A stretch of 64,000 nt of DNA, from positions 1 through 64,000 of the forward strand of contig NZ_LJAL01000006.1 of the NCBI RefSeq assembly GCF_001419985.1, given 5' to 3'. This DNA comes from Loktanella sp. 5RATIMAR09 (GTDB lineage Bacteria > Pseudomonadota > Alphaproteobacteria > Rhodobacterales > Rhodobacteraceae). Under the pieces are notes generated by a model. It worked only from the letters and a program-made list of their open reading frames with translations. It had not been told where the DNA came from and searched no databases. The translations under genes were made by a program, and so were the position numbers. Below, in pieces: positions 1 through 64,000 of this stretch (position 1 is the first letter of the stretch; every line of letters begins with the position of its first letter).

Positions 1-628
1 AGCTGTCAAGCTGGTCCGCCGCTCTTAGCGCAAGCATGTTCCAATCCAGCCACCCTTTGTCAGCCATATATTGCTGATACGGAAAAACCACTTCATCAAG
101 AATACGTCTCCGCAGATTCGCATCCACCCTTGGTAGCGCACCCCGCCCAGTGCGTTCCACAGTGAGGTAGTCTGAAATATTTTCGGGCCGAAAGCGGCCC
201 AGCAGATATTCAACTTCCCGAACTAGGTAACTCGCCTCAAGCCCATTGAAACTCGCAGCCAATCCGGACAGACGCGCACGTGCAGGACCATCTCTTATTT
301 CCGGATCTCCTAGCTTTTCTCGTGCCCACTTAGCGAAAGTAAAGATTTCCAATTGATGGTTCGGGTTTAGCATTTGGGCTTCTGCCAACGCTCGCACGTA
401 ACCAGCCAGTGTACGATTAAAGGTGAGCAACAAAACTCTCACAGGAGCGCTGTCACCCACACGATCTTTCCTGACCCTCATGAAGTTAGTTAACGACTTT
501 AAGCGCAGTAGGGCTGTCGTGGTCTTACCACTGCCTGCTGACCCTCGAATCAATTCTGCACCAAGCTGATTGGTACTCATGATTGCCAGCTGCTCTGGCG
601 AAGGTGCGACTTGTCCGAGATGCTTCAT
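1..628 (-). CDS. UvrD/Rep-like superfamily 1 DNA helicase, N-terminal part (cut by window edge)
   Basis: Reading the minus strand from the ATG at 628 gives about 209 codons without a stop to the window edge. Near residue 35 there is a Walker A motif, GSAGSGKTT, followed about 30 residues later by LLLTFNRTLAGYV, which resembles motif Ia of UvrD-like helicases. The rest is helical and charged, as in the 1A/1B domains. The family unwinds DNA using ATP. The catalytic motifs II-VI lie beyond the window, so the exact subfamily cannot be given. The frame stays open upstream to a stop at 821-823, so a GTG start at 721 is an alternative. The ATG at 628 follows a GGGG tract and is preferred. Base composition is visibly less GC-rich than the main body of the window. 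Confidence 0.75.
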   Translation of the reverse strand, partial: MKHLGQVAPSPEQLAIMSTNQLGAELIRGSAGSGKTTTALLRLKSLTNFMRVRKDRVGDSAPVRVLLLTFNRTLAGYVRALAEAQMLNPNHQLEIFTFAKWAREKLGDPEIRDGPARARLSGLAASFNGLEASYLVREVEYLLGRFRPENISDYLTVERTGRGALPRVDANLRRRILDEVVFPYQQYMADKGWLDWNMLALRAADQLDS

Positions 629-1875
629 ACGTCTACCAACCCCTAAATAATCGCTTAAGTTGTGTCTAATACAATGATTTCGCAAACGTTCGTCAACGCC
701 TTTAATTCCAACCCGACGCACTAGGCCCGCGTATCCGCGAAGGATCCCTGCTGTGATCGTTCGATCAGGTCGATCATGCCGCCGCCTTGTCTGTAAAGCC
801 ACAGCATTGCAAAGGCCGTCTCAGGCGCACCGCCGCCAATCGCCCAAGACACAGTGAACGCCAGCTCCTGCTCACAGCATCGAAGACATGGTTGCCTCTC
901 TTCCTCAAGTGTCGAGGCGATCAATTCTATTCCAAACCGAACACTGTGTAGCGGCCAGACTAAACTCATCGAATTGAGGCGATCTTCTACATTCGGACGC
1001 ACGAATCTAAAGACCGCCAACGAAAAGTGTTACATTGGCTTGTACCAGCACCTACATAAGCATATACGTAAACACCTGAAAACAAAGGAGATAGCCGCAG
1101 CAATCGCACCTCCCCTAGGCTCCACCAAATTTCTTGAAATCGAAAACCTAGCGCCCGCTGCGCCGTAACTTACCAGCCATGCCTGAGCAGTAACACGGCC
1201 TAACGCGGACGTTCGCGTTGCCTGCAACTTGCCTTGCGCAACTGGCTTGGGCTTCGGGGGATGATTTTGGATTGTGGTGTCACGCCCTCTGGCGGCACCT
1301 CTGGCGCATTCTTGCTCACTACAGCGGCGATGAAAGCCGCCACATCAAACTCGGTTTCCTGTGCTGCACGTGCCAGTGCCTTTTTCAGGGCACGGTTCGA
1401 CAATGCAGCCGTCAACTGTGCGGCAAGCGCGCGGCGCAGCACTATGTCGGAAGGCGCCTCGCCGCCGTCGACTTTCGTTATTTCGGTATCCGAAAGTTCG
1501 AAACCAGCCTCTTCCAGAAAGAGACGCACAATCGGCGGGGCGGATGTCACCGCATCTGTTGTCGTGGGATCCCGGAAAAAAGCGACAACTTTGTTCGAGC
1601 GTGCATGACCGTGGCAAGTAATGCCTCTACCGTCACCTGACTGCGCGGCAACACTCTCCGCAGAGTACATCTGAAAATCATAACGCAACACGAACTTCAC
1701 CAATTACACTTAAAGGTTGTACATAGCTTATCAAATGCGGCAGCAGTCGGCAAAGAAATTGTCGCCAACTGGGCATATTATTGTCTAAAATAAGACATAA
1801 CGCGCCACTGTTGCCGGCGCAGGGATCAATCCCGCCATTTGTTTCACATTGTTGGACTGAATATGCGAGGACCGG
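629..1875. other. Gene-poor, lower-GC stretch between the helicase and the lacI-type gene
   Basis: No convincing long gene lies here. The best candidate is the minus-strand frame at 1200-1703, listed separately. A 99-codon minus frame with a TTG start (721-1020) has a protein-like composition but no ribosome site. A small inverted repeat (TGTCT at 1782-1786, AGACA at 1793-1797) sits in the AT-rich stretch 1704-1875. The composition and lack of genes suggest accessory DNA or decayed genes next to the conserved block that begins with the sulfonate regulator. Confidence 0.4.
1200..1703 (-). CDS. Possible hypothetical protein (167 codons, unrecognised)
   Basis: This is an open frame with plausible amino acid composition: an acidic middle part and a helical segment (ALSNRALKKALARAAQ) followed by a hydrophobic stretch (FDVAAFIAAVV). 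I do not recognise any family. The longest version starts at a TTG with no clear ribosome site; a GTG three bases inside or an ATG near 1668 are alternatives. It lies alone in the gene-poor left end, so it could be a genuine small accessory gene or the remnant of a larger one. The C-terminal tail is Arg-rich and less protein-like, which may mean a frameshifted end. Confidence 0.3.
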   Translation of the reverse strand: MVKFVLRYDFQMYSAESVAAQSGDGRGITCHGHARSNKVVAFFRDPTTTDAVTSAPPIVRLFLEEAGFELSDTEITKVDGGEAPSDIVLRRALAAQLTAALSNRALKKALARAAQETEFDVAAFIAAVVSKNAPEVPPEGVTPQSKIIPRSPSQLRKASCRQRERPR

Positions 1876-2892
1876 CTAGGGCGGCCCCAGCGTGTTTCTC
1901 AAGACAAGCTTTGTATGCACCTCTATCGGCTCCAACGCGGCCCCGTCCCGCAAGTGTTTGACCAAGGCTTGCCCCGCCTTGCGTCCCATTTCGCGATGCG
2001 GCACATGCACCGTTGTAAGTGCCGGATAAACGACTTGGGCCAGTTCAATATCATCAAACCCGATGATCGACACATCACCGGGAACTGAAATACCACATTC
2101 CCTTGCACGTCTGAGCGCGCCGACAGCCAAAACATCATTGCCGCAAAAGACCGCGGTTGGCCTCGGGACATGAGCCATAACCCGATCAAAGGCTGCCGCT
2201 CCTTCATTGATCCCATATTTCGTTTCCACAAAACAAAGGGAGTCGCTACCCAGCCCTGCAGCGGTCATCGCTTGTCTGATTCCGTCACATCGCGCGGACG
2301 CGCGGTCATTCTGCGCCGTCTCTGCAGAGATCAACGCCAGCCGCCGATGTCCCATTTCGATCACTTTTTCGGCCATCTCCTGCATGGCCGCACTGTTGTT
2401 AAAGCCCACCGAGGGCCGCGTTGCCGCAGGATCAAAGGCCCATGTCAAAAGAACGGGCACATCTTGCCCATCCAGAAAGTCGTAGATTGCGGGATTGCGG
2501 CGATACCCGATCAGCAAAAGTGCATCCGCACCGCGCGCAACAAGCGACCTGATCTGCTCTTCCTCGGTGTCCGGCTGGTAGGCCGTGCTGGCAACGAGCA
2601 TTGTATACCCGTTGCGACGCAATTCTTCCTGAAATGCCTGAAGCCCGCGCGCAAAGATCGCATTTTCCATCGTTGGAATAATTGCACCGATTGTATTCGT
2701 GCGCCGCGCGGCCATCGCACGTGCACCGAAATTGGGCGAATACCCCAGCTCTGCGATTGCAGCGTTTACTTTGTCACGCGTAACATGTGCTACCTGATCG
2801 GGAAAATTGATTGCCCGCGAGACGGTTGCGGTCGATACGCCCGCAAGGGTGGCCACATCCTGCAAAGTCGGTATCGGTCGTTGAGATGTCAT
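1876..2892 (-). CDS. LacI-family transcriptional regulator, probable repressor of the sulfonate operon
   Basis: The 338-residue protein starts with a classic LacI helix-turn-helix and hinge (TLQDVATLAGVSTATVSRAIN near residues 8-27) and continues with a periplasmic-binding-protein-like effector domain ending in a LacI-type tail. The ATG at 2892 is preceded by GGAG at suitable spacing; in-frame ATGs at 2916 and 2961 are less well supported. It is divergent from hpsN and the intergenic gap carries two LacI-type operators, so it very likely controls the hps-com genes and possibly itself. The inducer is unknown. DHPS, sulfolactate or a derivative is the natural guess from context, not something the sequence shows. 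Confidence 0.9.
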   Translation of the reverse strand: MTSQRPIPTLQDVATLAGVSTATVSRAINFPDQVAHVTRDKVNAAIAELGYSPNFGARAMAARRTNTIGAIIPTMENAIFARGLQAFQEELRRNGYTMLVASTAYQPDTEEEQIRSLVARGADALLLIGYRRNPAIYDFLDGQDVPVLLTWAFDPAATRPSVGFNNSAAMQEMAEKVIEMGHRRLALISAETAQNDRASARCDGIRQAMTAAGLGSDSLCFVETKYGINEGAAAFDRVMAHVPRPTAVFCGNDVLAVGALRRARECGISVPGDVSIIGFDDIELAQVVYPALTTVHVPHREMGRKAGQALVKHLRDGAALEPIEVHTKLVLRNTLGPP

Positions 2893-2965
2893 GCGCGCTC
2901 CGGTTGGGTCCAGCATACTACATAGCGTCAAACCCAACGCAGACATAGCGGACTCTTGCAAAAAA

Positions 2966-2979
2966 TGTAAGGGCTTGCA
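2966..2979. promoter_or_regulatory. Upstream LacI-type operator (imperfect), overlapping the -35 region
   Basis: TGTAAGGGCTTGCA matches the perfect palindrome at 2989-3002 in 12 of 14 bases and has the LacI-family CG/GC-centred layout. Its centre lies 23 bases from that of the second site, about two helix turns, so both sites could be bound from the same face. It overlaps the predicted -35 (TTGCAT, 2975-2980) of the hpsN promoter. Confidence 0.65.
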
Positions 2980-3004
2980 TTTCGCTGATGTAAGCGCTTA
3001 CACT
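2975..3004 (+). promoter_or_regulatory. Predicted sigma-70-type promoter of the hpsN operon
   Basis: A -35-like TTGCAT (2975-2980) and a -10-like TACACT (2999-3004) are separated by 18 bases. Both elements are covered by the two operator palindromes, a layout expected of direct repression. Transcription would begin near 3010 and leave a leader of roughly 125 bases before hpsN. Confidence 0.45.
2989..3002. promoter_or_regulatory. Perfect LacI-family operator palindrome
   Basis: TGTAAGCGCTTACA is a perfect 14-base palindrome with the central CG step typical of LacI/GalR-family operators. It lies between the divergent lacI-type gene and hpsN and covers the predicted -10 of the latter. Confidence 0.8.
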
Positions 3005-3042
3005 GAGCACAGAATCGAATAGTCGCCTTGGGAGGGAGCGAC

Positions 3043-3126
3043 TTGGAGGACCGCAGCGGGCAATCGATATCCGCGACACATCCCCCTTCCATCAAGGCCA
3101 CGATGCTTCCTGGCAGCATGAAATAA
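3043..3126 (+). CDS. Possible 27-residue leader ORF before hpsN
   Basis: A TTG at 3043 lies six bases after a strong Shine-Dalgarno-like GGGAGGG (3030-3036) and opens a frame of 27 residues. An in-frame internal ATG is at 3103. The stop (TAA, 3124-3126) overlaps the AAGG that serves hpsN. The Shine-Dalgarno sequence lies in the loop of a hairpin (AGTCGC 3021-3026 pairing with GCGACT 3038-3043). This could be a translated leader coupled to hpsN, or the remains of a lost gene start. No homology is claimed. Confidence 0.25.
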   Translation: MEDRSGQSISATHPPSIKATMLPGSMK

Positions 3127-3137
3127 GGTAACGACAC

Positions 3138-4445
3138 ATGGCACGCGAATATCTCAAGAAAGCGACGCTGACCGCGCAGTCCGGCGCGTCTGATGTCCAC
3201 GACATTGTTCAGGGCATCCTGTCCGACATCGAGACAGGTGGCGACGCCAAGGCGATGGAATATGCTGCAAAGTTCGACAAATACGACGGCAACGTCATGA
3301 TCACTGCAGAAGAGATCGCGGCGGCGACCGCACTGGTGCCCCAAAAGCTGAAGGAAGACATCCAGTTCGCCCATGACAACGTCAAACGCTTTGCCGAGGC
3401 GCAGAAAGCAACCGTCAGCGACATTGAATACGAGATTGTTCCGGGCCTGATCGCCGGTCAAAAGGCCATCCCGGTTGATGCTGCGGGCTGTTACGTGCCC
3501 GGCGGACGCTACAGCCACATCGCCTCTGCGATCATGACTGTGACGACGGCCAAAGTGGCCGGTTGCAACCATATCGCCGTTGCTTCACCCCCGCGGCCCG
3601 GCGTGGGTGTGGCCCCTGCCATCATCTATGCGGCCCATATCTGTGGCGCGGACAAGATCATGGCGATGGGCGGTGTGCAGGGCGTTGCCGCCATGACTTT
3701 TGGCCTTTTTGGTCTACCCAAGGCAAACATTCTTGTCGGCCCCGGCAATCAATTCGTGGCCGAAGCCAAGCGTATCCTGTTCGGCCGCGTCGGCATCGAC
3801 ATGATCGCAGGCCCGACCGATAGCCTTATCCTCGCTGACAAGACCGCCGATCCGCATATCGTCGCCACCGACCTCGTCAGCCAAGCCGAGCATGGCTACA
3901 ATTCGCCAGTCTGGCTGGTCACGGATGACCGCGCGCTGGCCGAAGACGTGATGAACCGCGTGCCAGATCTGATCGCTGATTTGCCGGAAGTGAACCGTGA
4001 CAATGCCGCCGCGGCATGGCGCGACTATGCCGAGGTGATCCTTTGTGCCGACCGTGAAGAAATGGCTGCATGTTCGGATGACTACGCGCCCGAGCACCTG
4101 ACCGTTCAGGCCGAAGACCTGCCGTGGTGGCTGGATCGGCTGAGCTGCTATGGGTCACTGTTTCTGGGCGAAGAGACGACCGTGTCCTACGGCGACAAGG
4201 CATCCGGCACGAACCACGTTCTGCCGACATCGGGCGCGGCGTCCTATACCGGTGGTCTGTCGGTCCATAAATATATGAAGATCGTAACTTGGCAGCAGGC
4301 CACACGCGAAGGATCCAAGCGTGTTGCAGAAGCCACGGCACGGATTTCCCGCCTTGAAGGGATGGAGGGGCATGCCCGCGCGGCGGATGTGCGTCTGGCC
4401 AAATACTTCCCCGGTGAAAACTTTGATCTGACGCCAGATGAGTGA
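3138..4445 (+). CDS. hpsN: Sulfopropanediol 3-dehydrogenase (histidinol-dehydrogenase-like)
   Basis: The 435-residue protein belongs to the histidinol dehydrogenase fold (VPGGRYSHIASA near residue 120, SQAEHG near 248, NHVLPTSGAA near 357) but has GPTDS where true HisD has GPSE. Known HpsN enzymes oxidise (R)-DHPS to (R)-sulfolactate with two NAD+ in the cytosol. The neighbours (SDR, Zn-alcohol dehydrogenase, sulfopyruvate decarboxylase) support HpsN over HisD. The ATG at 3138 has AAGG upstream. The gene end overlaps the next gene by 8 bases. It heads the operon behind the LacI-type operators. Substrate choice rests on context and family resemblance. Confidence 0.85.
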   Translation: MAREYLKKATLTAQSGASDVHDIVQGILSDIETGGDAKAMEYAAKFDKYDGNVMITAEEIAAATALVPQKLKEDIQFAHDNVKRFAEAQKATVSDIEYEIVPGLIAGQKAIPVDAAGCYVPGGRYSHIASAIMTVTTAKVAGCNHIAVASPPRPGVGVAPAIIYAAHICGADKIMAMGGVQGVAAMTFGLFGLPKANILVGPGNQFVAEAKRILFGRVGIDMIAGPTDSLILADKTADPHIVATDLVSQAEHGYNSPVWLVTDDRALAEDVMNRVPDLIADLPEVNRDNAAAAWRDYAEVILCADREEMAACSDDYAPEHLTVQAEDLPWWLDRLSCYGSLFLGEETTVSYGDKASGTNHVLPTSGAASYTGGLSVHKYMKIVTWQQATREGSKRVAEATARISRLEGMEGHARAADVRLAKYFPGENFDLTPDE

Positions 4446-5199
4446 TCCGCGCGATCTCTTTGACCTGACGGGTCGTGTCGCTTGCGTCACCGGCGCAAGT
4501 GCGGGCCTCGGACAGCGCGCTGCGATTGCGCTGGCTGCGGCTGGTGCGAAGGTCGTGGGCGTAGCCCGCCGCGCCGACGCGTTGAACGGTTGGGCCGCCG
4601 AGACAGGGGCGAATGCCGCTGTCGTGGCCGCCGATCTGTCACAGCGGGATCAGATTGCCGATATTGCGGCAAAGGTCGCCGCACCCTTTGGCGCACCCGA
4701 TATCGTCGTCCATGCCGCAGGGATTAATACCCGAGAGGCGGCAGATGACGTGACGGACGCGGGCTGGGACGTGACGATGAACCTCAATCTCGCGGCCCCC
4801 TTCTTTCTCAGCCAAGCCTTTGCTCCTGCGATGAAGGCCAAAGGGTGGGGGCGCATCGTGAATTTCGCATCATTGCAGACGACACGGGCGTTTCCGGGTG
4901 GCATTGCCTATGGCACATCCAAAGCAGGTATTGGCCAGTTGACCCGCGCGATGGCCGAAGCGTGGTCCAAGGATGGCATCACCGCCAATGCAATCGGTCC
5001 GGGGTTTTTTCCAACCGAATTGACAGGACCGGTCTTTGCCGACTCCGGACGCGCCGCCCGCAACGCGGCGCAAACGTGCGTGGGCCGCAACGGGGCCTTA
5101 TCGGATATTGACGGCCCGCTCTTGTTTCTCTGCTCGGATGCGTCGTCCTATGTGACGGGTCAGGTCTTGATGGTCGACGGGGGTTTCACAGCGAAATGA
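4438..5199 (+). CDS. hpsO: SDR-family oxidoreductase, probable DHPS 2-dehydrogenase
   Basis: This is a 253-residue classical short-chain dehydrogenase: a Rossmann motif VTGASAGLG near residue 17, a catalytic Ser in NFASLQ near 144, and YGTSKAG with the Tyr and Lys near 158. It overlaps hpsN by 8 bases and the following alcohol dehydrogenase by 4, so all three are probably translated together. In characterised hps pathways, two 2-dehydrogenases interconvert DHPS enantiomers through a keto intermediate so that HpsN receives its preferred isomer. That role is inferred here from position. The symbol is assigned by analogy and could be exchanged with that of the next gene. Confidence 0.7.
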   Translation: MSDPRDLFDLTGRVACVTGASAGLGQRAAIALAAAGAKVVGVARRADALNGWAAETGANAAVVAADLSQRDQIADIAAKVAAPFGAPDIVVHAAGINTREAADDVTDAGWDVTMNLNLAAPFFLSQAFAPAMKAKGWGRIVNFASLQTTRAFPGGIAYGTSKAGIGQLTRAMAEAWSKDGITANAIGPGFFPTELTGPVFADSGRAARNAAQTCVGRNGALSDIDGPLLFLCSDASSYVTGQVLMVDGGFTAK

Positions 5200-6176
5200 A
5201 AGCGCTTGTTTATGACAACGTGGAAACGCTTGTTTACCGCGTGATGCCTGATCCGGTGCCGGGCGCGGGCCAAAGCCTCATCAGGATTGAGGCTTCGGGC
5301 ATTTGCGGCTCTGACATGCATGCCTTTCTTGGCCATGACGAACGGCGACCCGCCCCGCTCATCCTTGGCCACGAGGCCGCTGGCGTTGTCATGGGCGGTG
5401 AGTTGGACGGCACACGGGTCACGATCAATCCGCTTGCGACCTGTGGTCTGTGTCGGGCCTGCAAGTCCGGCCGCGATAACCTTTGCCCTGACCGCATGAT
5501 TATTTCCATGCCCCCGCGCGAGGGAGCATTTAGTGACTATGTCGTGATGGCCAACCGGAACCTTGTGACCGTGCCCGATGACGTACCGCTGACCAAGGCA
5601 GCTTTGGCCGAACCCCTGGCCTGCGGGTGGCATGCGGTCCGGCTCGGGGCTGCGGCACTCGATATGCCGCTTGCCGACGCAAAATGCGTTGTGGTCGGCG
5701 GGGGCGCGATTGGTGTGGGGGCTGCACTTTGCCTGCGGGCATTTGGCGCAACCGACATCAAGGTCATAGAACCCAATACCCTGCGCCGCAAAACGCTTGA
5801 CCTGATCGACGGATTTGAGGCCGTCGCACCCGGCACCGTAACCGAGGCTGACCTTGTCATTGACGGCGTCGGCTATGCCGCCACCCGCGCCGATGCCACG
5901 GCCATCACCCGGCCTGGCGGTGTCATCATGCATATCGGTCTGGGCGAGGCGACAGGCGGTTTGGACATCCGCCGCATGACGTTGCAGGAAATCACATTCA
6001 TCGGCACCTATACCTACACCGCCGAAGATTTCCGCCAGACCGCTGCAGCAATTTTCGACGGCCGTCTTGGCCCGCTCGACTGGACCGAGGAACGCGCACT
6101 TGCTGACGGGCAACAGGCCTTTGCGGATATCCGGGCTGGTGTGGTCGCCGCGCCCAAGATTATTCTACGCCCATAA
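5196..6176 (+). CDS. hpsP: Zinc-dependent alcohol dehydrogenase, probable second DHPS 2-dehydrogenase
   Basis: This 326-residue medium-chain dehydrogenase has the catalytic-zinc signature GICGSD near residue 33 and GHEAAG near 58. The structural-zinc loop CGLCRACKSGRDNLC is near residue 83, and the Rossmann segment VVGGGAIGVG near 167. It oxidises a secondary alcohol with NAD(P)+. Its overlap with the SDR gene (ATGA) and its place between hpsN and comDE point to the DHPS enantiomer-conversion step. The exact substrate is inferred from synteny. An HpsP label is tentative, since sorbitol/threonine-dehydrogenase-like proteins share the fold. Confidence 0.7.
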   Translation: MKALVYDNVETLVYRVMPDPVPGAGQSLIRIEASGICGSDMHAFLGHDERRPAPLILGHEAAGVVMGGELDGTRVTINPLATCGLCRACKSGRDNLCPDRMIISMPPREGAFSDYVVMANRNLVTVPDDVPLTKAALAEPLACGWHAVRLGAAALDMPLADAKCVVVGGGAIGVGAALCLRAFGATDIKVIEPNTLRRKTLDLIDGFEAVAPGTVTEADLVIDGVGYAATRADATAITRPGGVIMHIGLGEATGGLDIRRMTLQEITFIGTYTYTAEDFRQTAAAIFDGRLGPLDWTEERALADGQQAFADIRAGVVAAPKIILRP

Positions 6177-6204
6177 GACAGACAGAACCCCAAGGAGGTT
6201 TGGC

Positions 6205-6618
6205 ATGTACAAGAACATTCTGGTCCCGATGGCCCTTGATCACGGTATTGGCGAAAACAGCGTCGCAATAGCGCGCCGCCTGTTGTCTGAAGGCGGCAAA
6301 ATCACAGCGCTGCACGTCTATGAAGCGCCCGAAGGGTCGGTCGGGGCCTATATCGACGAAAGTGTCGTGCAAAACGCATTTGATCGGGCCAAAGCGCGGC
6401 TGGAAGAACGTATCGCTGCGATGCCTGACGTGTCATCCATGATCGTCAAAGGCCACAGCGGGCGCACCATCATTGATACCGCCACAGCTTTGAAAGCTGA
6501 TTGCATCGTTATGGGCTCCCACAAACCCGGGCTGATTGATTATTTCCTCGGCTCGACGGCGGCGCGTGTGGTGCAACATGCGCCTTGCGCTGTTCACGTG
6601 GCACGCGACATCAACTGA
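6205..6618 (+). CDS. Universal stress protein (UspA family) inside the sulfonate operon
   Basis: The 137-residue single Usp domain carries the ATP-binding signature GSHKPGLIDYFLGSTAARVV (residues near 105-125), fitting the G-x2-G-x9-G-S/T pattern of nucleotide-binding Usps. The ATG at 6205 sits behind a strong AAGGAGG (6192-6198). It lies 28 bases after the alcohol dehydrogenase and 55 before comD on the same strand, so it is very likely co-transcribed with the catabolic genes. What it does there is unknown. Usp proteins are often linked to energy stress or to TRAP transporter operons, and the latter may explain its presence in sulfonate gene clusters. Confidence 0.85.
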   Translation: MYKNILVPMALDHGIGENSVAIARRLLSEGGKITALHVYEAPEGSVGAYIDESVVQNAFDRAKARLEERIAAMPDVSSMIVKGHSGRTIIDTATALKADCIVMGSHKPGLIDYFLGSTAARVVQHAPCAVHVARDIN

Positions 6619-6673
6619 CCCACCCCCATCACCCACCGCCCCACAGCGGGGCGCAAACAGGAGACTTAAGGCC

Positions 6674-7180
6674 TTGAGTATCAGCAAGAAGATCGTGGAT
6701 GACTTTGTCGCCAACGATGTATCCTTCATCACCACTGTGCCGTGCAAGCAGTTGGCCGGTGTGATCGACGAAGTCGAAGCACGCCCGGAAATCTTCCACA
6801 TCCCGTCCAACAAAGAGGATGAGGGCATGGGCCTTTGCGCGGGTGCCTTCATGGGCGGCAAGCGGCCTGCCATCATCATGCAGAACACCGCGATCGGTGT
6901 GACCATCAACACGCTGGCCACGCTGACACAGTACTACCGCATGCCCCTGCCGATGCTCATCAGCTACCGCGGTGAGCTGCGCGAGCCCGTGGCCTGTCAG
7001 GTTGAAATGGCGGTGCACACCAAGGCACTGCTGAACCAGATGAACATCCCGACCTATCATTTCCACAAGGAAGCGGACGCGGATGAGCTGGACGCGATCC
7101 TGAAATACACCTTCATGTGCAACAAACCTGTGGCGATCCTGACGGATGCGTCCTTCTGGGGAGGCTACGGCGACCAATGA
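6674..7180 (+). CDS. comD: Sulfopyruvate decarboxylase, alpha subunit
   Basis: This 168-residue protein is the TPP pyrimidine-binding half of a split decarboxylase. The segment HIPSNKEDEGMG contains the conserved Glu that activates TPP, and a PCKQ motif lies near the N terminus. With ComE it decarboxylates 3-sulfopyruvate to sulfoacetaldehyde. The start is read as TTG at 6674 because AGGAG lies ten bases upstream and no in-frame ATG fits the family N terminus; the longer frame to 6536 would overlap usp. It overlaps comE by ATGA. Phosphonopyruvate decarboxylase is the close alternative, but no phosphonate gene is near, and slcD plus hpsN favour sulfopyruvate. Confidence 0.85.
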   Translation: MSISKKIVDDFVANDVSFITTVPCKQLAGVIDEVEARPEIFHIPSNKEDEGMGLCAGAFMGGKRPAIIMQNTAIGVTINTLATLTQYYRMPLPMLISYRGELREPVACQVEMAVHTKALLNQMNIPTYHFHKEADADELDAILKYTFMCNKPVAILTDASFWGGYGDQ

Positions 7181-7731
7181 TCCGTTCTGAAATCCTGCGC
7201 GAGATCGCGCCAATCCTTCATGACCATCTGGTCGTCTGCAACATCGGTCTGCCCAGCCAAGAGCTGCACATGATCGACGATAACGCCAAGAACTTCTACA
7301 TGCTGGGCACAATGGGCCTTTCATCCTCAATCGGGCTGGGTCTGGCCCTGGCGCAGGACAAAACCGTCATTTCCATTGATGGTGACGGCTCTGTCCTGAC
7401 CAACCTTGGCACCCTGCCGACGATTGCCAACAACGTGGCCGACAACTTCATTCTGTTGATCGTCGACAACGGCTCTTACGGCTCCACCGGGGATCAGCCG
7501 ACCTATGCTGGCAAGAAAACCAAGCTGGAAAACGTCGCCAAAGCCTGTGGCTGCGAAAACGTCGTTGTCTGTCAGGACGTGGACACCGGCAAGGTCTTGC
7601 AAGAGGCCATCGACAGCAAGCAGATGACCATCATCGTCACCAAATGCGACAGCGGCAACATCAAGCTGCCTGTCATCACGATGGACCCTGTGGTGATCCG
7701 TGATCGCTTTATGAAAGCGGTTGCCAGCTAA
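7177..7731 (+). CDS. comE: Sulfopyruvate decarboxylase, beta subunit
   Basis: This is the 184-residue TPP pyrophosphate-binding half: the TPP motif starts at GDGSVLTNLG and ends with VDNGSYGSTG, spaced as in the family. It pairs with ComD. The ATG at 7177 overlaps the comD stop (ATGA), and its own stop overlaps slcD (TAATG), so subunits and next enzyme are probably made in fixed ratio. The product, sulfoacetaldehyde, would normally go to Xsc (acetyl phosphate plus sulfite), which is not encoded in this window. Confidence 0.87.
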   Translation: MIRSEILREIAPILHDHLVVCNIGLPSQELHMIDDNAKNFYMLGTMGLSSSIGLGLALAQDKTVISIDGDGSVLTNLGTLPTIANNVADNFILLIVDNGSYGSTGDQPTYAGKKTKLENVAKACGCENVVVCQDVDTGKVLQEAIDSKQMTIIVTKCDSGNIKLPVITMDPVVIRDRFMKAVAS

Positions 7732-8837
7732 TGGCGCCAAAGATCCATTCCAGCGAAGACGCGCGCAGGCTCGCCCGCAAACGCCTTCCCTGGATGGTCT
7801 TTGACTATATCGACGGTGCCGCTGGCGCCGAAACAGGGGCCGCGCGAAACCGTGCGGCCTTTGACAATCTGGACCTGCGGCCCCGCATCCTGCGCGACGT
7901 CAGTGACCGGTCATTGTCTGTGCCTTTGTGGGACAAGCAAACCAAGGCCCCTTTCGGCATCAGCCCGATGGGCATGTGCAACCTCTCTGGCCCCGGCGCA
8001 GACATGATGCTGGCGCGATTGGCCGCCCGCGAAAACGTGCCCTTGGGCGTCTCCACCGTGGCCTCCACCGCGATGGAGCCGCTGATCGAAGCGGCCGAAG
8101 GCAACGCTTGGTTCCAGCTTTACTTCAGCGGCGACGGCACCGGCACCTTCAAACTGGTAGAACGGGCCAAGGCCGCAGGTTATGACACGATCGTCCTGAC
8201 CGTGGATGTGGCCGAGGTCGGGCGCCGCCCGCGCGAATTGCGTCACGGCTTCACCATGCCGTTCAAGATCGGCCCCAAGCAATTCATCGACTTCGCCCTG
8301 CACCCACGCTGGTCGCTCACCTCGCTTTACGCAGGCAAACCGCAGATGGCGAATTTCGACATGGAGGGCTATGATTTCGACCGCACCGAAAGCCGGGCAC
8401 GCGCGGATTGGGACACGCTGACCCGTTTGCGCGACATGTGGCCCGGCAAACTGGTGGTGAAAGGCGTGCTGGATGCAGAGGACTCCGTCGCCCTCAAGAC
8501 CGCTGGCGTTGACGCGATCCAGGTTTCCAGCCACGGCTCTCGCCAACTCGACAGCGCGCCCCCACCCATTCTGGAACTCGCCAAAATCCGCGGCGCAGTT
8601 GGCCCTGACTATCCGCTATTCTACGACACCGGCCTGCGCAGCGGCGAAGACGTGGTCAAAGCCTATGCGCAAGGTGCGAATTTCACCTTTTTCGGCCGCG
8701 TCCTGCAATTTGCCATCGCTGCTGGCGGCGAGGAAGGGTTGCGCGAGCTCTGGTCGGTCCTGAAAAACGAGACCAGCATCACGCTCGCGCAGATCGGCAA
8801 GCGGTCCCTGATCGCAGAGACCGCCACCAAGGGCTGA
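7731..8837 (+). CDS. slcD: FMN-dependent alpha-hydroxy-acid dehydrogenase, probable sulfolactate dehydrogenase
   Basis: The 368-residue TIM-barrel protein belongs to the lactate/glycolate oxidase family (N-terminal segment RKRLPWMVFDYIDGAAG, FMN site near SPMGMCNLSGPG). The catalytic-His motif reads SSHGSRQLD instead of the usual SNHGGRQLD, which may reflect the larger, charged sulfonate substrate. In Roseovarius, a dehydrogenase of this name feeds sulfopyruvate to ComDE, matching this gene order. The electron acceptor is probably the respiratory chain. Its stop abuts the stop of the convergent dabA without a spare base. A generic L-lactate dehydrogenase is the main alternative. Confidence 0.78.
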   Translation: MAPKIHSSEDARRLARKRLPWMVFDYIDGAAGAETGAARNRAAFDNLDLRPRILRDVSDRSLSVPLWDKQTKAPFGISPMGMCNLSGPGADMMLARLAARENVPLGVSTVASTAMEPLIEAAEGNAWFQLYFSGDGTGTFKLVERAKAAGYDTIVLTVDVAEVGRRPRELRHGFTMPFKIGPKQFIDFALHPRWSLTSLYAGKPQMANFDMEGYDFDRTESRARADWDTLTRLRDMWPGKLVVKGVLDAEDSVALKTAGVDAIQVSSHGSRQLDSAPPPILELAKIRGAVGPDYPLFYDTGLRSGEDVVKAYAQGANFTFFGRVLQFAIAAGGEEGLRELWSVLKNETSITLAQIGKRSLIAETATKG

Positions 8838-11246
8838 CTACGCCGCAAGCGCGCCTTCGGTTGCGTCACCCTCAAACGCCACCCATTTCAGGTCACCGTC
8901 ATAGCGCTCGGACATGGCGCCATTTTGGTCAAGCGTGAACAAATGCAGCCAGCTGTTGTCAAATAGGGCGCGCACGTTCGGGTGCTTCTCCAAAATCGCG
9001 GTGATCGCTTCGGCGGGCGCTTCAACGCAGACAGACAGCCGCAGGGGGTCATGGGCATAACCCGCACCATCGTGCACCGACTGCCACGGCAAACCGCCGC
9101 GCAAAACGCCACCGTTGCCCTCAACCACGCCCACACCGCCGGTGACATTGTGCAACAGCTTGTTGCCCGCCCCAAAGACGTCAGGTGCAACGACCGACCC
9201 GTAGTATTGCAGGCTGATCCAGCTTGCGACGACGACAGGGGCGGTCAGGATCAACTCGAGCACACCGAAGCCGTCGTCCTTTTGCCAGTCATAGTCATGC
9301 AGGAACGCACGCCCGGCCAATCCCTTGCCTTTGGTGCGTGCGCGGGGTGCCGCAATGAACGCCTTGCACCCTGCCAGCGCCCACTCGGGCCGCGTTTCCG
9401 ACCAGTCACGGCTCCGCTTGGCCACGTCGTTACCGTTTGCCGCGCGCGGCAGGCGCAAAGCCCGCTCTGTCCGCGCCAACTTGCCCGCAGACGCTAACCA
9501 GTCCTGCGCTTTGGCAAGGTGGCGCGCGTGGTCATGGCCTGCAAAATCGCCGTCAAAGATCGTCACTGCATCCGTCGTCGTGTCATGCAATCCCCCCACA
9601 AAGAGCGTATCTTCCGGTATCGCGATCCCGTTCCTCGCCAGCCCATCCCGCACATCCTTGTCGTTCAGGATCCCCGCGAGGAGGCGTGCATTCACGTCAC
9701 CGCTATAGCCGCCGCAGGCGCCGCAATGCAGCGCACTGGCATGCGGGTTGTTCACAACATTCGCGCCATGCCCCAGCAGTAGAACCAATGGCGCAAAATT
9801 GCCTGTCAGGGACATCGCGCCAAGGATTGCGGTGGCGGCCCCGATCCGGTCTTCGAGACCAAAACCCGGGTCCAGAACGGGCACCTGTTTGTCCGGTCCC
9901 TTTGCGTGATCAAGCCCCAAGGCGTCACGCAGCAATTTACCCATATAGACGGGTCCGCTTGCTTCCACAAAGGCAAAGGACGACACCGCCGCCAGCTTGA
10001 ACCTGCCCCACGCCCGCCCCGCACGCGCGGCAAAGCGCGCGTTCAGATCGGCATGCGCCTCAGCCTCACCGCCTGCTTTACTTGTCACACCGTGGTTCAG
10101 CAAAACCGGAAGGCGCTGTTCGGCCACATCAGAAGCAAAGCTCTGGTGAGATGCCGTCAGACCAAAGAAACCCGCAAACCCCAGCGTTTGAATAGCGGGA
10201 TCAACGCTTTCCAGCGCGCGCCGGAACACCTCGGACCGCACATCGATACAGAACGCCGCCTGCAGCGCGGGCCGGCCGTCGTGCGTTGGTAAAGGCGTGC
10301 GCGAGAGGGTTTCGGCCAATGCGCGCTGTCCGGCAAACTCTGCTGCCGCCTGCAAGGTTGCATCAATCAGGTGTTCGGTAGACGGGACTGCGGGTGTGGC
10401 GTGCGCCTTCGCAATCTCCACCCACTTCTTTTCGATCTCTTTAGCGTACTTCAAGTAAAGCGCCTGCTCCCAGACCAGACGGATTGTGAGCAAATCTGTC
10501 GTTGTCAGATCCGTTCCGCCCGCGAGCTCTGCCTGCCACAACCGATACCGTGCAACCTGTGACCACCCGCCAAGCCCCAGCAGCAATTGGTGAAAATAAG
10601 TCTCCGTTGCTGCCGCCGACACTCCAATCACATCGACCGCTGTGACAAGCGCCGTGCGCGTCCGTGCCGGTGTTTTCGCAACCAGTTCTCCAAAGCCGCC
10701 AAGACCTGCAATTTCAGGCGTCAGATCACGGCTGGCAAAGTCCCGCCACGCATCAAAGGCACGGCGTCCGGGTTTGTTCTGCCATAGCGCCTGACCTGCA
10801 TCAAAATAGCCCGCAGCCCAGCTGCCGAAACGCTCGGCCACGATGCCGGGCCAGTCGATCCCTGACACCTCAGAAGCAAGGTCAGCAATCGTCGGGAGCG
10901 CATGCGGCAACGGCGCTTTCTGCGCGGCTGCCGCCTTAAGTGCCGCAATATCCTTGGCTGCCTCTGGGCACTTCGCCAGTGCTGCGGTCAGATCGGCGTC
11001 ATTGATTGTCCCGTCTGCGATTTTGGTCTGGTACCAATCCCGCGGCATTGTCACCGTTGTTCCGGCAACCCTGTCCAACAGCGCCGCGACCTGCGGTAGA
11101 CTGTTCTCTGTCTGTCCCAGAAACGGGTTCACCGCGACAGAAGACGACAGCGGCCAAAGCGGTGGAATGGCGCGGCCTGCGGCTTCCGCCTTTGCAATGA
11201 CTTCCAGATGCGCGCCGGAATAGCCTGCGTATGTTTCCGCTTTCAT
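8838..11246 (-). CDS. dabA: DabA-type inorganic carbon transporter subunit (DUF2309)
   Basis: This 802-residue protein matches the DUF2309/DabA family, which resembles a beta-carbonic anhydrase domain and with DabB takes up inorganic carbon in an energy-coupled way. Putative zinc ligands and catalytic residues are visible in FCIDVRSE (Cys and Asp), [12 protein letters not shown] (His) and [11 protein letters not shown] (Cys). The start at 11246 overlaps the dabB stop by one base (TAATG). The surroundings are otherwise heterotrophic, with no RuBisCO or carboxysome gene here, so the bicarbonate probably supports anaplerotic or carboxylase reactions. This last point is inference. Confidence 0.88.
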
Positions 11247-12829
11247 TATTCTGCTCCTTTGCCGGATTGTGTTTGTTTCCAACCGCCGATCATCCGGTCA
11301 GAGATTGCGTTGATGTAAAGTCCGTTGGACAAGTGCACCCGAAGGCCCTGTGCGGCGGGATGGTAGGACCACAGCGGCAATGTTGCCTGCGCAAGGGCCA
11401 CCAGACCAAAACTGACCATCGCCAGCAGGATCAGCGCCCATTCCAGCGCGCTTGCAGGTGGTGTCGCCGGAAGTGTCCCCGCCGTGAGCCATTCGGAAAC
11501 ACGCTGCAGGACAAGATAGCTGACAGTCACAGCCCCCGCATAAACCGCTGTCCGTTGCGTCAGCGCGCGCGGTGCCTCATCCGCAAAACCTTGGGCCAGA
11601 AGATAGGCGACACCGAAGATCAGGATCGCACCAAGGGCGATGGCCTGCGGTGATTTGCCACCAAAATCAAAACCCAGCCCGAGGATCGCGTAGACGACAC
11701 CATAGATCACCAAAGCCACGACAAATGCCCGTGCCACCGCACCAAGATCAGGCACAGCGACAGGCCCCGGCTTGCGGATGGCCGCGACATTCTGCACGGC
11801 GTTGCCAGCGGACAAAAAGGCATGCGCTTTGTAAAGCGAGTGCGCCACGATGTGCAGCAGGGCCAGCGGGAAGAGCGCCAGACCGCATTGCAGGATCATA
11901 AAGCCCATCTGCGCAATCGTGGACCAGGCGAGCGAGGTTTTGACAGTAGACTGCGTGAGCATAACCAAGCCGCCAAAGAGCGCCGTAAAGCCACCGATCA
12001 GGACCAGAAGCGCCAGCACCAAAGGTGACAACAACATCACATCGGCAAAGCGGATCAGCAGAAAACCACCAGCATTGACGACACCCGCATGCAGCAAGGC
12101 AGAGACAGGGGTCGGCGCCTCCATCACCTCGGTCAACCAGCCATGGGTCGGGAACTGCGCCGATTTGAGGACGGCCGCAAGCCCCAGCAGTGCCGCCGCC
12201 GCCAGCGCCAGCCCGCCACCCGTTCCCTGTGCAGCCGCGCTCAGGATCGCCGAGATTTGCGTTGTGTTATATGTGCTGACAAGCATGAGCATGGCACCAA
12301 GCACCGCAGCATCGCCGATCCGCGCCATAGTGTATTTCTTGCGCGCCGCCCGCTGGGCTGCCACGCGCTCTGGATAGAAGAGCAAGAGCTTGTGCAGGAA
12401 GGCGCTCGTCGCGACCCACGCCGCGAAGAACTGGAACAGATTACCTGCCTGAATGAGAAAAAGAACCGCTGCAAGCGTCGCCAAAAGCCAGAATGTGAAA
12501 ACATCCTGCCGCGCTTCACCGTCCAGATAGGTGCGCGCATAGCGCACCACCACCCAGCCGATGAACGTGACCAGCAGCAACATCACAACACTTACGATGT
12601 CCAGCCGCACCGAGAGCCCGATTTCAAAAAAGCCAATCAAGATACTGTCGCCGCTACCATTGCCGGCCAGCACGATCGCGGACAGGACAGCAACCAGAAC
12701 AGCACCGAGGCTTGCGTATTCCGCGAGCTGCGCAGCTTTTCGGGCAGAGATACCCTTCAAGAAGCGCGGCGCAAAGGCGGCGCCGATCAAGATCAGAGGC
12801 GCCAGTAGCGGTAACGCGTTGAGCAGCAT
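11246..12829 (-). CDS. dabB: DabB-type membrane subunit (proton-antiporter/NuoL-like)
   Basis: The 527-residue polytopic protein has about a dozen hydrophobic segments and the proton-translocating transporter core of the NuoL/MrpA family, including [26 protein letters not shown] split over a conserved lysine and histidine helix. It lacks the long NuoL C-terminal arm and sits directly upstream of dabA. In DAB systems this subunit supplies cation-gradient coupling. The ATG at 12829 has GGAG six bases upstream; an ATG at 12841 is in frame but has poor ribosome binding. It is often mis-called NADH dehydrogenase subunit 5. Confidence 0.86.
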
Positions 12830-12841
12830 GTCGGTCTCCAT

Positions 12842-12930
12842 CGTATCAATTGTTTCGAGACGGGATAGAGCATCACATTTATGATAAAAAATACATTGTT
12901 TGCGGTTTATCGTTCTATTATAACGAACAT
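12842..12930. promoter_or_regulatory. Divergent control region between dabB and its LysR regulator
   Basis: This 89-base AT-rich gap separates the divergent genes. It holds an inverted repeat, TCGTT and AACGA separated by CTATTAT (about 12909-12925), and a second AT-rich stretch with ATGATAAAA. LysR regulators usually bind such T-N11-A-type dyads beside the divergent promoter, so this is the likely site, but no binding motif is proven. Confidence 0.45.
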
Positions 12931-13806
12931 ATGCCTGACATGAACTACAATCACCTGCGCTACTTCTGGGCCGTCGCCCATGAAGGAAACCTGACGCGGA
13001 CAGCCGAAAGGCTGAACCTGTCGCAATCCGCGCTCTCGGTGCAGATCCGCAAGCTGGAGGACCGGTTGGGTCACGCGCTTTTTGAACGGCGCGGGCGGCA
13101 GTTGCACCTGACCGAAGCGGGACGGATCACGCTGGACTATGCGGATACGATTTTCGACGCGGGAAAGGACCTTCTGGGAACCCTCAGCCAACAAGGGCGG
13201 CCACGTCAGGTGCTTCGGGTCGGCGCGCTGGCAACACTGTCGCGTAACTTCCAGATTGAATTTCTGCGCCCCCTGCTCGGCCTTGCCGATATGGAACTGG
13301 TATTGCGCTCGGGCACCTTGGTGGAATTGCTGCAAAGCCTTGAAACGCTGAACCTCGATGTGGTGCTGACCAATCGCGCACCCGCACATGATGCGATGTC
13401 GAAATTCACCTCACAGCCGATTTCGGATCAAGCGGTGAGCTTGATTGGCACGCCGGAACGCCTGCGCGCTGATCTGCCTTTGGCAACTCTTCTGCGCGAC
13501 AACCCGATCATCGTGCCAACCGAAGAAAGCCCTGTGCGAGCCGGCTTTGACCGGCTTTGCGCACGCGAAGGGATTACGCCGACACTCGCCGCAGAGGTTG
13601 ATGATATGGCGTTGATGCGCCTGCTCACGCGTGAGGATATCGGGCTCGGGGTGTTGCCACCGATTGCCGTGCAGAACGAACTGCGCAACGGCATGTTGAT
13701 TGAATCCCGCCACCAGATGGGCCTGACCGAGAGTTTCCATGCGGTCACGGTGCCGCGAAAATTCCCCAACCCGTTGCTGGAAACACTGCTCACCAGCGTA
13801 CCTTAG
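12931..13806 (+). CDS. LysR-family regulator, probable controller of dabAB
   Basis: The protein (about 291 residues) has the LysR winged HTH (NYNHLRYFWAVAHEGNLTRTAERLNLSQ split around residue 5-30) and a substrate-binding domain resembling NhaR-type regulators. It is divergent from dabB across 89-101 bases, the usual LysR arrangement, so dabAB is the likely target. The signal might be CO2 or bicarbonate limitation, which is inferred only from the target. Starts at 12931 and 12940 are both possible. Its stop codon overlaps that of convergent oxyR by 4 bases. Confidence 0.85.
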   Translation: MPDMNYNHLRYFWAVAHEGNLTRTAERLNLSQSALSVQIRKLEDRLGHALFERRGRQLHLTEAGRITLDYADTIFDAGKDLLGTLSQQGRPRQVLRVGALATLSRNFQIEFLRPLLGLADMELVLRSGTLVELLQSLETLNLDVVLTNRAPAHDAMSKFTSQPISDQAVSLIGTPERLRADLPLATLLRDNPIIVPTEESPVRAGFDRLCAREGITPTLAAEVDDMALMRLLTREDIGLGVLPPIAVQNELRNGMLIESRHQMGLTESFHAVTVPRKFPNPLLETLLTSVP

Positions 13807-14702
13807 CGCGCCAGATTCTGACCGACCTGCTGCACCACATTGGCAATCTGACGCAATTGCCCCGCAAGCGGATTGGTCTTGCGCCAGATCATGCCGACAG
13901 TGCGCTTCGGCTGCGGTTCCGCAAAAGAACTGATCACAACAGGGGCCGAACGGGTTTCAACCGGCACTGCCATCTGCGGGATCAGTGTTACCCCGATCCC
14001 CGCGCCCACCATTTGCACCAGCGTGGACAGCGAACTTCCGTCCAGACCTTCGCGGGCCGCGGCACTTTGCAGATTGCAAAACGACAGGGCCTGGTCGCGA
14101 AAACAATGCCCCTCTTCCAGCATCAAAAGACGCATCTCGCGCAGGTCCTCGGGGTTTGGCACGGGGCGCTCCGCATCCTTAATCGGACGCACCAACATCA
14201 GACTTTCGTCAAAAAGCGCCACCTCTTCGAAGCCCGACTCGAACACGGGCAGGGCCACAATCGCCGTATCAATCTGCCCGTTTGTCAGTTCTTCAATCAG
14301 GCGCGGAGTGACGGTTTCGCGGATATGCACGTCAAGGTCGGCATGGGCGCGCGCCAGATGCCCGATGAGACCGGGCAAAAGATACGGGGCAATCGTGGGA
14401 ATCACCCCGATCCGCAAACGCCCCACCAGTCCCGCTTGCGCCGCGCGCGCCATCTCACCCAACTCGTCAACGGCGCGCAGAATATCGCGCACACGCAACG
14501 CCCACTCTTCGCCGAATGCGGTCAGGCGCACCTTACGCGGGCCCCGTTCAAACAAAGGTGTACCCAGACTTTGCTCCAGCTCTTTGATCTGCACGGACAA
14601 GGCGGGCTGGGAAATCGCACAGACATCAGCCGCACGGCCGAAATGGCCATGACGGGACAGGGCCTCGAAATAACGCAACTGTTTCAATGTGAGGTTCTTC
14701 AT
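13803..14702 (-). CDS. oxyR: Hydrogen-peroxide-sensing LysR regulator OxyR
   Basis: The 299-residue LysR protein carries the redox signature EEGHCFRDQALSFC near residue 195-210. Its two cysteines correspond to the disulfide pair that activates OxyR on peroxide exposure. The HTH is at the N terminus (HFGRAADVCAISQPALS). It is divergent from katG, its classical target. The ATG at 14702 is the start that gives the standard family N terminus. Confidence 0.93.
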   Translation of the reverse strand: MKNLTLKQLRYFEALSRHGHFGRAADVCAISQPALSVQIKELEQSLGTPLFERGPRKVRLTAFGEEWALRVRDILRAVDELGEMARAAQAGLVGRLRIGVIPTIAPYLLPGLIGHLARAHADLDVHIRETVTPRLIEELTNGQIDTAIVALPVFESGFEEVALFDESLMLVRPIKDAERPVPNPEDLREMRLLMLEEGHCFRDQALSFCNLQSAAAREGLDGSSLSTLVQMVGAGIGVTLIPQMAVPVETRSAPVVISSFAEPQPKRTVGMIWRKTNPLAGQLRQIANVVQQVGQNLAR

Positions 14703-17047
<2,345 letters not shown>

Positions 17048-17054
17048 CCAAAGC

Positions 17055-17081
17055 GGGCGCGGCCTTTTCTAGGCCGCGCCC
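17055..17081 (+). terminator. GC-rich hairpin after katG
   Basis: GGGCGCGGCC (17055-17064) and GGCCGCGCCC (17072-17081) form a perfect 10-bp stem around a 7-base loop, 8 bases after the katG stop. The downstream tract (ACCGTTTAT) is only weakly T-rich, so it may attenuate rather than fully stop transcription into the next gene. Confidence 0.75.
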
Positions 17082-17122
17082 ACCGTTTATGGCAGACTGA
17101 AACCAAAGGCAGAGGTCGCCAC

Positions 17123-18169
17123 ATGCACACCCCCACATTGATTATCGGCGGCGGGCTTTCGGGCCTGTCATTGGCTTATGCGCTGGAACGTGCAGGCCAT
17201 AGCTACACGCTGGTTGAAGCGCGGGGGCGTTTGGGTGGGCGCATCAAATCGCTCACGTTTGAAGGTGCGAATTTCGATCTCGGCCCATCATGGGTCTGGC
17301 CCAGCCAAACCCGTGTGGCAGCACTTGCCAGCGCACTTGATCTGGATCTCTTTGCGCAATGGTCTGCGGGCGCACAGCTTTTTGAGCAGGCCAGCGGCGA
17401 GGTAGTTGAAGGCCAGGGTTTCATGTCAATGGCAGGCAGTTTGCGGATCGCAGGCGGCAGTAGCGCCCTGACGGACGCGCTGGCGACGCAGTTAAATCCC
17501 CAAAGTGTCATGCTGGATTGCGCAGTCACCGCGATTGACGACAGCCCAGCGGCCCGGCTGTCGGATGGAAAAACCATCACTGCCGACCGGATCGTGATCT
17601 GCATCCCGCCGCGCCTTGCCGCCGATCTCTGCTTTACCCCCGCTTTGCCGGATAACGTGGTCGCGGCACTCAACGCGATCCCCACATGGATGGGTGCGCA
17701 TGCGAAATTTGTGGCGGTCTACCCCACACCGTTCTGGCGCAAAAAAGGTCTGTCAGGCGATGCCAGCAGCCGACGTGGCCCCTTGGCCGAAATCCACGAC
17801 GCCAGCCCCGAGGACGGCAGCGTTGGCGCGTTGTTCGGGTTTGTCGGGTTGCCCGCCGACATACGCGCGCAGGCGGGCGATGCCGTGCACACAGCCGCCA
17901 TCGCCCAGCTTGTAAATCTCTTTGGCCCGCAGGCAAGCACACCGATTGCAGCGACCTTGATGGATTGGTCACAAGCGCCCTTTACCGCCACACCCGCCGA
18001 TACGACACCACCGGCAGGACACCCGCCCTATTTAATGCCGGAACTGCTGGCCCGCGTCTGGGACGACAAACTGATCTTCGCCGTCACGGAAATGGCCCCC
18101 GACAACGGCGGTTTGATCGAAGGCGCACTTGCCGCCGCCGAAGCGGCAGCGCAAAAAATCACGCGCTGA
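17123..18169 (+). CDS. FAD-dependent amine oxidase-like protein
   Basis: The 348-residue flavoprotein opens with the dinucleotide-binding motif IIGGGLSGLSLAYALERAG, followed by EARGRLGGRI, the second FAD contact typical of the monoamine-oxidase/protoporphyrinogen-oxidase group. The C terminus (ITRALAA-like, FAVTEMAP) forms the usual second FAD-binding end. The substrate is unknown. It follows katG after a hairpin and has AGAGG upstream of its ATG. An H2O2-producing oxidase beside a catalase-peroxidase would be sensible, but this is only inference. Its stop abuts that of the convergent RND gene. Confidence 0.75.
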   Translation: MHTPTLIIGGGLSGLSLAYALERAGHSYTLVEARGRLGGRIKSLTFEGANFDLGPSWVWPSQTRVAALASALDLDLFAQWSAGAQLFEQASGEVVEGQGFMSMAGSLRIAGGSSALTDALATQLNPQSVMLDCAVTAIDDSPAARLSDGKTITADRIVICIPPRLAADLCFTPALPDNVVAALNAIPTWMGAHAKFVAVYPTPFWRKKGLSGDASSRRGPLAEIHDASPEDGSVGALFGFVGLPADIRAQAGDAVHTAAIAQLVNLFGPQASTPIAATLMDWSQAPFTATPADTTPPAGHPPYLMPELLARVWDDKLIFAVTEMAPDNGGLIEGALAAAEAAAQKITR

Positions 18170-21100
18170 TCACTCAGCGGGTGCGAGCGCAGGGGCGCTG
18201 TTTTCAAACCTCTTCGCGCGGCGTTCCCCCAGCATAAGCATCGCAGGGGTCAACAGCAGGGTCAGGATCGTCGCAAAGACCAACCCACCGGCAATTGCGC
18301 TGGATAATTCGGTCCACCACTGTGTGGACGGCGCGCCATAGACGATCTCACGCGTGAAAAAGTTGATATTCAACCCGATGACCATCGGCATCAGCCCAAG
18401 CGCCGTTGTAGCCGAAGTCAGCACGACGGGGCGCAGACGCTGGGCACCTGTGCGCAACGCAGCCTCAAGTGAGGAGAACCCTTGTGCTTTCAGCTCGTTG
18501 AATGTGTCGATCAGAACAATATTGTTGTTCACCACGATCCCCGCCAAGGCAATCACACCGATCCCACCCATCACGACGCCAAAGGGACGCCCTGTGATCA
18601 TCAGCCCCAACAGAACCCCTGCAACCGAGAACACAATCGCGGACATCACAATTCCCGCCTGCCAGAAACTGTTGAACTGGGTCAGCAGGATCACGAACAT
18701 CAAGCCGATCGCAGACAGAAATGCGCCGATGAGGAAGGTCATCGATTCCGCCTGGTCCTCGGCCTCGCCACCGAATTCCACCCGTACACCCGCAGGCAGA
18801 TCAAGGGTCTCAATTGCGGCTTGCAGCGCTACGGTCTGGTCATTGGCCAAGACACCCTCTGCGACATCCGCCGAGATCGTCAGCACCCGCTCCTGATCAA
18901 TCCGCGTAATAACACCGCTGCGCGGAGCGGGATTGAACGACACGAAATTCGAAATGGGCACAAGCCCCGCATCGGTGGGCACGCGCAGTGCTTCGAGTTC
19001 GGCCAAGGTGCGGTCACCCGCCGGAAAGCGCACAACGATATCAACTTCGCCGTCGCCATCTTCGGGGCGGTAATCAGCCACCACAATACCACGTGTCAGC
19101 AACTGTACAGCCTGACCCAAAACCGCCACATTGGCACCGCTGCGTGCGGCTTCTGAGCGGTCCACCGCAATCTGCCATTCCACGCCCGGGCTGGGGCGCG
19201 AATCAACCACGTCAATAAAGCCACCCATGCGTTCCATCTGCGCCAGAATGGCCACTACAGCGGCCTCCTGATCCGCCGGCACATTGCCGATCACCTCAAG
19301 GTTAATCGGCTTGCCCCCGCCGGGACCGCCGCTATCGGTCAGAACCTGCACATCAATGCCGGGAATTTCCGCCATATCGACGCGGATATCTTCGGCAATC
19401 TGCGCGACGGGCCGCCGCGTGTCCCATTCGGCCAGTTCCAGTTGCAACGTGCCGATCATATCGCCGCCGTCCGTGGTGCCGCCCGAACGGGAATAGACGC
19501 TTGCAATCTCGTCGTAACCCGCCAAACGCGCCTCGACCTGACGCACCAGCGCATCCTGTTCGTAAACCGAGAAATTGTCTTTGGCACGCACTTCGACCTG
19601 CGCATAATCCGGCTCGACACTGGGAAAGAATGTCAGGCCATTGCCAAAGCTGCCGTAAGCGACAAAAGAGGCGACCAGCGCGATCATCGCAAAGCTGAGC
19701 GTTGTCCACGGTCGCAAGATCGACCACTCCAGCACACGCACATAACCGCCCATGAAACCCGTCATCTTACGCGGATCACCATGTTCGGCGGCATAAAGCT
19801 GGGCCTTTGCCTTGGCCGTCTGCGATTGGCGTTTGCCGATCAGCCCCCCCATGACAGGGATAAAGATCAGCGCCATGAACAGCGATGCCGCAAGGGTGAA
19901 GATAACTGTGATCGGCAGGAACTTCATGAATTCACCGACAACACCCGACCAGAACAACAACGGGAAGAATACGCAAAGCGTGGTTGCAGTCGATGCAATG
20001 ATCGGCCACGCCATACGCTTGGCTGCACGGGCGTAGGCCTCTTTGGGGGGTTGGCCTTCGTGCAGATAGCGGTCGGCCAGTTCGACCGTCACAATGGCGC
20101 CGTCCACCAGCATCCCGACCACGAGGATCAACGAGAAGAGGACCACGATATTCATCGTGAATCCCATGAAATATAACCCCGCAACACCCGTTAAAAACGC
20201 ACCCGGAATAGCAAGACCGACCAAAAGCGATGACCGCAAGCCCAGCGCATAGACGACCACGATCATCACCAGAATGATCGCCGCAATGACATTTGCCTCA
20301 AGGTCCGACAGCATCGTGACGACGGTTTCGCTTTCATCGAGGGTATAGCGTACCTGCACGTTGTCGGGCCATTCGGCCTGTGCCGCCTCAACAACACTGC
20401 GAACCTCGGCGACAGTTTCGATGATATTGGCACCCACCCGCTTTTTGATCTCGAGCGCGAGTGCAGGCTGCCCATCAATGCGCGCAAAACCTGTGGGGTC
20501 CTCGAATGTGCGGCGCACGGTAGCTACGTCCGCAAAGGTCACAACGGTCTGGCCGCGTACAAGGATGGGTAGCTCCATGACATCTTCGATGTCTTCAATC
20601 AGCCCCGGCACCTTGAGCACAAGGCGTCCCGCCTCGCTCTCAATTGCACCTGCGGCAATCAACTGGTTGTTGTTGGTAATCGAGCTGATGAGTTCGTTGA
20701 ACGAGATGTTGTACGTCTCGAACACCGTCGGATCGATCAGCACTTCCATCAGTTCGGTCCGCTTGCCACCGACATCCACCTCAAGGACACCGCTGAGCGC
20801 TTCGATATCGTCTTGGAGATCCTCCGCCAGAGCATTCAGCGTGCGTTCCGGCACAGGACCGGACAGGATAACCGTCAGGATCGGGAAGAGCGCCGTGTTG
20901 ATCTCGGTCACAATCACGGTGGCATCCGAGGGCAGTTCGCTCTCGACGGTGTCGGCACCTTCGCGCACCTGATCAAGCGCCTCCGCCGCATCAAAACCCG
21001 GCTCGAAGTCAAGCTGGACCGCGCCGCGCCCCTCACTGGCCGTGGACGTCATTGATTTAAGCCCCGTGAGCGACGCGAACTCGGTTTCCAGAGGCCCGAC

Positions 21101-21292
21101 AAGCACATCTTCGGCGTCTTCCGGCGAGATGCCGTCAACCGATGCCGACACAAAGATGATCGGGATCGGGATTTCGGGGTTACTCTCTTTCGGGATCGAC
21201 GTGTACGACAAAGAGCCAACAGCCAAGAGCAAGACCAGCATCAGCAAGACAACCTTGCTGCGTTTGAAGGCGGCATCAATCAACGTGTTCAT
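18170..21292 (-). CDS. RND-family efflux permease
   Basis: The 1040-residue protein has the RND layout: TM1 near residues 13-32, a large periplasmic loop, six TM helices in the middle (about 335-540), a second loop and a final TM bundle. The TM4 motif reads VGMLVDGAIVTVELADR, keeping one Asp but with Gly where AcrB has the second Asp of its proton relay. The TM10 segment reads GIVVNNNIVLID, with Asn in place of the AcrB lysine. The relay therefore differs from the AcrB model. It overlaps its adaptor gene by 4 bases. The substrate is unknown. Confidence 0.88.
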   Translation of the reverse strand: MNTLIDAAFKRSKVVLLMLVLLLAVGSLSYTSIPKESNPEIPIPIIFVSASVDGISPEDAEDVLVGPLETEFASLTGLKSMTSTASEGRGAVQLDFEPGFDAAEALDQVREGADTVESELPSDATVIVTEINTALFPILTVILSGPVPERTLNALAEDLQDDIEALSGVLEVDVGGKRTELMEVLIDPTVFETYNISFNELISSITNNNQLIAAGAIESEAGRLVLKVPGLIEDIEDVMELPILVRGQTVVTFADVATVRRTFEDPTGFARIDGQPALALEIKKRVGANIIETVAEVRSVVEAAQAEWPDNVQVRYTLDESETVVTMLSDLEANVIAAIILVMIVVVYALGLRSSLLVGLAIPGAFLTGVAGLYFMGFTMNIVVLFSLILVVGMLVDGAIVTVELADRYLHEGQPPKEAYARAAKRMAWPIIASTATTLCVFFPLLFWSGVVGEFMKFLPITVIFTLAASLFMALIFIPVMGGLIGKRQSQTAKAKAQLYAAEHGDPRKMTGFMGGYVRVLEWSILRPWTTLSFAMIALVASFVAYGSFGNGLTFFPSVEPDYAQVEVRAKDNFSVYEQDALVRQVEARLAGYDEIASVYSRSGGTTDGGDMIGTLQLELAEWDTRRPVAQIAEDIRVDMAEIPGIDVQVLTDSGGPGGGKPINLEVIGNVPADQEAAVVAILAQMERMGGFIDVVDSRPSPGVEWQIAVDRSEAARSGANVAVLGQAVQLLTRGIVVADYRPEDGDGEVDIVVRFPAGDRTLAELEALRVPTDAGLVPISNFVSFNPAPRSGVITRIDQERVLTISADVAEGVLANDQTVALQAAIETLDLPAGVRVEFGGEAEDQAESMTFLIGAFLSAIGLMFVILLTQFNSFWQAGIVMSAIVFSVAGVLLGLMITGRPFGVVMGGIGVIALAGIVVNNNIVLIDTFNELKAQGFSSLEAALRTGAQRLRPVVLTSATTALGLMPMVIGLNINFFTREIVYGAPSTQWWTELSSAIAGGLVFATILTLLLTPAMLMLGERRAKRFENSAPALAPAE

Positions 21293-22434
21293 TGTGCGAT
21301 TTCCGCAGTTTGGCCCTCAGCAACCGGGCGCGGGTCAACCAGATCACCCGCATTCACAAAGCCCTGCCCCACGGTGATGATCCGGGCACTCTCGGGCAGG
21401 CCCGTCACCCAAACCCCATCTGTCTGCGCGCGCGCAATAGCGACAGACCTGAACGAGACAGTGTTGTCATCTTCGACAATCTTTATGCCCAGCTCGCCGT
21501 TGGTACCCAGTGACAGGATTGCAGGCGAAATAAAGTGCCCGCGCGCCTCGCCGGTCGGCAAGGCGATCCGCGCGCTGAGACCGGCAGGCATGACACTATC
21601 GGGGTTATCAACGGTCACCTCGACACGGAAGGTTCGGGTCTGCTGGTCGGCATTGACACCGATGAAGCTCACGACACCGGAACGCTGCTCGCCCGTAATA
21701 AAGTCCACTGTCGCAGACTGGCCGATCTGAATGCGTGACAACGCCTGCTGCGGCACCTGAACGACCACCGTCAGCGGATCATTGTCGATCACTTCTGCGA
21801 CGACGCTGCCATTGCTGACAAACTCGCCCTCATCAAGCGTCAGATCGTTCAAACGGCCGGCAAAAGGCGCCCGAATGATCGTATTCGCCAACTGCTCTTC
21901 GGCGGCCGTGACAGCCGCATCCGCGGCAGCCTTGGCCGCGCGGGCGCTGCTGACGCGGTCTTCGGTGGCCACGCCACGCTGTTGCAGGGCAAGCGCATTG
22001 TTCAAGTCGCGTGTCGCCTGCGCTTGCTGGGTTTGTGCCTGCAAAAGCTGGGCTTCAATGGTCGAGGCATCCAACCTGCCGATTTCCTGCCCGGCACCGA
22101 CCAGATCACCACGCGTGGCGGAAACCGAGACGACCTGGCCTGCTGTCTCGGCCTGCACGCCTGTTGCCCGATCAGGTTCGGACTGCCCCTCGGCAGAGAG
22201 AACCAGCTCCACATCCTGCGCCTGAGAATCCAGCACCGCTACGGTAATTGCACGTTTTGCGGGGGCTGTTGCGGTGTCGTTTTCGGTGCCTTGTGAGGGC
22301 ACGATATAGCCACTCCCCATCCAGCCGACCAAAAGCAACGCTAAAAATATGGCGACCCACTTGGACCGCCCGGCGCCTTTATCACCGTCAAATGTCAGTT
22401 TTCCGGCCAAATCTGGTTGCGTGTCGTGTGCCAT
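21289..22434 (-). CDS. RND periplasmic adaptor (membrane fusion protein)
   Basis: The 381-residue protein has an N-terminal membrane anchor (WVAIFLALLLVGWMGSGYI near residue 27), a lipoyl-like hairpin domain with Gln/Ala-rich coiled coil (about 110-190) and the beta-barrel segment GEFVSNGSVVAEVIDN. It would couple the downstream RND permease to an outer-membrane channel. No TolC-type gene is present nearby. AGGA stands eight bases before the ATG. Confidence 0.88.
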   Translation of the reverse strand: MAHDTQPDLAGKLTFDGDKGAGRSKWVAIFLALLLVGWMGSGYIVPSQGTENDTATAPAKRAITVAVLDSQAQDVELVLSAEGQSEPDRATGVQAETAGQVVSVSATRGDLVGAGQEIGRLDASTIEAQLLQAQTQQAQATRDLNNALALQQRGVATEDRVSSARAAKAAADAAVTAAEEQLANTIIRAPFAGRLNDLTLDEGEFVSNGSVVAEVIDNDPLTVVVQVPQQALSRIQIGQSATVDFITGEQRSGVVSFIGVNADQQTRTFRVEVTVDNPDSVMPAGLSARIALPTGEARGHFISPAILSLGTNGELGIKIVEDDNTVSFRSVAIARAQTDGVWVTGLPESARIITVGQGFVNAGDLVDPRPVAEGQTAEIAQ

Positions 22435-22489
22435 AGGGCAGTCCTTAAATATATTTCCGCACGCGCAACGGCGCTTGACGCGATAGTGG

Positions 22490-22503
22490 GGCCTAAATAG
22501 GCC
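22490..22503. promoter_or_regulatory. Palindrome upstream of the RND adaptor gene
   Basis: GGCCTA and TAGGCC flank an AA centre, giving a 6-bp dyad 56 bases upstream of the adaptor start in the 265-base divergent gap (22435-22699). It is a candidate operator for an unlinked regulator. Nothing else distinctive was seen in the gap. Confidence 0.35.
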
Positions 22504-22699
22504 TCTCTTGCCACAGTTACCAGAGATAGCGGCCCAAGCCCGATCGTCACGATGTTGTTAACGCCTATGAAACGGGCGGTTTGTGCCGCATGAATTGCGC
22601 GATAGGCACCGCAAAAGCGCAGAACCGCGCGCAGTTTCACGTCGACTATCCGCAGCCAGGGGCTATGTTTGGCGCGGCACGTTTCTGAAAGGGATAGAC

Positions 22700-23458
22700 A
22701 TGACACGCACCGTCGATCTGAATTCCGATATGGGCGAAGGCTTTGGCGATTGGCGCATGGGCGATGATGCCGCGCTCTTGGATATCGTGTCTTCGGCCAA
22801 TGTCGCCTGCGGGTTTCATGCCGGAGATCCGGACGTGATGGACAAAACAATGCGCCGTGCGGTGGCGAATGGTGTGGGCATTGGCGCACATCCGGGGTTT
22901 GCCGACCTGAAAGGTTTCGGGCGGCGTAAACTGCCGCTGCCACATGACGAGATTGCAAATGCCGTGGCCTATCAACTGGGTGCAGCGCAAGCCATGGCGC
23001 GGCGCGCAGGTGGCAAGGTGCGTCATCTGAAACTGCACGGGGCGCTGTCGAATATGGCCTCCGTCGACCCTGCATTGGCCAAAGCCTGCTACACCGCTGC
23101 CCTCGACGTGGACCCCGATATCGTCATCATGGTGCTCGCCGCCACAGCGATGGAAGACGTCGTGCGCGATCTGGGCTGCAACTGGGCGGGCGAGATTTTC
23201 GCCGACCGCGCCTATAACGATGATGCAACATTGGTCGACCGTAGCCTGCCTGGTGCTGTTCTGCATGATGCGGCCACTGCCGCGCCACGTATCCTGCGCA
23301 TGCTCGAGGCCGGTGCCATTATCGCCGAGAGTGGCAAGCACATCCCGTGCCGGATCGACACGATCTGTTTGCACAGTGATACGCCGGGCGCTGTCGAGAT
23401 GGCGCGCGGCATCCGCCGACACCTGACCGACGCAGGCATCACCATAAAGCCATTGTGA
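22700..23458 (+). CDS. pxpA: LamB/YcsF family protein, 5-oxoprolinase subunit A-like
   Basis: The 252-residue protein carries the family signatures DLNSDMGEGFG at the start, ANVACGFHAGDP near residue 36, GAHPGFADLKGFGRR near 61 and KLHGALSNMA near 113. PxpA acts with PxpB and PxpC to hydrolyse 5-oxoproline. Here neither pxpB nor pxpC is adjacent, and a ChrR-like cupin gene follows after 9 bases. The function could therefore be 5-oxoproline recycling with subunits elsewhere, or a related carbohydrate-esterase-like role. GAAAGGG precedes the ATG at 22700. Confidence 0.82.
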   Translation: MTRTVDLNSDMGEGFGDWRMGDDAALLDIVSSANVACGFHAGDPDVMDKTMRRAVANGVGIGAHPGFADLKGFGRRKLPLPHDEIANAVAYQLGAAQAMARRAGGKVRHLKLHGALSNMASVDPALAKACYTAALDVDPDIVIMVLAATAMEDVVRDLGCNWAGEIFADRAYNDDATLVDRSLPGAVLHDAATAAPRILRMLEAGAIIAESGKHIPCRIDTICLHSDTPGAVEMARGIRRHLTDAGITIKPL

Positions 23459-23467
23459 GGAGCCCCC

Positions 23468-24136
23468 ATGGAACTCAACGCCGATTTCACCAAACGCGTC
23501 CTGTTGCATACGCAAGACATCCCGTGGACAGCATCCCCCATGCCGGGTGTGGACCGCCGGATGCTCGACCGGATCGGGGATGAGGTCGCGCGCGCAACCT
23601 CTATCGTACGCTATGCCCCGCACAGCAGGTTTTCCGCCCATACCCATACTGGTGGCGAGGAATTCATCGTGCTGGACGGCGTGTTTCAGGATGAGCACGG
23701 CGACTATCCCGCAGGCAGTTATGTGCGTAACCCACCGACAACGTCACACACACCCGGCGCAGAAGAAGGTTGCACGATATTTGTGAAGCTTTGGCAGTTC
23801 GACCTTGATGATCGCACCCAGTTTCGCAAGGAAATGGGTACAGAACTGGCCGATCTGGGCCACGGCGTGCACGCACAGGTCCTGCACCAGGACGCGCAGG
23901 AAACCGTCCGTTTCATTACGCTGGCTGCTGATGCGGTTTTTGCAGAAACGCCCAGGGGCGGCGCGGAACTGCTGATGATCGCGGGCGACGCGACCGAGGG
24001 AGCCGACACTCTATCCAAAGGCACATGGCTGCGCATCCCCGATGGGGACAAGATGCAGATCACAGGCGGCAAAGACGGTGCGAAATTCTGGATCAAGACA
24101 GGCCACCTGCCTTTCGCCAAAGCCCCTGCTGTCTAG
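23468..24136 (+). CDS. ChrR-like double-cupin protein without the anti-sigma domain
   Basis: The 222-residue protein starts directly with a cupin like the C-terminal half of the anti-sigma factor ChrR ([20 protein letters not shown] near residue 58, with potential metal ligands His/His/Glu/His). A second, weaker cupin-like half follows. The N-terminal zinc-binding sigma-inhibiting domain of ChrR is absent and no ECF sigma gene is adjacent, so this is a stand-alone sensor or enzyme-like cupin. It is probably co-transcribed with pxpA (9-base gap). Its stop overlaps the convergent gene by 4 bases (CTAG). Confidence 0.75.
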
Positions 24137-25137
24137 GCGCGAAAACCGTCAGGGATTTGGTCGTTACCATCCAGCACAAGGGCGGCCATCACTTCACCCA
24201 CCTTGGGCGCCATGCCGAACCCGATCTTGAACCCCCCATTCGCGATAAATTCGCCGCTGCGCGTGGGATGCGCGCCCAACACCGGTGCGCGGCTTTTGCT
24301 GCGCGGACGCACGCCTGCCCAGCGCTCCAGAACAGGGGCACCCTCCAACACCGGAAAGGCAGCGTAGGCACGGGCCAATATATCGACAAGCGCGGCATCC
24401 GTGCCGTAAGGATCATCGAATTCCCGCTCGGATGTGGAGCCGATCGCCACCGTCCCATCACCATGCGGGATGATATGCAAGGCATCGGCAAAAAGCTGTG
24501 GCTGGCCCGCGGCATTGAAATCAAGCAAGGCCGCCTGCCCTTTCACACCGTTGCCACCGATCTCTTGCATGCCGTCCCATCCGGTAGCCCAGACCACCTG
24601 ACCCTCTACGCGCCCGTCGGCCAGAACCTCACCACCCAGTGCCACAACAGCATCCGCCAATGCACGGGTCGCGCGGCGGGGATGAATCAGCGCAGACAGC
24701 GTATCATGCACGACCATCCCACTGGGTGATGGCGGCATCCACGGCGCATCTGTGACTGGAATCACGTCCCAGCGCGCCTTGCCCTGCCAAAGGGTTGCAG
24801 CACCGTCAGCGCGGGCCTGTGCCAGATCAACGGCACGGGCGTCCGCCAAAGGCTGCAAACGACCCGACCGCGCATAGCCTACGTCTTGGCCGCTCAGGGC
24901 CGCGACATCAGCCCAAAAGGCCTCTGCCATAATGAGACTTTCAAACTGAAACGCCTTCTTATCGTTCCAGTTTTCCGGCACATGTGGCGCCAAGGCCCCA
25001 ACCAATCCGCCACTTGCGCCCGCCGCCACGCCATACGGGTCAATCACGCGCACCACCGCCCCGCGACGCGCGCAAGCGTAAGCAACGGACAGTCCGAAAA
25101 CACCCGCACCCATGACCGTGATATCAGCCGTTGCCAT
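24133..25137 (-). CDS. FAD-dependent DAO-family oxidoreductase, candidate MnmC(o)-like partner
   Basis: The 334-residue protein has the FAD motif [20 protein letters not shown] and then [18 protein letters not shown], a placement reminiscent of the GASGN-QGALYP segment in the oxidase half of MnmC. The C terminus ([29 protein letters not shown]) is of the DAO type. It is divergent from mnmD by 48 bases. In E. coli the two activities are fused in MnmC, where the FAD part removes carboxymethyl from cmnm5(s2)U34. A role in wobble-uridine modification is thus plausible. Glycine/D-amino-acid oxidase is the alternative. Confidence 0.65.
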
Positions 25138-25185
25138 TCGTTGTCCTTCCGCTCAAAGATGTGTGCAGTGGTAAGGCAAGGGCCG

Positions 25186-25866
25186 ATGACAGACCAGAGA
25201 GCACGGATAGAATGGCGGGATGGCGTGCCCATCGCGCAGGCCTTCGATGATCCTTATTATTCACTCGACAATGGCGTGGCCGAAACCCGGCATGTTTTTC
25301 TGGCCGGCAACGACCTGCCCGCGCGCTTCGGCGGGGACTTCCTTATAGCCGAACTTGGCTTCGGGACGGGTCTGAACCTGCTTGTGACATGGGCCGCTTG
25401 GGACAAGGCGGGTCGGCCTGGCACCTTGTCTTTCACCTCTTTCGAGGCCTTCCCGATGGCGGCGGACGATATGGCAGAGGCGCTCAGCCGTTTTACAGAG
25501 TTGCGGCCATATGCCGGGGCTCTTCTCGCGGCATGGACGCCCGACAGCGGCAAATTTGAACTGCCCGATGGGCCGACCTTGGAAGTCGTCACAGGCGACG
25601 CACGCGTAACAGTCCCTGCATGGGACAAATGTGCCGATGCATGGTTTCTCGACGGATTTTCCCCCGCAAAGAACCCTGAACTCTGGGAACCTGATTTGTT
25701 GGCTGCAGTCGCAATCCACACCAGACCAGGCGGCACGGCGGCGACCTATTCGGCAGCGGGTGCGGTGCGCCAGGCCTTGTCGGGGGCCGGTTTCGATGTG
25801 ACCCGTGTGCCGGGTTTTGGCCGCAAACGGCATATGACCCGCGCAAGGATGCCCGATGCAGAATAA
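25186..25866 (+). CDS. mnmD: tRNA (5-methylaminomethyl-2-thiouridine) methyltransferase MnmD
   Basis: The 226-residue protein is the stand-alone methyltransferase half of MnmC. The SAM-binding segment LIAELGFGTGLNLLVTW lies near residue 58, and the catalytic-site motif WFLDGFSPAKNPELW near 152. It uses SAM to convert nm5(s2)U34 to mnm5(s2)U34 in tRNA. The ATG at 25186 gives the family N terminus (the RIEWRDG segment). It overlaps the next gene by 11 bases. Confidence 0.88.
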   Translation: MTDQRARIEWRDGVPIAQAFDDPYYSLDNGVAETRHVFLAGNDLPARFGGDFLIAELGFGTGLNLLVTWAAWDKAGRPGTLSFTSFEAFPMAADDMAEALSRFTELRPYAGALLAAWTPDSGKFELPDGPTLEVVTGDARVTVPAWDKCADAWFLDGFSPAKNPELWEPDLLAAVAIHTRPGGTAATYSAAGAVRQALSGAGFDVTRVPGFGRKRHMTRARMPDAE

Positions 25867-26719
25867 TCCCCGCCTTGGCATCATGCTGATGATTGCCACG
25901 ACCTTTATTTTTGCGGTGCAGGACGGAATTTCACGGCATCTGGCAGGCGAATACAACGTCATCATGATCGTCATGATCCGGTATTGGTTCTTTGCCGCTT
26001 TCGTCATCAGCATCGCGACCAAGCAATCAGGGTCGATCCGTGCCGCCGCCGCAACAAAGCAACCGATCCTGCAAATCACACGCGGCACGCTGCTGGCGCT
26101 TGAAATCTGCGTGATGGTCAGCGGCTTTGTCCTGCTGGGACTGGTGGAAAGCCACGCGGTCTTTGCCTGCTATCCGCTTCTCATCGCAGCCCTTTCGGGT
26201 CCGGTGTTGGGGGAACAGGTCGGTTGGCGGCGCTGGACCGCCATCGGCATCGGCTTTATCGGCGTGCTTGTGATCTTGCAGCCCGGTTATGCGGTCTTCG
26301 CCCCCGCAGCCGTGATCCCGTTGGCGGCGGCGTTCATGTTTGCACTCTATGGGCTGCTGACCCGCTATGCGTCACGCAAGGACACCACGGCCACATCGTT
26401 CTTCTGGACCGGCACATCAGGTGCGGTGGTGATGACCGTGGCAGGGGTGTGGTTCTGGGAACCGATGAGTACGGCTGACTGGCGCTGGATGGCGGCGCTC
26501 TGTGTTACGGGCGCGGGGGGTCATTGGCTCTTGATCAAAACCTATGAGGTTGCCGAGGCCAGCGAGGTCCAGCCCTTCGCCTATCTGCAACTGGTTTTCG
26601 CCAGCGCAATCGGGATTTTCCTGTTGGGCGAAACACTGCGCCCAAATGTGGCACTTGGCGCGGCGATTGTCGTTGCGGCAGGGCTGTTCACACTCTGGCG
26701 GGCGAAAAAGGCCGCTTAG
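25856..26719 (+). CDS. EamA/DMT-family transporter
   Basis: The 287-residue protein has ten predicted hydrophobic helices in two EamA repeats. The first repeat begins at GIMLMIATTFIFAVQDG and the second near AAVIPLAAAFMFALYG. The AEASEVQPFAYLQLVF segment in helix 8-9 is typical of DMT transporters of the RhaT/S-adenosylmethionine-like group. Substrate unknown. It overlaps mnmD by 11 bases and its stop overlaps that of convergent slt by 4 bases (TTAG). Confidence 0.85.
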   Translation: MQNNPRLGIMLMIATTFIFAVQDGISRHLAGEYNVIMIVMIRYWFFAAFVISIATKQSGSIRAAAATKQPILQITRGTLLALEICVMVSGFVLLGLVESHAVFACYPLLIAALSGPVLGEQVGWRRWTAIGIGFIGVLVILQPGYAVFAPAAVIPLAAAFMFALYGLLTRYASRKDTTATSFFWTGTSGAVVMTVAGVWFWEPMSTADWRWMAALCVTGAGGHWLLIKTYEVAEASEVQPFAYLQLVFASAIGIFLLGETLRPNVALGAAIVVAAGLFTLWRAKKAA

Positions 26720-28731
26720 GGGCGCGCAACCGGCCGGACAACATCCGATGGCGCGTCGTTGGCCACACGTTCTGGCCGTGCACGCGGGCGCAAGAGCGGC
26801 TTTTTCCCGATCAGCAATTCAGTGAAGCGCACGGGGCCTGTCTGCCCTGTCAGCCGCGCCTGATAGACGGGGATGCTTTCTGTCACGCGCATCACATAAT
26901 TGCGGGTTTCGCGAAACGGGATGTGCTCGATCCAGTCAACAACATCCATCTCAAGCAGACGCGGATCGCCGCGTTCGTCAATCCACTGGCGCGGGCGGCT
27001 GGGACCGGCGTTATAGCCTGCAGCGATCATCACAGGGCTGGGCCCGAACTCTTCTTCCAGATAGGCCAGATAATGTGCCCCCAAGGTCGCGTTATACTGC
27101 CAGTCATTTGTGAGCCGCCCGCGCGAATAGGGTATTCCAAGGTTGCCTGACACCTCTTCTGCCGTGGCAGGCATGACCTGCATCAGACCCAAAGCGCCGA
27201 CGGGGCTTCCGATGGTTTCGTTGAACTCACTCTCACGCCGCGCAATTGACAAGGACAAAGCAGGCTCTGCCGGAAGGTCAAGCGCCGCCATGTCGTGGAT
27301 CGGGTAATAAACCGCAGGGATCAGAAGTCCACGCTCCACCGCGGCCTTGCCCAGCAGCAGCGTATAGAAAGACTCGTCAATCTCGGTCAGATAGGCCCCC
27401 AATGTCGCGATTTCGGACGCGCTGAGCGTCCTGCCAAGCTGCGCAAAAAAGGTGAAAGCCGCGCCTCGTTCGCCGCCCGCCAGCAGGATTAATCCCGCCT
27501 GGACAATGTCATCGTCAAACACCGGCGCATTGCGCCAGTCGACTTGCGTTCCTGCAAGGGACGGATCGAGCGCACGTCCCACCTTTTCGGACGCAAGCAA
27601 GCCATAAAAGCTCGTCTGATGCGCTGCACCCGCGCTATACGCGTCGGCTGCCAGATCCACATTGCCTTTCGCGACATGGGTGCGCCCGATCCAGTAATGC
27701 ATCCGCCCCAGTGAAATCGGGCTGCTTGACGCGCGCAAGCCGTTCTGGAAATGAGACAGGGCCTGCGCCGGATCACCCAGATAGGTCAGCGACAGATACC
27801 CCGCCAGCCACTCAAGGTCAGCATAGGATTCCCCCTCGGTCAGGTAATGGCGCGCGGCAAGCTGATAGGCCTGTTCGGCACGCCCTTCGCGCATTTCCCA
27901 GCGCGCCAGCACACGGCGCCAGCCCGACCAGCGAAACGGCTCGCCCAGCGCTGCGGCGCTCGTCGAACGTTCCAGTAGCATCTGGACGGCGTCAGTGCGC
28001 TCACCGCGACCGGCAAACCATGAGTACCGGTCATAAGCGAGGCCGGGATCCTGTCGCAAAGCGGCGGGCACGGCGGCCACACGCGCAGCCAGATCATCGG
28101 CGCGTGTAATATAGCCGATGCGCGCCGCCGCAAGTGCCGCCTGATCGGCAGACAAAAACGGCAACATGCGCGTGGCATCCTCTGCACGCGACCGCCACAA
28201 AAGAGCATCGACACGGGCCGCATGGAAGGGCCTAAGCTCTTCGGCAAACGTGGCAAGCATGACTGCTTGTCCGTCTTCGGTCAGACGCGCGTTGATCCAC
28301 GTATCACGCAGGACATCGCGCGCGGCCTCGGCCTGCCCCAGCGCCAGATGGGCTTGTGCCAAACGCACGGCCCCTGCACCGGTCTGCGGCGGCTCATCTG
28401 CGAACCACATCACGACTTCTGCAGGCGCCATACTTTCGTCGATAATCAGTTCTGCTTCGGCGCGTAAACCATCCAGCCCCGGCCAGTCTGCGCGGCGAAG
28501 CAGAAAGTCTCGGTAGGCGGCAAACGGGGCGTCGCCTGCACGCAATCGCAGCCACATCAGCGTGTCCTGCGTCACCGGCCCGACGCTTTGCGCGATCTCT
28601 GCGGCCACGTTCCAGTCAGTCTGGGCCGCATCAATCGCCGCAATGCTTCTGGCATCTACCGACTGGGCCTGCACGGGGCCGGTGGCGACCATATACGCCA
28701 GACTTAGGATGGTGAATTTTCGGATGTTCAC
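26716..28731 (-). CDS. slt: Soluble lytic murein transglycosylase
   Basis: The 671-residue protein has a signal peptide (cleavage after PVQAQ), a long superhelical alpha domain of TPR-like helices and a C-terminal SLT domain near residues 490-610. The catalytic Glu lies in SIARRESEFNE, followed by GALGLMQVMPATA and the AGYNAGPSRPRQW motif. It cleaves peptidoglycan glycan strands to 1,6-anhydro ends in the periplasm. The length fits the Slt70 group. It is divergent from dapA. Confidence 0.9.
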   Translation of the reverse strand: MNIRKFTILSLAYMVATGPVQAQSVDARSIAAIDAAQTDWNVAAEIAQSVGPVTQDTLMWLRLRAGDAPFAAYRDFLLRRADWPGLDGLRAEAELIIDESMAPAEVVMWFADEPPQTGAGAVRLAQAHLALGQAEAARDVLRDTWINARLTEDGQAVMLATFAEELRPFHAARVDALLWRSRAEDATRMLPFLSADQAALAAARIGYITRADDLAARVAAVPAALRQDPGLAYDRYSWFAGRGERTDAVQMLLERSTSAAALGEPFRWSGWRRVLARWEMREGRAEQAYQLAARHYLTEGESYADLEWLAGYLSLTYLGDPAQALSHFQNGLRASSSPISLGRMHYWIGRTHVAKGNVDLAADAYSAGAAHQTSFYGLLASEKVGRALDPSLAGTQVDWRNAPVFDDDIVQAGLILLAGGERGAAFTFFAQLGRTLSASEIATLGAYLTEIDESFYTLLLGKAAVERGLLIPAVYYPIHDMAALDLPAEPALSLSIARRESEFNETIGSPVGALGLMQVMPATAEEVSGNLGIPYSRGRLTNDWQYNATLGAHYLAYLEEEFGPSPVMIAAGYNAGPSRPRQWIDERGDPRLLEMDVVDWIEHIPFRETRNYVMRVTESIPVYQARLTGQTGPVRFTELLIGKKPLLRPRARPERVANDAPSDVVRPVARP

Positions 28732-28741
28732 AGCGCACCTC

Positions 28742-28755
28742 TTTGCACGTGCAAA
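28742..28755. promoter_or_regulatory. Perfect palindrome just upstream of slt
   Basis: TTTGCACGTGCAAA is a perfect 14-base palindrome starting 11 bases before the slt start codon in the slt-dapA divergent gap. Its symmetry and position suggest an operator able to block slt expression; the binding protein is unknown. Confidence 0.4.
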
Positions 28756-28919
28756 CTAGCCTGTGATGCAGCAATAACAACTCAGAAACGCGACAATGCG
28801 CACAAATCCCCACGGGCGGTTCAGCGAAACGAAGGGCTTGTAGGATTTGCCGTCTGCGCCTAGTGTCCGCGCGATTTTACCGCAGCCAATGTCGGCTGCC
28901 CGCAAGAAGGAAGCGTGCC

Positions 28920-29789
28920 ATGTTCAAGGGATCACTCCCCGCCCTCGTCACGCCGTTTACGAACGGCAAAGTCGATGTGGATGCGCTGAAAAAACTTGTG
29001 AACTGGCATGTGGATCAGGGCAGCCATGGTTTGGTGCCCGTCGGGACAACAGGCGAAAGCCCGACCCTGACGCATGCGGAACACGATATGGTCGTGGAAA
29101 TCGTGATTGCCGAGGCCGCTGGACGTATCCCTGTGATCGCCGGGGCGGGGTCAAACAACACGATTGAAACGGTCCGACTGGTGCAAGCCGCCAAGACAGC
29201 CGGCGCCGATGCAGCGCTGGTTGTAACACCCTATTACAATAAGCCTACCCAAGCGGGTCTGATCGCGCATTTTGAGGCGGCCGCCGATTGCGGGCTGCCA
29301 ATCGTGATTTACAATATTCCCGGGCGGTCAGTGGTTGACATGACGCCCGCGACGATGGGCGCGCTGGCCAAGCATGAAATGATCATTGGCGTCAAAGACG
29401 CCACCGGGGATCTGTCACGTGTGCCCAAGCAACGGATGACTTGTGGTCCGGATTTCGTCCAGCTTTCGGGCGAGGACGCGACAGCGCTCGGGTTCAACGC
29501 CCACGGCGGGGTCGGGTGTATTTCGGTAACGGCGAACGTCGCACCTGCGCTCTGTGCCGCTTTTCAGGAAAGCACGCTCGCAGGCGACTATGCCAAGGCG
29601 CTGATCCAGCTGGACAAGCTCATGCCGCTGCACGAGGCCATTTTCACCGAACCCGGTGTGGCGGGTGCAAAATACGGCATGTCATTGCTGGGCATGTGCA
29701 GTGACGAAGTGCGCTTGCCGCTGGTCGGGTTGACCGATGAGACCAAGGCGAAAATGCGTGCGGCGATGCTACATGCGGGGTTACTGTAA
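28920..29789 (+). CDS. dapA: 4-hydroxy-tetrahydrodipicolinate synthase
   Basis: The 289-residue TIM-barrel aldolase has GTTGESPTL near residue 43, the catalytic Tyr in TPYYNKPT near 131 and the Schiff-base Lys in GVKDATGD near 161. It condenses pyruvate with aspartate semialdehyde, the first committed step to diaminopimelate and lysine. The length matches standard DapA. AAGAAGGAA precedes the ATG at 28920. lysA, the last step of the pathway, is also in this window at 44956. Confidence 0.95.
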
Positions 29790-29809
29790 GGTGGGTTTTA
29801 CCCACCTTA
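29787..29809. terminator. Bidirectional hairpin built on both stop codons (dapA and the facing gene)
   Basis: TAAGGTGGGT and ACCCACCTTA pair perfectly over 10 bp with a 3-base loop. The first three bases are the dapA stop and the last three, read on the other strand, are the stop of the convergent membrane-protein gene. It can act in both directions, though no long T tract follows. Confidence 0.75.
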
Positions 29810-31009
29810 CTGCGTGCTGGCAGGTGACAGCGGTCTGAACCACGCATTGTTCAACCGCCACAAACCAAAGGCCAATGGAATAGCAGCCAGCCCGCCGATC
29901 ACATAGGCCAATGGTTGGTCATAGAAGCTTTCAAACATCTGCGTATAGGCGTGGATACCCGCAAAGGTCATGGCTGCGTTGAAAATGCCCCGACGGTTGG
30001 ACATCGCGGCCCAGATGATGAGTGCGCCAAGCAACAAGGCCCAGACGATCGCATAAACCCCTTCACTGATCTCAAGTGCCCGCGCCCGGTATGCATCGCG
30101 TGCAGCGTCATAGGCCTGCCAATCGCCACCAAAGTCACCGTAAACCGGACCCCACAGGCTTTCACCCACAACATCGCCCCAGATGCTGCCCACCAGAAAA
30201 CACAGGTTGGCCACGATAAACGCCATGATCATCAAGACACCCGCCTGCCTGCCCATCTTAGCGTCGCCGCGGCTGATGGCCCACAAACAGACCCCGATCA
30301 GCAGACCCATTTGCAAAATGCTGAGCGTCGTTTCCGGCGAATAAAAAACATAAGCTGCCGTGAAATAGTAGGTTCCGGTGTCCAGCATTTGTCCAAAAGG
30401 GATGATCGCCAGCGCGGTGATAAAGCGTACGTCCAGTGTCAGGCCCAGCGCCGCAATGGCCGCAAAGACGTAAAAATGGATCAGCGGCATCGGCCAACCT
30501 GCAAGATCAAATTGATCTGCGGCACCGTAGACACCGACCAAATGCAGGGCGGCAGCCATCACCAGCACTGCGCCGTAGGCAAACCGCAACTGCTGGAAAC
30601 CCGCCTTGAAGCGCCAGAAGAACAACCCGGCAAGCAAGGCACCAATGAAGGCAAGCAGGATGCCTGCACTCTGTGGTATCTTGTCGATCAATTCAAACGC
30701 GGTGCCGGAAATCAACATACCCGCCCCGATCAACGCACTGGCATTACCGAACATCCGGTAAAGTGCCGCACCCTTGCGCAGGATCAACAAACCGGCGCCC
30801 AGAAAAAGACCGCCGCAGACAGCCACGCTCGCAGCGCTTGCCAGAAGAAACACCAATCCCAAAGTCGCCGCCAGAATACCCGCGATCAACAGGCTATTGA
30901 CACAAAGGGCGATCATCGCCGACCGCGCCCGCGATTTGATTTCATCCGCCTGCACTGGGTTGATAACCCCGTCGGCAACCAATTGGTCTGTTTGGGCAAC
31001 GTAATACAT
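29807..31009 (-). CDS. DUF2157-like polytopic membrane protein
   Basis: The 400-residue protein has a short cytosolic helix at the N terminus (LVADGVINPVQADEIKSRA), typical of DUF2157 proteins, followed by about twelve hydrophobic segments. Function unknown. AGGAG stands six bases before the ATG. It lies alone between the bidirectional hairpin and the ycaQ-like gene. Confidence 0.7.
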   Translation of the reverse strand: MYYVAQTDQLVADGVINPVQADEIKSRARSAMIALCVNSLLIAGILAATLGLVFLLASAASVAVCGGLFLGAGLLILRKGAALYRMFGNASALIGAGMLISGTAFELIDKIPQSAGILLAFIGALLAGLFFWRFKAGFQQLRFAYGAVLVMAAALHLVGVYGAADQFDLAGWPMPLIHFYVFAAIAALGLTLDVRFITALAIIPFGQMLDTGTYYFTAAYVFYSPETTLSILQMGLLIGVCLWAISRGDAKMGRQAGVLMIMAFIVANLCFLVGSIWGDVVGESLWGPVYGDFGGDWQAYDAARDAYRARALEISEGVYAIVWALLLGALIIWAAMSNRRGIFNAAMTFAGIHAYTQMFESFYDQPLAYVIGGLAAIPLAFGLWRLNNAWFRPLSPASTQ

Positions 31010-31069
31010 GACGTCTCCTGACTATGCTTCAAGATCGGGATATATCAATTGTGAACGTTGTTCAATAAT

Positions 31070-32263
31070 TTATTTCAACCGCATCCAATTCTCTGCAAAG
31101 GCGATATCTTCGCAGCCACCGAAATCCGCAGCCCGCGCGAGTTCTTTGCGCAGCGCCGCAAGGCGGCCTGCCCCCATACGAACACCTGGTTCGGGCCAGA
31201 AGGCGCGAACGGCAAGCACACCGCCATCCCGCTTCATATCAATGCGGCCAATAATGCGGTCGCCCTCCAACACCGGAAAAACGTAATAGCCGTATTTACG
31301 CTGCGCGGCCGGCACGAAAATCTCGATCCGGTAGAAGAACCCGAAAAGCCGCTCTGCCCTTTTGCGGTCCCGCAGTGCCGGATCGAAGGGTGAGAGAATA
31401 CGCACGCGCGGGACCGGTACTGACGGCAGGCAGTCCATCACATCGGGCCACGCAAAGGACCGGCGCAATTTGCCATCCACGCCTTCCACATCAATCGCAA
31501 TCAAACGACCCTCGGCCAAAGCGGTCGCGCACCATGCCTTTGCCTCGGCCGGGGTGATATGGTCCCAGAATGCAGCCAGTTCTCCGCTGGTGGCAAACCC
31601 GAGCCGGTCGAGCGCGCCGGAACAGCACCAGTCGATCGTCTCGTCCGGATGATGGCGACGGTTCAGGTGTTCGGCGGGAATCACCCGTTCGGTCAGATCA
31701 TAGACTTTGGTAAATCCGTCGCGGCGAAGCACGGAAATCTGGCCCGAGCGCCACAGATATTCAAGCGCCGTCTTGGAGGGATGCCAGTCCCACCAGCCAC
31801 CGGACCCGCGACTTTCCCCCTCACCCACCTGCCCTGACGTGCAGGCCCCGTGATCGGATATCCGGCGCAGCACGGCATCGATCTTGCTGTGGAAATCATC
31901 GCGACGCTGGTCTTGCCAGCGGCTGGCAAGACGCGCTTCATCACGGGCAAAGCGCAGACGCCAGTGGGCAAAACTCTCCATTGGGATGATAGCGGCGTCA
32001 TGGGTCCAATGTTCGAACATCTGACGGTCGCGGTGCAGCAGATGCTGCAGTGCGCGGGGCCGATATTGCTGGCGACGCGACCACAGGATGAGGTCATGGG
32101 CGCGGGCAAACGTGTTGACGCTGTCCAGCTGCACAAAGCCCAGTTGATCTATGACGCCCGTCAGATCGGCCCCTTTCCCTGCACCGGATGGCCGGCCTTG
32201 CAAGCCGTGCCGCGCCAGAAACAGATGGCGGGCGACGGCATTGCGCAACACCGGAACTGTCAT
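31070..32263 (-). CDS. YcaQ/AlkX-type winged-helix DNA glycosylase
   Basis: The 397-residue HTH_42 protein keeps the catalytic Gln-x-Asp motif of the YcaQ branch in LGFVQLDSVNTFARAHD near residue 43. Further signatures are LWSRR and the C-terminal barrel segment RKYGYYVFPVLEGDRIIGRID. Known members excise bulky lesions and unhook interstrand DNA crosslinks. The start overlaps the stop of the upstream ion-channel gene by 4 bases (ATGA), so the two are co-transcribed. Confidence 0.85.
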   Translation of the reverse strand: MTVPVLRNAVARHLFLARHGLQGRPSGAGKGADLTGVIDQLGFVQLDSVNTFARAHDLILWSRRQQYRPRALQHLLHRDRQMFEHWTHDAAIIPMESFAHWRLRFARDEARLASRWQDQRRDDFHSKIDAVLRRISDHGACTSGQVGEGESRGSGGWWDWHPSKTALEYLWRSGQISVLRRDGFTKVYDLTERVIPAEHLNRRHHPDETIDWCCSGALDRLGFATSGELAAFWDHITPAEAKAWCATALAEGRLIAIDVEGVDGKLRRSFAWPDVMDCLPSVPVPRVRILSPFDPALRDRKRAERLFGFFYRIEIFVPAAQRKYGYYVFPVLEGDRIIGRIDMKRDGGVLAVRAFWPEPGVRMGAGRLAALRKELARAADFGGCEDIAFAENWMRLK

Positions 32264-32703
32264 GTGTCACGATCCTCTATCGCGATCTGTTGCAGGCGCA
32301 ACTGGCGCAACGTCTCGACCATTGCCGCCGTGACAAGACCGATATTCAACAGGCCGTTTAACGCAGCCATACCCCCCAGCAAGCGCCACTCGAGTGGCAG
32401 GAGAATGTCGCCAAATCCGAGGGTCGTGAACGCGACCAGAGCGAAATAGACAGAGGGTTCCAGCGTTGCAAAAACGCCCAAAGCCACGAAAGTAAAGGCC
32501 CAAGTCCAGACTGCAATTGTCATTTGCAGCAGCACCCAAAGCGCGGTGGCACAGAGCACAAGCATCAGTTTGGGCGCATGGGGTGCCTTGACGAGCCACG
32601 GCCGGATCCCGCCAATACGTCTTTCCAGCACCCAAAAACTGATCCCAGCTGTCATAATTGAAAACACAAGAAGCGTGCTTCCGATGACGATCTGGACAAA
32701 CAT
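32260..32703 (-). CDS. Two-pore-type ion channel protein (putative K+ channel)
   Basis: The 147-residue protein has an N-terminal helix ([15 protein letters not shown]), two central helices and a pore segment FTTLGFGDI, close to the T-V-G-Y-G filter but with Leu and Phe, followed by a last helix. This is the Ion_trans_2 layout without a ligand-binding RCK domain. The ATG at 32703 gives a membrane start; a longer upstream version would add only a basic stretch. Ion selectivity is not certain because of the altered filter. Confidence 0.72.
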
Positions 32704-32776
32704 CTTCACTCTCCTGCGGGGCAGACCGCCTGCACACCTTGTGCCACGGCCCCCCATCGCCTATTTGTGCGCAACT

Positions 32777-33250
32777 ATGGCCAAGAAACCCGAAAACAAA
32801 AACTACAAAGTCATCGCCGACAACCGGCGTGCGCGCTACGACTATGCGATCGAGGATGATCTCGAGGTCGGGATCATCCTGACCGGTTCCGAAGTGAAAT
32901 CCCTGCGCACAGGCCAATCCAATATCGCCGACAGCTATGCCAGTGTCGATGATGGCGAACTGTGGCTGACCAACGCCTATATCGCCCCCTATGAGCGCGC
33001 GATGTTTACCCATGAGGAACGGCGCAAACGCAAGCTCTTGGTCAGCAAGCGTGAACTGGCGCGTTTGTGGAATGCCACCAAGCGTGAGGGCATGACGCTT
33101 GTACCGCTGGTGATGTATTTCAACGATCGCGGTCTGGTAAAACTCAAGATCGCGACCGCGAAGGGCAAGAAGAACCATGACAAGCGCCAGACCGAGGCCA
33201 AACGCGACTGGGGCCGCCAGAAGCAGCGGTTGTTGCGCCACGGAGATTGA
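32777..33250 (+). CDS. smpB: SsrA-binding protein SmpB
   Basis: The 157-residue protein has the SmpB barrel signatures [18 protein letters not shown] and NAYIAPYE, and the basic C-terminal tail [19 protein letters not shown] that enters the ribosome with tmRNA during trans-translation. The ATG at 32777 gives the standard N terminus. The tmRNA gene was not found in the window. Confidence 0.95.
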
Positions 33251-33257
33251 TCCAAAG

Positions 33258-33300
33258 TGCCGGATTGCACCGGCAGGAGGCCTCCGGCGGGGATACTTGC
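33258..33300. repeat. Intergenic palindromic element after smpB
   Basis: Two adjacent palindromes follow the smpB stop: a hairpin with arms TGCCGG and CCGGCA (33258-33275) and the perfect palindrome GGAGGCCTCC (33276-33285), followed by GGCGGGGATACTTGC. From memory, similar CCTCCGGCGGG-type elements recur between genes in Rhodobacterales genomes. Here it could terminate smpB transcription. Only this one copy was noticed in the window. Confidence 0.5.
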
Positions 33301-33395
33301 GGGCCAATAATAACATAGGTGGCGCTTATCTGGTGGCTTGTCTTGCGCCGCGCTGCGCGGTAGGCCGTTTGTGACTTGTGACTAAGGGGTACGCG

Positions 33396-34262
33396 ATGAC
33401 ATCAGCCATGACTGACGATCCTAGAACGCTTGTCAGCACCGGATGGCTGGCGGCGCATATCAGGGATCCGGATCTGCGGATTTTTGACGCCTCTTGGTAT
33501 TTGCCCGACGCCGGACGCGACCCGAAGGCCGCGTATAAGGCTGGCCATATCCCGGGCGCGCGGTTCTTTGATATTGATGAAATCAGCGATGCCCGCTCGG
33601 AGCTGCCGCACATGGCCCCGCCCGTCGAGAAGTTCATGTCGCGGATGCGCGCAATGGGCGTGGGCGACGGCCATCAGGTCGTTGTCTATGACGGTACGGG
33701 TGTGTTTTCCGCCGCACGTGTCTGGTGGCTGTTTCGCCTGATGGGCCAAAAGAATATCGCCGTTCTGGACGGCGGACTGCCCAAATGGATTGCAGACGGT
33801 TACCGGACGACAACAGCCGCACCCACGATCCGAGACCGGCACATGACCGTGAAATACGAAGGCTTCCGCGTCCGTGACGTAACCGAGGTTGCGCGGGCAG
33901 CCAAGCTTGGCGATCACAGCATTATTGACGCTCGCGCCCCCGGGCGTTTTCAGGGCACACAGCCCGAACCGCGTGAAGGGATGCGCTCTGGGCATATTCC
34001 GGGCGCGCGGAATGTGTTTTATCAGGACCTTCTCAACCCCGATGGCACGATGAAGCCGCCCGCAGCCCTGCGCGCCGTTTTCGAGGCCGCAGGCGTTGAC
34101 CTGAGCAAACCTGCAATCACGACCTGTGGGTCAGGCGTGACCGCAGCGATCCTTTCACTTGCGCTTGAACGGATCGGCAAAACCGACCATGCGCTTTACG
34201 ACGGGTCATGGTCCGAGTGGGGCATGTACGCCGACCTTCCAATTGCGACCGGAGCAAACTGA
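33396..34262 (+). CDS. sseA: 3-mercaptopyruvate sulfurtransferase
   Basis: The 288-residue protein has two rhodanese domains: the inactive N-terminal one (AGHIPGARFFDIDEISD near residue 49) and the active C-terminal one with the loop CGSGVTA near residue 242, the form characteristic of mercaptopyruvate rather than thiosulfate enzymes. It transfers sulfur from 3-mercaptopyruvate to thiol acceptors. The ATG at 33396 has AAGGGG at good spacing; a GTG at 33378 is in frame. Its stop overlaps the aminotransferase start by one base. Confidence 0.93.
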   Translation: MTSAMTDDPRTLVSTGWLAAHIRDPDLRIFDASWYLPDAGRDPKAAYKAGHIPGARFFDIDEISDARSELPHMAPPVEKFMSRMRAMGVGDGHQVVVYDGTGVFSAARVWWLFRLMGQKNIAVLDGGLPKWIADGYRTTTAAPTIRDRHMTVKYEGFRVRDVTEVARAAKLGDHSIIDARAPGRFQGTQPEPREGMRSGHIPGARNVFYQDLLNPDGTMKPPAALRAVFEAAGVDLSKPAITTCGSGVTAAILSLALERIGKTDHALYDGSWSEWGMYADLPIATGAN

Positions 34263-35446
34263 TGCTGGAAAACCTTTCCGCCCAACCCGCTGATAAAATT
34301 CTGGCCCTGATGGCCACTTACAAAGCAGACCCACGCACCGACAAGGTCGATCTTGGCGTTGGCGTTTACAAGGACGCGACAGGCAACACCCCCGTCATGC
34401 GTGCCGTAAAAGAGGCAGAGCGACGCATCATCGCGGATCAGACCACCAAAGCCTACACAGGGTTGGCAGGTGATCCCGAATTCAGCGCAGTGATGAAGGA
34501 TCTGGTGCTCGGCGATAGCGTGCCGAACGAACGCGTTGCAGCCGTCGCAACCCCCGGTGGCACCGGCGCTATCCGTCAGGCGCTCGAACTGATCCGCCTT
34601 GCTGCACCCAAAGCCACGGTCTGGCTATCCAACCCCACGTGGCCGAACCACCCGTCGATTATCAAATACCTTGGCATGAAAATGGCCGAGTACCGCTATT
34701 TCGACAATGACACGCGCGGCGTCGATTTCGACGGCATGATCGCGGACCTTGAAAAGGTAGCGGAAGGTGATGTGGTGCTGCTGCATGGCTGCTGTCACAA
34801 CCCCACAGGCGCAAATCTGACTTATGGTCAGATGGAGCATGTCATTGGCCTGATGCGCAAGAAAGGTGCCGTGCCCTTTGTCGACATCGCCTATCAGGGT
34901 TTCGGCGACGGGCTTGCCGATGATGCAAAGGCCACGCGCCAGATTGCCAGCAGCTTTGAGAACTGCCTGATTGCGGCGAGTTGTTCAAAGAATTTCGGCA
35001 TCTACCGCGAACGGACAGGCATTTTGATGGCCGTCACCAAGGACGCCGACCAGCAGGCCCTGACGCAGCAGAACCTGTCGTTCCTGAACCGCCAGAACTA
35101 TTCCTTTCCGCCGGATCATGGGGCGCGTGTGGTCACCACGATCCTGAAAGACCCTGCGCTGCGCGCCGAATGGGAAGCAGAACTGGAAGAGACCCGCAAC
35201 GGGATGCTCGCCCTGCGTCAGCAACTGGCCGATGAACTCAAGCGCCTGACCAACAGCGACCGTTTTGATTTTCTGGCCCATCACCGCGGCATGTTCAGCC
35301 GTCTTGGCACGACACCCGAAGTGGTCGAAAAGATACGCGCGGATCACGGTATCTACATGGTCAGTGACAGCCGCATGAATATCGCCGGTCTGAATGCCGA
35401 AACCGTGCCTGTGCTGGCCCGCGCGATTGTGGCCGCCGGCGTCTAG
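34262..35446 (+). CDS. Class I aspartate/aromatic aminotransferase
   Basis: The 394-residue PLP enzyme matches the AspC/TyrB group: DLGVGVYKDATGNTPVM near residue 30, HGCCHNPTGANLT near 178, and the PLP lysine in SCSKNFGIYRERTG near 243. It overlaps sseA (TGATG), which suggests that one substrate may be cysteine, giving 3-mercaptopyruvate for SseA; AspC-type enzymes are known to do this. Aromatic amino acids and aspartate are the other likely substrates. Confidence 0.9.
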   Translation: MLENLSAQPADKILALMATYKADPRTDKVDLGVGVYKDATGNTPVMRAVKEAERRIIADQTTKAYTGLAGDPEFSAVMKDLVLGDSVPNERVAAVATPGGTGAIRQALELIRLAAPKATVWLSNPTWPNHPSIIKYLGMKMAEYRYFDNDTRGVDFDGMIADLEKVAEGDVVLLHGCCHNPTGANLTYGQMEHVIGLMRKKGAVPFVDIAYQGFGDGLADDAKATRQIASSFENCLIAASCSKNFGIYRERTGILMAVTKDADQQALTQQNLSFLNRQNYSFPPDHGARVVTTILKDPALRAEWEAELEETRNGMLALRQQLADELKRLTNSDRFDFLAHHRGMFSRLGTTPEVVEKIRADHGIYMVSDSRMNIAGLNAETVPVLARAIVAAGV

Positions 35447-35466
35447 GCACCGTATGAACTTTGCGA

Positions 35467-35487
35467 GCGCAGCATCATTTGCTGCGC
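35467..35487 (+). terminator. Hairpin after the aminotransferase gene
   Basis: GCGCAGCA (35467-35474) pairs perfectly with TGCTGCGC (35480-35487) around a 5-base loop, 20 bases after the stop. The following bases are not T-rich, so it may be a weak terminator or mRNA stabiliser. The rest of the gap to mcl1 (to 35572) is AT-rich and probably carries its promoter. Confidence 0.5.
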
Positions 35488-35572
35488 CTGCAAATTGCCC
35501 TTGTGAGCCGCTGCGCAATAATATACCGAACGGAACAATCTTTAGGTAATATTCATTCGTCGAGGATCCGTC

Positions 35573-36529
35573 ATGTCATTCCGTCTGCAACCCGCACCCC
35601 CCGCACGTCCGAACCGCTGCCAGTTGTTCGGCCCCGGCTCGAACACCAAACTTTTCGAAAAGATGGCGGCAAGTGCGGCGGATGTGATCAACCTTGACCT
35701 TGAGGACAGCGTATCCCCCTCGGACAAGGACGCAGCCCGCGCCAATGTGATCAAGGCCATCAACGAGGTCGACTGGAACACCAAATACCTCGCTGTGCGG
35801 ATCAACGGCCTTGATACGCCTTATTGGTACAAAGACGTGGTCGATGTACTGGAACAGGCGGGCGACCGGCTTGACCAGATCATGATTCCCAAGGTCGGAT
35901 GCGCCGCGGATGTTTACGCTGTCGATGCGCTGGTCACCGCGATCGAGGCTGCAAAGGGACGCGCCAAGCGGATCAGCTTTGAGGTGATCATCGAATCTGC
36001 CGCAGGCATCGCCCATGTCGAAGAGATTGCCGCAAGTTCCCCACGCATGGCCGCGATGAGCCTTGGGGCAGCTGATTTTGCAGCATCAATGGGAATGCAG
36101 ACAACCGGCATCGGTGGGACGCAGGAAAACTATTACATGCTGCATGGCGACACGCGACATTATGCCGACCCTTGGCACTGGGCGCAGACGGCCATCGTCG
36201 CGGCCTGCCGCACACATGGTATTTTGCCAGTGGACGGACCGTTCGGTGATTTCAGCGATGACGAAGGCTACCGCGCGCAGGCGCGGCGGTCCGCGACGCT
36301 TGGTATGGTCGGCAAATGGGCGATCCATCCCAAACAGATCGCATTGGCCAACGAGGTGTTTACACCGTCGGACGAAGCCGTGGCCGAGGCGCGCGAAATC
36401 CTAGCAGCCATGGAAGACGCCAAAGCACGCGGCGAAGGCGCGACGGTCTATAAAGGTCGCCTTGTCGATATCGCGTCGATCAAACAGGCCGAGGTGATTG
36501 TGCGCCAGTCCGAGATGATCGCTGGCTAA
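35573..36529 (+). CDS. mcl1: L-malyl-CoA/beta-methylmalyl-CoA lyase
   Basis: The 318-residue protein matches the Rhodobacter Mcl1 branch of the HpcH/HpaI/citrate-lyase-beta superfamily: SNTKLFEKMA-like CoA-binding start, NLDLEDSVSPSDK with the metal-binding acidic residues, EVIIESAAGIAHVEEI with a catalytic/metal Glu, and GKWAIHPKQI near the C terminus. Mcl1 cleaves beta-methylmalyl-CoA and malyl-CoA in the ethylmalonyl-CoA pathway for acetate assimilation. The pathway's other genes are not in the window. Sulfonate breakdown would yield acetyl units that use this pathway. Confidence 0.9.
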   Translation: MSFRLQPAPPARPNRCQLFGPGSNTKLFEKMAASAADVINLDLEDSVSPSDKDAARANVIKAINEVDWNTKYLAVRINGLDTPYWYKDVVDVLEQAGDRLDQIMIPKVGCAADVYAVDALVTAIEAAKGRAKRISFEVIIESAAGIAHVEEIAASSPRMAAMSLGAADFAASMGMQTTGIGGTQENYYMLHGDTRHYADPWHWAQTAIVAACRTHGILPVDGPFGDFSDDEGYRAQARRSATLGMVGKWAIHPKQIALANEVFTPSDEAVAEAREILAAMEDAKARGEGATVYKGRLVDIASIKQAEVIVRQSEMIAG

Positions 36530-36631
36530 TTCGACGGGGCATGAAGCCTTGCCGCCCCTGCACCACTGCCGTTGCACTCGCCCCACCCATGCGCCATATA
36601 ACGATAACCGCATGCAAAAGGCTTGGATTTC

Positions 36632-37594
36632 ATGACGCAATACCTCGATTTTGAAAAACCGCTCGCAGAGATTGAAGGCAAAGCCGAAGAGCTGCGCGCG
36701 ATGGCCCGTGAAAATCCCGAGATGGACATCCAGAAAGAGGCCTCTGCGCTGGACAAAAAGGCCAACGACCTGCTGAAATCCCTTTACGCGGACCTGACAC
36801 CATGGCGGAAATGTCAGGTCGCGCGTCACCCCGAGCGGCCGCATTGCAAAGACTATATCGAGGCGCTTTTCACCGAATATACTCCGCTGGCCGGTGACCG
36901 CAATTTTGCCGACGATCTGTCCGTGATGGGCGGTCTGGCGCGTCTCAACGGCATTCCCGTCATGGTGATCGGCCATGAAAAAGGCAATGACACCAAATCG
37001 CGTATCGAACGCAATTTCGGCATGGCCCGCCCTGAAGGGTACCGCAAGGCGATCCGTCTGATGTCCTTGGCAGACCGTTTCGGCTTGCCGGTGATCACGC
37101 TGGTCGACACCCCCGGTGCCTACCCCGGCAAAGGCGCAGAAGAACGCGGCCAGTCCGAGGCAATTGCACGCTCGACCGAGAAATGTCTGGAACTGAAGGT
37201 ACCGCTCATCAGCGTCGTGATCGGCGAAGGCGGGTCCGGCGGTGCGGTCGCCTTTGCTTCGGCCAACCGGGTCGCGATGTTGCAGCATTCGATCTATTCG
37301 GTCATCAGCCCCGAGGGCTGTGCGTCAATCCTTTGGAAAGACGCCGAAAAAATGCGCGAATCTGCCGAGGCGCTGCGCCTGACGTCCGCAGACCTGCACG
37401 AGTTGGGCATCTGCGACCGGATCATCCCCGAACCCTCAGGCGGCGCGCATCGTCACCGCGATACGGCGATTGCGGCCGTGGGCGAGGCGCTAATCAGCAT
37501 GCTGGACGAATTGCGCGATCTGTCGGGCGATAAACTGCGTGCAGACCGCCGCAACAAATATCTTGCGCTTGGTTCGAAGGGTCTTGCTGCATAA
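36632..37594 (+). CDS. accA: Acetyl-CoA carboxylase carboxyltransferase, alpha subunit
   Basis: The 320-residue protein begins with the canonical [17 protein letters not shown] helix. It has [13 protein letters not shown], the crotonase-like [10 protein letters not shown] and the conserved IWKD-like [10 protein letters not shown]. It transfers the carboxyl group from biotin-BCCP to acetyl-CoA together with AccD for fatty-acid synthesis. The ATG at 36632 is chosen over a TTG at 36623 by family length. The next gene's GTG directly follows its stop. Confidence 0.95.
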
Positions 37595-38266
37595 GTGGCC
37601 TTGCTGCGTGGACACTGGCAGCTTCTGGCACTGACCGCAGTCGTCTTTGCGCTGTGGCAGACGCCTGCGGTCCTGCCTCTGAAAGTACTGATCGTCTTTT
37701 TTCACGAAGCATCACATGCGATTGCCACGCTGCTGACCGGTGGCGATGTCGTCAGCCTTTCGGTATCGCCTGACCAAGGCGGTCTGGTGATCAGCAGGGG
37801 CGGGAACCGGTTCATCACGCTGACGGCGGGATATCTGGGTTCACTGGTTATTGGCGTTGCCCTTTTGCTGGCCGCAACGCGCACAGCGGCGGACCGCAAG
37901 GTCATGGCGCTTTGCGGTGTGGTCACACTGGTTATTGCGGGCCTTTATGTCCGCGACGTGTTCGCGCTGGCGTTTTGCGTGGGTATGGGGGCCGCTATGC
38001 TGCTGATGGCGCGTTTTTTGGGCCACCATGCCAATGATCTGGCACTGCGTGTCATCGGTTTGACCAGCATGATCTACGTCCCCTATGATATTTTCAGCGA
38101 TACGATTGCCCGCGCAAGCCTGCGGTCTGACGCGCGGATGCTGGCAGAGGAATTCGGCGGCACCACGATGATGTGGGGCGGGCTTTGGCTCATCGTCAGT
38201 CTTGCGGTGATCACCTGGTGCCTGCGCAAAGGCTTGGGCCGCAACAGCAATCTTAAATTGCGCTGA
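37595..38266 (+). CDS. M50-like integral membrane zinc peptidase
   Basis: The 223-residue protein has about six hydrophobic helices and the HEASH zinc-peptidase motif near residue 35, the site-2-protease HExxH signature, but no PDZ domain. A DxF/NxxPxxxLDG-like second motif was not found with certainty. GTG start immediately after the accA stop, which implies translational coupling. Members of this group are mostly uncharacterised. Its stop abuts that of the convergent gene. Confidence 0.75.
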   Translation: MALLRGHWQLLALTAVVFALWQTPAVLPLKVLIVFFHEASHAIATLLTGGDVVSLSVSPDQGGLVISRGGNRFITLTAGYLGSLVIGVALLLAATRTAADRKVMALCGVVTLVIAGLYVRDVFALAFCVGMGAAMLLMARFLGHHANDLALRVIGLTSMIYVPYDIFSDTIARASLRSDARMLAEEFGGTTMMWGGLWLIVSLAVITWCLRKGLGRNSNLKLR

Positions 38267-38875
38267 CTACCACATGGTATCCGCTGCACGTGCGGACCAG
38301 CCAGCATCATAATCCGCACCGTCGAAACCGGCTTCCTGCTCGGCCAATAGATCGCCAACGCTTGGCAAACCCGCGCTCTCATCATCCGCCGTCCACAGAC
38401 GCGCACGCATCAGGGCCCGCGCGCATTGGCTATAGACCTCGTCAACAGCAATCACGATTACGCTGCGCGGCTGGCAGCCTTTTTGATGAAACCGGCCAAT
38501 CAACGCCGGCTCAACCGACACGATCGCCGTACCATTCACGCGGATCACATTGTTTGAACCCGGCACCATGAACAACAGACTGATCCGCCCGTCTGCCACG
38601 ATATTGCGCAGCGTATCTATCCGGTTGTTGCCGCGCCAATCCGGCAGCAACAGCGTCTTGCTGTTCAGGACCTGCACCACCGGACCATCATCGCCACGGG
38701 GGCTGCCGTCCGTACCCTCCGGCCCGACGGTCGAAACAATGCACAAACGCGATGCCATGATCCATTTGCGATAAAGCGGGGTGAGCTGTGGGGCGACCTT
38801 GATCAATGACGCCTTGCCGGGTGTCCCATAGAGCGCCTCAAGTGTGGCGACATCCTTGACGCCATGATCAGCCAT
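38267..38875 (-). CDS. Pyridoxamine 5'-phosphate oxidase-fold protein (MSMEG_1061-like)
   Basis: The 202-residue split-barrel protein contains the flavin-site segments SPRGDDGPVVQVL and LPDWRGNNRIDTLRNI, then SLLFMVPGSNNVIRVNG, which match the FMN-binding group named after MSMEG_1061. It probably binds FMN or F420-like cofactor. The reaction is unknown. The ATG at 38875 overlaps the acyltransferase stop by 8 bases; longer starts would run deeply into that gene. Confidence 0.8.
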   Translation of the reverse strand: MADHGVKDVATLEALYGTPGKASLIKVAPQLTPLYRKWIMASRLCIVSTVGPEGTDGSPRGDDGPVVQVLNSKTLLLPDWRGNNRIDTLRNIVADGRISLLFMVPGSNNVIRVNGTAIVSVEPALIGRFHQKGCQPRSVIVIAVDEVYSQCARALMRARLWTADDESAGLPSVGDLLAEQEAGFDGADYDAGWSARAADTMW

Positions 38876-39596
38876 CAAATCCGGCTTCTTTGTTGAGACG
38901 GTCACAGGCCGTCTCGATCTCGTCCTCAAGGCGGCGCATGAATTCAGCCACCTCCAAGCCCGGTTCAATCCGCGGTAAGAACTCAAAGACCGCCGTCCCC
39001 TGTTTGCGCATAACCCCGCGCTTGGGCCAGAATACGCCAACGTTGGTCGCAACCGGCACCACCGGTTGGCCCAGTTCCCGGTAGAGCGCGCCAGTCCCGA
39101 TTTTGTATGGCGCTTTCACCCCCGGGGCGATACGCGTTCCTTGGGGGTAGATAATCAGCTGACCGGCGCGCGCGCGGCCGGCCTGCACGTCGGCCACCAT
39201 CTGCTTGATCGCCACACCACGTTTGCCGCGGTCAACCGGAATGCAGCCGATCCGCAGACCGAATTGGCCGATAATCGGTGCATATTTCAGGATGGCCTTG
39301 AAAATGAATTTGCCGCGCGGCATCGCGCCATAGATCATCAGCACATCCAGAAAAGACTGGTGCTTGGGTGCGACCATGACCTCGTCACTGGGTGGATCAC
39401 CCCTGATTTCGCATTTCAGACCGATCATCCAGCCCGCGCTCCAGCGAATGTAGCGGCAATAGGCGTGACAGGCGGCGACAGCACCGTCCGCCGAAATGAT
39501 GGCGGCGGGCGTATAGATGATCCCGACGACCAGCATCGCAACATACATCTGTATGTTGAAGATCAGCGAGCGGACCCATTGGACAGCGTTGCTCAT
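38868..39596 (-). CDS. plsC: 1-acyl-sn-glycerol-3-phosphate acyltransferase (PlsC-like)
   Basis: The 242-residue protein has an N-terminal membrane helix, the catalytic KHQSFLD (HX4D) near residue 78, FIFKAILKYAPIIGQF and a YPQGTR segment near 148, where the family usually has PEGTR. It acylates lysophosphatidate in the inner membrane. The Glu-to-Gln change in the substrate-phosphate motif is worth noting, though variants exist. It overlaps ftsX by 4 bases (ATGA), linking lipid synthesis with the division genes. Confidence 0.85.
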   Translation of the reverse strand: MSNAVQWVRSLIFNIQMYVAMLVVGIIYTPAAIISADGAVAACHAYCRYIRWSAGWMIGLKCEIRGDPPSDEVMVAPKHQSFLDVLMIYGAMPRGKFIFKAILKYAPIIGQFGLRIGCIPVDRGKRGVAIKQMVADVQAGRARAGQLIIYPQGTRIAPGVKAPYKIGTGALYRELGQPVVPVATNVGVFWPKRGVMRKQGTAVFEFLPRIEPGLEVAEFMRRLEDEIETACDRLNKEAGFDG

Positions 39597-40486
39597 GTTT
39601 GTTCCCTCAATCTGCGGAACGCCGCCGCGCGGGTCGCAAAGAAGGCAACAATTGCAGCCAGAACAGGGATCAGCAAGGGCCAAACCCATTCGGCACCTTC
39701 AAAGCCGACACCCAGCAAAAGGCTACTGGTCGCATCGCCCTGCGGCATCAGGGACACAACGCCCAGTCCGATCAGCACCCCCACAAGCGCGCCCCCTGCG
39801 GCCCGCAGAGTGAAACGGCGGACAAAGGCGCGGGCGATATAGGCATCCTTGGCCCCGACCAACCGCAGAACTGCGATGATACGTGCATTGCCCGCCAGTG
39901 CGGCTTGGGCGGCCAGGGTAATCATCGCCGCCACAGTCGCGCCGATCAGCACGATAACCGACCAACCGATCAACCGCACACGTGCCGCCGCATCCAGCAG
40001 CGGCGCACGCCAAGCGGTATGGTCATCAAGGATTGCGCCAGGCACCTGCGCGGACAGACGTGCACGCAGACCTTCAACATCATAGTCGTCGCCGTCTGTC
40101 ACGATCTCGATCAGCTGTGGCACAGGCAGCGCATCAAGCGGCAGGTCGGGCCCGAACCAAGGTTCCAGCAGGGCCTGCTGTTCGTCCTGCGACAAGGCCC
40201 GCACACGCGTGACCCCCGGTGTCGTCTCCAGCACATCAAGCGCCGAAAGCAAAAGCGCATCCGCCGTGGCGGGATCAGCAGGCAAACGCAACGTCGCCGA
40301 CTGCGCCAGATCAGCGGCCCAGAGGCTTGCCACCCGATTGGTGGTGAAAGACACCGCAAGCGTGATCACCGCAAGAAACGCCATCACCGCCGCCACAAAA
40401 ACGGTCAATCGCACGGTCATACCGGTCTGCGGCACCGCGCGGTCGGCCTGCGGATCACCCAACATCAACTCCAGCAGGGCCCTCAT
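39593..40486 (-). CDS. ftsX: Cell-division ABC-transporter-like permease FtsX
   Basis: The 297-residue protein shows the FtsX layout: a cytosolic N-terminal stretch, TM1 near residue 30, an extracytoplasmic loop (about 60-165) and three C-terminal helices starting near 170, 215 and 265. With FtsE it links the divisome to peptidoglycan hydrolase activation. It overlaps ftsE by 4 bases. Confidence 0.9.
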   Translation of the reverse strand: MRALLELMLGDPQADRAVPQTGMTVRLTVFVAAVMAFLAVITLAVSFTTNRVASLWAADLAQSATLRLPADPATADALLLSALDVLETTPGVTRVRALSQDEQQALLEPWFGPDLPLDALPVPQLIEIVTDGDDYDVEGLRARLSAQVPGAILDDHTAWRAPLLDAAARVRLIGWSVIVLIGATVAAMITLAAQAALAGNARIIAVLRLVGAKDAYIARAFVRRFTLRAAGGALVGVLIGLGVVSLMPQGDATSSLLLGVGFEGAEWVWPLLIPVLAAIVAFFATRAAAFRRLREQT

Positions 40487-41157
40487 AGCTCGGCCCCTGC
40501 CTGCACAAGCTGGCCATCCTTGAGACGCAGCACACGTGCGCTGATATCTGACTTGGCCGCGCGGATCATCGCCAGATCATGGGTCGCAATCAGGATTGTC
40601 TTTCCCATTTTGTTGAGTTCGATCAGCAGGCTCAGCAAGCGCTGCGACATCTCCCAATCGACGTTGCCCGTGGGTTCGTCCGCGATAATCACATCGGGCG
40701 ACACAATCACCGCGCGCGCAAGTGCCGCGCGCTGGCGTTCTCCGCCCGAGAGTTCGGGTGGCCGCTGGTTGGCCTGTGGCCCCAACCCCACCCAGTTCAG
40801 CAGTTCGTGCAGGTTCTGCGCGGCTTCATGCCCGCGCCCTGACACCGTGAGAGGCAACGCGATATTCTCGGCAATGCTCAGATGATCCAGAAACTGGCAG
40901 TCCTGATGTACAACGCCGATGCGCCGGCGGGACATTGCCACCTCATCACGGTTCAGAGCGCCGGCATCTTGGCCGAAAACGCGAACTTTGCCTTTATTTG
41001 CCCGTAAATCCGCATAGCATAGCCGTAGCAATGTGGTCTTTCCCGCACCTGACGGCCCCGTCAAAAAATGGAATGAACCGGGCGCAAGCGTCAGGGATAT
41101 ATGGGAAAAAAGCGTCTGACCACCATATCCGTATGAGACGTTCTCTAATTCGATCAC
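40483..41157 (-). CDS. ftsE: Cell-division ATP-binding protein FtsE
   Basis: The 224-residue ABC ATPase has Walker A GPSGAGKTT, Q-loop HQDCQFLDHL, signature LSGGERQR, Walker B VIIADEPTGNVD and the H-switch THD. It energises FtsX. GTG start at 41157 behind AGAGGAAGA; an upstream ATG would add a segment not found in the family. It is divergent from the zinc-ribbon gene across 170 bases. Confidence 0.93.
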   Translation of the reverse strand: MIELENVSYGYGGQTLFSHISLTLAPGSFHFLTGPSGAGKTTLLRLCYADLRANKGKVRVFGQDAGALNRDEVAMSRRRIGVVHQDCQFLDHLSIAENIALPLTVSGRGHEAAQNLHELLNWVGLGPQANQRPPELSGGERQRAALARAVIVSPDVIIADEPTGNVDWEMSQRLLSLLIELNKMGKTILIATHDLAMIRAAKSDISARVLRLKDGQLVQAGAEL

Positions 41158-41327
41158 GGTTCTTCCTCTGGCACTACACCGCTCTTCTGCCCAAATCTGC
41201 AACAGGTTTCAATGACCGCGCACCACTGCGTGCGCAAAACCTTTGCGTTTGGCGCAACGGTTGCTAAATTGCCGTCGGTGACAACAATAACCGCTCTAAA
41301 CCACCGGGCAGGCAGAAGGAATGTAAC

Positions 41328-42227
41328 ATGAGGCTGATTTGCCCCAATTGCGAAGCGCAGTACGAGGTCTCGGATGATGCGATTCCTCCGGGCGGGCGCG
41401 ATGTGCAATGTTCGAATTGCCAACTGTCCTGGTTCCAGACCGAAAAACCAACAGTGCCGGGGCGTACGACACTGAAGCTAAGCAACGATCAAGAGCCGGA
41501 AGATGCTGCGCCAACGCAGGTGACTGAGTCAGAGCACGAAGTGACGGCAGAAATGCCCGAAGAACCCGCGCAAAGCTTTGTTGAGGACGTCGCTTCGGAT
41601 TTCCCACAAACCGCGCAAGAGCCAGAGCCTGCCCCGAAAACATCGACTGCGCCGCCAGAGCCGATGCGCCGACAACTGGACAATGCTGTCGCGAATATCC
41701 TGCGCGAAGAGGCCGCACTTGGCACAGCTGCAGTTGCGGCCACGCCAAAGGCGCCCAGCCCCGTTGCAGATCCGCCTGCACCCGAAACGCCCAAACCTGC
41801 CGCGCCTGTCGCAGCTGACGAAACCCGTCAGCGCATAGCCATGATGACCGCCGAAGAGGGTGGTGTCCGCAGCGGCACAAAAGCCGGCACGGCAAAAGGC
41901 GACACAGCCAATGCCGACGAGGCGCACCTGCGGACGGTTCCGTCCATCAACGAGATCAACGCAACTTTGCGCGCGAGGGCGCAGGCCAATGACGCGTCGG
42001 GGCTGACCGAGGCGGAAAAGATCGAAGCCGTTGAACGTAAAGGGTTCCGGCGCGGGTTCTTCTGGGTTTTGCTGCTCATGATCCTCGCGATCCTGCCTTA
42101 CGTCTTTGCAGAGCAGATCACCGAGAACCTGCCACAGACAACCGGATTCATGGCATCCTATGTCATGACCATCGACCAACTGCGCCTGTCACTCAGCGAG
42201 ATGGTGAGCGGGCTTATGGCAGAATAA
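41328..42227 (+). CDS. Zinc-ribbon (MJ0042-type) membrane protein
   Basis: The 299-residue protein starts with MRLICPNCEAQYEV and a second pair in VQCSNCQLSW, the four-cysteine zinc-ribbon of the MJ0042 type. A long Pro/Ala/Glu-rich disordered region follows, then one transmembrane helix (FFWVLLLMILAILPYVF near residue 245). Such proteins are common in alphaproteobacteria and of unknown role. Divergence from ftsEX hints at an envelope connection, nothing more. Confidence 0.8.
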   Translation: MRLICPNCEAQYEVSDDAIPPGGRDVQCSNCQLSWFQTEKPTVPGRTTLKLSNDQEPEDAAPTQVTESEHEVTAEMPEEPAQSFVEDVASDFPQTAQEPEPAPKTSTAPPEPMRRQLDNAVANILREEAALGTAAVAATPKAPSPVADPPAPETPKPAAPVAADETRQRIAMMTAEEGGVRSGTKAGTAKGDTANADEAHLRTVPSINEINATLRARAQANDASGLTEAEKIEAVERKGFRRGFFWVLLLMILAILPYVFAEQITENLPQTTGFMASYVMTIDQLRLSLSEMVSGLMAE

Positions 42228-42237
42228 TCTGCCATAA
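42214..42237. terminator. Perfect hairpin over the stop codon of the zinc-ribbon gene
   Basis: TTATGGCAGA (42214-42223) and TCTGCCATAA (42228-42237) form a 10-bp stem with a 4-base loop. The stop codon TAA lies in the loop. It can work for both convergent genes here. Confidence 0.7.
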
Positions 42238-42272
42238 ACCGCCTGAGGAATCACGAAAGCCTTGTCGCTGAT

Positions 42273-44963
42273 CTAGAACTGATCCAGCAAACGCCGCAGA
42301 TAGTCCCGTTCAATTTCGGGTCTGTCCTGCTCGGCTGACCGGCGGCGGATTTCCCCGAGCAGTTCTTCGGCGCGGCGGTTGATGTCGCCGTTACCCAAGA
42401 GCTCTTGATCGGTCCCAAGCTGGCCGGTGTTGCCCATTTCGCGCCCCAAGGGGTCGCGCTGTCCGGGTGTCGGACGGCCATTTGCCTCGCCCTGTTCCGC
42501 ACCTTGACCGGGCTCTGCATTCTGGTTCTCGGCCATTGCCTGACCCAGTTCACGCATCCCGTTGCGCAGGGCGTCCATCGCTTCGGCCTGCTGGTCGATC
42601 GCCTCTGCCAGATCGCCGTCACGCAGGGCGTCCTCGGCGCCTTCCATTGCACCTTCGGCACGTTCAAGAGAGCGGCGTGCCTGCTCGCCCGCGTCACCGC
42701 CGAGGTTTGGAAGGCCGTTGCGCTGCCGCTCCAACTCTTCGCGCAATGCACGCTGACGTTCCGCGAGACTGCGTTGATCGCCCTCGCCACCCGCACCGCT
42801 GCCGCTTTGTTGGCCGCTCTCGGCATTCTCGCCGACGCCCTGACCTTGACCTTGCTGGCCACCCTGGCCCGGCTCAGTGCCCTGATTGCCCTGTTGTCCA
42901 GGCTGCGTACCGGGTTCCTGCCCGTCCTGGCCTTGCTGCCCCTGTTGCCCTTGCTGGCCCTGCTGGCCCTGGTCGCCGGGATTAAACTGGTCCTGCAGGT
43001 CGCTGAAACTGTCGTCTGAAAGCTCTTCTTGCTCGCGCAGTGTGTCAGACAGGTCCTGCATTGATTGTTCGCCCGGGCTTGGCGGGCCATCGCCACCCTC
43101 GCCTTGGGTGACGCGCATGTTTTCCATCATCTGGTTGAGCTGTTCCATCAGCTCTTGCGCCTCGGCCATGCGCCCCTCTTGCATCAGCTCTTCGATGCGG
43201 TCCATCAGGGCCTGCAACTCATCCATGCCCATCTGCTGACCCTGCTGGCCGCTATCCGCCTGATCGGTGCCATCAGACGGCTCTGATTCTTCGGCCAGCA
43301 TGCGCAGATAGTCGTTCGTTGCCTCACGCAACTCCTGCATCAATTCGGCAATCTCCTCATCCGAAGCACCGTTGCGCATCGCCTCTGCCAGCCGCTCTTG
43401 CGCGCGGCGCAGGCGTTCACGGGCATCGGCCAAACGGCCATCCTCCAACTGGATCGCCAGATCCCACAGTGCTTCGACGATTTCTGCCTGCCCTTCATCG
43501 GTCAGGCCGGTTTCGGCAAAACTGTCCAGCCTGCGAATAATGGTGCGCAAGCGCAGATATGTTGTCTCGTTCGAGAAAAGGCCTTCGGGGCGATGCGACA
43601 CAGCGCGCAAAATCTGGTTCACGCGAGGCGCGTTGGCCTTGGACCACATCAGGTCACGCCGCTGTTCGATTACCGCACGGGCGAAGGGCTGAAAGAACCG
43701 GCGCCCGGGCATAGTCATCGGCTCTGGCGGGGTTCTGCCGGTTTGCTCGGCGGCGTCGATCACCTCAAGCGTGAGGGTCACAGGCAGGTTCGCCAAAGGA
43801 TGCTCGCTCAGGTTATCGACCAGAAATTCGTCAAAGTCCGACCGGTCGCCGGTGAAAGGCATCGGCAAATCCAGCACCAAAGGATCAATGGGGTCGGGAT
43901 CAATCGTCAAGCCGTGCTGGCGCACGACCTCAGTGAGATCAAGGGTGAAGGTGGCGGTGCCAAATTCGACGCCGTAGTCATCCACCGCGCTGAACGGCTG
44001 GGATAATTCGCCCATCGCATCCACTTCGATCGGCCCAGTGAGATCAACGCTCGGTGCCTGGTCTTCAATCGCGGTGATCTCCCACGTCGTATCCCTGCCA
44101 CCACGAATTGCAAGGGTGCCGGATTGGGAGACCGTGAACTGCTGCTGTGCTGCAGCCGCCGAGCCCAAATCCTCAACCCGCCCCGAGACTGTCTCGGACA
44201 CTGTCAGCGCGCCCACTTCACCGTAAAGGCGCAACGTCACCTGACTGCCCACAGCCACGCGCAGGGGCCCCGCTGGCACGTCGTTGAGGTAAATCGAAGG
44301 CTTACCGGTATAGGCGGGGGCTTCGACCCACCCTTCCCAGACAGGACCGGTTGCCAAACTCTGCTCGCCACGGGTGACCATGTCACCTACCGAACCGACG
44401 CGCAGGAATGATCCGAACAGCAAAGCCGCAACAAAGAACAACAGCGCAATAAACCGCAAACCGTACGGGTCGCGATCCGAGATCCGCAAATCAGGCTCAA
44501 TCGCTCGTGCGTCTTTCGTGCGTGCGGACATACGCTCCATATGCGCACGCCACACTGCCTCGGATGCGGCGTCTCCGCTGCCAATCGCCTGCGTATCTGC
44601 TATCGCGGCAATCGGCCGGCCTGGCAAGGCCGCATCGACACGGCGCAACGCCTCGGCCGCCGATGGCATGCGAAAACGCCAGATACCCCACACCAAGGTT
44701 GCAATAAACGCGATGACGGCCACAACGGCACCGCCCCAAATCACCTCAAGCGGCAGCACATCCTGCCAGCCCATCATCAAGGGCGCGAGGATCAGAAAAA
44801 CGGCGGTCCAGAACGGCCAGAACGCGCGCACAACCTGTTCGGCCACCATACCCAAACGGGTGGCGGCAACCGGAAAGCGCAGGTGGCGCATCGGGTCGTT
44901 GCGATCTTTCAGCGGGCCTCTCCCTTTCTCGTGACGCGCGGCGGGAGGCTCTGTTTCATTCAA
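42273..44963 (-). CDS. TIGR02302-like (DUF4175) low-complexity membrane protein
   Basis: The 896-residue protein has two or three N-terminal membrane helices (near residues 45-100 and 170), a beta-rich extracytoplasmic part, then a helical section with repeated Glu/Gln-rich coils. A Gly/Gln low-complexity tract follows at about 660-750, and the conserved C-terminal end DPLGRE...RDYLRRLLDQF closes it. This is the architecture of the alphaproteobacterial TIGR02302 family, whose function is unknown. It overlaps lysA by 8 bases, so it belongs to the argH-lysA transcription unit. Confidence 0.85.
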   Translation of the reverse strand: MNETEPPAARHEKGRGPLKDRNDPMRHLRFPVAATRLGMVAEQVVRAFWPFWTAVFLILAPLMMGWQDVLPLEVIWGGAVVAVIAFIATLVWGIWRFRMPSAAEALRRVDAALPGRPIAAIADTQAIGSGDAASEAVWRAHMERMSARTKDARAIEPDLRISDRDPYGLRFIALLFFVAALLFGSFLRVGSVGDMVTRGEQSLATGPVWEGWVEAPAYTGKPSIYLNDVPAGPLRVAVGSQVTLRLYGEVGALTVSETVSGRVEDLGSAAAAQQQFTVSQSGTLAIRGGRDTTWEITAIEDQAPSVDLTGPIEVDAMGELSQPFSAVDDYGVEFGTATFTLDLTEVVRQHGLTIDPDPIDPLVLDLPMPFTGDRSDFDEFLVDNLSEHPLANLPVTLTLEVIDAAEQTGRTPPEPMTMPGRRFFQPFARAVIEQRRDLMWSKANAPRVNQILRAVSHRPEGLFSNETTYLRLRTIIRRLDSFAETGLTDEGQAEIVEALWDLAIQLEDGRLADARERLRRAQERLAEAMRNGASDEEIAELMQELREATNDYLRMLAEESEPSDGTDQADSGQQGQQMGMDELQALMDRIEELMQEGRMAEAQELMEQLNQMMENMRVTQGEGGDGPPSPGEQSMQDLSDTLREQEELSDDSFSDLQDQFNPGDQGQQGQQGQQGQQGQDGQEPGTQPGQQGNQGTEPGQGGQQGQGQGVGENAESGQQSGSGAGGEGDQRSLAERQRALREELERQRNGLPNLGGDAGEQARRSLERAEGAMEGAEDALRDGDLAEAIDQQAEAMDALRNGMRELGQAMAENQNAEPGQGAEQGEANGRPTPGQRDPLGREMGNTGQLGTDQELLGNGDINRRAEELLGEIRRRSAEQDRPEIERDYLRRLLDQF
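42921..42973. repeat. Short tandem repeat coding for GQQ units
   Basis: About five 9-base units, variants of CCCTGCTGG on the plus strand, encode successive Gly-Gln-Gln triplets inside the low-complexity tract of the TIGR02302-like protein. Such a tract can change length by slippage in steps of three codons without a frameshift. Confidence 0.7.
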
Positions 44964-46224
44964 GCCATGCCGGAACGTTATCGCGTGCGATCATCTCTTC
45001 ATAGGTAGGGCGTGGGCGGATAACTGCAAATTGATCACCATCCACCAGAACCTCGGGGATGAGCGGGCGGGAATTGTATTCCGACGACATGACCGCACCA
45101 TAAGCCCCGGCCGAGCGGAACGCGACCAGATCACCGGCAGCAACAGGGGGCATTTCGCGACCTTTGGCAAAGGTATCGCCGCTTTCACAGACCGGTCCCA
45201 CAATATCGTACTTTGCAGGCGTTGTCCCTGCAGGTGCCTCGTTCACAGGGATAATGTCGTGCCATGCGTCATACATCGCAGGGCGAATCAGATCGTTCAT
45301 CGCGCCATCAAGGATCAGGAATTCGCGATCTTCACCGGATTTCACGTAGATCACTTTGGACACCATCAACCCGGCATTGCCGGAAATCAGACGCCCCGGC
45401 TCAATCTCGATCTCGCAGCCCAGATGGCCAACGGTGCGCTGAATAAGCGCACCGTAGTCGGTCGGCAATGGCGGTGCTTCGTTCGACCGCGCGTATGGAA
45501 TGCCCAAACCACCACCCAGATCAAGACGCGTGATCTCATGCCCGTCTGCGCGCAGCTGTTCGGTCAGTTCGGCAACCTTGTTATAGGCGGCCTCAAACGG
45601 CGCCAATTCGGTCAACTGTGATCCGATATGCACATCGATCCCGATAACCTTCAGGCCCGGCATGCGCGCGGCCATCGCATAGACTTCGCGCGCACGGCTG
45701 ATGGGGATGCCAAACTTGTTCTCTGATTTGCCGGTGGCGATCTTGGCGTGGGTCTTGGCGTCGACATCGGGGTTCACACGGATCGTGATCGGTGCCACGG
45801 CCCCGAGCGATTGCGCCACCTGATCCAGCACCACCATCTCAGGTTCGCTTTCAACGTTGAACTGGCGGATGCCCCCCTTGATCGCGAGACGCATTTCATC
45901 GGCCGTTTTGCCCACACCGGAAAAGACGATACGATCACCGGGCACACCTGCGGCCTTGGCGCGTAGGTATTCACCGCCCGACACCACATCCATGCCAGCG
46001 CCAGCATTGCCCAACAACTTGATGACCGCCTGATTGGAAAGCGATTTCATCGCAAAACAAACAAGATGGTCGCCCCAGGCCAACGCCTCGTCAAACAGCT
46101 GGAAATGCCGCTTCAATGTGGCCGTTGAATAGACGTAAAACGGTGTGCCAACAGCTGCCGCAATATCTGCAACAGGCACATCTTCTGCATACAGCGCGCC
46201 ATCACGATAAAGAAAATGATCCAA
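44956..46224 (-). CDS. lysA: Diaminopimelate decarboxylase
   Basis: The 422-residue PLP enzyme has the fold-III barrel with the PLP lysine in CFAMKSL near residue 57, GGEYLRA, the HIGSQ segment, and the active-site motif CESGDTFAKGR in the C-terminal barrel. It makes lysine from meso-DAP. The TTG at 46224 gives the family N terminus (DHFLYRDG) with AAGGA-like sequence upstream; an in-frame ATG at 46260 is the alternative. It is in one unit with argH, the lipoprotein and DUF2834 upstream. Confidence 0.92.
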   Translation of the reverse strand: MDHFLYRDGALYAEDVPVADIAAAVGTPFYVYSTATLKRHFQLFDEALAWGDHLVCFAMKSLSNQAVIKLLGNAGAGMDVVSGGEYLRAKAAGVPGDRIVFSGVGKTADEMRLAIKGGIRQFNVESEPEMVVLDQVAQSLGAVAPITIRVNPDVDAKTHAKIATGKSENKFGIPISRAREVYAMAARMPGLKVIGIDVHIGSQLTELAPFEAAYNKVAELTEQLRADGHEITRLDLGGGLGIPYARSNEAPPLPTDYGALIQRTVGHLGCEIEIEPGRLISGNAGLMVSKVIYVKSGEDREFLILDGAMNDLIRPAMYDAWHDIIPVNEAPAGTTPAKYDIVGPVCESGDTFAKGREMPPVAAGDLVAFRSAGAYGAVMSSEYNSRPLIPEVLVDGDQFAVIRPRPTYEEMIARDNVPAWLE

Positions 46225-46299
46225 GCCTGAGATCCTTGTCCAAAACCAGGCTTCGGACATAGCAGATCACAGGCAAAGACCAACCCTGATTCATGCGAC

Positions 46300-46635
46300 T
46301 TAAACGCGGACCTGATGTTTGTCGCGGCGATACACGATCCGGTCCCGCAAATAGAGATAAAGCGGCAAGCCACAGCTGACACCGATGCAGAAAGTTGCGG
46401 GGATCGCCAGCAGGCTCAGCCAGTTTTTGGTCCTGACTGCCTCTGCGATGATCCAGACTGTCAGCGCAATCGCGGCAATCGTCAAATCCCAGACAAGCCC
46501 GCTGGTCGCCGCATTCACATGCCATGCGTCAACCATCGCCATGATGCTCCAGCCCTCGGCCTGAAACCACGAGATGAAGTAATACATCGGGTGGATCGCA
46601 CCCCAGATCGCAAGCGCCAGAAAAACATTCCGCAT
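46300..46635 (-). CDS. DUF2834 small membrane protein
   Basis: The 111-residue protein has three hydrophobic helices (starting near residues 4, 45 and 73) with a central GLVWDLTIAA segment and matches the DUF2834 pattern. The function is unknown. Its ATG overlaps the lipoprotein stop (TAATG). The 75-base gap to lysA shows no clear terminator. Confidence 0.8.
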   Translation of the reverse strand: MRNVFLALAIWGAIHPMYYFISWFQAEGWSIMAMVDAWHVNAATSGLVWDLTIAAIALTVWIIAEAVRTKNWLSLLAIPATFCIGVSCGLPLYLYLRDRIVYRRDKHQVRV

Positions 46636-46808
46636 TACAAACCAACCCCTATTGAAAATGTGCCGTTTGATGCGCCGATACTTGCATCGGTGCTGACACC
46701 ATTGGTGCCCACATTCAGGCCGACATTGGCTGACGGCGTCAGCGGTGGGCCATCAGCGCCACAAGCCGTCAATGCGGCGATGGTCAAAATCAATGCAACA
46801 CGCTTCAT
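46635..46808 (-). CDS. Very small lipoprotein between argH and DUF2834
   Basis: The 57-residue protein consists of a signal peptide with the lipobox LTAC (Cys near residue 16) and a short, Asn/Gly/Ser-rich mature part ([17 protein letters not shown]). It would be anchored in a membrane by a lipid. The ATG at 46808 overlaps the argH stop (ATGA), indicating coupled translation. No function is known; similar tiny lipoproteins follow argH in relatives as far as I recall. Confidence 0.75.
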
Positions 46809-48193
46809 TTCAAAATCTCTTTCCAATGCGCCACCTGCGCCATGACCTGTGACGGTGCCGTCCCGCCGAAACTGGTGCGTGACGCGACCGAGTTTTCAAC
46901 CCCCAGCACATCAAAGACATCCGCGCGGATACCTGCGTGCACGCCCTGCATGTCAGCCAGCGTCAGATCGGGCAGATCACACCCCTTCCCTTCCGCCAGC
47001 GCCACAAGCGAGCCTGTCACGTGATGCGCCTCACGGAAAGGTAGCCCAAGTTCGCGCACCAGCCAATCGGCCAGATCGGTCGCGGTCGAAAATCCGCTAG
47101 AGGCTGCGGCTTTCAGTTTCTCGCGCTGTGCAGTCATATCGCCGACCATCCCTGTCATCGCCGCCAGCGCCAGCATCAGGTTGTCAGCCGCATCAAAAGT
47201 CTGTTCCTTGTCTTCCTGCATGTCTTTGGAATAAGCCAGCGGCAGGCCTTTCATCACAGTCATCAGCGCGACATTTGCACCAAAGATCCGGCCGATCTTG
47301 GCACGGATCAATTCCGCCGCATCAGGATTACGCTTTTGCGGCATGATCGACGACCCCGTCGACCATTTGTCCGACATCTTTACAAAACGGAACTGGGCCG
47401 AAGACCAGATTACCAGCTCTTCAGCCAGACGGCTCAGGTGCATCGCACAGATGCTGGAGGCCGCAAGAAACTCGAGCGCGAAATCACGGTCTGATACCGC
47501 ATCAAGCGAATTGGCCATCGGGCGGTCAAAGCCCAGCGCCTTTGCCGTCATCTCACGATCAATCGGGAAGGATGTACCGGCAAGGGCAGCCGCGCCCAGA
47601 GGCGAGGTGTTCATCCGCTTGCGCGCATCCGCAAAACGCGACCGGTCGCGCGCGAACATTTCAACATAGGCCAGCATATGATGGCCCCATGTCACAGGCT
47701 GCGCTGTCTGCAAATGCGTAAACCCGGGCATGACCCAATCAGCACCAGCCTCGGCCTGCGCGACAAGCGCCTTGCAAAGTGCTGCAAGCGCCTCATCTGC
47801 CTGATCGCATTGATCGCGGACCCATAGGCGGAAATCGACGGCCACCTGATCATTGCGCGACCGCGCCGTGTGCAAACGCCCCGCCGATTCACCGATCGTG
47901 TCGCGCAACCGCGCCTCGACATTCATGTGAATATCCTCAAGTGCGGCCGAAAACGGAAAATCACCCGTTTCAATCTCTGACAAAACGGTGAGGAGGCCTT
48001 CCCGTATCGCCTCGGCATCGGTATCTGTAATAATGCCTGTGGCGGCCAACATGGCGGCGTGGGCACGTGAACCTGCGATGTCCTGCGGCGCAAGACGGCG
48101 GTCATACCCGATTGAGGCATTAATCGCCTCCATAATCGCGTCTGGTCCGGCGGCGAAACGTCCGCCCCACATTGTGTTTGCAGATTTGGTCAT
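46805..48193 (-). CDS. argH: Argininosuccinate lyase
   Basis: The 462-residue protein shows the fumarase/ASL superfamily layout: [11 protein letters not shown] start, [10 protein letters not shown] (the substrate-binding Ser-Arg-Asn), [13 protein letters not shown], and the signature [12 protein letters not shown] with the catalytic Ser. It releases arginine and fumarate in the final step of arginine synthesis. It is the first gene of the argH-lipoprotein-DUF2834-lysA-TIGR02302 unit and is divergent from tlpA by only 14 bases. Confidence 0.96.
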
Positions 48194-48207
48194 AAAGGAA
48201 GTCGCCC

Positions 48208-48768
48208 GTGCGCAAGTTAATATCAGCCCTGCTTTATACGGCCCTTATGGGTCTTGCAAACACTGGCCACACCGATGTGGCCGCAGCAGAAGCGATGCGC
48301 GAAGGTGATATGCGCAAACTGAACTTTCACAGCGCCCCTGTTGCAGCGTCCGATGTGCCTTTCACTGGCGCCGATGGCCGCGAGATGACACTGGCGGATT
48401 TCGGCGGCAAATATGTAGTCCTGAACTTTTGGGCCACATGGTGTGCGCCTTGCCGCGTAGAGATGCCGCATCTGTCTGCTTTGCAAACCGCGATGGGCGG
48501 TGACCAGATGGAAGTTGTCACGATTGCCACAGGCCGCAATCCGCTGCCCGTCATGCAGCGGTTCTTTGAGGAGATAGAAGTCGACAATCTTCCGCTTCAC
48601 ACCGATCCGCGTCAAAGCCTTGCGCGCGGCATGGGCGTCTTGGGGCTGCCTGTGACCGTCATCCTGGACCCTGATGGCTATGAAATTGCGCGGATGCAGG
48701 GCGAGGCGGACTGGTCCAGCGAAAATGCGATGGCGATCATGCAAGCGTTGATCGGGCCGGAGAGCTGA
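48208..48768 (+). CDS. TlpA-like thiol:disulfide oxidoreductase
   Basis: The 186-residue protein has an N-terminal hydrophobic signal segment and a thioredoxin domain with [13 protein letters not shown] (active CPxC-type site, here CAPC) and a cis-Pro segment GLPVTVILD. It probably reduces periplasmic disulfides, for example in cytochrome maturation. GTG start with AAGGAAG upstream. The promoter must lie inside argH because the gap is 14 bases. Confidence 0.88.
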
Positions 48769-48793
48769 ACAAATATACGTCAGTCAGGCCCCG

Positions 48794-49363
48794 CTAGGCC
48801 CGCCCTGCTGTCGCGGATAGCAAAAGCGGGTTAATCCCCAAGAGCTTGAGTGCGGCGGACCATTTCCCTGCATTATCCGCCCCGAACAGGATTTCGTCGT
48901 TGGGCGCACAGGTCAACCAGCCGTTCTGGCGGATTTCGTATTCCAACTGCCCCGGCCCCCAACCGGCATAGCCAAGCGCCATCATCGCGACATCGGGGCC
49001 TTCACCTTTTGCCAGATCCTCCAGCACCTCAAGTGTTGCTGTCATGCGGTAATTGTCATCGACGTCCAGTGTGCCATTGTCCGATGCATAATCACTCGAG
49101 TGCAGGACGAACCCGCGCTGATAATCCACAGGCCCACCGTAATGCACCCGCAAATCACGCGCATTGGGAGACACCGGAATCTCCATCTGTGCGAGGAGTT
49201 TGGAGAAACGAATGCCTTCTTCGGGCTTGTTGACGATCAACCCCATACCGCCCTCGTCCGAATGGGCGCACATATAGACCACGGTCTTTGCAAAACGCGG
49301 GTCCGACATATCGGGCATCGCAATCAAAAGCTTGCCGGCAAGTGACGAATCTGGATTGGTCAT
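48794..49363 (-). CDS. yqgE: YqgE/AlgH family protein (UPF0301)
   Basis: The 189-residue protein has the family start LAGKLLIAMPDMSDPRF, then GGMGLIVNKP and YGGPVDYQRGFVLHS, and GYAGWGPGQLEYEI. The family role is poorly defined (AlgH has been linked to transcription control). The start at 49363 gives the usual length; ATGs at 49384 and 49408 are possible, and 49384 has an AGGG upstream. Confidence 0.87.
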   Translation of the reverse strand: MTNPDSSLAGKLLIAMPDMSDPRFAKTVVYMCAHSDEGGMGLIVNKPEEGIRFSKLLAQMEIPVSPNARDLRVHYGGPVDYQRGFVLHSSDYASDNGTLDVDDNYRMTATLEVLEDLAKGEGPDVAMMALGYAGWGPGQLEYEIRQNGWLTCAPNDEILFGADNAGKWSAALKLLGINPLLLSATAGRA

Positions 49364-49467
49364 GGGGACAAGATGTGTAACCATGCCCTGTGACGCAAGC
49401 ACCATCATTGCAAAGCCTGATGCAATCGTGACTTCCCATTGCAGCCGGGATGCATAAGTAAGGTCTC

Positions 49468-50271
49468 ATGCGCAACAAACTGCTCACTGCTCTCGCCCTT
49501 GTCACCTTGCCGACCCTCGCGGTCGCCGAGGACTACAGCGATATGGCCAGCGTCGAGATCCTGCCGGGCTGGCGCACAGCATCAGGCGATCATGTTGCAG
49601 GTATCAAAATAACGCTTGAACCCGGATGGATCACCTATTGGCGCGCGCCGGGCGAGGCCGGTATTCCACCGTATTTCCGCTTTACCAGTCACAGCACCAT
49701 CAACGGCATCACGCAACATTGGCCTGTCCCAGAGGTCTTTGACGACGCAGGGCTTGTGTCGATCGGTTATGACGACAGCGTGATCTTTCCACTTACCATC
49801 TCTGCCCCGCAAGCGGCAGGTGAAATGGCAATATCAGGCGAGCTGACCATCGGTGTCTGCGAGGAAATCTGCATCCCTGTCACTTTCACCTTCGACACGC
49901 TTTTGCCCGAAGCTGGTGCCCGTGATGCAAGCATCGTCGCGGCCATCGCCGATGCGCCCCTGAGTGCTGATGCGGCAAATGTCGGGGCTGTGACCTGCAC
50001 GATCGAGCCAATTCCCGACGGGCTGCGCATGACGTCGAAGATCAACGTGGCCCAAGTCAGCGAGTCAGAGTTTGTCGTGGTCGAACCAAGCGACCCGCAA
50101 ATCTGGGTCTCTCAGGCAGAAATCAGCCGTGTCGGTGATACGCTAAGCGCGACCGTCGATATGGTGCATCCCAGTGGTCAGCCCTTTGCGTTTGACCGTT
50201 CTGCTGTGCGGATCACCGTCTTGGGCGACAACGGGCAAGCCATTGATCTGCGGGGCTGCACCGGCGGTTAG
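49468..50271 (+). CDS. Stand-alone DsbD N-terminal-domain protein
   Basis: The 267-residue secreted protein has a signal peptide ending in AVAED and an immunoglobulin-like domain corresponding to DsbD-alpha, with the redox Cys pair in GVCEEICIP near residue 132. The membrane beta domain and the thioredoxin gamma domain of DsbD are missing. It could pass electrons to periplasmic partners, possibly with the TlpA-like protein 700 bases upstream. Its stop overlaps the convergent RND gene by 4 bases (TTAG). Confidence 0.8.
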   Translation: MRNKLLTALALVTLPTLAVAEDYSDMASVEILPGWRTASGDHVAGIKITLEPGWITYWRAPGEAGIPPYFRFTSHSTINGITQHWPVPEVFDDAGLVSIGYDDSVIFPLTISAPQAAGEMAISGELTIGVCEEICIPVTFTFDTLLPEAGARDASIVAAIADAPLSADAANVGAVTCTIEPIPDGLRMTSKINVAQVSESEFVVVEPSDPQIWVSQAEISRVGDTLSATVDMVHPSGQPFAFDRSAVRITVLGDNGQAIDLRGCTGG

Positions 50272-53200
50272 CGCCGCGCGCTGCGCCATCCCTGACCCAA
50301 CACCGCAGCGACATAGATCATCAAGAACACCGCCATCAGACCCAATACATAAAGGCCCATTGCAACACCGACGCCGCCGTTCAATATCGGCAGAATGGCC
50401 GCCATCGTAGGCAAAGGCGCGCCGGTCAGCAGAACCGGTGCCACGGTCAGCGCAAACAGCCCCACCGCCAACACGACCCCCAGACCCGCAGGGACAAACA
50501 TGGCGGCCCGACGCCCGCGCAGGGCGCGTTTCGCAGACAGGATTTGCCGCTGCACATCGGCCTGCATCGCCATCACCGACGGCACAACCAAAAGCACAAG
50601 CACCATGCCAAAGGCCAAGCCGAAAACAAGCGTCACGACGGTTGGTTTCAGGAACTCGGCCTGATTGGACCCTTCATAGAGCAGCGGTGTCAGACCCAGC
50701 ACTGTCGTCAAAGTCGTCAGCATCACAGGGCGCAAACGGTCCACCGTTCCGTCAATGATGGCAGGCACCAGCCCGCGATCCTGCGCGTATTCATCCACCG
50801 TCGTGACCAGAACGATACTGTCATTAATGATGATCCCCACCATCCCGATCAGGCCGACAACCGTAAACATGCTCATCGGGATATCCCAAACGTGGTGGCC
50901 GAAAATTGTTCCGACCAGCGCAAAAGGAATGATCGACATCACGACTATGGGCCGCGTCCAGCTGCTGAAAATCCACGACAGTGTCAGGTAGATCCCCAGC
51001 AAAACCAGAATCAGACCCGTCCGCGCGTCGCTCAGGAAACGGTCTTCCTGCTCGCTTTGTCCCGAGAGTTGGGTTTCGATCCCGAAATCGCTCTCGATGC
51101 GTGGCAGGATATCCTCGTCGATGATCTGCTGGATCTCCGTGGCCCGCGCCGCATCCTCACCATCCAGATCACCGATCACAGAGATCAACTGGATCCCGTT
51201 TTCACGGCGCACGGTGGAAAACCCGGTCCGGCTCTGCACTGTCACAACATCCGCCAGCGGCAGATAGAAGCCATCCGCAGTCCTGATCTGTGTCCGGTCA
51301 AGGAAATCCGATGACAACTCACTGGGCGGCAATTCCACGCGGATCGTCGCGGACCGTGCCCCGTCAGGGTAACTGGCCGCCTCGATCCCGCCCAGCCGGT
51401 TGCGCAGCACGCGGCCCAGACCATCAATGCCGAGGCCCAGCGCCTCACCCTGCGGGGTCAGTTCAAGGATCAGTTCTTCCTTGTCATAGGCCAGCGTATC
51501 TTCAAGACCCGAGATTTCGGGAAACCGCGCCAGTTCGGTTTTCAATGCCTCGGCGGCGGCCTTGAGCGTATCACTGTCCGCCCCGAACATCTGCACATCC
51601 AGACTATCCCCACCGGGGCCAGAGCCCCACCGGCGGAAGCTAACGGTCTCGGCCATCGGATGCTGCACGATGGCGTCTTGCAGGGCACTCACAAAGGCAA
51701 AGCTGGTATAGGGGCGACTGTCGGCATCAATCAATTCAATCGTGATCGCGCCTAACTGGTCTGCATCTTTGGTATCGGATCCGGCAATCGCGCGACCCGA
51801 ATTTCCGCCAATCTCGGCCACCACATAGCTCAGCGGGTTCACGCCGTACTCGGCCTCATACTCCGCACCCAGCGCCTCTGTTGCGCGCTGCATTTCGCGC
51901 ATCATCTCAAGCGTGTCTTCGCGGGTTGCCCCGGGCAACATGGCGAAATTACCGGTGACCTGGCTTTGCTCGGGCGAGTTGAAGAACCGCCAACTGACGT
52001 CGCCTTTGATAAATAGCGCAATCTGGCTGGCAAGCAGCACCAACGCCATTGCGAAGACCGGATAGCGCGCCTTGATCACCAAACCCATAAACGGCCGGAA
52101 CAGCGTTTCCCTGAACCAGTCAAAGCCACGGTTCACCGTGCGTGACGGCCAGTCGTACCAGTGATCCTTGGCCGAATGCGCAATAGCATGGGAGAGGTGG
52201 TTGGGCAGGATCAGGAAACATTCCACCAGACTGGCCGCAAGTACAACGATCACAGTGAACGGAATGTCCGAAATCAAGTCACCGAAACGCCCGCCGATAA
52301 TGACCAGCCCGAAGAAAGCAATAATCGTCGTCAGCGTCGCCGAAAACACCGGGCTGAACATCCGCTTCGCCGCCCGCTCTGCGGCGACTGTGGGGTCTTC
52401 GCCCAGATGCCTGACGCGGTAATCTGCGTGTTCGCCCACCACAATCGCATCATCCACGACGATCCCGAGCGTGATAATCAACGCAAAAAGCGAGATCATA
52501 TTGATTGTGATCCCGACCGCATACATCAGGGCAATCGCGGCCAGCATCGCCACAGGAATTCCGAAAGCGACCCAGAAAGCCGTCCGCGCGTTCAGGAACA
52601 AGAAGAGCAACGCCACGACAAGCAACAGCCCCGTCAGACCGTTATCAAGCAAGATATCCAACCGCGCCTGAATCAACTCGGCCCGCCCGTTCGTCAGCGA
52701 GATCGACACACCTGCAGGCAAAGACGCGGTCAGTTCTTGTGCCACCTCTTCGACTGTTGCCTGCATGCCGATCGCATCACCCGTGGCCGAACGTGCGACA
52801 CGTACCTTGATCGCCGGATCGTCGCCGACGAAATAGGCACGTTCACGGTCCGCGCCCTCAACACGTACCGTGGCCACATCCGCGATCGTCAACTGCGATC
52901 CGTCGGGGTTGGAGCGCAAGACAATCGCACCGATCTCTTCCGCGCTGCGTTTGGCAACTCCGGTGCGGACCCGCGCATTGGCGGATACCTCGCCCGCGGG
53001 ATCAGCGGCGGCTTCTTCTGCAATGCGCGCAGAGATATCGGCAAGCCCGATGTCATACTGCACCAGCGAAATCGACGGCACCTCGACAATGGTCGAAGGC
53101 GCCGCAACACCTTGTACAGTCACGCTCGTGACACCCTGCGCAAACAACCGCGATGAGAATTCATCGGCAAAACGGCCCAACTGATCCACGCCCACAGGGC

Positions 53201-53663
53201 CGGTGATGATCACATCTGTGACACGATCCGACCAGCCGCCACGCCGCACGTCGGGCTCTTCTGCATCCTCCGGCAGGCTGTTGACACCATCCACGGCCAG
53301 CTGCACGTCTTCGGTGCCGCGATCAATATCATAGCCCGGCTCGAATTCGATGCGGATCGACGCGCCCCCTTCGCGGGATGTCGCAGACGACGAGGTGACG
53401 CCTTCAACCCCGAGCAAAACGGGCTCCAGTACCTGCACGATGGCAGCGTCCACATCCTCTGCGCCAGCCCCCTGCCAAGCGACAGACACGGTCAGATCAT
53501 CAACCACGACATCGGGAAAGAACTGCGCCCGCATGTTGGGAAAGGACAGCAACCCCGCTGTCAGCATCAGCACCAACAGCAGGTTTGCCGCCGTGCGGTG
53601 GCGCGTGAAATAGGACAGGATGCCGCCTGCGCCTGCGTTCAGCCTTTCGCCACCCGTGACCAT
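50268..53663 (-). CDS. RND-family efflux permease with C-terminal extension
   Basis: The 1131-residue RND protein has TM1 near residue 25, two large periplasmic loops, and TM4 LGIVVDDAIVVGEHADYR with both relay Asps. TM10 reads VGIIINDSIVLV, where AcrB has Lys. Beyond the normal end at VVPSVMAMQ it continues for about 80 residues with two more hydrophobic helices (starting near 1050 and 1095), giving probably 14 membrane spans. It follows its adaptor with a one-base overlap. The substrate is unknown. Confidence 0.87.
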   Translation of the reverse strand: MVTGGERLNAGAGGILSYFTRHRTAANLLLVLMLTAGLLSFPNMRAQFFPDVVVDDLTVSVAWQGAGAEDVDAAIVQVLEPVLLGVEGVTSSSATSREGGASIRIEFEPGYDIDRGTEDVQLAVDGVNSLPEDAEEPDVRRGGWSDRVTDVIITGPVGVDQLGRFADEFSSRLFAQGVTSVTVQGVAAPSTIVEVPSISLVQYDIGLADISARIAEEAAADPAGEVSANARVRTGVAKRSAEEIGAIVLRSNPDGSQLTIADVATVRVEGADRERAYFVGDDPAIKVRVARSATGDAIGMQATVEEVAQELTASLPAGVSISLTNGRAELIQARLDILLDNGLTGLLLVVALLFLFLNARTAFWVAFGIPVAMLAAIALMYAVGITINMISLFALIITLGIVVDDAIVVGEHADYRVRHLGEDPTVAAERAAKRMFSPVFSATLTTIIAFFGLVIIGGRFGDLISDIPFTVIVVLAASLVECFLILPNHLSHAIAHSAKDHWYDWPSRTVNRGFDWFRETLFRPFMGLVIKARYPVFAMALVLLASQIALFIKGDVSWRFFNSPEQSQVTGNFAMLPGATREDTLEMMREMQRATEALGAEYEAEYGVNPLSYVVAEIGGNSGRAIAGSDTKDADQLGAITIELIDADSRPYTSFAFVSALQDAIVQHPMAETVSFRRWGSGPGGDSLDVQMFGADSDTLKAAAEALKTELARFPEISGLEDTLAYDKEELILELTPQGEALGLGIDGLGRVLRNRLGGIEAASYPDGARSATIRVELPPSELSSDFLDRTQIRTADGFYLPLADVVTVQSRTGFSTVRRENGIQLISVIGDLDGEDAARATEIQQIIDEDILPRIESDFGIETQLSGQSEQEDRFLSDARTGLILVLLGIYLTLSWIFSSWTRPIVVMSIIPFALVGTIFGHHVWDIPMSMFTVVGLIGMVGIIINDSIVLVTTVDEYAQDRGLVPAIIDGTVDRLRPVMLTTLTTVLGLTPLLYEGSNQAEFLKPTVVTLVFGLAFGMVLVLLVVPSVMAMQADVQRQILSAKRALRGRRAAMFVPAGLGVVLAVGLFALTVAPVLLTGAPLPTMAAILPILNGGVGVAMGLYVLGLMAVFLMIYVAAVLGQGWRSARR

Positions 53664-55117
53664 CAGCTGCCCATCCGGGCTTCCAGCCGTGTCACAGTTT
53701 CGGACGAGACTTCATCCGCTTCAAGCTGGCTGATAATCCGCGCTTTGACGTCATCGGGCATTCTGCCTTCCGTGACGAATGCGATCAGTTTCGCGCGGCG
53801 GCTGTCATCCAGTGTAATCATCTCGGGCACTGCGTCCTGTTCAACACCGCCGGGCGTGACCGGGCGCACCTTGATGCCGGCACCCAGCAAGGGTGAGCGT
53901 TCCGCAACAATCACCGCCCCTGCGTTGTCGCCCACATCAATAATCACATCATCGCCCTGACGACGCAGCAGCGAGACCTGCGCCACGCGCAAACGCTCTT
54001 CTTCACCCACAACCAGCACCGTCTGGTCCGGTGCGACAGCTGTGGCGGGCACCAGTGCCACGTTGTTCAACGCGGGTTCATTGATCCGTACCGTCACGAA
54101 ATCACCGGGACGAAATCCGGCAGAGGCATCCAGTTCTGCAAACAGCAAGCGCCCTGTCTGGCCCGCACCGACGGCGGCCCCTTCGCGCATGATCCGGCCC
54201 GTGGCGCGCAGGTTTACGCCGGATACGTCCAGCGTCACGGCCAATGGCGCTTTGATCAACGCACCGTTTTCGTCCAGCAGCCGCGCATACTGGGATGTCG
54301 AGACGCGGAACGACACCTCCAGCCGGGTCGGATCGACCAGTTGCGCAAAGCGTTCGTTGGCCGTGACGCGCCCGCCGGGGCTGATTGTCACTTCCGTCAA
54401 AGTGCCTTCAAAAGCCGCCACAACCTCTGTATCGACGACCGCCCGCTGTGCTTCGGCGAGGTTGATCTGCTGGCGCGCCAACCGTGTCGTTGCCTGATCA
54501 ATCCGTGCTTGAGCCGATGCTACTGCCTGCCTGCGCGTTAATACCGCCGCCTGCGCAGCAGATGCCGCCAATTCCGCCGTTTCCACCGCTGCCGCCGTGC
54601 CCACACCGCGCGTCGCCAGATCACGTGCACGCGAAAGCGCCTGATCGCGCAGGGCTTCTTGGGCGCGCGCGGCGCTTAACTCATCCTCGGCCAGAACCAA
54701 CGCCCGCTCTGCGTCGCGCAGTTCCGCCTGCGCATCCTGTAAATCGGCACGCACACGGGCCAATGCCGCCTCTGCCTCGACGGGATCAATGCGCAGCAGC
54801 AGATCGCCTTGCCGAACCGTGCCGCCTTCGACCAAAGCATCGCTGGAGGACAGGACGGTCCCGCCAATCGCACTGCGTAAATCAAGCGTCCGCTGACTGC
54901 GCAGTTCGCCAAACACCGTCAGTTCGGGGACAATTGTCTGCGGTTGCAGTGTCAGGACGTTGACCGCCAAAATCCGCTCGCGCTGGGGGAAATTCCGCGG
55001 CTCTTCGTTCATGCGCGCCACGACAGCACCGCGCACCAACTCACCCGCCCAAGCGACAAGAGCCAGCGTCACCGCCAGCAAGAACACACCTGTCAGGCTT
55101 CGGCGTAGAAACCGCAT
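53663..55117 (-). CDS. RND periplasmic adaptor with long coiled coil
   Basis: The 484-residue protein has an N-terminal anchor (GVFLLAVTLALVAWAGELV), a lipoyl half-motif GGTVRQGDLLLRIDPVEAEA near residue 95 and a long Ala/Gln/Arg-rich hairpin (about 115-215). The other lipoyl half and barrel follow. A helical C-terminal tail (DDSRRAKLIAFVTEGRMPDD segment onward) is longer than usual. It would work with the permease at 50268. The outer-membrane factor is not encoded nearby. Confidence 0.87.
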   Translation of the reverse strand: MRFLRRSLTGVFLLAVTLALVAWAGELVRGAVVARMNEEPRNFPQRERILAVNVLTLQPQTIVPELTVFGELRSQRTLDLRSAIGGTVLSSSDALVEGGTVRQGDLLLRIDPVEAEAALARVRADLQDAQAELRDAERALVLAEDELSAARAQEALRDQALSRARDLATRGVGTAAAVETAELAASAAQAAVLTRRQAVASAQARIDQATTRLARQQINLAEAQRAVVDTEVVAAFEGTLTEVTISPGGRVTANERFAQLVDPTRLEVSFRVSTSQYARLLDENGALIKAPLAVTLDVSGVNLRATGRIMREGAAVGAGQTGRLLFAELDASAGFRPGDFVTVRINEPALNNVALVPATAVAPDQTVLVVGEEERLRVAQVSLLRRQGDDVIIDVGDNAGAVIVAERSPLLGAGIKVRPVTPGGVEQDAVPEMITLDDSRRAKLIAFVTEGRMPDDVKARIISQLEADEVSSETVTRLEARMGS

Positions 55118-55189
55118 GTCAAATATCCTCAGTCTGCCGTTTGGAGGTAGCTGGAAAAGCAGCCCTTTCCAGTGAAACGCACAAAGCCG

Positions 55190-55732
55190 TTACTTCCGTC
55201 GCAGATGTTCATCCAGACGCGGCATGATTTCAACAAAATTGCAGGGACGGTGCCGATAGTCGAGCTGCTTGAGCAGGATTTCATCCCATGCGTCCTTGCA
55301 GGCGCCCGGCGATCCCGGCAGCGCAAAAAGATACGTGCCATGGGCCACACCTGCTGTGGCACGGCTTTGCACCGCACTCGTTCCGATTTTCTGCATGCTG
55401 ACTATCGTGAAAATGGTGCCAAAGGCATCAATCTCTTTTTCATAGACATCGCGGTGCGCTTCTACGGTGACATCCCGCCCCGTCAGGCCCGTACCACCGG
55501 TAGAGATGATCACATCAACCGCATCGTTCGCGCACCAATCGCGCAACTGTTGCGCGATCCGGTCGCGTTCATCCGCCACGATTTTTCGATCCGCCAGCAC
55601 GTGCCCTGCTGCAGCGATCCGGTCGACCAAGGTCTGACCGGATTTATCGTCGGCCATCTGGCGTGTGTCACTGACCGTCAACACCGCGATACGGACCGGC
55701 ACAAAGTCTTTGCTTTCATCAATACGGCTCAT
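55190..55732 (-). CDS. moaB: Molybdenum cofactor biosynthesis protein MoaB
   Basis: The 180-residue protein has the MogA/MoaB fold with the molybdopterin-binding STGGTGLTGRDVT near residue 75 and LFALPGSPGACKDAWDEIL near the C terminus. It takes part in molybdopterin adenylylation or binding. The ATG at 55732 gives the family N terminus; upstream sequence belongs to the UDG gene region. The 72-base gap to the adaptor gene upstream of 55190 shows nothing notable. Confidence 0.92.
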   Translation of the reverse strand: MSRIDESKDFVPVRIAVLTVSDTRQMADDKSGQTLVDRIAAAGHVLADRKIVADERDRIAQQLRDWCANDAVDVIISTGGTGLTGRDVTVEAHRDVYEKEIDAFGTIFTIVSMQKIGTSAVQSRATAGVAHGTYLFALPGSPGACKDAWDEILLKQLDYRHRPCNFVEIMPRLDEHLRRK

Positions 55733-55752
55733 GGGATCTCGCTTTGTTGTGG

Positions 55753-56541
55753 TTAACCGCGCAAACGCGCCTTCAGGGACAAAAGATCGGCCCAAGCCTC
55801 GCGCTTTGCAATCGGATTGCGCAACAAATAGGCCGGATGGAACATCGGCAGGCAGGGTTTGCCAAGCACCTCGACCCACTCTCCGCGCATGCGGGTGATG
55901 CCGGTGCGCCCCAGCAAAGCCTGACACGGTGTGTTGCCCATCAAAACAATAATTTCGGGATCAGCCAGCGCGATGTGACGCTCCAGAAACGGCAGCATCA
56001 TCGCAATTTCGCTGGCGTCAGGCGCGCGGTTCGAGGGCGGACGCCATGGCAAAACGTTGGTGATATAGACAGCTTGGGCCGCGTTATCGGCAGCACGGCC
56101 CATCTGGATCGCCTCAAGCATCCTGTCCAAAAGCTGCCCTGCGCGGCCCACGAACGGCCGCCCCGCACGGTCCTCTTCACGGCCCGGCGCTTCGCCTACG
56201 ATCATCACCCGGGCGGCGGGGTTGCCATCGCTGAACACAAAACTGCGCGCGCCTTTTTTCAGCTCGCAATGCTCAAAGGCCTGCATCGCGCCACTGAGCG
56301 CATCAAGATCAGCAGCCGTTTGTGCCGCGGTGCGCGCAAGCGCCGGCGCGTCCACGTCTGGCGCTTTCACGATTTCGGGCGTTCCGACGGGTTTCTCGGG
56401 GGTTGCCGCCTTCGGCACAGGTTTCACCACCTCGAGCGCATAGCGGTCAACGGGCGTGTCCAGAATGGCGTCTGTCACCCCCAATTCCACCTGCCATTCA
56501 AGCAGTGCGCGGTCGGTCCAATATGTGTTCTGCGAATCCAT
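55753..56541 (-). CDS. Family-4-like uracil-DNA glycosylase lacking Fe-S ligands
   Basis: The 262-residue protein has motif A GEAPGREEDRAGRPFVG (from residue 116) and motif B FHPAYLLRNP (near 234), as in family 4 UDGs, plus NVLPWRPPSNRAP near 163. Of the four cysteines that bind the [4Fe-4S] cluster in that family, only C92 is at an expected place. The segment is HCELKK rather than a Cys-x2-Cys pair, the Cys before RPP is W166, and the Cys in the EIxAC segment is M182. It should still remove uracil from DNA, but probably without a cluster. It has a Pro-rich linker at 40-65. Confidence 0.83.
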   Translation of the reverse strand: MDSQNTYWTDRALLEWQVELGVTDAILDTPVDRYALEVVKPVPKAATPEKPVGTPEIVKAPDVDAPALARTAAQTAADLDALSGAMQAFEHCELKKGARSFVFSDGNPAARVMIVGEAPGREEDRAGRPFVGRAGQLLDRMLEAIQMGRAADNAAQAVYITNVLPWRPPSNRAPDASEIAMMLPFLERHIALADPEIIVLMGNTPCQALLGRTGITRMRGEWVEVLGKPCLPMFHPAYLLRNPIAKREAWADLLSLKARLRG

Positions 56542-56645
56542 CTGTTGCAGGATATGCCGGATTGCGCGGCTTGCGTAGTGCTTGCGGCATTGATGCGCAC
56601 GGCAGGGGTGCCTATAAGGCAGAGAACCACTGCTAAGAGGGCCTC

Positions 56646-57602
56646 ATGACATTTCGCGCCAAGCATCTTTTGGGCATCGAACCTCTGCATCCCACCGAAA
56701 TCACCACATTGCTGGATTTGGCCGATAGCTATGCCGAGCATAACCGGCGCGGTATCGCGCACCGTGATGTGCTCGCGGGGCTCACGCAGATCAATATGTT
56801 CTTCGAAAACTCTACACGGACGCAGGCCAGTTTTGAGCTGGCGGGGATGCGCCTTGGTGCGGACGTGATGAACATGGGCATGCAGGCGTCATCGGTTAAA
56901 AAGGGCGAGACCCTGATTGATACGGCCCTGACGCTGAATGCCATGCGGCCTGATCTTCTGATCGTGCGGCACCCGCATTCCGGTGCGGTCGATCTTTTGG
57001 CGCAAAAGGTCAATTGCGCGGTCCTCAACGCAGGCGATGGCAAGCACGAACACCCCACGCAGGCACTGCTTGATGCGCTGACCATCCGGCGTGCAAAAGG
57101 GCGGCTCCACCGCCTGTCCATCGCGATTTGCGGGGATATCGCGCACAGCCGCGTGGCGCGGTCCAACATCATGCTGTTGGGCAAGATGGAAAACCGGATC
57201 CGCCTGATTGCGCCGCCCACGCTGATGCCGTCGGGCGTTGCGGATTTCGGGGTCGAGGTGTTCGAGAACATGGAAGAGGGCCTCAAAGATGTCGATGTCG
57301 TCATGATGCTCCGGCTGCAAAAGGAACGCATGGATGGCGGGTTTATCCCCTCCGAGCGGGAGTATTTCCACCGTTACGGGCTGGACGCAGCCAAGCTGGC
57401 GCACGCCAAGCCCGACGCGATTGTCATGCACCCGGGGCCGATGAACCGCGGTGTGGAAATCGACGGAAACATCGCAGATGACATCAACCGTTCCGTCATT
57501 CAGGAACAGGTCGAAATGGGCGTTGCAGTGCGCATGGCCGCGATGGACCTGCTGGCACAAAACCTGCGCGCGGCCCGTGGGCCGCAAGAGGTCATGGTAT
57601 GA
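56646..57602 (+). CDS. pyrB: Aspartate carbamoyltransferase catalytic subunit
   Basis: The 318-residue protein has the carbamoyl-phosphate site [10 protein letters not shown] near residue 56, [15 protein letters not shown] near 132 and the aspartate-loop region [11 protein letters not shown] near 222. It makes carbamoyl-aspartate for pyrimidine synthesis. No pyrI is adjacent. It overlaps the next gene by 4 bases, and the pyrC' gene follows in the same unit, as in pyrBC' operons where a dead dihydroorotase is structurally required. Confidence 0.95.
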
Positions 57603-58153
57603 GCGAGACCTTTCAAGTCAGCGCGACCGAGCACGGTGTTATCCGTATTTTCATGGTTAATCTGACCGCAGATGAGGCCGCCCGCTTTGCCGAAAACCCT
57701 GACGGGGCCACCCCCGCGCCGATCAACCGCGCTTTGGGTGTGGACGCACTTGATCACGCCTTCGTCGAACTCGTCGCGCTGAAGAACCTCGATGGTGTCG
57801 GGCTCGCCGGTTATCTGGTTGAGGGGTTGGGCGTGGCCGAGGCCGATGTCGCCCCTTACCGGTCACGGCTGAACGGCATGTCAGGCCATGTGTTGATCGT
57901 GTCGTCAAAAGCCTTCGGCGGGCGCGCAGCAACGATCGGGCCCGTGGCACCGCTCAAATGGATCGGGACATATACCGAAGAAGGCGCCTCGGTGAAATTC
58001 GAACCGCTCCCGTCGAAAGGTGCCGAAGGCAACGTCGCAAGCCCAACCACCAAAGCACCGAAATCGGACGCACGGATCGGCGGCATGATCGCAATGTATG
58101 CGCTGATCGCGATGTTCTCACTGGTGGGACTGATGATCTGGGTGGCAGGATAG
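57599..58153 (+). CDS. Conserved-looking membrane-anchored protein between pyrB and pyrC'
   Basis: The 184-residue protein has a soluble alpha/beta domain (residues 1-145) and one C-terminal helix ([19 protein letters not shown]). I do not recognise a family. The ATG overlaps the pyrB stop (ATGA) and the stop lies two bases before pyrC', so all three are co-translated. A segment [19 protein letters not shown] contains a plausible loop, but no catalytic motif is evident. A tail-anchored partner of the transcarbamoylase complex is possible but unsupported. Confidence 0.7.
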
Positions 58154-58155
58154 AA

Positions 58156-59454
58156 ATGACAGAGAACACAATGACCGCCACGTTTTTCACAAACGCCCGC
58201 CTGATTGATCCGGTGGCCCTGACCGACACAGTTGGCGCGATCCTGATTGAGGACGGTGTGATCAAGGCCGTCTATGACAGCCCGACGGCCGCCCCCAAAT
58301 CTGCCAATGTCGTGGATTGCGGCGGCATGTGCCTTGCCCCCGGGATCATTGATATCGGCGTCAAAGTGTCCGAACCGGGTGAACGGCACAAGGAAAGCTT
58401 CCGCTCTGCCGGACGCGCGGCAGCCGCAGGCGGTGTGACCACAATTGTCACGCGCCCTGACACCAGCCCCGCGATCGACACGCCGGAAACGCTTGAATTT
58501 GTGGAACGACGCGCGCAGCAGGACGCGCCTGTGCATGTCCTGCCAATGGCAGCCCTGACCAAAGGCCGTGACGGGCGCGAGATGACCGAGATCGGCTTTC
58601 TGCAGGATGCAGGTGCCGTGGCCTTTACCGATTGCGACCGCGTCGTGACCAGCACCAAGGTTTTCAGCCGCGCGCTTACCTATGCCCGCTCACTCGACGC
58701 GTTGGTGATCGGGCACATCCAGGACCCGGGATTGTCGGAAGGGGCCGCTGTCACATCCGGTAAATTCGCCTCGTTACGCGGCCTGCCGGGGGTCAGCCCG
58801 ATGGCCGAACGGATGGCGCTGGACCGTGACATCAGCCTGCTGGAAATGACCGGTGCGCGCTATCACGTCGACCAGATCACGACGGCCCGCGCCCTACCTG
58901 CGCTGGAACGGGCCAAGCGCAACGGGTTGAAAATTACTGCCGGTGTGGGTGTGCATCACCTGACGCTGAACGAGCTGGATGTCGCGGACTACCGCACCTT
59001 CTTTAAGCTCAAACCGCCGCTGCGCAGTGAAGAGGACCGCATCGCCGTTGTGCAAGCTGTCTCTGAGGGGCTGATTGATATCATCTGTTCGATGCACACG
59101 CCGCAGGACGAAGAAAGCAAACGCCTGCCCTTTGAAGAGGCCGCAAGCGGTGCCGTGGGCCTCGAGACCCTTCTGCCCGCAGCCTTGCGCCTTTATCATG
59201 CAGAAATGATCACGCTGCCAAAGCTCTTCCGCGCGATGGCGCTGAACCCTGCGCGCCTCTTGGGGCTGTCCGCGGGCAGGCTCATGGCCGATGCCCCTGC
59301 TGATCTGATCCTCTTTGATCCGGACGCACCGTTCCAGCTTGACCGTGCCACCTTGTTGTCAAAATCCAAGAATACACCTTTTGATGGCGCACGGCTGCAA
59401 GGCCGGGTGCTGGGCACATGGGTCAGCGGTAAGCGCGTTTGGGAGAAATCGTAA
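58156..59454 (+). CDS. Dihydroorotase-like protein PyrC' (probably non-catalytic)
   Basis: The 432-residue amidohydrolase-fold protein aligns with type I dihydroorotases, but its metal ligands are replaced. The HxH motif becomes G68/K70 in PGIIDIGVKVSEPG; HCED becomes HIQD; the second metal-site His region reads HVDQIT; and the final TDHAPH reads SMHTPQDEESK, losing the Asp. The HH in GVHHLTLNEL remains. With pyrB in the same unit this fits PyrC', needed for transcarbamoylase assembly in Pseudomonas but catalytically dead. An active dihydroorotase should be elsewhere. The start is at 58156 (AGGA upstream) or 58171. Confidence 0.85.
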   Translation: MTENTMTATFFTNARLIDPVALTDTVGAILIEDGVIKAVYDSPTAAPKSANVVDCGGMCLAPGIIDIGVKVSEPGERHKESFRSAGRAAAAGGVTTIVTRPDTSPAIDTPETLEFVERRAQQDAPVHVLPMAALTKGRDGREMTEIGFLQDAGAVAFTDCDRVVTSTKVFSRALTYARSLDALVIGHIQDPGLSEGAAVTSGKFASLRGLPGVSPMAERMALDRDISLLEMTGARYHVDQITTARALPALERAKRNGLKITAGVGVHHLTLNELDVADYRTFFKLKPPLRSEEDRIAVVQAVSEGLIDIICSMHTPQDEESKRLPFEEAASGAVGLETLLPAALRLYHAEMITLPKLFRAMALNPARLLGLSAGRLMADAPADLILFDPDAPFQLDRATLLSKSKNTPFDGARLQGRVLGTWVSGKRVWEKS

Positions 59455-60068
59455 TGCCGACAATCGAAAGCGCCTATGTCGTTCTCTTGCTCTGGGCGGT
59501 CATTGGCTACCTTCTGGGGTCAATCCCGGGGGGCGTGATCTTTGCCAAGCTGATGAACCTCGGCAACCTGCGCGACATCGGGTCGGGCAATATCGGGGCC
59601 ACGAATGTGCTGCGCACCGGCAACAAGAAAGCCGCTGCACTGACATTGATCTTCGATGCTGCCAAGGGGGCGATTGTGGTGCTGGCTGCCCGTCAACTGG
59701 CCGGTGAGGACGCGGCCCAACTTGCCGCGCTGATGGCGTTTCTGGGCCATTGCTTTCCGGTGTGGCTGCGCTTCAAAGGGGGCAAGGGCGTTGCCACCTA
59801 TTTCGGCATTCTGCTGGCAGTGGACTGGCAGATCGGCCTGATCGCTTGCGCAATCTGGCTCGTTGTGGCCGCCGTGTCGCGCTATTCCTCGCTCGCCGCT
59901 TTGGTCACCGCGGGATGGATCCCGCTGGTTGTCGGTTTCACCACCACCGGCGAGATGTTCTTTCTCGCAGCGATTTTGTGTTTTCTGATCTACGTGCGCC
60001 ACTGGGCCAACATCCAGCGCCTGCGCAAAGGCACCGAGACGAAGATCGGGAAGAAGAGCGCAGCTTAA
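59454..60068 (+). CDS. plsY: Acyl-phosphate glycerol-3-phosphate acyltransferase PlsY
   Basis: The 204-residue protein has five hydrophobic helices and the three PlsY motifs: GSIPGG near residue 22, GSGNIGATNVLR near 42 and the glycine-rich FKGGKGVAT near 106. It makes lysophosphatidate from acyl-phosphate in the inner membrane. It overlaps pyrC' by one base (TAATG), and its stop overlaps that of convergent gshA by 4 bases (TTAA). Confidence 0.95.
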   Translation: MPTIESAYVVLLLWAVIGYLLGSIPGGVIFAKLMNLGNLRDIGSGNIGATNVLRTGNKKAAALTLIFDAAKGAIVVLAARQLAGEDAAQLAALMAFLGHCFPVWLRFKGGKGVATYFGILLAVDWQIGLIACAIWLVVAAVSRYSSLAALVTAGWIPLVVGFTTTGEMFFLAAILCFLIYVRHWANIQRLRKGTETKIGKKSAA

Positions 60069-61435
60069 TAGCTATACTCGGCGTAAATCCGTTTCAGATC
60101 ACCGTCCCAATCGCCGTTGTAATGCGCCAAGAGCTCGTCGGCGGGGGTCATGCCGCTTTCGATGCTTTCGTGCAGCGCGTTGAGGAAATGGGTCTCATCC
60201 GCGATCAACCCACCAGCGCCGGGTTTCGCGCGCGCCTTGAGGCCTGCGTGTGAAATCGCCACGACCTCGCGCGCCAGATCATGCATGTTGATCCCGTCAA
60301 CCTGTGCCTGCAATCCATCGACCGAGGCCGCCACGCGCAGCGCCTCGCGCTGTTCGGCAGTCCAGTTCTTGCACAGATCCCACGCCGCATCCAAAGCGGT
60401 CTGGTCATACATCAGCCCGGTCCAGAACGCGGGCAAAGCGCAAAGCCGCCGCCAAGGGCCACCGTCCGCGCCGCGCATCTCGATATACTGCTTCACGCGG
60501 GCCTCGGGGAAAACGGTTGTCAGGTGATCGGCCCAATCGGACAAGAGCGGCTTTTCACCCGGCAGCGCAGGCAAATCACCTTTCAGGAAATCGCGAAACG
60601 ACATGCCAAGCGCGTCGATATATTTTCCATCGCGATAGACAAAATACATCGGCACATCGAGGACCCACTGCACCCAGGCCTCAAAGCCGAAACCCTCTTC
60701 GAACACGAAGGGCAGCATGCCGGTGCGGGCTGCATCCAGATCGCGCCAGATGCGCGACCGCCATGATTTATGGCCGTTCACCTTGCCTTCAAAGAACGGA
60801 GAGTTGGCAAAGAGCGCAGCAGCGACAGGCTGCAACGCCAAAGCCACGCGCATCTTTTGCACCATGTCGGCCTCGGAACCGAAATCAAGGTTCACCTGCA
60901 CAGTGCAGGTCCGGCGCATCATCGCCGTGCCCATGGTGCCTACTTTTTCCATGTAATTGTTCATCAGCTTGTAACGGCCCTTGGGCATCAGCGGCATTTG
61001 CTCATGCGTCCATTCGGGGGCGGCCCCAAGACCGATAAACTTTACACCGATCTCGTCCGAGACAGATTTGACCTCGGCCAAATGGACATTCACCTCGTCA
61101 CAGGTCTGGTGGATCGTCTCGAGCGGGGCACCGGACAATTCCAAGGCGCCACCCGGCTCAAGGCTGACATTTGCACCATCTTTGGTCAGGCCGATGATCT
61201 TGCCTTCTTCCTCGACACGGTCCCAGCCGAAACGGCCCTCAAGCCCCTCAAGCACCGCTTTGATCGAGCGTTCGCCCTCGTAGGGCAAAGGCAGCAAGGA
61301 GTCCTGACAAAAGCCGAATTTCTCATGCTCTGTGCCGATGCGCCAATCCTGCTTGGGCTTGCACCCTTTGGAAAGCACTTCGGCCAATTGATCATGGTGT
61401 TCGATCGGGCCGCCGCCGGATTGAGGGATAGACAT
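60065..61435 (-). CDS. gshA: Glutamate-cysteine ligase (plant/alphaproteobacterial type)
   Basis: The 456-residue protein has RIGTEHEKFGF near residue 32 (ATP/metal Glu), SLEPGGALELSG near 91, the RRTCTVQVNLDFGS segment near 175 and the conserved C-terminal YIEMRGADGGPW near 314. This fits the group shared by alphaproteobacteria and plants rather than the E. coli type. It makes gamma-glutamylcysteine, the first step to glutathione. Plant-type enzymes are redox-controlled through Cys pairs; whether this applies here is not visible. Confidence 0.93.
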   Translation of the reverse strand: MSIPQSGGGPIEHHDQLAEVLSKGCKPKQDWRIGTEHEKFGFCQDSLLPLPYEGERSIKAVLEGLEGRFGWDRVEEEGKIIGLTKDGANVSLEPGGALELSGAPLETIHQTCDEVNVHLAEVKSVSDEIGVKFIGLGAAPEWTHEQMPLMPKGRYKLMNNYMEKVGTMGTAMMRRTCTVQVNLDFGSEADMVQKMRVALALQPVAAALFANSPFFEGKVNGHKSWRSRIWRDLDAARTGMLPFVFEEGFGFEAWVQWVLDVPMYFVYRDGKYIDALGMSFRDFLKGDLPALPGEKPLLSDWADHLTTVFPEARVKQYIEMRGADGGPWRRLCALPAFWTGLMYDQTALDAAWDLCKNWTAEQREALRVAASVDGLQAQVDGINMHDLAREVVAISHAGLKARAKPGAGGLIADETHFLNALHESIESGMTPADELLAHYNGDWDGDLKRIYAEYSY

Positions 61436-61491
61436 GGGGCTGCGCTCCGCTGTTGATCAAGTGTTATCGGTGACCTGCACCAAGCTTCGTG

Positions 61492-62010
61492 TCAATGCAA
61501 GAGCGGCTTGGCACGGCTCCATACTGTCACCCGCGCATCAGGTGTGTGTGAAAGCACATCAAGGACCGTGTGTGTTTTGATCTCGGGCAAGGCTGCAAAA
61601 ACATCAAAAAGGTCCTCGGCCCCTGCGGCGTTGATCGGAATGGCAAGCACCTGACCGTCAATGCCCGTCAAGATCCAGCTGGGATCAGGGTGGCTTGTAG
61701 GGTCAATCTCGAGCTTGTTCAGATCACCCACATCCATCACGCCACCATCTAACGGGCCAAAATATGCGAGGCGCCGTTCCCTGATTTGCACCACGCCGGC
61801 TCCGTCCCCGTCTTGGGCAAAGCGCGCGCGTTGCAGGGCCGCGACGGCCCAACCAGCACCAAGCATGATAAAAATGATGCCAAGCCATTGTGTAATCCCG
61901 ATCCCCGTCAGAGCCCACCAGATCCCGAACAGTGCCAAGCCGACAGCAGATATTACCTCGCGCCAGTGCCGGAAAAAGGCGCGGACCTCGGGGCGGAAAA
62001 AATCATCCAT
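61492..62010 (-). CDS. Small membrane protein of unknown function
   Basis: The 172-residue protein has two adjacent hydrophobic helices near residues 18-57 (VISAVGLALFGIWWALTG and LGIIFIMLGAGWAVAAL) and a soluble beta-rich C-terminal domain with RERRLAYFGPLDGG and SWILTGIDGQVLAIP. No known family is recognised. It overlaps the acetyltransferase gene by 8 bases and is probably co-transcribed with it and rsmE. It sits 56 bases before gshA. Confidence 0.75.
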   Translation of the reverse strand: MDDFFRPEVRAFFRHWREVISAVGLALFGIWWALTGIGITQWLGIIFIMLGAGWAVAALQRARFAQDGDGAGVVQIRERRLAYFGPLDGGVMDVGDLNKLEIDPTSHPDPSWILTGIDGQVLAIPINAAGAEDLFDVFAALPEIKTHTVLDVLSHTPDARVTVWSRAKPLLH

Positions 62011-62842
62011 AGATCACCTGTGGGGCTTGATAGATCAGAATACGGAAATCACCCATGCGGCGAAATCCGATCGCTTCATAGGCCGTGCATGCCTGCGGTG
62101 AGGCCGCAAAAAGACTGGCGGTCTCAACGCCCGATGCGCGGGCCTGCGCCAGATGCAATGCAACGGCGCGGCGGGCCTGACCGCGGCCGCGCAGAGCAGG
62201 CGGCGTATAGACGCCGCCGATCTGCACTGCCTCGGGCAGCACCGCATTGAAACCGGTCATGGCAACGGGCGTTGTGCCATCATAAAGCACGCGGTGGGTA
62301 TCCGCCGAGATGTATCCAACGATATCCTTCACGGCCGTCATGGCAAGATCCTCGCCCGGCATGGGCATCACCTCTTGCAGATAGGCACGCCGCCACCCCA
62401 CCACCAGCTTGCGGGGCGCATCTTCGAGGGGAACCAGACGAAAACCGGTGACATCAGGCACGACCAGATCATTCAACGACAGCGCATAGAGCGGCTCTAT
62501 TTCGTCTAGCCCCGGATCGCCGGACAAGGCCAGGACGGCGCGCAGACCTGCAACCTGCGTCGCATCCCCCAAAATCCCTTTCACGTTCCGGCCCTGCAAA
62601 ATAACCTTCGCATCCCCCCAACAACCCGTGGGGCATTGCGGAAACACAATTCCCTCTTGCGAAACGCCAAGCACGTCGGTCAGCCAACCTGCCTGCCAAC
62701 GCAGCCAAAACCGCATCGCGCGGGCATGCCCGCCCGCCATGCCAAACCGGCGCAGGTTCGACAGAGGAAACATCGACGTGGCGATGTGTTGCTTCAAAAA
62801 TGCCTCGATCGCGGGACGGTCAGCGTCAAGCGCCGCGATCAT
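62003..62842 (-). CDS. GNAT-family N-acetyltransferase
   Basis: The 279-residue protein ends in a GNAT domain: YTPPALRGRGQARRAVALHL gives the acetyl-CoA pyrophosphate loop (the R-G-R-G-x-A type) and ACTAYEAIGFRRMGDF the C-terminal beta hairpin. The first 130 residues are an extra helical domain. The substrate is unknown. It overlaps rsmE by 4 bases and the next gene by 8. Confidence 0.82.
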   Translation of the reverse strand: MIAALDADRPAIEAFLKQHIATSMFPLSNLRRFGMAGGHARAMRFWLRWQAGWLTDVLGVSQEGIVFPQCPTGCWGDAKVILQGRNVKGILGDATQVAGLRAVLALSGDPGLDEIEPLYALSLNDLVVPDVTGFRLVPLEDAPRKLVVGWRRAYLQEVMPMPGEDLAMTAVKDIVGYISADTHRVLYDGTTPVAMTGFNAVLPEAVQIGGVYTPPALRGRGQARRAVALHLAQARASGVETASLFAASPQACTAYEAIGFRRMGDFRILIYQAPQVIYG

Positions 62843-63561
62843 CGCCAGTCGCCCAAGGCCTGCTGCCAGACGGTGAGCGCCGCAACGGCAGCAGTATCGG
62901 CGCGCAAAATACGCGGACCAAGGCTGACGGCATGCGCAAACGGCAAGGCGCGCAGACGGTCACGCTCGGCCGGTGAAAACCCGCCTTCCGGCCCGATCAG
63001 AATTGCCCAAGGGCCGCGCGTTTGGGGCAACGCCACAGGATCGCCGATCAAAACTTCGTCACAGAACATCAACTGCCGATCGGGTTGCCAGTCTTTCAGG
63101 ATACGGTCCAGCTTGGTCAGATCATCAACAGGCGGGACAAAAGTACCGCCACATTGCTCGGCGGCCTCGACGGCATGGGCCTGTAATTTGTCCTGCCGGA
63201 TACGATTGGCGCTCTGGGTAAAATCGGTTTGCACCGGACAAATCCGTGCAGCCCCCATCTCCACGGCCTTTTCCACGATAAAGGCCGTGCGTTCCTTGCG
63301 GATCGGCGCGAACAAGAACCACAAATCAGGCGGATCTTGCTGGGGCTTCGTCCGGGCAGAACACAAAAGTATTCCACCTTTCTTGCCAACCTTGACAACC
63401 TCGGCATCCCATTCACCATCGGTCCCGTTGATCAGCGACAGCACCGCACCTTGCTCCAGCCGCATCACCCCGAAAAGGTAATGGGCCTGCTCGCGCGTCA
63501 GCGGAACCGTTTGCTCTTTCCCCAGAGCCTGATCTACATAAAGCCGAACCTTGGATGCCAT
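62839..63561 (-). CDS. rsmE: 16S rRNA (uracil-1498-N3)-methyltransferase RsmE
   Basis: The 240-residue protein has a PUA-like N-terminal domain and a SPOUT C-terminal domain with the SAM knot LIGPEGGFSPAERDRL near residue 190 and SLGPRILRADTAAVAAL near 213. It methylates U1498 in the small ribosomal subunit. The ATG at 63561 lies 11 bases from the divergent ubiA start, so promoters of both genes must overlap their coding starts. Confidence 0.95.
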   Translation of the reverse strand: MASKVRLYVDQALGKEQTVPLTREQAHYLFGVMRLEQGAVLSLINGTDGEWDAEVVKVGKKGGILLCSARTKPQQDPPDLWFLFAPIRKERTAFIVEKAVEMGAARICPVQTDFTQSANRIRQDKLQAHAVEAAEQCGGTFVPPVDDLTKLDRILKDWQPDRQLMFCDEVLIGDPVALPQTRGPWAILIGPEGGFSPAERDRLRALPFAHAVSLGPRILRADTAAVAALTVWQQALGDWR

Positions 63562-63572
63562 GAGCGGACCAT

Positions 63573-64000
63573 ATGACCGAAAATTCCCAGATGCCAGAGC
63601 AGAGCGGCACCGTTGCCGACGCCGTCAAAGACAATTGGGTGGACCGCCTTGCCCCGGCGTTCAGCCGGCCCTATCTGCGGCTGAGCCGCGCCGACCGCCC
63701 GATCGGGACATGGTTGCTTTATCTGCCCTGCCTTTGGGGACTATCGCTCGCGGTATTGGCGACGGGCAGCTACGGCATCCATGATCTTTGGACAATTGCC
63801 GGATGCGGCATCGGGGCGTTTTTGATGCGTGGCGCAGGCTGCACGTGGAACGACATTACCGACCGCGATGTTGACGGATCGGTAGCGCGCACACGGTCGC
63901 GGCCTATTCCGTCGGGGCAGGTCACTGTGCGTGGCGCGCTGATGTGGATGGTCGCACAAGCACTTGTCGCTTTCCTGATCCTGATCTCGTTCTATCCCAC
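63573..64000 (+). CDS. ubiA: 4-hydroxybenzoate polyprenyltransferase (partial, right edge)
   Basis: The first 142 residues are present. After a soluble N-terminal stretch come LSRADRPIGTWLLYLPCLWGL and the prenyl-diphosphate/Mg site in the segment NDITDRDVDG, followed by SVARTRSRPIPSG, all typical of UbiA of the ubiquinone pathway. It attaches the polyprenyl chain to 4-hydroxybenzoate in the inner membrane. The second Asp-rich motif and most helices lie beyond the window. Confidence 0.9.
   Translation, partial: MTENSQMPEQSGTVADAVKDNWVDRLAPAFSRPYLRLSRADRPIGTWLLYLPCLWGLSLAVLATGSYGIHDLWTIAGCGIGAFLMRGAGCTWNDITDRDVDGSVARTRSRPIPSGQVTVRGALMWMVAQALVAFLILISFYP

Follow-up and report, generated by a model that had tools for sequence, protein, structure and literature searches.

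A DHPS operon of the Xsc-route form in a Roseobacter-group bacterium, with xsc on another contig and no HpsM ortholog found

DHPS is a sulfur compound of algal origin. The operon described here is a standard DHPS operon of the Roseobacter group in its Xsc-route form rather than a new one, and its host is a Roseobacter-group bacterium near Yoonia/Loktanella. We identified its genes, their catalytic residues and their order directly, found xsc elsewhere in the same genome, and detected no SuyB, CuyA or HpsM there. Our overall reading, to which we give a probability of roughly 0.86, is that HpsN, HpsO and HpsP feed SlcD, then ComDE and finally Xsc. HpsN would convert R-DHPS to (R)-sulfolactate in a single four-electron step. 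Sulfolactaldehyde would arise from the oxidation of R- and S-DHPS by HpsO and HpsP and be turned into sulfolactate by an aldehyde dehydrogenase encoded elsewhere. SlcD would then oxidize (R)-sulfolactate to sulfopyruvate, with the electrons probably passing into the membrane, and ComDE would decarboxylate sulfopyruvate to sulfoacetaldehyde. Xsc, encoded in the taurine locus on contig C4, would split sulfoacetaldehyde into acetyl phosphate and sulfite, with Pta and TauE-type exporters encoded alongside. These reactions, their regulation and the flux through them are predicted from characterized homologs. According to the abstract of PMC11131964, DHPS is an ecologically important currency that phytoplankton and marine bacteria exchange.

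Operon layout, conservation and operator-like sites

Table 1. Features of the DHPS locus in the window, i.e., the whole stretch of 64,000 nucleotides that was analysed.
Feature	Position	Strand	Basis of assignment
hpsR, LacI-family regulator, divergent from operon	1876..2892	-	PF00356, PF13377
Operator-like site 1, TGTAAGGGCTTGCA	2966..2979		2 mismatches to TGTAAGCGCTTACA; presumed HpsR site
Operator-like site 2, TGTAAGCGCTTACA	2989..3002		perfect palindrome; presumed HpsR site
hpsN	3138..4445	+	763 bits to RpHpsN (PDB 8wwe), alignment ungapped
hpsO, SDR	4438..5199	+	395 bits to 8wwf; S145, Q147, Y158, K162 kept
hpsP, zinc MDR	5196..6176	+	452 bits to 8wwd; H59, E60, E139 kept
hpsQ (usp), small universal-stress-protein family	6205..6618	+	PF00582
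comD, sulfopyruvate decarboxylase alpha subunit	6674..7180	+	TIGR03845; TTG start after AGGAGA
comE, sulfopyruvate decarboxylase beta subunit	7177..7731	+	TIGR03846
slcD, FMN-dependent sulfolactate dehydrogenase	7731..8837	+	PF01070 (FMN_dh) 374.9 bits

The seven genes from hpsN to slcD share one strand and form a single tight unit, as a first-pass annotation of the sequence had described. hpsN and hpsO overlap by 8 bp, hpsO/hpsP and comD/comE by 4 bp each, one base is common to the comE stop and the slcD start, and gaps of 28 bp and 55 bp precede usp and comD, respectively. The divergent LacI gene upstream had not been counted in the unit. That the unit holds no transporter, xsc or suyAB gene was likewise correct, since none lies within positions 3138-8837; in the rest of the window, the check for transporters covered the starts of predicted proteins only. 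A scan for promoters and terminators gave a result at chance level. The usp gene, called hpsQ in Ruegeria pomeroyi DSS-3 where it is annotated as UspA (PMC4334477), has a homolog in 46 of the 65 adequately covered loci of relatives.

These 65 loci remain from 80 after removal of 15 with less than 4.6 kb upstream or less than 4.8 kb downstream of hpsN. In the loci inspected by eye, genes were called by a script using GC by codon position that misses or mis-strands genes; hpsP of locus L109, for example, was missed by it and recovered by tblastn. The operon had initially been set apart from the usual hps clusters, but the order of hpsNOP, comDE and slcD is common (40/65 loci, 10 of which also have no local TRAP transporter) and the gene set is already published (PMC11382572). 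Within the genus, comE is present in 38 of the 39 genomes with an hpsN ortholog vs 2 of the 17 without (Fisher p 1.3e-10, a value that ignores shared ancestry), and xsc accompanies hpsN in all 39. Thresholds for the genus counts were of our own choosing (hpsN ≥83%, hpsM ≥87%), and the genomes are related and partly fragmented or incomplete drafts in which the absence of a gene proves little. Because the GTDB loci overlap the genus genomes (L010 is G014 by its coordinates), the 65-locus and 39-genome counts are not independent.

In 57 of the 65 loci, the hps genes are immediately preceded on the other strand by a LacI homolog (≥40%), whose counterpart in R. pomeroyi DSS-3 is hpsR (SPO0590; PMC4334477). 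In the window, hpsR starts with an ATG at 2892, with a longer TTG reading frame from 2961. The paired operator-like site TGTAAGCGCTTACA ahead of hpsN is conserved at the sequence level and constitutes a new but small finding. Allowing up to 2 mismatches, the window contains 2 matches vs 0.07 in shuffles. Across 81 regions (the window and 80 loci), of which 11 were dropped for want of a usable LacI-operon gap, at least one site occurs in 68/70 gaps vs 0.05 expected from shuffles, and a pair at 21-23 bp spacing in 49/70 (expectation from mononucleotide shuffles, 0.0). Genome-wide, the pattern has 4 matches vs 19 per strand for a reversed-pattern control. Apart from the two sites here, the genome has two more, each with 2 mismatches; both fall within predicted genes and were not considered further. 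By analogy with characterized homologs, the operon is probably under HpsR control, and the motif could offer a simple means of predicting HpsR targets.

Desulfonation and import

The desulfonating enzyme had been expected to be encoded elsewhere, and xsc is indeed found on another contig (G000:C4:212153-213886; 912.8 bits vs a cut-off of 676.4) as the only Xsc match over the cut-off in the genome. It sits in a taurine locus with the order tauCBA, aminotransferase, tauR, xsc, tauE, pta, ackA-like and tauE, in which TauE, Pta, the TauA-type receptor and the aminotransferase family were named by search and the others by inspection. PF20629 (the GD_AH_C domain), which we take to represent SuyB, has no match in the genome, though 5 of 14 control genomes are positive. 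The best genome match to the CuyA model NF052482 reaches 40.1 bits vs a cut-off of 450, and TIGR01275 has no genome match over its cut-off. The SuyAB and CuyA routes were rejected on these grounds; with neither SuyB nor CuyA found in a genome that is 99.98% complete, Xsc is the only predicted C-S-cleaving enzyme identified in it. The first-pass annotation held that its proposal would be contradicted by suyAB, or by a second full hps set, in another part of the genome. Neither turned up: SuyB has no match, and HpsN has a single genome match at E≤1e-100.

HpsKLM is the experimentally confirmed DHPS importer of the Roseobacter group, and a SPO0591 (hpsK) mutant of DSS-3 has a growth deficit of 78.6% on DHPS (PMC10130141). 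This TRAP importer is common but not universal (45/65 covered loci). In the studied genome, a search with its HpsM component gave nothing at E≤1e-60, and 20 further genomes of the genus that carry hpsN likewise yielded no ortholog, so that 21 of the 39 are without and 18 with the TRAP system. Our receptor search covered the DctP family (PF03480), of which the genome encodes nine members; four show 22-27% identity to HpsK in alignments at E≤1, and the other five give no such alignment. We tentatively suggest, at somewhat less than even odds, that these 21 genomes lost or never had HpsKLM and use a different importer, which in the studied genome would be encoded away from hpsN and without an HpsR-type operator. 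Inspection of 11 TRAP-less genomes showed other kinds of transporter gene no more than about 10 kb from the hps genes in at least four (G008, G028, G049 and G051), and the absence of a local importer can therefore not be extended to the whole genus. If many hps genomes lack HpsKLM, surveys that use this transporter as a marker would undercount DHPS users, and a second importer would still be to be found.

An unlikely candidate for that role is TauABC of the xsc locus, which would have to bring in DHPS in the TRAP-less genomes. TauA is encoded in the studied genome and in 19 of the 21 TRAP-less hpsN genomes, and an HpsN-like gene lies directly 3' of tauABC in three inspected relatives. However, TauA is about equally frequent with TRAP (16/18), which weakens TauABC as a general substitute; moreover, TauA gave no match at E≤1e-80 in two of the TRAP-less genomes, the fragmented drafts G023 and G035, and tauABC mutants of DSS-3 were identified on taurine (PMC10130141).

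We consider it even less probable that no DHPS importer is needed because the operon serves intracellular sulfonates, e.g., DHPS or sulfolactate from sulfoquinovose breakdown. The missing HpsM ortholog would fit, as would the formation of DHPS and sulfolactate by sulfoglycolysis (PMC11382572) and the ability of HpsP to take the resulting S-DHPS (PMC11131964). Yet PMC11382572 gives the products of sulfoglycolysis as S-enantiomers, whereas HpsN and HpsO are R-specific (PMC11131964) and their residues are kept here. The regulator, operator-like sites and gene order also agree with those of TRAP-bearing DHPS operons.

Enzymes and stereochemistry

The top PDB matches of the first three enzymes include biochemically characterized HpsN, HpsO and HpsP. 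HpsN scores 515 bits against its homolog from Cupriavidus pinatubonensis and 269 bits against the best HisD chain, and it also exceeds the cut-off of the HisD model TIGR00069 (448.6 vs 243.8 bits). The HpsN of Loktanella sp. PT4BL matches it at 99%. Its residues H127, E319, H320, D353, K354 and H360 are all kept; the sole exception among the residues compared is CpHpsN Ser226, which corresponds to Thr227 here and is also Thr in RpHpsN. Residue comparison places H127 as the equivalent of the sulfonate-binding His that PMC11382572 treats as the hallmark of HpsN. It is thus very improbable that the DHPS pathway is over-read, with HpsN being a paralog of histidinol dehydrogenase and SlcD oxidizing lactate or glycolate, as the TIGR00069 score and the best PDB matches of SlcD might suggest, because the scores against characterized HpsN proteins (763 and 515 bits) are far above those against HisD chains (269 bits), the sulfonate-binding His is present, and hpsO, hpsP and comDE share one unit with hpsN and slcD.

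By homology, HpsN would be a metal- and NAD+-dependent R-DHPS 3-dehydrogenase with R-sulfolactate as product, and HpsO and HpsP would form sulfolactaldehyde from R-DHPS and S-DHPS, respectively. The PDB chain 6le3, which carries the label gluconate 5-dehydrogenase, slightly outscores 8wwf as a match to HpsO (412 vs 395 bits). HpsO and HpsP had been annotated as 2-dehydrogenases in keeping with an older proposal of enantiomer interconversion, but they oxidize the C3 hydroxyl, a primary alcohol, to yield sulfolactaldehyde, with HpsN and HpsO being R-specific and HpsP accepting S-DHPS (PMC11131964). Consequently, the S-branch needs an aldehyde dehydrogenase (GabD-2) and an S-sulfolactate dehydrogenase from outside the operon. 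The locus can still be called a DHPS-to-sulfoacetaldehyde operon, but not one that by itself carries both enantiomers that far. An SSADH search of the genome gave 12 matches, one of them over the cut-off (C4:268878-270221), which is a candidate GabD-2.

ComD passes the TIGR03845 cut-off by just 0.85 bit (148.8 vs 147.95), and ComE reaches 248.3 bits on TIGR03846 (cut-off, 221.5). SlcD has no close relative with a solved structure, its best PDB matches being (S)-mandelate dehydrogenase (6bfg) and L-lactate oxidase. Residues Y26, Y131, R165, R166, K244, H268 and R271 are invariant across 51 SlcD sequences including that of the window, and we presume that these Tyr, Lys, His and Arg residues have the active-site roles known for the FMN_dh family. 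With this domain and these residues, SlcD is assigned by sequence to the L-2-hydroxyacid FMN dehydrogenase family; it is probably membrane-associated. The first-pass annotation had argued that SlcD must take an unusual isomer or that an epimerase is needed. This apparent mismatch arises because replacing CH3 by CH2SO3 changes the CIP label from S to R and leaves the handedness as it was. (R)-sulfolactate therefore shares the handedness of L-lactate and fits the SlcD family, and PMC11131964 indeed lists SlcD as R-sulfolactate dehydrogenase. The R-DHPS stereochemistry is thus no puzzle, which clears the apparent contradiction.

Comparison with known systems

Described clusters share parts of this arrangement. 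C. pinatubonensis hpsRNOUPsuyAB, as given in PMC11382572, has hpsN, hpsO, hpsP and a regulator as here, but combines them with the MFS importer HpsU and the sulfolactate lyase SuyAB, and neither ComDE nor SlcD is named in the cluster. In Roseovarius nubinhibens ISM (L047), the LacI gene adjoins hpsN with no TRAP genes between, and hpsN, hpsO, hpsP and usp are present as here, though comDE and slcD were not found in the 21-kb locus. The R. pomeroyi DSS-3 cluster hpsR-KLM-NOPQ-slcD (SPO0590-0598; PMC4334477) has the order of LacI regulator, hpsNOP, Usp and slcD in common with ours; unlike ours, it includes hpsKLM and has no comDE between hpsQ and slcD, as the consecutive locus tags of these two genes show. 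PMC11382572 also notes that sulfolyase genes do not always adjoin hpsNOP. Although xsc lies on another contig and HpsM was not found in our genome, Jannaschia sp. CCS1 and Ruegeria sp. ANG-S4 are reported there to carry likewise hpsNOP, slcD, comDE and xsc, a likeness that concerns the gene set only.

The operon, its enzymes and its flanks

All seven genes that the first-pass annotation had assigned to a DHPS operon (hpsN, hpsO, hpsP, usp, comD, comE and slcD) are present and closely packed on one strand (Table), with comD most likely starting at a TTG codon preceded by AGGAGA. SlcD is an FMN_dh protein whose top PDB match is (S)-mandelate dehydrogenase, and the alignment includes the segment LHPRWSL, which we take to be part of the membrane-binding region of that enzyme. 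Across 51 SlcD sequences, its residues Y26, Y131, K244, H268 and R271 are invariant; the pair R165-R166, which takes the place of Tyr-Arg in the mandelate enzyme, is invariant as well. ComE and, narrowly, ComD pass curated cut-offs. HpsN, HpsO and HpsP closely match PDB entries 8wwe, 8wwf and 8wwd, respectively, which their authors assign to RpHpsN, RpHpsO and DsHpsP (accessible text of PMC11131964); for HpsO, entry 6le3 with a chain named gluconate 5-dehydrogenase scores slightly higher than 8wwf (412 vs 395 bits). Reported catalytic or substrate-reading residues are retained in HpsN (R124, Y125, S126, H127, E319, H320, D353, K354 and H360), HpsO (S145, Q147, Y158 and K162) and HpsP (H59, E60 and E139). 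The single differing residue is HpsN Thr227, aligned to Ser226 of Cupriavidus HpsN, and RpHpsN also has Thr.

The divergent LacI-family gene, counted here as part of the operon, has a counterpart named hpsR in R. pomeroyi DSS-3 (PMC4334477, in part). At least one TGTAAGCGCTTACA-type palindrome (up to 2 mismatches) occurs in 68/70 LacI-operon gaps and a pair spaced by 21–23 bp in 49/70, compared with 0.05 and 0.0 in mononucleotide shuffles; we infer that HpsR binds the two palindromes found here, which are spaced by 23 bp. Only two further such sites exist elsewhere in this genome, both within predicted genes, so that regulation by HpsR looks local. The mainly open-access literature covered on hpsR and DHPS yielded no description of this operator, and the word operator is absent from the papers in it that mention hpsR.

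Downstream, dabA and dabB (PF10070, PF00361) abut the operon and probably serve inorganic carbon uptake. They also adjoin it in five fetched loci of HpsN relatives (L010, L013, L103, L110 and L111), and dabA was found in only 3/65 covered loci; a connection with the CO2 from ComDE is possible but unsupported.

Table. Features of the window, the Xsc gene and loci of relatives
Feature	Position	Strand	Remark
LacI-family gene (hpsR counterpart)	1876-2892	-	divergent from operon
TGTAAGCGCTTACA-type palindromes	2966 and 2989		putative HpsR sites
hpsN, hpsO, hpsP, usp, comD, comE, slcD	3138-8837	+	operon
comD start	6674	+	most likely
dabA, dabB	8838-12841	opposite to operon
LysR-type gene and 737-aa protein	13803-17047		divergent from each other; the start of the protein, the only part inspected, resembles that of a catalase-peroxidase
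xsc	C4:212153-213886		other contig of the same genome
HpsN-like gene (G015)	L097:7125-8423		directly after tauABC, taurine/xsc locus
HpsN-like gene (G004)	L099:12686-13984		directly after tauABC, taurine/xsc locus
HpsN-like gene (G028)	L100:7560-8867		directly after tauABC, taurine/xsc locus
70% HpsN-like, CuyA, DegT-type aminotransferase, CuyB cysteate racemase, YeiH-type exporter (G006)	L098:8977-14339		in a row
Short unit: LacI, hpsN, comDE (G016)	L102:11850-14237		hpsO, hpsP, usp, slcD without match in fetched stretch
Short unit: LacI, hpsN, hpsP, comDE (G035)	L109:2062-5414		no hpsO, usp, slcD; contig only 9.7 kb

Catabolic route and stereochemistry

The available parts of PMC11131964 show that sulfolactaldehyde forms from R- and S-DHPS when HpsO and HpsP oxidise the hydroxyl group at C3, that GabD-2 converts this aldehyde to sulfolactate, and that HpsN converts R-DHPS to sulfolactate; SlcD is listed there as R-sulfolactate dehydrogenase. 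The reading as a DHPS operon was right in outline. The 2-dehydrogenase roles given to HpsO and HpsP thus follow an older, outdated proposal that still appears in the accessible portion of PMC11382572 a few months later. The first-pass annotation had also seen a tension in that SlcD would have to accept (R)-sulfolactate or depend on epimerisation. By parity calculation, the S arrangement of L-lactate becomes R when CH2SO3 replaces CH3, which agrees with both the L-2-hydroxyacid family of SlcD and its listing; no epimerase is therefore needed for R-DHPS via HpsN and SlcD, and the tension is gone for this enantiomer. S-DHPS passing through HpsP would yield S-sulfolactate, and the operon has no S-sulfolactate dehydrogenase to follow (SlcC in the scheme of PMC11131964, as far as accessible).

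The desulfonating enzyme was expected outside the operon, and a search of the genome, which is 99.98% complete, indeed located xsc on another contig. With one Xsc match above cut-off, no match to the SuyB domain PF20629 and a best CuyA match of 40 bits against a 450-bit cut-off, Xsc is the sole desulfonating enzyme found among these three known routes. Its taurine locus reads tauCBA, aminotransferase, tauR, xsc, tauE, pta, ackA, tauE (TauE and Pta named by domains, the aminotransferase by family, all others by inspection of ORFs).

Distribution and HpsN-like copies

Among the best 80 of 563 relatives by HpsN, 65 loci had sufficient flank and carried hpsO (61), hpsP (62), usp (46), comE (48), slcD (45) and the TRAP gene hpsM (45, always directly upstream of hpsN). 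The set hpsNOP, comDE and slcD is complete in 40 of these 65, in identical order and strand throughout (40/40), with TRAP in 30 and none in 10. Within the genus, HpsN of at least 83% identity occurs in 39/56 genomes including this one; all 39 encode xsc, 13 CuyA and 18 HpsM. comE is found in 38/39 genomes with HpsN against 2/17 without (Fisher p 1.3e-10, uncorrected for ancestry). Two genomes have shorter units (Table).

An HpsN-like copy at 67–70% identity occurs in 9/56 genomes of the genus. Those adjacent to tauABC (68–69% to HpsN of the window) have identical key His/Glu/Asp/Lys residues and GGRYAH in place of GGRYSH. Because comE is missing in 7 of the 8 genomes among these nine that have no hpsN ortholog, the substrate of the HpsN-like protein may not be DHPS. 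In G006, where CuyA and CuyB both exceed their cut-offs, the gene row suggests, speculatively, oxidation of an amino-alcohol sulfonate, e.g., cysteinolate to cysteate.

DHPS uptake and known systems

A search for HpsM in this genome gave no match at E<=1e-60, none of its nine DctP receptors exceeds 27% identity with HpsK, and HpsM is absent from 21/39 hpsN genomes of the genus. The DHPS importer may have been lost or replaced; alternatively, import could be the work of a TRAP or ABC system with only distant similarity. Other transporter genes seen by inspection near the operon in four TRAP-less relatives make a local importer of another type possible there. TauABC is an unproven candidate whose presence does not discriminate, being similarly frequent in TRAP-less (19/21) and TRAP-bearing genomes (16/18).

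The missing importer is the single point deserving follow-up. In DSS-3, an hpsK mutant showed reduced growth on DHPS (78.6% deficit), and DHPS transporters are common among deeply branching Roseobacter strains but retained by few lineages (both from available parts of PMC10130141), so that patchiness of HpsKLM is already known. The DHPS operon itself is a known kind of system, and its small universal-stress protein has a precedent in R. pomeroyi DSS-3, where the gene is named hpsQ (PMC4334477, in part).
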